IMG/VR virus record: IMGVR_UViG_3300021375_000197
Coordinates: 1 to 21,401 of that record
Reading direction: 5' to 3' (one strand)
DNA length: 21,401 nt
Source of the DNA: a virus
The notes below the pieces were generated by a model, which did no database searches, was not told the DNA's origin, and saw only the letters and a program-made list of their open reading frames with translations. The translations under genes and the position numbers were made by a program. Positions 1 through 21,401 of this stretch are shown here, in pieces. The number at the start of each line of letters is the position of its first letter. The first letter of the stretch is position 1.

Positions 1-54
1 GGCGTAGGCAGCCTTCTTTTCAGCCTTGAGTTCTTCGAGGGTCTTGTCAGGCAT
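1..54 (-). CDS. Partial small protein, tandem duplicate of its neighbour
   Basis: Only the first 18 codons lie in the window; the gene continues past the left edge. It begins MPDKTLEELKAEKKAAYA, almost the same as the start of the adjacent upstream gene (MTDKTLEELKAELDAAEAA). The Shine-Dalgarno sequence AGGAG followed by AACTCCG and the ATG is also duplicated. The gene overlaps the stop codon of the upstream gene by 8 nt, so translation is probably coupled. The conserved N-terminus looks like the start of a charged amphipathic helix. Function is unknown. The start is well supported; the rest cannot be judged. Confidence 0.65.
   Translation of the reverse strand, partial: MPDKTLEELKAEKKAAYA
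23..50. repeat. 28-bp direct repeat, copy 1
   Basis: The 28 bases at 23-50 are identical to 198-225, offset by 175 bp. They encode the shared residues at the N-termini of the two tandem small minus-strand genes. Similarity continues weakly into the ribosome-binding region. It marks a recent gene duplication. Confidence 0.85.
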
Positions 55-229
55 CGGAGTTCTCCTGAGCTTTGAGGGCTTTGAGGTAGGCGGCGCGGGC
101 GGCGTAGTGGGCGTCGCGGGCGGCTTCCTCGGCGGCGCGGGCGGCTTCGTGGGCGTCGTAGGCGTCGAAGTGAGCGGCTTCGGCAGCGTCCAGCTCGGCC
201 TTGAGTTCTTCGAGGGTCTTGTCAGTCAT
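47..229 (-). CDS. 60-aa Ala-rich heptad-repeat helical protein
   Basis: This small protein is almost entirely Ala, Glu, Asp, Arg, His and Tyr. From about residue 14 it reads in seven-residue steps (DAAEAAH, FDAYDAH, EAARAAE, EAARDAH, YAARAAY), so a single long amphipathic helix or coiled coil is expected. There is no membrane segment or Cys. A good Shine-Dalgarno sequence (GAGGAA) sits before the ATG, inside the end of the preceding gene. It overlaps both neighbours by 8 nt, in a chain of tiny overlapping minus-strand genes. The 28 nt coding its N-terminus are repeated exactly in the next gene downstream. Function is unknown; helical accessory or structural-support proteins are possible. A long reading frame on the opposite strand is a by-product of the GC-rich repeats. 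Confidence 0.7.
   Translation of the reverse strand: MTDKTLEELKAELDAAEAAHFDAYDAHEAARAAEEAARDAHYAARAAYLKALKAQENSDA
198..225. repeat. 28-bp direct repeat, copy 2
   Basis: Identical to 23-50. It lies at the N-terminus of the 60-aa Ala-rich gene. The duplicated unit includes the adjacent start codon and Shine-Dalgarno region in slightly diverged form. Confidence 0.85.
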
Positions 230-341
230 TGGAGTTCCTCAGAAAGAGACGGGCGGTCATGGCGTGGAAGCAGGTCCAGCAGAGGCCGGACGGGAAGTGG
301 GCTTTGGGGTTCTCGCAACCCTTGGTCTTGCAGCCCCTCAT
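222..341 (-). CDS. 39-aa Cys4 zinc-binding-like microprotein
   Basis: The reading frame encodes MRGCKTKGCENPKAHFPSGL and then CWTCFHAMTARLFLRNSND. Four cysteines at residues 4, 9, 21 and 24 (C-x4-C-x11-C-x2-C) suggest a tiny zinc knuckle. The ATG overlaps the stop of the upstream gene (ATGA), with GGGAG about 6 nt upstream as ribosome binding site. The 3' end overlaps the next gene by 8 nt. These overlaps on both sides, the Shine-Dalgarno sequence and the Cys pattern are the reasons for calling a gene this short. Function is unknown. It is encoded opposite an unrelated open frame that is not believed. Confidence 0.65.
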   Translation of the reverse strand: MRGCKTKGCENPKAHFPSGLCWTCFHAMTARLFLRNSND

Positions 342-505
342 CGAAGCTCCCAGCGGACGATAAATGTACCATCGTCGCCCCGGTTGTCAAGAAGAAAGCC
401 CGTAGAATAGGCTGCCGCCATCATGGCGGCCTTCTCCGTGGGGTAATGCGAGTCGATGTGGTTGTCCTCTTTGAACGAGTACAGCGGTGAGGGTGGAGAT
501 TCCAT
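338..505 (-). CDS. 55-aa hypothetical protein, first gene of the minus-strand micro-operon
   Basis: The protein begins MESPPSPLYSFKEDNHIDSH and ends GTFIVRWELR. It is acidic to neutral, with no recognisable domain, Cys pair or membrane segment. The frame stays open to an ATG at 541, but the ATG at 505 is preferred. It lies exactly 6 nt after a TACCAT -10 element (512-517), the same arrangement as upstream of three other genes here, so a leaderless start is expected. Neither ATG has a Shine-Dalgarno sequence. The stop overlaps the next gene's start as ATGA. Function is unknown. The long-start version would add 12 residues. Confidence 0.6.
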   Translation of the reverse strand: MESPPSPLYSFKEDNHIDSHYPTEKAAMMAAAYSTGFLLDNRGDDGTFIVRWELR

Positions 506-511
506 GCCACT

Positions 512-517
512 ATGGTA
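512..517 (-). promoter_or_regulatory. -10 element TACCAT of a leaderless minus-strand promoter
   Basis: On the minus strand the order is TACCAT, six bases, ATG. This matches the spacing at 1123-1135 (TAACAT) and 1829-1841 (TATCAT). Transcription would start at or next to the A of the ATG. No convincing -35 is visible. It drives the micro-operon that runs toward position 1. Confidence 0.5.
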
Positions 518-587
518 AGGGCCTGGTGGGGGCGTGAGCATATTTATCTTGGAATTGTGTCACGATATAAGGGTTTTCACCATAAAG

Positions 588-598
588 TGTGGTATACT
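588..598 (+). promoter_or_regulatory. Extended -10 promoter TGTGGTATACT
   Basis: An extended -10 (TGG-TATACT) ends 8 nt before the ATG at 607. The same 11 bases recur at 6140-6150, upstream of the capsid leader. No good -35 is present, as is common for extended -10 promoters. With a start about 7 nt after the -10, the mRNA for the zinc-module protein would be leaderless or nearly so. It is back-to-back with the minus-strand promoter at 512-517. Confidence 0.6.
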
Positions 599-606
599 CT
601 CGACTT

Positions 607-1092
607 ATGGAAGATTTGAAGCAATGTTCTGTCTGCGGCGAGACCAAGGGCACGGACCAATTCCATCGAAACGCGGCCCGCGCAGACGGGCTGTCGTCTA
701 TTTGCACGCTGTGCCAGAAAAAGCGGGACGCCGAGCGTCGCAAGAAGTACCTGGCCCGTGATGATTCTGAGATCGAAATGCCGGAAGAGCAGAGGTGCGG
801 GGAGTGTGGAGAGGTAAAGGCCGCGGAAGCTTTCTCCCGCAATAGGGGGAAAAAGAACGGACTCTCCAACAGTTGCCGCGAGTGCAAGACGCTCGCGGCT
901 CGAGAGCGACGGTCACGAAATGCCTCCCGACCTGCCTTCCAGCCGGTTCCAGAGAAGAAATGCTCGAAGTGCCGTCTGGTCAAACCCGCGGGGCAGTACG
1001 CCCTGTGCAGGGGTGCGGCTTGCGGACTACAGGGTATGTGCCGAGACTGCTCCCGCATAGATGCGGCAGAGCGTCGTAGGCAAAAGGGATAG
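607..1092 (+). CDS. 161-aa protein of three tandem Cys4 zinc modules
   Basis: Three copies of one module are visible: C7/C10/C33/C36, C64/C67/C90/C93 and C119/C122/C145/C148. Each has exactly 22 residues between the CxxC pairs, an internal G-L before the second pair in all three, and a basic helix after it (for example KKRDAERRKK and ERRRQK). This module resembles the zinc-binding head found in front of HNH or endonuclease VII-type nucleases in phages, but no nuclease core follows. Nucleic-acid binding is inferred. The ATG at 607 is chosen over an in-frame GTG at 589 because the GTG overlaps the -10 element. There is no Shine-Dalgarno sequence; the short leader suggests leaderless initiation. 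The gene at 1434 carries two more copies. Confidence 0.75.
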   Translation: MEDLKQCSVCGETKGTDQFHRNAARADGLSSICTLCQKKRDAERRKKYLARDDSEIEMPEEQRCGECGEVKAAEAFSRNRGKKNGLSNSCRECKTLAARERRSRNASRPAFQPVPEKKCSKCRLVKPAGQYALCRGAACGLQGMCRDCSRIDAAERRRQKG

Positions 1093-1099
1093 GATAGTC

Positions 1100-1128
1100 T
1101 TGACGTATCACCCTCATGCCCGTAACAT
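1100..1128 (+). promoter_or_regulatory. Sigma70-type promoter TTGACG-N17-TAACAT
   Basis: A near-consensus -35 (TTGACG, 1100-1105) lies 17 bp before TAACAT (1123-1128). The next ATG is at 1135, 6 nt after the -10, so the transcript should start at or beside the start codon. It is the clearest complete promoter in the window and anchors the spacing of the other, -10-only, sites. Confidence 0.75.
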
Positions 1129-1134
1129 ATAGGC

Positions 1135-1434
1135 ATGAGCGATCAAGAACACTCCTACCTCGACGAGGTTGACGAGCACGGCACCGTGACCGTCACCCTC
1201 CCCTCGCACGTTCCCCTTGATGTTATCGAGACCGCCATCGAGCGTATCATGAGAACAGACTTCGGGAAACGTGCCTCATACAAACAAGAGGGCAGCAGCA
1301 TCGCAGTTACCTGCGAGCCGATGGCCTTCGTGGATAGCGCGGTTGACCACCTTCTGGAGGTCGTCCGCGCTATGCTTACGGGCAAGTTTAGGCCCCGTCC
1401 AGAAGAGGGACCTAAAGACCAGATGCCCTTCTGA
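1135..1434 (+). CDS. 99-aa hypothetical acidic protein
   Basis: The protein begins MSDQEHSYLDEVDEHGTVTV and ends EEGPKDQMPF. It has a beta-like N-terminal strand (GTVTVTLP), a helix (DVIETAIERIMRTDF), a second strand region (SSIAVTCEP) and a C-terminal helix (VDSAVDHLLEVVRAML). The overall look is a small alpha/beta fold, but I do not recognise the family. It has no Shine-Dalgarno sequence and follows a TTGACG/TAACAT promoter with essentially no leader. Its stop overlaps the next start as TGATG, so it is co-transcribed and coupled with the two-module zinc protein. Confidence 0.65.
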   Translation: MSDQEHSYLDEVDEHGTVTVTLPSHVPLDVIETAIERIMRTDFGKRASYKQEGSSIAVTCEPMAFVDSAVDHLLEVVRAMLTGKFRPRPEEGPKDQMPF

Positions 1435-1754
1435 TGAAAGACAAGCAATGCAACGCTTGTGGTAAGATCCTGCCGCTCGCCCGGTTCTCCCCCGACCGGC
1501 GAGCGTCAGGGGGCGTTAGGGGCAAGTGCAAACGATGCACCTCAGAGGCGGCCAAGTGGGCCAGGACGCGGCGCCGCGAGGTGCCCTCCGAGCAGTCCTG
1601 CTCAAGCTGCGAACGCATCCTACCCGCCAGCCACTACACCCCGGACGGCGCATACGTCACGGGGCTGACGCCTTGGTGCAGGGATTGCCGGGAGCGTAAG
1701 TACTACGGACGCTACAGGGATTCCCGCCCCTCGCACAAAGATCGGCGAAAGTGA
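1434..1754 (+). CDS. 106-aa protein of two tandem Cys4 zinc modules
   Basis: It contains C6/C9/C32/C35 and C56/C59/C82/C85, again with exactly 22 residues between the CxxC pairs, as in the three-module protein at 607. Each module is followed by a basic, helix-prone stretch (KWARTRRR, RKYYGRYRDSR). No nuclease motif (HNH, His-Me) is visible, so it may be a stand-alone nucleic-acid- or protein-binding factor. The start codon overlaps the stop of the preceding gene (TGATG), implying coupled translation. The C-terminus is very basic (SHKDRRK). The role is inferred from the module only. Confidence 0.75.
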   Translation: MKDKQCNACGKILPLARFSPDRRASGGVRGKCKRCTSEAAKWARTRRREVPSEQSCSSCERILPASHYTPDGAYVTGLTPWCRDCRERKYYGRYRDSRPSHKDRRK

Positions 1755-1828
1755 GCCCTTTTCATGTCCCGCGTCAGGAAATCCATCAACTTTCTATGGA
1801 AACGGTCATGATTATGGGCATCAACCCG

Positions 1829-1834
1829 TATCAT
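1829..1834 (+). promoter_or_regulatory. -10 element TATCAT of a leaderless promoter
   Basis: TATCAT followed by six bases (AGGGGT) and ATG at 1841 has the same geometry as the promoter at 1123-1135. The bases just before the -10 (CCCG) are also shared. A clear -35 is not seen. The 86 bases between the genes at 1754 and 1841 hold nothing else recognisable. Confidence 0.5.
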
Positions 1835-1840
1835 AGGGGT

Positions 1841-2101
1841 ATGGCTAAACAAACCGACACCCCTGTTTCCTTGGACGGATTCCTAGAGTCTGTCGAGAAC
1901 GAACCCTCCAAACGCTGCATTTGCTGTAAGGACGAGGATCTGGTCTCCGACCTCAAGAAGTTTGCCGAGGGTAAAGGCGACGGCACCATCGCAATCTCGG
2001 TCCACAAGCTGTGGACCGATTACATCCGGCCCAAGTACGGGATCAAGGCGGTCAACTCCGTCTACCGCCACCTTCGGGTGTGCGAGGGGGCGGATCTATG
2101 A
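1841..2101 (+). CDS. 86-aa small protein with Cys cluster, partner of the phosphoesterase
   Basis: The protein begins MAKQTDTPVSLDGFLESVEN and contains KRCICCKDEDL (Cys 26, 28 and 29) and a late Cys in RHLRVCEG. The second half (ISVHKLWTDYIRPKYGIKAVNSVYRHLRVC) reads like a helix-turn-helix: a helix, a G-I-K turn and a recognition-like helix. A small DNA-binding protein is therefore possible but not shown. The ATG at 1841 is chosen over an in-frame upstream ATG (1751 frame) because it sits 6 nt after TATCAT. Its last codon overlaps the ATG of the phosphoesterase (ATGA), so the two are coupled. Confidence 0.65.
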   Translation: MAKQTDTPVSLDGFLESVENEPSKRCICCKDEDLVSDLKKFAEGKGDGTIAISVHKLWTDYIRPKYGIKAVNSVYRHLRVCEGADL

Positions 2102-3402
2102 TCGACGACCTCGATGACTTCCTGGCGGCACCGGAGACCGTCTCACAGAACGAAGCGGAGAAGCGGCGGATGCTGGAGCGCAAGGCCCAGCTTGCCGCAG
2201 AGGACGCACGCGAGCGGGCCACCAAGTCTACGGAGGTGCCCACGCTTGAGATGCTCTGCGCCGATATGCTGCGGGTGGCGTGCGACGAGGAGACTAACCC
2301 GTTCTGGCAGGATCGGATCTTGTCCGCCAAGCGGTATCGCCGCTTCGGTCACTACCCCTTCGAGTACGTCGAGAAGGAGTTCGGCACATTCGCCCACGCC
2401 AAGGAGGTGGCGGGTCTCGCGGACAAGGTCGGCACTCGTCAACAGAAGACGGCGCGTGCAAACCAGTCGAGGGCCGAGCACTCGCAGAGGTATCAGGAGG
2501 AGAACTTCCTCCCCTACGTCTACGATCCCTCGCAGCGCGAGTCTCAAGGCACCGAGCTTGCCCTGATCATCTCCGACACTCACACCGGCTTCCTTGAGCC
2601 GTTCGCGTGGTGGAGCTTCCTCCGGGCCTGTAAGGAGATGGACCCGGACATCATCATCTGCAACGGGGACATGATCGAGGGCAGCGCCATCTCGCGCCAC
2701 CCGAAGGTGCCCGGCAAGGTGATGAAGCTCCAAGACGAGTTCAACTTCGCCCGCGAGATGTTCACGATGCTTCGGCGGATCTGCCCCGACGCCGAGATCA
2801 TCTGGACAGCGGGCAACCACGGCCTCGACCGCCTCGCTGCGTACCTCACGCAGGTGGCTCCGGGCCTCGCCGGGCTGGACTCCCTGCGCTTCGACAAGCT
2901 GGCCGGGCTCGACGAGCTTGGCATCAAGCTGGCCCAAGGGGGATCGTTTGTGTCCCCCAAGGGGCAGGAGAAGGAGCGTCCGGGTTGCCTCGTCAAGCCG
3001 TACTACATCGCCACCCACGGCACCGCCCTGGGGCAGACGCCCTTCATGACCGAGCTTCGTGCGACGGGCATCAGCGGCACCTCAGGTCACGTTCACAGAG
3101 CCGGGTTGGCTTACGGCACTACGGAGGCGATGGGGACCACCAGTTGGATGTCCACTCCCTCCGCCGTTGTGCAGGAGTGTGCGCGTGGTTACATCAAGTC
3201 TCGCAGCATCGCGTGGCAAGCTGGCTGGGGTGTCGCCTACTTGGACGACGAGGCCCAGAGGGTCCACCAATATCCTGTGGTCGTCAATGATGGCTTCGCG
3301 GCGTGCGAGGGCCTCGTCTTCAGGGACCCCGGTGTCGTGTACCCCAACGTCATGGACAACTGGATCACCGACTGGCACAAGCAGTATGTGGATTTCGCAT
3401 GA
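2098..3402 (+). CDS. Calcineurin-like metallophosphoesterase with N-terminal DNA-binding-like segment
   Basis: A 434-aa protein. The two-metal phosphoesterase signature is complete: D160-x-H162 (SDTHTG), G190-D191, G239-N240-H241, H307 and G330-H331-x-H333. Hydrolysis of a phosphoester, nucleic acid or nucleotide, is expected. Residues 1-45 are acidic and helical. Residues about 69-107 (FWQDRILSAKRYRRFGHYPF onward, ending FGTFAHAKEVAGL) resemble the small HNH-associated DNA-binding repeat with an FGSW-x-A-x-x-AGL-like end, which would direct the enzyme to DNA. Residues 108-150 form a linker. The start overlaps the upstream stop (ATGA) and has GAGGGGG 7 nt upstream; the stop overlaps the next ATG. 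A DNA processing or repair role is inferred. The substrate cannot be read from the sequence. Confidence 0.85.
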   Translation: MIDDLDDFLAAPETVSQNEAEKRRMLERKAQLAAEDARERATKSTEVPTLEMLCADMLRVACDEETNPFWQDRILSAKRYRRFGHYPFEYVEKEFGTFAHAKEVAGLADKVGTRQQKTARANQSRAEHSQRYQEENFLPYVYDPSQRESQGTELALIISDTHTGFLEPFAWWSFLRACKEMDPDIIICNGDMIEGSAISRHPKVPGKVMKLQDEFNFAREMFTMLRRICPDAEIIWTAGNHGLDRLAAYLTQVAPGLAGLDSLRFDKLAGLDELGIKLAQGGSFVSPKGQEKERPGCLVKPYYIATHGTALGQTPFMTELRATGISGTSGHVHRAGLAYGTTEAMGTTSWMSTPSAVVQECARGYIKSRSIAWQAGWGVAYLDDEAQRVHQYPVVVNDGFAACEGLVFRDPGVVYPNVMDNWITDWHKQYVDFA

Positions 3403-3881
3403 GCAATCCCATTCCGCAAGAGCTTCTCGACGCGGTGGTCTACGACCCGTCCTCGCCCACCGGCCTCTGGTGGCGCGAGGGCGGGCGTGGGCGACGTCCG
3501 GACCTCCAGTGTGGCTCGATTCAGCACCGGGCCGAGGGCCCGCGCTGCCAAGTCGGATTCAACAAGAGAATGTACTACAACTACCGCGTCATCTGGGCGC
3601 TACACCACGGCGACCCCGGCCCCCTGGTGGTGGACCATATCGACCGTGATCCCCTGAACAACCGCATCGAGAACCTACAGGCCATCACGCTGCACGAGAA
3701 CAACAAGCGCATCGTCGGCAAGGGCTACTACAAGTATAAGGGGCGGTGGCGCTCCTACATCCGCGTCGATGGCACGAGGCAGTACCTCGGCTTCTTCGAC
3801 ACCGAGGAGGAGGCGAGAGCCGCCTACGTTGCCGCGAAGGAGGAGACCGTCAAGGGTCTGGAGGTGAATCTTGAGGGCTGA
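3399..3881 (+). CDS. HNH homing-type endonuclease with C-terminal AP2 domain
   Basis: A 160-aa protein. An HNH_3-type core is visible at residues about 60-97: YRVIWALHHG, then VDHIDRDPLNNRIENLQAIT, with H80 and the NN/N residues (87, 88, 92) in the usual positions. Residues about 110-145 (YKGRWRSYIRVDGTRQYLGF, then FDTEEEARAAY) are an AP2/ERF-like DNA-binding domain. The combination is typical of free-standing phage homing endonucleases. It is inserted between the phosphoesterase (ATGA overlap) and the protease (11-nt overlap) without breaking either gene. A DNA nicking or cutting function is expected; the target is unknown. It may be a selfish insertion, or may have been recruited to packaging as some phage HNH proteins are. 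Confidence 0.88.
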   Translation: MSNPIPQELLDAVVYDPSSPTGLWWREGGRGRRPDLQCGSIQHRAEGPRCQVGFNKRMYYNYRVIWALHHGDPGPLVVDHIDRDPLNNRIENLQAITLHENNKRIVGKGYYKYKGRWRSYIRVDGTRQYLGFFDTEEEARAAYVAAKEETVKGLEVNLEG

Positions 3882-4437
3882 CCTAGCTTCACTACAGGGG
3901 CTCTGCGACGGCGTGGACCTCGTCCACCGGCAGGTGTGGCTCCACGGCCCCATCGACGCCGCCAGTATCGGCAACGTAATGAAGGCCGCGTTGGTAATGG
4001 CGCAGACCAGCTACGAGCCCATCGAGCTTCTGTTAGTGTCTGAGGGCGGGGATGTGGAGGAGGCGTTCGGCCTGTCCGACCTTCTCCGGTCCCTGCCCGT
4101 GCAGGTCCACGCCACCGCCTATGGGAAGTGCATGAGCGCGGCTCCCATGCTGCTCGTCTCCGCCGACCCCGGCTGCCGGGTTGCGGGGGAGAACACCCAG
4201 TTCATGATCCACGCAGTTGAGGTGGCCTCCCCTTACGCCACCCACCAAGACCTCTCCGGGCTTGCAGACTGCACCAAGAACCTCCAGAGCCGCTATTGTC
4301 AGTTCCTAGCGGACAGGACTTCGATGCCCAAAGCGCACTGGAGCAGGCTTATGCGGGCTGGGAAGGACGTCTTCTTCGACGCAGAGCAGGCGCTGGCTTG
4401 GGGAATGATCGACGAGATCGTACCGCAGAAAGCCTAG
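3871..4437 (+). CDS. ClpP-fold serine protease, probable head maturation protease
   Basis: A 188-aa protein. The order of ClpP/S14 motifs is clear: LLLVSEGGDVEEAFGLSDLL (the oxyanion-loop GG segment), AYGKCMSAAPMLL with nucleophile S89, QFMIHAVE with H114, and DVFFDAEQALAWGMIDEI at the end. The catalytic Asp of cellular ClpP falls at R162 in a simple alignment, so the third triad residue is uncertain. The start is TTG at 3871: it has a strong Shine-Dalgarno sequence (GGAGGT, 3860-3865) 5 nt upstream, and no ATG or GTG lies nearer the family N-terminus. In phages this fold processes scaffold and capsid before packaging. The capsid gene follows after the minus-strand insert. No scaffold domain is fused. 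Confidence 0.8.
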   Translation: MRADLASLQGLCDGVDLVHRQVWLHGPIDAASIGNVMKAALVMAQTSYEPIELLLVSEGGDVEEAFGLSDLLRSLPVQVHATAYGKCMSAAPMLLVSADPGCRVAGENTQFMIHAVEVASPYATHQDLSGLADCTKNLQSRYCQFLADRTSMPKAHWSRLMRAGKDVFFDAEQALAWGMIDEIVPQKA

Positions 4438-4444
4438 ACACAAA

Positions 4445-4476
4445 GAAGCCCCGGTCAGCACGCTGACCGGGGCTTC
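4445..4476. terminator. Strong bidirectional hairpin terminator
   Basis: A perfect inverted repeat, GAAGCCCCGGTCAGC against its complement, with a very short loop, is followed by TTTA on the plus strand. It lies between the converging protease gene (stop 4437) and the minus-strand beta-helix gene (stop 4497). Its palindromic form can end transcription from both sides. Confidence 0.85.
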
Positions 4477-4496
4477 TTTACTTCGAGGGGTAAGCC

Positions 4497-6056
4497 CTAC
4501 AGGGGCCTGCGGCTCACGATGTTGCCGGTGCGAGCGTCAATCTTAATCTCCTCGCCAGGGCAGTGCATGGAGAAGTTGCCCGCGCCCTGCACCTTGCCGA
4601 TCTGGCCGGGGGCGTAGACGTTACGCAAGGTGATGCGCTTGGACTTGATGGTGGGGTCGTCCACATAGGAGTCCACCTTGAGGCACGCCTTGCCGCGAGA
4701 GTTATCGCGGACGATGAACACGCAGTCGGTGATCACCAAATCCTCGAAGGACCGCAGAGAAAGGATGCTGCGATCCGGGGTCGTGTAGTCGTAGAGGTTG
4801 TTGGTCAGCTCGATGAGCTTCGTCTGGCAACCGCCGGTCCATGTGCTGCCGTCTTCCCAGCTACCAGCCGTGACGACCATCGCCCCGGTGGAGTGGTAGT
4901 CCCCGAAGTAGTCGTTGTTCGGCTGGTCCCAGTTGGCGACGAACGAAGAGTTCGAGACCTTGAAGGTGCCGGGGTAATCGACGTTGCCGCAGGTGAAGTA
5001 CGTCAGGGAGAAGGACCCCCGACCGGCGAACCTACCGCAGTCGATCATGTGGCAGTCGTCTACGATATATACGGGATCCTGCGAGTACGAGTGGTTATTC
5101 TTGTAAGCACTCCCCTTAGCGACCGGACGGTGGGCATATTGCAGACCTTGAGCCCCCACGTTCACGAAGGTTGAGCGGCGGACCGTGGAGCCCTCCTGCG
5201 GCGAGATGTACAAGCCGTGCTCCTTCATGAACGCGAAGTCGCAGTCCTCCACAAGCCGCTCAGGGACGTAGTGCTCGCGAGCACCCCAGAGGTTCTTGGT
5301 GGCCCAGACGTCCTCAACGGCACTGCGGCACTCGATGTTGCGCCAAACGTAATTGCCGGGGCGAGGAGCCGTGTCAACGTGCATATTGCTGTGCCACTGC
5401 GAAGTCGTGGTCCCCGTCAGGTCCTCCTTGATCAGATCGCCCTGGGTCCACTGTCCGCGCCTAATGTCGCCGACGGTGCCGTTCGTCCGACCAGTACGGC
5501 TGGCGAGCATATCCGGCGCACGCCACAGCTTGTTCTCGGAAGAGCTTTTGTCCGCGCGGTCAAGGGCGCGGTACTCACTGGGCTCCGGGTCGGGACCGGG
5601 ACCGGGACCGGGGGGCTGAGGGTTGCTTGTCACAACCGAGAAGGTAGCCGACCACGGCGATGCCTTCGGCTCTTCGACGCCTCCGGCATTAGCGCGGTTG
5701 AATCCACGGATTCGGTACTGCTGGGGTCCAACCTGAGGCGGCGAGTCCAAGAAAGACTCCTGGGCATTTTGAGCCAGATTCGTCCATCCGCCATTCGAGG
5801 CGCGTTGAACTTCGACGCCGGGGGTCTCGGCGGGCAGCGGGAAGTCCCAAGTCAGGTAGACTTCTTGGTCCGACGCCACGACGGAGATATTGGACGGGAG
5901 GACGGGGCGGGGGTTCGGCGGAGGAGCTAGGGATTGCAGCGCGGAATCGACAATTTCGATTGCCGACATAACATCGGCTTGGCAGTCTGCCAGCGAAGCG
6001 GAACTGAGAAGAAGCGCGTCCTTAGAGGCCAGTAAGGCACGGGTGGGATTAGTCAT
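4497..6056 (-). CDS. FN3 plus right-handed beta-helix protein (moron-like, possible tailspike or decoration)
   Basis: A 519-aa protein. Residues 1-45 are helical, 52-143 match a fibronectin type III domain (ISVVASDQEVYLTWDFPLP, then QYRIRGFNRANAGG, then SPWSATFSVV), and 145-160 are a Pro-Gly linker (PPGPGPGPDPEPS). From about 165 to 500 come repeated short beta strands with N and D turns (VWRNIECRS, VEDCDFAFMKEHGLYIS, VDDCHMIDCGRF, VSNSSFVANW, ITDCVFIVRDNS), typical of right-handed parallel beta-helices that bind or cut polysaccharide. There is no signal peptide. It is the only large gene on this strand, sits between the protease and capsid genes, and has its own leaderless-type promoter (TACAAT, 6 nt, ATG) and a terminator at its end. 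A virion-surface or tailspike role is inferred; catalytic residues are not identified. Confidence 0.72.
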   Translation of the reverse strand: MTNPTRALLASKDALLLSSASLADCQADVMSAIEIVDSALQSLAPPPNPRPVLPSNISVVASDQEVYLTWDFPLPAETPGVEVQRASNGGWTNLAQNAQESFLDSPPQVGPQQYRIRGFNRANAGGVEEPKASPWSATFSVVTSNPQPPGPGPGPDPEPSEYRALDRADKSSSENKLWRAPDMLASRTGRTNGTVGDIRRGQWTQGDLIKEDLTGTTTSQWHSNMHVDTAPRPGNYVWRNIECRSAVEDVWATKNLWGAREHYVPERLVEDCDFAFMKEHGLYISPQEGSTVRRSTFVNVGAQGLQYAHRPVAKGSAYKNNHSYSQDPVYIVDDCHMIDCGRFAGRGSFSLTYFTCGNVDYPGTFKVSNSSFVANWDQPNNDYFGDYHSTGAMVVTAGSWEDGSTWTGGCQTKLIELTNNLYDYTTPDRSILSLRSFEDLVITDCVFIVRDNSRGKACLKVDSYVDDPTIKSKRITLRNVYAPGQIGKVQGAGNFSMHCPGEEIKIDARTGNIVSRRPL

Positions 6057-6062
6057 CTGTAC

Positions 6063-6068
6063 ATTGTA
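6063..6068 (-). promoter_or_regulatory. -10 element TACAAT of a leaderless minus-strand promoter
   Basis: On the minus strand TACAAT is followed by six bases and the ATG of the beta-helix gene, the same spacing as the sites at 512, 1123 and 1829. The upstream sequence is AT-rich but has no consensus -35. No Shine-Dalgarno sequence is present, consistent with leaderless initiation. Confidence 0.5.
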
Positions 6069-6092
6069 ACCGCTATATGGGCATTTATATTA

Positions 6093-6109
6093 GGAATTAT
6101 CTAAATTCC
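6093..6109. promoter_or_regulatory. Operator-like inverted repeat in the divergent promoter region
   Basis: GGAATT and AATTCC form a 6-bp inverted repeat with a 5-nt spacer (ATCTA), midway between the minus-strand promoter at 6063 and the plus-strand promoter at 6140. A further GGAAT occurs at 6134-6138 just upstream of the -10. The stretch 6057-6150 is much more AT-rich than its surroundings. A regulator binding site is possible but unproven. Confidence 0.3.
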
Positions 6110-6139
6110 CCAACCTTTGCTGCAATTAATTTAGGAATC

Positions 6140-6150
6140 TGTGGTATACT
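6140..6150 (+). promoter_or_regulatory. Extended -10 promoter for the capsid transcript
   Basis: TGTGGTATACT is identical over 11 bases to the promoter at 588-598. Transcription should start near 6157, giving an untranslated leader of about 295 nt before the capsid ATG at 6451. No good -35 is seen; the TG extension of the -10 can compensate. Confidence 0.65.
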
Positions 6151-6156
6151 AATTGC

Positions 6157-6450
6157 ATAAGTCCGCCCGCGTCCCCGAGGGACAGCAGGTAGGCACCCCG
6201 CCGCGTAGGCGCTCCCGAGGAGCCCTAAGCCCGGCCCCGATGGGCCGGTACGATCTTTCCTTTAGCGGGGGGCAGGTGTGCGCTCGCTTTTCGCTGGAGC
6301 CAACCTCACAACTGCTGGGTGTGTTACCCGGTAGTACTCCTTTCGCCTGGAGTGCCCCGCAGTGGGGCTCGATGTCCGGGCACCCACTTTGTCTGCGCTT
6401 AGGCGCGAACCACTTCAGATGCCCCACCAGCGGCGACAAGCTGGATAGCT
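6157..6450 (+). ncRNA. Long structured leader RNA of the major capsid gene
   Basis: No convincing gene lies here, yet the stretch is rich in complementary segments. Stems read from the sequence: 6171-6183 (5 bp, CGA loop), 6211-6223 (5 bp, CGA loop), 6231-6248 (7 bp, CGAT loop), 6311-6335 (10 bp including two G-U pairs), 6336-6353 (5 bp), 6354-6368 (5 bp), 6395-6406 (4 bp) and 6427-6444 (5 bp). A long-range helix 6196-6201 with 6265-6270 would enclose the second and third hairpins. The last stem covers the only weak GGA ribosome-binding sequence. A second helix (6362-6368 with 6421-6427, 7 bp) is incompatible with both 6354-6368 and 6427-6444. It could be a cis-regulatory leader, a binding site for a coat or host protein, or a separate small RNA. 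No known RNA family was recognised. Confidence 0.55.
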
Positions 6451-7614
6451 ATGGCTAACGCACTCGATATTATTGTCCCCCAGATTCTCGCGCAGGGCCT
6501 CGCCGTCCTCCGCGAGAACATTGTCATGCCGTTCCTCGTGAACCGTGGCTACTCCTCCGAGGCCGCGCAGCGTGGCGACACCGTGACGATCCCGGTGCCC
6601 AGCGCGATGACGGCTGAGGACGTCACCACTGGAATGATCAAGGACATGGTCGCGCCGCAGGACGTCACGCCCTCCAGCGTGACGATCCCGATGGACCAGT
6701 GGAAGAAGGCCGACTTCGCGATGACCGACAAGGACCTTGTCGAGATCCAAGAGGGCTACCTTCCGCTCCAGGCCGAGTCCGCCGTCAAGGCCCTCGCCAA
6801 CAAGGTCGATCAGGACCTCCTTGGCATGATCACCGGCCTCTACGGCTTCTCCGGCACCCTTGGCGCGGACGAGGGTTTCAAAACCATCGCGGACGTCGTC
6901 AACGCCCGTAAGGTGCTCAACGAGCAGCTTGCTCCCATGGACCCGCGCTACCTCGTCGTCGGTCCCCAGGGCGAGGCCGAGATGCTCTCCATCCAGGCGT
7001 TCCACGACGCCAGCTTCGGCGTCGGCGGTGAGGCGATCCTTGAGGGTCGTCTGACCCGCCGCCTTGGCTTCGGCATCGCCATGGACCAGAACGTCGGCAC
7101 GATCACGCAGGCCGCCGGTCCCGTGGACGTCACTGTCAACTTCGACGAGTCTGCCTCCTCGAAGACCGTCAGCGCCGCTGCCGGTTCTTCCGATTTCGCG
7201 ATCGGTGCGCTGGTTGACATCGCCACGATCTCCGGCAACTTCGTTATCACCTCGGTGACCGGCACGGGGGCCAGCGCCGTTTACGGCATCGAGCCCGCGC
7301 TCCCGGCTGGCGCGGTCGGCGGCCCGGTTGCCATGACTGACGCCGCAGGCGTCGAGGCTGGCGAGGCTTACGAGGCCAACATGGCGTTCCACCGCGACTT
7401 CGCGGCGTTCGTGACCCGCCCCCTCGCCGCTGGCGCTGAGGGTCTTGGCACCGTCGTCCGGTCGATCAGCGACCCCGAGTCGCGCCTGACGCTCCGCCTG
7501 GAGATCAGCCGTGAGAACAAGCAGACCCGCTGGTGCTGGGACATCCTTTACGGATTCGCCCTCATCCGCCGCGAGCTTGGTTGCCGCGTCGGCGGCTCCG
7601 ACCTCACCGTCTGA
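6451..7614 (+). CDS. Major capsid protein, P22 coat-like HK97 fold
   Basis: A 387-aa protein of the type MANALDIIVPQILAQGLAVL, with RENIVMPFLVNRGYSSEAAQ, RGDTVTIPVPSAMTAEDV and TIPMDQWKKADFAMTDKDL. This N-terminal pattern is characteristic of P22-type coat proteins. A middle helix region follows (VNARKVLNEQLAPMDPRYLV, VGPQGEAEML). Residues about 220-300 are rich in beta strands and Ala/Gly/Val and look like an inserted or telokin-like domain. The C-terminus (SDPESRLTLRLEISRENKQT, then WDILYGFALIRRELGCRV) completes the fold. It forms the icosahedral shell and should be the most strongly expressed gene. The Shine-Dalgarno sequence is weak (GGA at 6443-6445) and lies in a hairpin of the long structured leader. 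Confidence 0.88.
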   Translation: MANALDIIVPQILAQGLAVLRENIVMPFLVNRGYSSEAAQRGDTVTIPVPSAMTAEDVTTGMIKDMVAPQDVTPSSVTIPMDQWKKADFAMTDKDLVEIQEGYLPLQAESAVKALANKVDQDLLGMITGLYGFSGTLGADEGFKTIADVVNARKVLNEQLAPMDPRYLVVGPQGEAEMLSIQAFHDASFGVGGEAILEGRLTRRLGFGIAMDQNVGTITQAAGPVDVTVNFDESASSKTVSAAAGSSDFAIGALVDIATISGNFVITSVTGTGASAVYGIEPALPAGAVGGPVAMTDAAGVEAGEAYEANMAFHRDFAAFVTRPLAAGAEGLGTVVRSISDPESRLTLRLEISRENKQTRWCWDILYGFALIRRELGCRVGGSDLTV

Positions 7615-7629
7615 TCTAGCCTGATCTGA

Positions 7630-7659
7630 AGCCCCGCCCGGCAGTAGCTGGGCGGGGCT
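7630..7659 (+). terminator. GC-rich hairpin after the capsid gene
   Basis: AGCCCCGCCC pairs with GGGCGGGGCT across a 10-nt loop region, 15 bp after the capsid stop. Only ATATCC follows, with no T-run, so termination may be partial. Such a hairpin would let capsid mRNA outnumber downstream messages or protect its 3' end. Confidence 0.6.
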
Positions 7660-7679
7660 ATATCCTGCCTATGTGAGCA

Positions 7680-8255
7680 ATGTTCAACCTGCCCATGGAA
7701 TTCTATATTGAATTGATTTCGGTCCTAGTGGCCGGTGTGGGCGCTGTGGGGATTTCCACTAGGAAGATACTTGTAGCTCTTAGGCGTAATTGGGACCAGA
7801 CGCAACCCAATGGCGGGGGGTCTCTGCGAGACTCCATCAACCGAATCGAAGCCAGCGTCTCTGAGGTGAGAGCCCTCAACCGGGGATACCTCAACCTCAC
7901 AGGAGGTGGTATCTTCACAGCCGACGCCGACGGCTCCTGCGCTTGGGTTTCCCGAGAGTGGAGCAAGCTCACTGGGGTCGATCATGATGCCGCTCGCGGA
8001 GGCGGGTGGCTAGCCGGTGTTGCCGACGTACACCGAATGCGAGTCCACGATGAGTGGTCTATGTTCGTCGGAAGTCGAGGCGCGATTGAATTCGACAGCC
8101 TTTTTAGTACAGCGACTGGCGAGGAGGTCCGGGGACGGGCCGTGCCAGTCGAGGCAGATTGTGGTACTGACGGAGAGTGTATCTCCGGCTACTTCGGCCA
8201 ATTCCGCCCCTTGCAGGGCGACAGAGCAACGGACCCTATCACTGGGGCTTCGTAG
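7680..8255 (+). CDS. Membrane-anchored PAS-domain protein in the head gene cluster
   Basis: A 191-aa protein. Residues about 7-25 (EFYIELISVLVAGVGAVGI) form one hydrophobic membrane segment followed by basic residues (RKILVALRR). A Gly-rich hinge leads to a short amphipathic helix (SLRDSINRIEASVSEV, 48-63). Residues about 70-173 read as a PAS domain: GIFTADADGSCAWVSREWSK, LTGVDHDAARGGGWLAGV, then VHRMRVHDEWSMFV, the EFDSLF strand and ISGYFGQF. No kinase, GGDEF or other output domain follows. PAS domains usually sense small molecules, redox state or light; ligand residues cannot be assigned here. It lies between the capsid and connector genes, bounded by hairpins on both sides. The Shine-Dalgarno sequence is weak, and an in-frame ATG five codons downstream is an alternative start. 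Confidence 0.75.
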   Translation: MFNLPMEFYIELISVLVAGVGAVGISTRKILVALRRNWDQTQPNGGGSLRDSINRIEASVSEVRALNRGYLNLTGGGIFTADADGSCAWVSREWSKLTGVDHDAARGGGWLAGVADVHRMRVHDEWSMFVGSRGAIEFDSLFSTATGEEVRGRAVPVEADCGTDGECISGYFGQFRPLQGDRATDPITGAS

Positions 8256-8262
8256 CAGGGGG

Positions 8263-8304
8263 GATCGGCCTACGCCGGTCGGGGAGGGCTTGGTAGCCCT
8301 CCCC
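8263..8304 (+). terminator. Two adjacent hairpins after the PAS gene
   Basis: A 7-bp stem (GATCGGC, loop CTAC, GCCGGTC) at 8263-8280 is followed directly by a 10-bp perfect stem (GGGGAGGGCT, loop TGGT, AGCCCTCCCC) at 8281-8304 and then ATTTCT. This could be a weak Rho-independent terminator or an mRNA processing or stability element at the boundary with the next gene. Confidence 0.6.
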
Positions 8305-8342
8305 ATTTCTCCCCTCAACCCAACAAAACCCCCTTTACTACC

Positions 8343-8891
8343 ATGAACGAATTCTTCTTCTCTGGCGGTTCGATTACGAACAGCCCTCGTCGGCAAATGG
8401 CGACTACAGCCGTTGATCGCAGCAAGCTCAAGCCGTCGATGTACGTTGAGCGCAAAGCGGATGGGCAGCACCTTTTCATTGAAAAGGACAAGTTCCATGA
8501 AGCCCTCCATATCAAGCTCATCGCTCCCGAAGAGGCGAGGACTCTGACCATCACAACTCCGCAGGGTACGTCTAACGTAGCCATGTCGCACTCCTACCTT
8601 GAGCGCCTAGACGACGAGTCCTTCCGGGGACTGGAGATCGTTAAGTACGTTCCCGGCGCTAACTGCATGGATCGTGCAGCGGTCACCCGCGGCGTGCTTC
8701 ATATTCTCGGCCACACCGAGGATATCGTCAGGACTATGACCGTCGCCGATAAAGAGGCCATTCTCATGAAGGAGTGGGAGCAGCGCATGGAGGAGCAGAA
8801 ATCGGAGCCTGCCGCTGCTGCTAAGAAGCCCGCGGTTGAGCCGAAGAAGCCCGCCGCTAAGAAACCCGCACCCTCCAAGTCTGAGGACTGA
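8343..8891 (+). CDS. 182-aa unknown virion-region protein with a Lys/Pro/Ala tail
   Basis: The protein begins MNEFFFSGGSITNSPRRQMA. A mixed alpha/beta body of about 20-150 includes MYVERKADGQHLFIEKDKFH and YLERLDDESFRGLEIVKYVP. A charged helix follows (LMKEWEQRMEEQKSEPAAA), and residues 160-182 form a low-complexity KKPA-type tail. The family is not recognised. It lies between the capsid and the head completion proteins, where decoration, head-fibre or adaptor genes are often found. No Shine-Dalgarno sequence precedes the ATG; the leader from 8305 to 8342 is C/A-rich and looks unstructured. An in-frame ATG at 8397 is a possible shorter start. The next gene begins 2 nt after its stop. Confidence 0.7.
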   Translation: MNEFFFSGGSITNSPRRQMATTAVDRSKLKPSMYVERKADGQHLFIEKDKFHEALHIKLIAPEEARTLTITTPQGTSNVAMSHSYLERLDDESFRGLEIVKYVPGANCMDRAAVTRGVLHILGHTEDIVRTMTVADKEAILMKEWEQRMEEQKSEPAAAAKKPAVEPKKPAAKKPAPSKSED

Positions 8892-8893
8892 GC

Positions 8894-9442
8894 ATGGCGG
8901 CACTTGACGCGACAATCGCAGGCACTTCTGCCAATAGCTACGTTACTGTCGAGCGGGCTACAGAGATCCTTACGGATTCGCGGCTTCGCGTCAGCGCCTG
9001 GACCGACGCGCCCAACGGCGAGGACGATCAAGAGGCCGCTCTTCAATGGGCGACCTATCTGATCGACACCTACTTCGTGTTCGAGGGCAATCGGCGCAAC
9101 CCTAGCGGGGATGACAGGCAGGCCCTCTCTTGGCCTCGGTACTCCGCTTACGACGTTGACGAGGTTCTCATCCCTTACGACGAGATCCCGTACCGCGTCG
9201 AGTGGGCGACCGCTGAACTGGCCCTGGAACTCCTGACTCGCGACCGCTCCGCGGAGCCCGGCCTACTGGGCTTGGGTTTCCGCGAGGCTCGCGTCGGCTC
9301 CCTGATGGTCAAGGTCGATCCTCAGGAAAAGCCGGACCTTGTGCCGGACAGCATCAACGCCATCCTATACCCCATCGGGACGCCGTCAGCGGCGGCCTCG
9401 ATGGGCAAGGGCACCTACAGTGCTAGGGTCAATAGAACCTGA
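8894..9442 (+). CDS. Head completion / adaptor protein, DnaT-like fold
   Basis: A 182-aa protein. The N-terminus (SANSYVTVERATEILTDSRL), the AALQWATYLIDTYFVFEGNR segment and the QALSWPRY motif match the DnaT-like phage adaptor family, which attaches to the portal as the first connector ring. Residues about 98-112 (IPYRVEWATAELALELL) form its long helix. A Shine-Dalgarno-like GAGG lies 7 nt upstream. It is followed without a gap by the next gene (TGATG overlap), the usual head-tail joining order. The assignment rests on motif pattern and gene order. Confidence 0.75.
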   Translation: MAALDATIAGTSANSYVTVERATEILTDSRLRVSAWTDAPNGEDDQEAALQWATYLIDTYFVFEGNRRNPSGDDRQALSWPRYSAYDVDEVLIPYDEIPYRVEWATAELALELLTRDRSAEPGLLGLGFREARVGSLMVKVDPQEKPDLVPDSINAILYPIGTPSAAASMGKGTYSARVNRT

Positions 9443-9813
9443 TGGGTAACCTCGACGCAGCATTCGGGAATCTTGTCCCGTCCCTTCTGGGAGTATTCTC
9501 GGACACCAAGGCGGTGTTCACGAGAAGCTCGTCTGCGTTCGATCCCGCGAATGACACCAACGTCATCACCACGCTGACCGCCAGCGTGCTGACCAGCCCC
9601 CCGGAGGGCTTCGCCCTCCAGCTTATCAACGGCCAGTCGATTCAGTCCGGAGACCGGCGGATCACCACCACCGTGGAGTACGGCGACCTCCAAGAGCCCC
9701 GTATCGGCGATGAGGTGGTCCGAGGGTCTATGGTCGGAACTGTGATCGCAATCAGCCCAGTGAACTCTGGGGACGCCGTGGTGGCCTATGAGCTTCAGGT
9801 TAGGACTCCCTGA
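9442..9813 (+). CDS. Head-tail connector (stopper-like) protein
   Basis: A 123-aa, beta-rich protein (AVFTRSSSAFDPANDTNVIT, then QSIQSGDRRITTTVEYGDLQ, then VVRGSMVGTVIAISPVNSGD). The phrase about a sample, its settings and a database parameter (G-D-E-V-V, then V-x-x-G-x-x-V-A-Y-E-L-Q-V-R) is typical of small stopper or head-closure proteins that sit under the adaptor ring and hold DNA in. No residue-level catalytic motif is expected. It overlaps both neighbours as TGATG, so the three connector genes are translationally coupled. The assignment is based mainly on size, beta content and position. Confidence 0.6.
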   Translation: MGNLDAAFGNLVPSLLGVFSDTKAVFTRSSSAFDPANDTNVITTLTASVLTSPPEGFALQLINGQSIQSGDRRITTTVEYGDLQEPRIGDEVVRGSMVGTVIAISPVNSGDAVVAYELQVRTP

Positions 9814-10313
9814 TGGTTCAGGTAAACCGACGCTTCAGCAGGAAGATTGAAGACTTCTCCAACAGGGTGCTCTTCCGCCTAGACGACACCGTGCAGGAGA
9901 GTATGTACCAAGCTGGCGTTCTGGCGCAGAAGCTGTCCCCTGTCAGGACCGGAGCCTTCCGAGACTCTTGGCGTATCGCTCAGGGTAGCCCGGACACCAG
10001 CACCTCTCCCGGAACCATCAGCCTAAAGGCGGCCCGCGCCGCCGTGGCCGGGGGCCAAGCCAAGAGCTTCGGGGAGTCGGTCACGGGCGTCACAAGCCCC
10101 TCCGTGGGAACCGACGCCGCCCTCAGGAGCGGGGCCGACGGTGTCCGGGTCGGCGGAGTGGCCTACCTGTCCAACAGCGTCGAGTACGCCGATATCATCG
10201 AGCTTGGCAGCAGTGATTACGGCAGGCCCGGACTGTTCATCACCAAGCGTGTCCTTCAGGCCCTTCCTGACATCATTGCGGCTGCCGCAGTGCGAGCCGC
10301 GAGGATCTCCTGA
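9813..10313 (+). CDS. Tail-completion protein, HK97 gp10-like
   Basis: A 166-aa protein. The N-terminal helix leads to the family hallmark QKLSPVRTGAFRDSWRIA (residues about 38-55), and the later strand-turn YLSNSVEYADIIELGSSDYG matches the N-x-x-x-YA-x-x-x-E-x-G block of HK97 gp10-type proteins. These proteins join the tail to the filled head. A stretch at about 74-110 (KAARAAVAGGQAKSFGESVT onward) looks like an insertion compared with the shorter family members. The TGATG overlap on each side fits the connector operon. Confidence 0.82.
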   Translation: MVQVNRRFSRKIEDFSNRVLFRLDDTVQESMYQAGVLAQKLSPVRTGAFRDSWRIAQGSPDTSTSPGTISLKAARAAVAGGQAKSFGESVTGVTSPSVGTDAALRSGADGVRVGGVAYLSNSVEYADIIELGSSDYGRPGLFITKRVLQALPDIIAAAAVRAARIS

Positions 10314-10756
10314 TGGCGATGGTCAACGTAAGGGACGTACTTCTGGCGATTCGCCGAAGGTTCCTGACGATCCCTGGACTGCCCTCGGCCATCCAGTACG
10401 ACGGGCAGACGCTACAAGGCGGGCTCCCGTCCGATAGCATATCCGTCATCGAGACGCTACTTCCTACAGATCAACAGAGTATCGCATTTGGAACCTCGCA
10501 GGCGCTTGGTCTTATGCTTTACGAAGTTGTGGCACCTGCGAGCAGACCCGATTTAGTTAATGAAGCTTATTCAGTAGCTCATGCTATAATTGGGAAGTTC
10601 GAGAATGGCATCACTTTTGAGGACACCGATGGTGTCCGGGTGCAGGTCGTTCGCGCCGAAACTGTCAATACGGGCCGTCGTAGTGGTGACGAGTCCGACC
10701 TCTATTTCGTCCCAGCGATTGTCTCTTGGCGGTCGTTCTCAACCTTAGACTTCTAA
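10313..10756 (+). CDS. Tail terminator protein
   Basis: A 147-aa protein. The N-terminal helix (VRDVLLAIRRRFLTIPGLPS), a beta core (AFGTSQALGLMLYEVVAPAS), a helix (LVNEAYSVAHAIIGKFENGI) and a last strand (VVRAETVNTGRR and YFVPAIVSWRSFS) match tail terminators, which cap the tube and dock to the gp10-like protein. It begins in overlap with the upstream gene and ends 1 nt before the tail tube gene. Its 3' end (10554-10600) has a short AT-rich patch that stands out from the surroundings. Confidence 0.75.
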   Translation: MAMVNVRDVLLAIRRRFLTIPGLPSAIQYDGQTLQGGLPSDSISVIETLLPTDQQSIAFGTSQALGLMLYEVVAPASRPDLVNEAYSVAHAIIGKFENGITFEDTDGVRVQVVRAETVNTGRRSGDESDLYFVPAIVSWRSFSTLDF

Positions 10757-10757
10757 A

Positions 10758-12260
10758 ATGGCTACTCAATCCGGAGCGACGGTTTCCGTCCACCTTTCTG
10801 CCCCTGACACCAACCCCGACACCATCGCGGACTACCAGCCTCAGCGCCTCACGGACCGCAACGGCCCCTCTCTCGAGGTTGGCGAGCTTACCTCGAACGA
10901 GGTCTCGGCCAACCGCCAAGAGACGTCCATCCGCTCCGGCTTCCAGCAGGTCACGGGTCAGGTCGGCTTCGAGCTTTCCCACCTCGCGCAGGACCGCCTG
11001 ATCGAGCTTGCGACCGCCGAAGAGTTCGTCGCGAACGAGACCATGTCGGGGAGCGTCTCCGAAGACCTGACGGTGGTTGTTGGCAACGACTTGGTCTACA
11101 CCTCCGCCACCAACAAGCTTGATCTTGTGCAGGCGGGTGCGACCTTCGACACCTCTTTCGCTGCGGACGACGTCGTCTCTTTCAGTATCTCCGGAGCCTC
11201 TGGCGCGTTCACGGGGACCGGACTGGTCCTCTCAGCAGGTCTCGCCCCCACGACCATCAGCATCACCGTTCTCAGCGGCGGTCTCCTCGATGAGGCCGAT
11301 CTCGCGGAGCAAGACTTCAACGCCGAGGGAAGCGTGATCACTTCCGTCGTCGATGGGGTCGCCGCCGTTGGCGCCGTCGCTGCGTACTACGATATCGACA
11401 CTCCGGTCGCCGGAGACGTCGGCACGGTGGGGGTCTTCACCGCTGCTGACACCACGGGGGCTATTCACAAGTTCGTCGGGCGCATCGGCACCAAGAGTGT
11501 TGCCGGTGACACCCTGTTCGTGATGGTCGAGATCTCCGGAAGCCTTACGGTGGAGACCGGCCAGACCGTCGTCTCCCTTGGCGGGGAGCTTATGAGCCGC
11601 GTCCGGAAGGACGAGATGCTCTACTCGGCGATCCGCAAGGGTTACCCGGAAGCCGCGAATGGCGGTGGCCTTGAGCAGGTCTTCTCCGGCTGCACGGTGA
11701 ACAACCTTTCGCTGTCGATCCAGCCTGGATCACTGGTCACCGGCACCGCGGACATCCTCGGCATCTCGGCTGGTGCCATGGAGGCTTCATACACCGCACA
11801 AGACTCCGGCAACCCCGGCGCAGCCAGCACCGCCTACTCGCCCTTCGCATCCTGCGTCGGCATCGAGGACGGCCCCAACGCGGTCGTCTCCGGTCTGGAC
11901 TTCACGATCAACAACAACCGTGAGACGGTCCCGCTGCTCTGCTCGGCCTTCGCCAACGACGTCTACGAAGGTGTCGCCAACGTCTCCGGAACGGCTACCC
12001 TGCTCTTCGAGAACGAGCTTGAGTACAACCGCTTCGCTGACGAGGAAGAGACGACCCTTACGGTCGCTCTGAAGTCCGTGGCTGGTAGCAGCGACGACAT
12101 GATGATCGTCCACTTCCCGCGAGTCCGCTACACGCAGCCCTCCTTCGAGGTTCCTGCCAACGGCCCCGTGGTCCTCACCCTGAACTTCCGCTCGCTTGAG
12201 TCCGACTACCCCGGCGCCCCCGCGGTGCCGTGCTCCGCAGTCATCATCAAGACGGCCTGA
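10758..12260 (+). CDS. Tail tube protein, paralogue 1
   Basis: A 500-aa protein that shares two blocks with the next gene. The N block is residues about 31-91 (LTDRNGPSLEVGELTSNEVS, then NRQETSIRSGFQQVTGQVGF). The C block is about 276-500 (TVNNLSLSIQPGSLVTGTAD, NNNRETVPLLCSAFANDVYE and a final YTQPSFEVPANGPVVLTLNF). Both are typical of tail tube proteins that form stacked rings. Residues about 95-270 are a paralogue-specific, Gly/Val/Ser/Thr-rich beta region probably exposed on the tube surface. At 500 residues it is longer than the common 150-330. No Shine-Dalgarno sequence precedes the ATG. TAGACT followed by 6 nt and ATG matches the leaderless promoter spacing, but this may be chance. Confidence 0.8.
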   Translation: MATQSGATVSVHLSAPDTNPDTIADYQPQRLTDRNGPSLEVGELTSNEVSANRQETSIRSGFQQVTGQVGFELSHLAQDRLIELATAEEFVANETMSGSVSEDLTVVVGNDLVYTSATNKLDLVQAGATFDTSFAADDVVSFSISGASGAFTGTGLVLSAGLAPTTISITVLSGGLLDEADLAEQDFNAEGSVITSVVDGVAAVGAVAAYYDIDTPVAGDVGTVGVFTAADTTGAIHKFVGRIGTKSVAGDTLFVMVEISGSLTVETGQTVVSLGGELMSRVRKDEMLYSAIRKGYPEAANGGGLEQVFSGCTVNNLSLSIQPGSLVTGTADILGISAGAMEASYTAQDSGNPGAASTAYSPFASCVGIEDGPNAVVSGLDFTINNNRETVPLLCSAFANDVYEGVANVSGTATLLFENELEYNRFADEEETTLTVALKSVAGSSDDMMIVHFPRVRYTQPSFEVPANGPVVLTLNFRSLESDYPGAPAVPCSAVIIKTA

Positions 12261-12279
12261 TCCTAGGAGGAACTAAGAC

Positions 12280-13827
12280 ATGGTTACACAATCTGGAGCG
12301 ACCGTTACGGTCGCCATTAGCCCTCCCTCGACGTTGCTCGCTACCGTCGATAAGGACAGCGTGCAGGATCTGATCGACGGGACCGAACTGACTACTGTCG
12401 AGCGCACGGACGCCCCCGACACTTGGGTCCTGGTCGGGCCTGCGGACACCTTCTCTGCCGACTTCCAGGCCTCAGGAACCGAAGTCTGGGCTTCTCTGGT
12501 CGTGTCTGCGGTTACTTACGAGTTCCGCGGCACCGTCCAGACAGGCGCGACGGGCACCGAAGTCACCTTGGAGAACATTGTTTGGATCACGGCCGACCCG
12601 GAGAACACTCAGGCCGCCGTCGCCCCCGAAGCGGGCAGCGTGTACGGCCTCTATGTCGGAGCGTTCTCTGCTATGCGCCTGACGGACCGTAACGGACCGT
12701 CTCTGGACGTTGGCGAGCTTACCTCGAACGAGGTGTCCGCTAACCGACAGGAGACCTCCATCCGGTCAGGATTCCAGCAGGTTACGGGTCAGATTGGCTT
12801 CGAGCTTTCGTACCTGTCGCAGGACGAACTTATCGAGCTTGCTACGGCGGACCCGTTCACGGACCTGACCGCGGCGACTGGGAACGCTGGCAACGGCTCT
12901 GCTATCTATACGGCTTCCAGCAAGACGTTCTCCGGCCTCACCGCTCAGGACGCAGAGGATGTTGGGCAGTACTTCCTGTGCTACTTCGATAGCAGCTTCT
13001 CGTTCATCGGTCTTCTTGAGACGACGACGAGTGTGAAGGTCGTGCAGCACCTTCAAGGTGAGGAGCCCGAAGGTAACCTGGCTGCTACTGCCGTTACCTC
13101 GCTTACCATCGAGGGCATGGAGATCTCGATGGTTCGCAAGGCCCCCATGCGGTACTCGACCATCGTCAAGGACTACCCCGAGATCTCTGCCGCTCAGGCG
13201 TTCGGAGGTTGCACCGTCAACAACCTGTCGATGTCGGTTCAGCCGGGATCGCTCGTGACGGGCACCGCGGACATCCTCGGTATCCAGGCCAAGCGTATGC
13301 AGGGCCAAGGCGAGACTCCGGGTCGGTTCAACTACGGCGAGGACGGCGACTTCAGAAACGATGTCGCGGGTAACGTCGGTTCCCTTGCAGGAACCACCGC
13401 CTACTCCCCGTTCTCGTCTTGCGTGGCGATTGACAATGTCGGCACGGGAGTCGTGTCCGGCTTTGACTTCACCATCAACAACAACCGAGAGACCATCCCT
13501 CTGCTTTGCTCCGCGTTCGCGGACAACGTGTACGAGGGTGTGGCGAACGTGTCTGGTACGATGACCCTCCTCTTCGAGGATGAGGGCGAGTACAACAAGT
13601 TCGCAAACGAGACTGAGTCTTCCGTGCTCATCACCCTTTCGGGCGGTGCCGCTGACGGCACGGACGCCATGTTCTTCTACTTCCCGCGAGTCCGGTACAC
13701 TCAGCCCTCCTTCGAGGTTCCTGCCAACGGCCCCGTGGTTCTGACTCTTAACTTCCGGTCGCTGGAGGCTGACTACGGTCAGGCTGGCGATCTCGTGAAG
13801 ACTTCCTGCGTCATCGGACGCGCCTGA
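12280..13827 (+). CDS. Tail tube protein, paralogue 2
   Basis: A 515-aa protein with the same N block (about 133-192) and C block (about 281-515) as the preceding gene, and the same first residues (VTQSGATV versus ATQSGATV). Here the extra domain comes first, at residues about 12-130 (beta-rich, with WVLVGPADTFSADFQASGTE and TYEFRGTVQTGATGTEV). The mid insertion is short (residues 195-275). It has a strong Shine-Dalgarno sequence (AGGAGG, 12265-12270, 9 nt before ATG), unlike paralogue 1. The pair probably builds a tube of two subunits, or supplies one tube and one specialised end ring. Confidence 0.78.
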   Translation: MVTQSGATVTVAISPPSTLLATVDKDSVQDLIDGTELTTVERTDAPDTWVLVGPADTFSADFQASGTEVWASLVVSAVTYEFRGTVQTGATGTEVTLENIVWITADPENTQAAVAPEAGSVYGLYVGAFSAMRLTDRNGPSLDVGELTSNEVSANRQETSIRSGFQQVTGQIGFELSYLSQDELIELATADPFTDLTAATGNAGNGSAIYTASSKTFSGLTAQDAEDVGQYFLCYFDSSFSFIGLLETTTSVKVVQHLQGEEPEGNLAATAVTSLTIEGMEISMVRKAPMRYSTIVKDYPEISAAQAFGGCTVNNLSMSVQPGSLVTGTADILGIQAKRMQGQGETPGRFNYGEDGDFRNDVAGNVGSLAGTTAYSPFSSCVAIDNVGTGVVSGFDFTINNNRETIPLLCSAFADNVYEGVANVSGTMTLLFEDEGEYNKFANETESSVLITLSGGAADGTDAMFFYFPRVRYTQPSFEVPANGPVVLTLNFRSLEADYGQAGDLVKTSCVIGRA

Positions 13828-13880
13828 TCTAGCTAGGCTAGGTCGATCCCCACCAAACCTCTTTTAGACCCCCAAATACC

Positions 13881-14294
13881 ATGGACCTTTCTTCACTCGA
13901 TACCGCAACGAACTCCGCCGTCATGGAAGTGCGCCACCCCGTCACCGGGGAGCCGCTCATGACTGAGGACGACCAGCCCATCACCATCACCCTCCGCTCT
14001 GCCGACTCGGACGAGTACGAGACCGCGATGCACGATGCCCAGCGTAGCGCCGCCCGCGCCGCCGCCCAGACGGACGGCATTGCGGATCCGGCTGGCACCA
14101 CCAAGCGTGCTATCGCCGTTCTCGTGCGCTGCATCGTTGGCTGGGAGAACATCATCGTTGACGGCGAGGAGCTTTCCTACTCCCGCTCGAACGCTGGCAC
14201 TCTGATGACCAAGGTTCGCTTCATCCGCGAGCAGGTCAGCAAGTTCATCTCCAACCGGGCAAACTTCCTGGAGGATGCCAAGGGGGAATCCTGA
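13881..14294 (+). CDS. Tail assembly chaperone, short (G-like) form
   Basis: A 137-aa, acidic protein: MDLSSLDTATNSAVMEVRHP, TITLRSADSDEYETAMHDAQ, a long Arg/Ala helix, RAIAVLVRCIVGWENIIVDG and RFIREQVSKFISNRANFLED. The strand-helix pattern and position between tail tube and tape measure match the first of the two overlapping chaperones (lambda G and T). Just before its stop the mRNA has AAG GGG GAA TCC TGA, and the -1 frame continues open into the next segment. There is no Shine-Dalgarno sequence; its leader is C/A-rich like that of the gene at 8343. The chaperone is expected to bind the tape measure during tail assembly and not to stay in the virion. Confidence 0.78.
   Translation: MDLSSLDTATNSAVMEVRHPVTGEPLMTEDDQPITITLRSADSDEYETAMHDAQRSAARAAAQTDGIADPAGTTKRAIAVLVRCIVGWENIIVDGEELSYSRSNAGTLMTKVRFIREQVSKFISNRANFLEDAKGES
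14280..14288 (+). promoter_or_regulatory. Probable -1 ribosomal frameshift site (AAGGGGGAA)
   Basis: In the chaperone frame the codons are AAG GGG GAA TCC TGA. The -1 frame (CAA GGG GGA ATC CTG AAG) is open for about 395 nt. A peptidyl-tRNA on GGG can re-pair one base back within the run of five G (14282-14286). The site is not the classical X-XXY-YYZ heptamer, so efficiency may be modest; downstream structure was not established. Confidence 0.6.
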
Positions 14295-14680
14295 AGGCTC
14301 TGATCGAACTCTCGGAGGGTCTTCACAAGAGATCCTCCGGGGGCGATTCGGGGCCTACTGAGAGCCAACTGCGACTGCTGGCGAAAGCCAAGGGGCTTGA
14401 CCCCGACGAGTACGTTGCGGAACACATGGGGAGTATCGAACTCCCTCACGCCTACCGATACCTCTGGAGCGTCTATCGTAACCTGTCCAACAGGCGCTCT
14501 TACTCAGACGGGAACCCGCTGGCGATCTCCTTCTGCGAGATCGAAAGCTACTCACGATTGACCAAGACTCCCTTGGATTCTTGGGAGGTCGCAATCATTA
14601 CAGCCCTCGACGATCATGAGCGTGGTCTCATGTACGAGGATATCCGTAAGCGGCAAAACAAAGGCAAGCTGAAGCGATGA
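14285..14680 (+). CDS. Tail assembly chaperone, -1 frame (T-like) extension
   Basis: Read in the -1 frame from 14285, the extension runs without a stop: G-I-L-K-A-L-I-E-L-S-E-G-L-H-K-R, then ESQLRLLAKAKGLDPDEYVA, then MGSIELPHAYRYLWSVYRNL, a long segment with SFCEIESYSRLTKTPLDSWE and a basic end (RKRQNKGKLKR). It is about 130 residues long and would be fused to residues 1 to about 135 of the G-like protein. There is no credible independent start: the only internal ATG (14426) has no Shine-Dalgarno sequence and lies far into the conserved region. It precedes the tape measure gene, the fixed position of the G/GT pair in siphoviruses. Confidence 0.7.
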   Translation, partial: GILKALIELSEGLHKRSSGGDSGPTESQLRLLAKAKGLDPDEYVAEHMGSIELPHAYRYLWSVYRNLSNRRSYSDGNPLAISFCEIESYSRLTKTPLDSWEVAIITALDDHERGLMYEDIRKRQNKGKLKR

Positions 14681-14709
14681 CTACCATCACAAATAAGGAA
14701 TCCATCTGA
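14677..14709 (+). CDS. 10-codon mini-ORF coupling the chaperone and tape measure genes
   Basis: An ATG overlapping the chaperone stop (ATGA at 14677) opens a frame coding MTTITNKESI, and its TGA (14707-14709) overlaps the tape measure ATG (TGATG). The tape measure Shine-Dalgarno sequence AAGGAA lies inside it. A tiny relay ORF of this kind could pass ribosomes from one gene to the next. It is supported only by the two overlaps and may have no product of its own. Confidence 0.35.
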   Translation: MTTITNKESI

Positions 14710-17700
14710 TGGTAGATGTTGCCGTACTCCAACTGCAGGTCGATAGCCAGCCAGTTCTGACAGCCGCTCAGAACCTGGCTGCGCTCAGTACTGCTGCCCG
14801 CCGGACGGAAGCGGTGCTTGAGGATGTTGGCTCTAAAAAGCCCTTCTCCGGCTTCAACGCTGCGGACGCCAAGAAGTCCTTCGAGTCTGTAATCGGCGTG
14901 GTGAACTCCTTCTCCGGTGAACTGAAGGAGGCGGCGACAGACTTCGCGGGGTTCGGGACTTCCGTCAACGACATCGGAAAGAACCTTGGATCCTTCGGGG
15001 ATTCGTTCACAAAGCTGGGCGACGGTCTAACCAAGATCACCCAAGCCGGTGGCACCAAGTCCCTAGGTAAGGTCGTGGGAGCGATCAAGCAGATCGAGAC
15101 CGCCTCGACTGCTGCCGAGGGTCCTGTGACTAAGATCGCAGATGCAATGGGTAGGCTACGGGATGCCTCGAGCGGCATCTCGTCTAGCGGCAACTCCTTC
15201 AAGACCAGCCTTTCCAACCTCGTCCGTCCCGCCGATAGTGCTGCGGGCAAGTTGGAGCGGGCCGCCACCGCGGCTGCCGCGCTGTCCTCTACGATCAAAC
15301 GTATCGGCAACCAAGGCGGCGGTAACGCTAAGATCCAAAACGTAGGCAAGGTCGCCTCCGAGGCGGGCGAAGCCTTCCGATCCCTGTCCGGTCCGCTCGG
15401 CACAGTGGTCGGCGAGCTAGGTGGATTCCAGACCCAGATTGCCACCATTGTCAAGGGCATCGGCGAGAGCGCCACTGGGATCAACGGGGTCAAGACTCAG
15501 TTCGAGACCATATCGAACTCTATCGCGCTGCTGGGCGACAAGAGCCGTCTGAACGCAATCATCTCCGTGGCTACCGCCCTGATCGGGTACGGCAAAGCGG
15601 CGGGGCGAGCGGTCACTCCCCTGAAGAATCTGGTCGAGTCTACCCGGCAGCTTAGGGAGGCTACCACCGGAATGGCCGGACGGTACACCCGATTCAACAC
15701 TGCCCTAGATGGGCTGGTTAAGTCTGGAGAGCCTGCGGCTACGAAGGTGAAGGAGCTTGGTGAGGTGGCGAGCGTCACCTTGGGTAAGTTCGAGAAGCTT
15801 GAGGAGACCGTCCGTGAGCTTCGGGTCGAGGTTGGCCGATTGCAGGCTCAGACCGGGCGTCGAGGTGGGCTTCGTAAGATTGCCAACGAGGCCGAGGCGG
15901 CAGGCAACAGCATTGCGCGGGCTGGGCGTCAGTCTAAGGTCGCTGGCAACTTCCTCCGCCAGTTCGCTACGGGACTCGGCCTCGTGGGCGGCGGCTTCGC
16001 GGCTGCGCTAGGGGCGCGTGCGTTCGTCAACACGCTGGCGGACTTCGAGTTCCAAGCCGCCAAGACCGCGGCGGTGGCGATCAAGCTGGGTGGCACCTAC
16101 AGGGAGGTGGCCGAGCAGACTGAGAACCTCGTGAGGCAGTCTAGGGATCTAGGCGCGACCACCCGGTTCACTGCGGTTGAGGCCGCGGAGGCGCAGTTCT
16201 TCCTGGCCCGAGCGGGCTTCGAGGTCAACGAGATCCTCGAGGCCACCCCGGCCACGCTAAACCTTGCGGCGGCTGGCTACATCGACCTCGGTCGGGCCGC
16301 AGACATCGCGTCCAACGTGCTCAAGCAGTTCTCCTTGGAGACGTTCCAGCTTGAGGAAGTCACCAACACGCTGGTCTTCACGGCCAACAGCGCAAACACC
16401 AGCGTGGAGCAGATGGCTAACGCCCTGTCCTACGCAGGCCCCTTCGCGGCCAGCTTGGGGATCTCGGTTGACGAGGCTTCGGCAGCAATTGGCGCCCTCG
16501 GAAACGCGGGCATCCAAGGCTCTCTTGCTGGTACTAACCTTCGAGGCGTGCTCGTCTCGCTGATCAGTCCCAGCAAGACCGCGGGGCAGGCCCTAGACAA
16601 GCTTGGTGCTCGTATTGGGGGAACCCGCGACTCGTTCAACGTCGCCACGCAGGGACTCGAGCAGGTGCTGGAAAACCTGGCTGCGGCTGGTGAGTTGACA
16701 GACGAACTTGCAGTTGAGTTTGCTCAGATCTTCAACAGGCGTAACGTCTCTGGTGCTTTGGCGCTGACGAAGAACGTCGAGGATCTGCAAGGTATCTTGG
16801 CGGGCATCGCGGAGTCGGCAGACCCCGCCCGCGAGGTCGCCGAGGCCGTGGACGATACGCTCACCGGGTCGTTCTTGCGGGCTCGCTCTGCTGCGGCGGA
16901 GCTTTCACTGTCGCTAGGTGATCGAGGCGTCGGCTCTGCGCTCCGCAACCTTGTGGAGAATGTTGCCGGTGGGCTTCGAGTCCTAGCGGGCGGAGAATCC
17001 TCTCTCAAGTCTCTCAATGAGACCACGCTCAAAACCGCCAAGACGCTCAAGGCTCTGGGCTCTGGTATCGCGGGAGCTATTGGTGCGGGGGCGCTGGTCA
17101 GTGCCATCGGCGCACTCTCTGGCGTGGTTTCGGGGATCAGGGCCGTCGCCGTAGCCCTCGGAATTGCTACGGCAGCGGCGAACACCGCCACCGTTTCGTT
17201 TACGGCTCTGTCGTTGTCGAACCCTCTGTTCGCTCTAGGCGGATTGGCCTTGGCCGTGGCCGCGTACACCACCGACCTTTTCGGTTTGGCCGAGGCCAAC
17301 TATGATGCGGCGGATGCGACCGACGCGCTGACTGAAGCGCAGGAGCGGGCGTCACAGGCCACCAAGGATCGCGCCGACCAAGAGGCTCGTGCTATCGCGG
17401 CTGTCGGCGGGTTTACCCGCGTGGGTCGGCTCATTGACGTCGAAGCCGACGAGAAGGCTATCGCCTCCGAGATCAGTGCGCTACAGAGGGGCATTGAGCT
17501 TCTGAAGACCGAGGCCCAGGCTAGCGGCGAGGGCTTCACTCTTTCGCTTCTCAAGGGTCTTAGCAGTGAGGAGGCCGAAGCTACACTCGACGCCCTGACC
17601 GCTAAGATCGCGGATACCGGAGGGAGGAAGGCCGCGATTGAATTCGGCAAGATTACTGACGAGTTCCTTGAGCTTGCGAGAGCAGCCGAGTCGTCGGTGC

Positions 17701-20700
17701 CCACTACGACCGCAGATCAGATCGCAGAGAGCTTCATCAGAGCCTCAGATGAGGGTAGAAGCCTCCTTACTGTCCTCCGCGAGCTAGCTTTCGAGTCAGG
17801 AGAGGGGCTCACCCCTAGAGGCGTAAGCTTTAAGCGACAGGGGCTCACTAGTCGAGGAGAGGATGCCAGTCTGCGGAACGTGCCGGTAAGTCGCCGGGGC
17901 TCTACGGATCTGAACCCTTTCTTTGCGTCACTGGAGGAGCCCATTGCGGATTTTGGGCGCGTGAAGCAGGAGCTTACTGCGACACTCAATACTCGATTCG
18001 ACGAGCTAATCCCAGAGCCCTCCCCTGAGGTTCAACGAAAGTTCACCGAAGCGTTAATCGCTAACTTCGACCTCAACGAAGCTAGGCAGCGGATACTTAA
18101 CGACGAAGAGGGCCTAGGGCTAAAAAGAGATATCCAGCAAGCCGTCAACGAGCTTGCCGACATTGAACTACGGGTCCAATCCAAGAAGGATGAGGTTCGG
18201 AGGGCCGGTGGTTCCGGCAGACTCGCAGCAAGCGACCCGCTGATTGCTGAAAGGCAGCAAGCCGTCAACCGCGTGGTGGGCATTCGGTTTGAGCTGGAGT
18301 CACGCGCGAACTTTGAGAACACTGTTGAAGAGGCGGTCTCCGGATTCACGGAACAACTCGCTGAAGAGCGCGTGTTCGACACCCTAGGGTCGGAGATTGC
18401 CGCTGGGGTCCTGGCCCCGCTGGAACAGGCTCTGGGGTCTGCCGAGACATCGCTGAGAACGTTCTTGGCTGACCAAGAGGCCAGACTTCGCAAGTCTAGG
18501 CTTGGGTCGGAGCTTGAGGGTCAGGTTGCCTTTTTCAATAAGGATACCTTGGCCGAATCCCAGCAGCAAGCCGAGGCGGAGGCTACCCTCCAAGGCAAGG
18601 TGGGTATCGAGCTTGAGATTGCCAAGGAGCGCATCCGCCTCCAAAAGGAACTGAACAAGCTCGTAACTGATTTCGTCGAGGAGGGCTTGAGCGAGGAGGA
18701 GGCCAAGGCCAAAGCCGTACTTAGTGTTGAAGTTGAGGCCAACCTAGAGGAGCGCCTCCGCACTGGACTGATCCGCGAGCGGGCGCTTGCCGTCGAGAAG
18801 GAGCAGAAGGTTGCCGACAACATCATCGGTCGCGCAACGCAGCGGCTGGCGCTGGATGAGGCGCAAGCTGTCCTTCGGCGGAAGATCCTTGGGCTCACCG
18901 AGGAGGACTCTCGCGCCGCGCGTGTCGAGGCGCAGGTCCGGCGAGAGCTTCTCAAAACTAACATCCAGGATGCTGCGGTTAGGGCGAAGGCCACCGAAGA
19001 GCTTACTGACCTCTTCAATAGAATTGAGCAAAGCAGGGAGGTGGGGCTCTTCATCAAGATCGAAGAGGACACCGTCGATGAGATCCAAAAGACTAGGGAT
19101 AAGATCCTTGATCTCAAATCGGCAACGGAAGACCTGTCCGCAGCCGAAAAGGCCCGTCAGCTTATTGAGCGTCAAGGCATTGAGGTCACTCAGGAGCGCG
19201 TGGCCGAGCTTGCCAACCTCATCGCGCAGCTTCGAGACGCACAGGCGGACCTCCGCACGCAAGAGCGCAGTCAATTCATCGAGGGGCTTCGCGTAGAGAA
19301 CGAGGAGCTTGCGGCACAGCTTTCAGCTATCGGGAGGCTTACCGCCGCCCGAGAGGCTGAGATCATCGCTAAGAAAGAGGGCGGGGACTTCACTGATAAA
19401 GAGATCCTCGCTATCAAGCGAGAGATCGAAATCCGGAACAAGCTTGAGGCGCAGCTTGAGCAGCGTTCCAAGAAGAAGGCTCGCGAGCGCGAGCTTGAGC
19501 GGAAGATCAATGATGCCATTGAGTCCGCACAGCAGGACTTGGCGGCTGGCCTTACGGACGTAGCTTTCGGCGCCCAGAGCGCCAGCGAGGCGTTTGCTGG
19601 ATTCATTGAGCAGCTTGGTCGAGCGATCCTCCAGGCTCAGATCTTCAAGGCCCTCGGCCCTCTGTTCAAGGAAGGGTCTCTCTTGTCGGATGCTATCGGG
19701 GCGGGCGTCCAAGTACCGGGGATCCCCGGTGGGGAGACCGCAGCCGCCACCTCCGAGTTGCCCACGCTGGACACCTCCGAGTTGCCCACGCTGGACACCT
19801 CCGAGTTCACCACCGCGCCGATCTACACGGTCGGAGTGGACACTACGCAAGCCTCAGAAGATCTGCAAAGATTCCAAAGCGAGCTTGAGAAGGTCGCGGC
19901 CCCTGCTCCGGTAAAGGTTCCGCTGGACACCACTGTCGCAAAGCAGGAGGTTGCTGAACTGGCTGAGGGTGTCGTAGACCTGCCCGCCCCTGAGTTCGAG
20001 GTTGGAAGCAGCCTGCAAGCGCAGCTTGACGTCCTCGGTAGTGGCGTGACACTCCCAGTGGAAGTGGATGCCGCCGCTCTGCCGTCGCCAGTGGAGGCCC
20101 CCCTCCCTGCTACGCAGGAGATTGCCCGCACCATTGTGGCCGAGGTGCCTCCGCCGCTTCCTGAAACCCAGGATGTGGTCCGCGTGTTGGTCAACGAGCT
20201 TCCCCCGCCGCCCACGGTCTACCAAAAGGTTATCCGAGTCTTGGTGGACGGTCCTGAAGGCGCCCCCGCTGCCGGAGGCGCCACCTCTGCCGCGACCTCT
20301 GGTGCGACCTCTGCCGCAACCTCTGCCGCGACCTCTGCCGCTACGACGGTAGACACCGCTCGCCTCTCTCAAAGCCTCACGCTTCCTGAGTTTGAGCCGA
20401 TCACCATTCCGGTAGACTTCGACGTTGACACCTCGAACTTCGAGCTTAGGGGAGTCGCACCGTCGTCCGCCCCGGTGGCTCCCACGCCGCTTCCGCTGCT
20501 CCCGCCGGGTGGCAATGCTCCGCTGCTGTCGGCAATTAACCCGCCCTCGCCTCTGGAGGCCACTAGGCAGAACAGACTTTCCGAAATAGCGGCGAGCGGT
20601 CCGAACGTCCAAGCTCAGTTCGACAATCTTGGAATCAGCACCGTACCGGAGTTCGAGCCGATTGAACTTGAGTTCGCGCCAATCGAGCCTGCTGCGCTGC

Positions 20701-21401
20701 CCCAGGTTGGGCTTACGGGTCCCACCCCGCTCCCGCCCGCTCCTGAGCTTCAGTTGTCCAAAGAAGCCTTCTTGGACAATCAGTTTCAGGTGGAAAAGAC
20801 CATCTCGCCGGACGGTCTGATCCCGCAGGGCGTGCGCGATCCGGGGCTGGGCGTTCTCTCCGCCAAGGAGGGCATCCGAGTGTCCGAGGCTCGTAGAAAT
20901 CTCAACGAGGCGGGCCTCCCCGACCTAGAAGTTCCTGAGGTCGAGCTTCCTGTCACGCCTGTTGTGCCCTCGCTGGACAGGGACGAGTATCTCAACGATC
21001 TATTCGAGAAGTCCGGGGGGGCATTGGGCAAGCCCTTGGAGGTGGAAGTTCCCGAGGTGGACCTTCCTCAGGTGGACCTTCCTCAGGTGGACCTTCCTGT
21101 AGAGGCTGTTCCCTCGCTGGGCGCTCTTGAATCCATTGACCTTCCTCAGGTGGACCTTCCTGTAGAGGCTGTTCCCTCGCTGGGCGCTCTCGAGGAAATC
21201 GAGCTTCCTCAGGTGGACCTTCCTGTAGAGGCTGTTCCCTCGCTGGGCGCTCTTGAATCCATTGACCTTCCTCAGGTGGACCTTCCTGTAGAGGCTGTTC
21301 CCTCGCTGGGCGCTCTCGAGGAAATCGAGCTTCCTGATCTTGATCTTCCTGTAGAGGCTGTTCCCTCGCTGGGCGCTCTCGAGGAAATCGAGCGTCCTGA
21401 T
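14709..21401 (+). CDS. Tape measure protein, partial (at least 2231 residues)
   Basis: The gene is open from the ATG at 14709 to the right edge. It starts with a good Shine-Dalgarno sequence (AAGGAA) and overlaps the mini-ORF stop. Residues about 418-440 are a Gly/Ala-rich hydrophobic segment. About 440-640 match the TP901-type tape measure core (GATTRFTAVEAAEAQFFLAR, AAGYIDLGRAADIASNVLKQ, FAASLGISVDEASAAIGALG, NAGIQGSLAGTNLRGVL). Residues about 783-855 are a long hydrophobic region suited to membrane insertion during DNA entry, about 1100-1617 are charged coiled coil, and from about 1660 the chain is Pro/Glu/Val-rich with several tandem repeats. The protein sets tail length and is ejected with the genome. 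At more than 6.7 kb it predicts a long tail. Reading frames on the opposite strand here are shadows. Confidence 0.9.
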   Translation, partial: MVDVAVLQLQVDSQPVLTAAQNLAALSTAARRTEAVLEDVGSKKPFSGFNAADAKKSFESVIGVVNSFSGELKEAATDFAGFGTSVNDIGKNLGSFGDSFTKLGDGLTKITQAGGTKSLGKVVGAIKQIETASTAAEGPVTKIADAMGRLRDASSGISSSGNSFKTSLSNLVRPADSAAGKLERAATAAAALSSTIKRIGNQGGGNAKIQNVGKVASEAGEAFRSLSGPLGTVVGELGGFQTQIATIVKGIGESATGINGVKTQFETISNSIALLGDKSRLNAIISVATALIGYGKAAGRAVTPLKNLVESTRQLREATTGMAGRYTRFNTALDGLVKSGEPAATKVKELGEVASVTLGKFEKLEETVRELRVEVGRLQAQTGRRGGLRKIANEAEAAGNSIARAGRQSKVAGNFLRQFATGLGLVGGGFAAALGARAFVNTLADFEFQAAKTAAVAIKLGGTYREVAEQTENLVRQSRDLGATTRFTAVEAAEAQFFLARAGFEVNEILEATPATLNLAAAGYIDLGRAADIASNVLKQFSLETFQLEEVTNTLVFTANSANTSVEQMANALSYAGPFAASLGISVDEASAAIGALGNAGIQGSLAGTNLRGVLVSLISPSKTAGQALDKLGARIGGTRDSFNVATQGLEQVLENLAAAGELTDELAVEFAQIFNRRNVSGALALTKNVEDLQGILAGIAESADPAREVAEAVDDTLTGSFLRARSAAAELSLSLGDRGVGSALRNLVENVAGGLRVLAGGESSLKSLNETTLKTAKTLKALGSGIAGAIGAGALVSAIGALSGVVSGIRAVAVALGIATAAANTATVSFTALSLSNPLFALGGLALAVAAYTTDLFGLAEANYDAADATDALTEAQERASQATKDRADQEARAIAAVGGFTRVGRLIDVEADEKAIASEISALQRGIELLKTEAQASGEGFTLSLLKGLSSEEAEATLDALTAKIADTGGRKAAIEFGKITDEFLELARAAESSVPTTTADQIAESFIRASDEGRSLLTVLRELAFESGEGLTPRGVSFKRQGLTSRGEDASLRNVPVSRRGSTDLNPFFASLEEPIADFGRVKQELTATLNTRFDELIPEPSPEVQRKFTEALIANFDLNEARQRILNDEEGLGLKRDIQQAVNELADIELRVQSKKDEVRRAGGSGRLAASDPLIAERQQAVNRVVGIRFELESRANFENTVEEAVSGFTEQLAEERVFDTLGSEIAAGVLAPLEQALGSAETSLRTFLADQEARLRKSRLGSELEGQVAFFNKDTLAESQQQAEAEATLQGKVGIELEIAKERIRLQKELNKLVTDFVEEGLSEEEAKAKAVLSVEVEANLEERLRTGLIRERALAVEKEQKVADNIIGRATQRLALDEAQAVLRRKILGLTEEDSRAARVEAQVRRELLKTNIQDAAVRAKATEELTDLFNRIEQSREVGLFIKIEEDTVDEIQKTRDKILDLKSATEDLSAAEKARQLIERQGIEVTQERVAELANLIAQLRDAQADLRTQERSQFIEGLRVENEELAAQLSAIGRLTAAREAEIIAKKEGGDFTDKEILAIKREIEIRNKLEAQLEQRSKKKARERELERKINDAIESAQQDLAAGLTDVAFGAQSASEAFAGFIEQLGRAILQAQIFKALGPLFKEGSLLSDAIGAGVQVPGIPGGETAAATSELPTLDTSELPTLDTSEFTTAPIYTVGVDTTQASEDLQRFQSELEKVAAPAPVKVPLDTTVAKQEVAELAEGVVDLPAPEFEVGSSLQAQLDVLGSGVTLPVEVDAAALPSPVEAPLPATQEIARTIVAEVPPPLPETQDVVRVLVNELPPPPTVYQKVIRVLVDGPEGAPAAGGATSAATSGATSAATSAATSAATTVDTARLSQSLTLPEFEPITIPVDFDVDTSNFELRGVAPSSAPVAPTPLPLLPPGGNAPLLSAINPPSPLEATRQNRLSEIAASGPNVQAQFDNLGISTVPEFEPIELEFAPIEPAALPQVGLTGPTPLPPAPELQLSKEAFLDNQFQVEKTISPDGLIPQGVRDPGLGVLSAKEGIRVSEARRNLNEAGLPDLEVPEVELPVTPVVPSLDRDEYLNDLFEKSGGALGKPLEVEVPEVDLPQVDLPQVDLPVEAVPSLGALESIDLPQVDLPVEAVPSLGALEEIELPQVDLPVEAVPSLGALESIDLPQVDLPVEAVPSLGALEEIELPDLDLPVEAVPSLGALEEIERPD
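19749..19806 (+). repeat. 24-bp tandem repeat in the tape measure gene
   Basis: Two exact tandem copies of a 24-bp unit, coding TSELPTLD each, at 19749-19772 and 19773-19796. A third partial copy (TSEF) follows. This lies at the start of the Pro/Glu-rich C-terminal part of the tape measure protein. Confidence 0.85.
20276..20347 (+). repeat. 12-bp tandem repeats (ATSA/ATSG) in the tape measure gene
   Basis: About six units of a 12-bp motif of the type GCGACCTCTGCC encode a run of ATSA and ATSG tetrapeptides. The units differ at single third-position bases, so they expanded some time ago. A flexible Ala/Thr/Ser linker is expected. Confidence 0.8.
21046..21401 (+). repeat. 63-bp (21-aa) tandem repeats in the tape measure gene, plus 15-bp subrepeats
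   Basis: Five copies of a 63-bp unit end with the same phrase (TGTAGAGGCTGTTCCCTCGC and onward), starting at 21098, 21161, 21224, 21287 and 21350. They encode LPQVDLPVEAVPSLGALESI or the EEIE variant, which alternate. Before the first unit, a 15-bp step (GTGGACCTTCCTCAG) repeats. The array continues past the window edge. Near-identity at the nucleotide level points to recent expansion. Confidence 0.9.

Follow-up and report, generated by a model that had tools for sequence, protein, structure and literature searches.

The capsid gene of this virus is preceded by a leader (6157–6415, + strand) that, by comparison with its nearest relative, is a conserved, structured, non-coding RNA. The core of the leader is a set of small hairpins in series that is shared with the leaders of many P22-type coat genes and probably serves as a docking site for a trans-acting factor. 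The window, which is the whole stretch of DNA analysed, is an IMG/VR virus record of 21.4 kb (21,401 nt). Its leader is a variant of the tandem-hairpin family and not a standard member.

The gene downstream of the leader (6451–7614, +) encodes a P22-type major capsid (coat) protein of 387 aa (PF11651, E 9e-25; phrog_283, E 2e-68). An extended -10 element (TGG-TATACT, 6142–6150, +) without a clear -35 lies in the AT-rich gap between a 519-aa gene and the leader, and from its position transcription is predicted to start at about 6157. The nearest relative, contig L001, has a capsid that is 71% identical, TGTG-TATAAT at the equivalent site, and behind it a homologous leader (L001:628–893). The earlier note, which placed a long structured leader between this promoter and the capsid ATG at 6451, was right about the anatomy. 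It carried the leader to 6450, and the conserved RNA ends near 6415. Within the remainder (6419–6448), a conserved TCAGATG starts the capsid gene in L001, whereas the window version starts a 9-codon frame (MPHQRRQAG). This frame stops 2 nt 5' of the capsid ATG and is possibly a leader peptide or a relic start.

The 519-aa gene (6056 to 4497, -) is inverted between the head protease and the capsid, and comparison with PHROG and Pfam gave no family match. The end of a similar reading frame occurs at the equivalent position in L001. At 3303–4437 an HNH endonuclease is found immediately 5' of the ClpP-type head protease, and no scaffold gene is recognised between the protease and the capsid. An inverted repeat (GGAATT-ATCTA-AATTCC, 6093–6109) lies ~40 nt 5' of the -10 box between the divergent genes. 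A counterpart in L001 (GGGAAT-ATCAGAG-ATTTCCC, about 563–582) shows that it is kept in both phages, and it may be an operator. A GC-rich hairpin (7630–7659, +) follows the capsid stop, with a similar hairpin behind the L001 capsid, and could mark the end of a single-gene transcript. It has no T run and was not called by a terminator scan.

The 5' portion of the leader consists of three hairpins, two of them enclosed by a longer-range helix. P1 (6161–6194, +) carries a CGA triloop (6176–6178) on the inner stem GTCCC/GGGAC, and two of its pairs show double compensatory changes relative to L001. P2 (6196–6270, +), in which CCCCGC (6196–6201) pairs with GCGGGG (6265–6270), is the enclosing helix of the earlier note. 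It appears in the MFE structures of the window segment and of L001, and being invariant between the two gives no covariation signal. Inside it are the two hairpins of the tandem module. The first, P3 (6203–6230, +), has the inner stem GCTCC/GGAGC and a CGA loop (6216–6218), with four double compensatory pairs in its outer stem. The second, P4 (6231–6248, +; CCGGCCC-CGAT-GGGCCGG, loop 6238–6241), has one. The distance from loop to loop is 22 nt in both the window (6216, 6238) and L001 (688, 710).

Approximately 145 nearly invariant nucleotides (6271–6415) follow the module in both phages. P5 (6274–6306, +; AGGT..GCTCGC / GC..GAGC..ACCT) is present in the folds of both leaders and, taken alone, is no better than shuffles (z -0.22). 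P6 (6311–6335, +; ACTGC-T-GGGTG / TACCC-G-GTAGT) shows two double compensatory pairs and a z of -3.76. P7 (6336–6353, +; ACTCC/GGAGT) belongs to the window MFE structure, and alternative pairings in the 3' domain compete with it within a few kcal/mol. P8* (6361–6388, +) pairs AGTGGGGCTCG with CGGGC-A-CCCACT (6361–6371 with 6377–6388) in the unconstrained folds of both leaders. Its tip loop differs in length (5 nt in the window, 9 nt in L001), as would be expected of a hairpin tip, and the sequence is otherwise invariant. An earlier P8 (GCCCC/GGGGC) was dropped in its favour, P8* being common to both unconstrained folds. P9 (6395–6406, +; GCGC-TTAG-GCGC) is weak, with an invariant stem and a z of -0.91. 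Competing, mutually exclusive pairings within a few kcal/mol are found in 6336–6415, and the predicted folds allow that this domain acts as a switch.

The leader as a whole folds better than dinucleotide shuffles in the window (z -2.36) and in L001 (z -3.64), and the 5' half of the window leader (6157–6270, 114 nt) reaches z -3.29, with none of 200 shuffles as good. A structure-guided alignment of the two leaders contains 66 pairs, of which 52 are unchanged, 9 are double compensatory, 4 differ by wobble changes and the last is disrupted in the window. The pair structure was drawn by hand with both sequences in view, and the 9:1 ratio is supportive evidence rather than a formal test. The double changes are confined to P1, P3, P4 and P6. 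Covariation is silent for P2 and the whole 3' domain because these are nearly identical in the window and L001.

No credible gene overlaps the leader, as the earlier note also held. A 101-aa TTG frame crosses it (6153–6458, +), but the mismatches with L001 are spread evenly over codon positions 1, 2 and 3 (25/24/25), compared with 9/7/26 in the first 61 codons of the capsid gene, and the indels between the two leaders (1, 2 and 4 nt) break the frame. The possibility that the leader is a gene, in this frame or in a 96-aa frame on the - strand, was rejected, as the + frame has no codon-position bias and is broken by the indels. Thus the conserved reading frame that the note gave as contrary evidence is not seen, and the covariation that it looked for among homologues is present, in these two sequences and in the family alignment described below.

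A capsid scan yielded 80 loci, of which 76 were usable and clustered to 52 at 80% nucleotide identity. The leaders of the 80 loci cannot be aligned as a whole to that of the window. Run over these loci, the covariance model R1 recovered the window, L001 and, weakly (E 0.76), the hairpin pair of L062. Three viral DNA patterns, together with the covariance model over the 80 loci, gave L001 as the only true relative of window type. Other contigs that matched a viral DNA pattern were rejected as chance matches, many of them belonging to one coding family, and a scan of genome contigs for the window-type RNA gave no matches. The window-type form, with the module inside P2 and ~145 extra nt, is represented by two sequences only in the collections scanned.

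The hairpins themselves are widespread. The motif counted was a triloop hairpin whose stem has at least five perfect pairs and whose loop, GGN or CGA, is closed by C-G. There are 57 such hairpins in the 200 nt before the capsids of the 52 clusters versus 46 in the other 480 kb, a 57-fold enrichment, whereas all other triloop hairpins at the same loci number 17 versus 749 (1.05-fold). Shuffled leaders contain 0.5 motif hairpins on average and 3 at most, and just 4 in the rest of the loci are intergenic. Although the leaders had been inspected before the loop class was defined, the effect size, the flat control class and a converse scan make a selection artefact unlikely. In the converse scan, GCCCCGGTGGGGC followed by AAGGAG was found on 16 contigs, 8 of which have a suitably placed frame of more than 60 aa. 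Five of these 8 genes are P22-type coats (3 on contigs already in the capsid scan). A P3-type hairpin is present in 43 of the 52 capsid leaders, and the other 9 clusters are without any such hairpin.

Tandem pairs were defined as two hairpins 17–27 nt apart, loop to loop, with C-G-closed GGN, CGA, GGAN or CGAN loops (also CGAY) and G-U pairs allowed. These occur in 33 of the 52 leaders, compared with 5 in 475 kb elsewhere on the + strand, 4 on the - strand, and 0.14 on average in shuffled leaders. The commonest spacing in the family is 22 nt. The window has such a pair (CGA at 6216, CGAT at 6238), to which P1 adds a third CGA loop (6176), and the module is located on the coding strand 5' of a P22-type coat gene (PF11651, 6451). 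Its distance from that gene is what sets it apart. The last loop is mostly 31–94 nt from the capsid start codon in the family, but the last triloop lies 235 nt from the ATG in the window (217 nt in L001), well outside the range of ~30–95 nt. By contrast with these leaders, none of 49 distinct HK97-type capsid leaders, which are close relatives of one another, contains the motif. The expectation in the earlier note that a long structured leader is unusual for a phage capsid gene is consistent with this comparison and does not hold within the P22-coat family, where such leaders are common.

Leaders of one sub-clade (L086–L104) also have three hairpins, which RNAalifold finds unaided in an alignment of 13 sequences. 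In this alignment 92.9% of cells are paired (77.2 ± 1.3 in shuffles), and the covariation score is 0.563 versus 0.255 ± 0.022 in shuffles and at most 0.19 in slid controls. The capsid tree places the window and L001 together with L026, L045 and L046 (99%). The leaders of these three carry additional structure of their own, which includes a repeated CACCTCGCGGAGAGG ... GGCGGGTGA motif. The three and L069, the nearest sister group by capsid, have a second conserved leader type, marked by the hairpin CCTC-GCGGA-GAGG and perhaps by a long-range helix (GGGYTCACC / GGTGAACCC). In L086, L096, L101, L062, L064 and L065 the 3' strand of a helix reaches the Shine-Dalgarno (SD) sequence, e.g. CTTGAAAAC / GTTTTCAAG-GAG. 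An SD-sequestering helix was rejected as a general feature of the family, with 8 of 48 leaders exceeding shuffles at p 0.05.

The module also occurs in cultured phages. In the Vibrio Mardecaviruses SSP002, MAR10, R01, S3, VP06 and RZ01 it precedes the capsid gene behind a TATAAT box and consists of AGCGGC(GGG)GTCGCT or TAACGGC(GGG)GTCGTTA, then GGTTTC(GGG)GAAACC, with a compensatory exchange of A-T for G-C. In coliphage HK639 a pair spaced by 22 nt, GGGTC(GGAT)GACCT and TGGCC(GGAA)GGCTG, lies before the scaffold gene, and the gap between scaffold and capsid is only 17 nt. Pairs with GGAT loops precede the capsid at a spacing of 23 nt in Synechococcus phage Yong-M4-211 and of 24 nt in Salicola phage CGphi29, and Caulobacter phage DMCA has a single GGAT hairpin. 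P22 cannot accommodate such a leader, as its scaffold gene is preceded by 13 nt and its coat gene by none.

Across the family the same loops sit on 27 different inner stems, GGU being the commonest loop. In 35 of the 38 clusters with two or more hairpins, all hairpins of a leader are of one loop class, either GG-type or CGA-type. The CGA label requires at least five changes on the capsid tree (a quick tree with some placements unsure), so the matching loops are not due to a single shared origin. Such joint switching of loops is what one binding partner reading all the hairpins of a leader would produce.

Based on these observations, we consider it somewhat better than an even chance that the leader acts in cis, as a structured untranslated region at the 5' end of the capsid mRNA whose tandem hairpins dock a trans-acting factor setting capsid expression. 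The core of the element would be P3 and P4, together with P1, and the C-G-closed loops would be the recognition sites. A factor that is perhaps dimeric or oligomeric would bind both hairpins together and, most likely at the level of translation, set the capsid output from the mRNA. The conservation of loops whose stems vary, the preferred spacing, the location on the transcript strand, the restriction to capsid and scaffold genes, and the joint switching of loops all point to an mRNA binding site for one partner. The restriction to one gene family in diverse hosts makes a head protein the likeliest partner, either coat or, where present, scaffold, in which case control would be autogenous. Of the functions offered in the earlier note, the binding site for a coat or host protein is the one that these features favour. 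In the window, however, more than 200 nt separate the module from the ATG, a long distance if ribosome binding is to be blocked directly, and another ~145 conserved nucleotides fall outside this account. In addition, the window has neither a recognised scaffold gene nor a clear SD sequence, and 9 of the 52 clusters are free of the hairpins. A broader form of this explanation is more tentative, and we regard it as possible but distinctly less probable. Here P22-type coat or scaffold proteins would bind tandem hairpins in their own leaders as a widespread autogenous operator, with a loop code co-switched several times and the window version elaborated and possibly bistable.

Translational control is our first choice, and the chief rival is an action of the hairpins on transcription, which we judge unlikely. 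Here the RNA would modify RNA polymerase, as put does, or recruit factors, as nut does, so that transcription reads past pause or terminator sites such as the GC-rich hairpin found 3' of the capsid in both phages. Consistent with this, the module is close to the promoter in some members. The P1 loop lies ~20 nt from the predicted start in the window, the Mardecavirus module is behind its TATAAT box, and the put elements of HK022-type phages are themselves paired hairpins near promoters. The hairpins of other family members, however, precede the capsid without an evident promoter, the prevailing distance of the last loop from the start codon suggests an association with that codon rather than with a promoter, and other transcription units on the same contigs have no hairpins.

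Slightly less probable is a passive role in which the leader, without any specific binder, shields an abundant mRNA from decay at its 5' end. The 5' hairpins of the ompA and T7 gene 10 mRNAs do so, and the capsid mRNA, presumably the most abundant of this phage, has many stable hairpins close to its start. Conserved loops, a preferred spacing and co-switching loop classes are not needed for such a role. It is mainly the agreement of loops within leaders that leads us to prefer a trans-acting binder over this passive role or one involving the ribosome alone. In the latter, to which we give a low probability, the SD-like loop and 3' strand (GGUG, GGAG, GAGG) would hold the 30S subunit near the start, and the window structure would replace a missing SD. 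GGAG and GGUG do match parts of the 16S 3' end, and a clear SD sequence is absent before the capsid in the window and L001, where the pairing is weak (-3.3 and +1.9 kcal/mol; mostly -6 to -11 in relatives). However, the commonest loop is GGU rather than GGA, the SD-like bases are largely within stems, and relatives with a strong SD carry the hairpins too. Many other genes of the window and L001, unlike the capsid relatives, are also weak in SD or have none, which suggests a host relying little on this sequence. A loss of SD peculiar to the capsid gene was rejected for the same reason.

Least probable is a separate non-coding RNA or riboswitch-like switch sitting in the capsid leader by chance. 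In its favour are its ~260 nt with their own promoter-like element, the mutually exclusive pairings of the nearly invariant 3' domain and the lack of an Rfam match. Against it, the form is found on two contigs only, nothing resembling a terminator separates the RNA from the capsid on the + strand, and the core hairpins belong to the capsid-leader family. The processing site and embedded RNA proposed in the earlier note are likewise unsupported, given the same lack of a terminator-like end and the occurrence of the same hairpins in leaders that are far shorter and are linked to capsid starts.

Rfam 15 (4227 families, gathering thresholds) gave no match in the window or in 16 relative loci, in agreement with the earlier note, which recognised no known RNA class. 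A scan of 7 isolate loci with E values up to 0.5 was likewise negative. Full-text searches, which covered open-access papers, turned up neither a description of the motif nor an RNA operator before a tailed-phage capsid gene. The tandem-hairpin leader appears to be a new form, of which the window version is an elaborated variant. How tailed phages proportion their most abundant virion protein is little understood. The occurrence of the module in metagenomic and cultured phages, including coliphage HK639 and RZ01, which grows on a laboratory Vibrio (V. natriegens Vmax), makes the question directly testable.

Structured leaders on phage head genes are already known as a kind. The candidate motifs Mu-gpT-DE and GP20 are structured RNAs associated with phage head genes, but no Rfam 15 family matched the window or its relatives at gathering thresholds. 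In HK022-type phages, the put antiterminator RNAs consist of paired hairpins a short distance downstream of a promoter. Compared by description only, put differs in serving early operons, whereas the module here precedes capsid or scaffold genes and is tied to the start codon. In the Guanidine-II (mini-ykkC) riboswitch, too, a leader carries two small hairpins in tandem whose loops are conserved. Membership in this class was rejected, since its loops are ACGR and those found here are CGA and CGAT (window) or GGN, CGA and GGAN (family), and Rfam gave no match. CsrA/RsmA sites are hairpin pairs with GGA in the loop that are bridged by a dimer, and the GGAN loops of HK639 and the Salicola and Synechococcus phages resemble them. 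These sites were also rejected as an identity, because the window loops are CGA without GGA and those of the family are mostly GGU. The scaffolding protein of P22 is autoregulated, with head-protein synthesis controlled after transcription, which provides a precedent in kind within the same type of head gene set. P22 itself lacks such a leader, however, and no scaffold gene is recognised in the window. The MS2 coat-protein operator is a short hairpin in phage mRNA with a conserved loop and a variable stem, and the hairpins described here resemble the operators of MS2 and PP7, both RNA phages, in placing conserved loops on short, variable stems. They differ in forming a tandem pair ~22 nt apart, in belonging to the 5' leader of a capsid gene from a tailed DNA phage, in having GGN, CGA or GGAN loops, and in having a binder that is putative. 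As such, the conserved tandem-hairpin leader offers a new candidate RNA-binding element.
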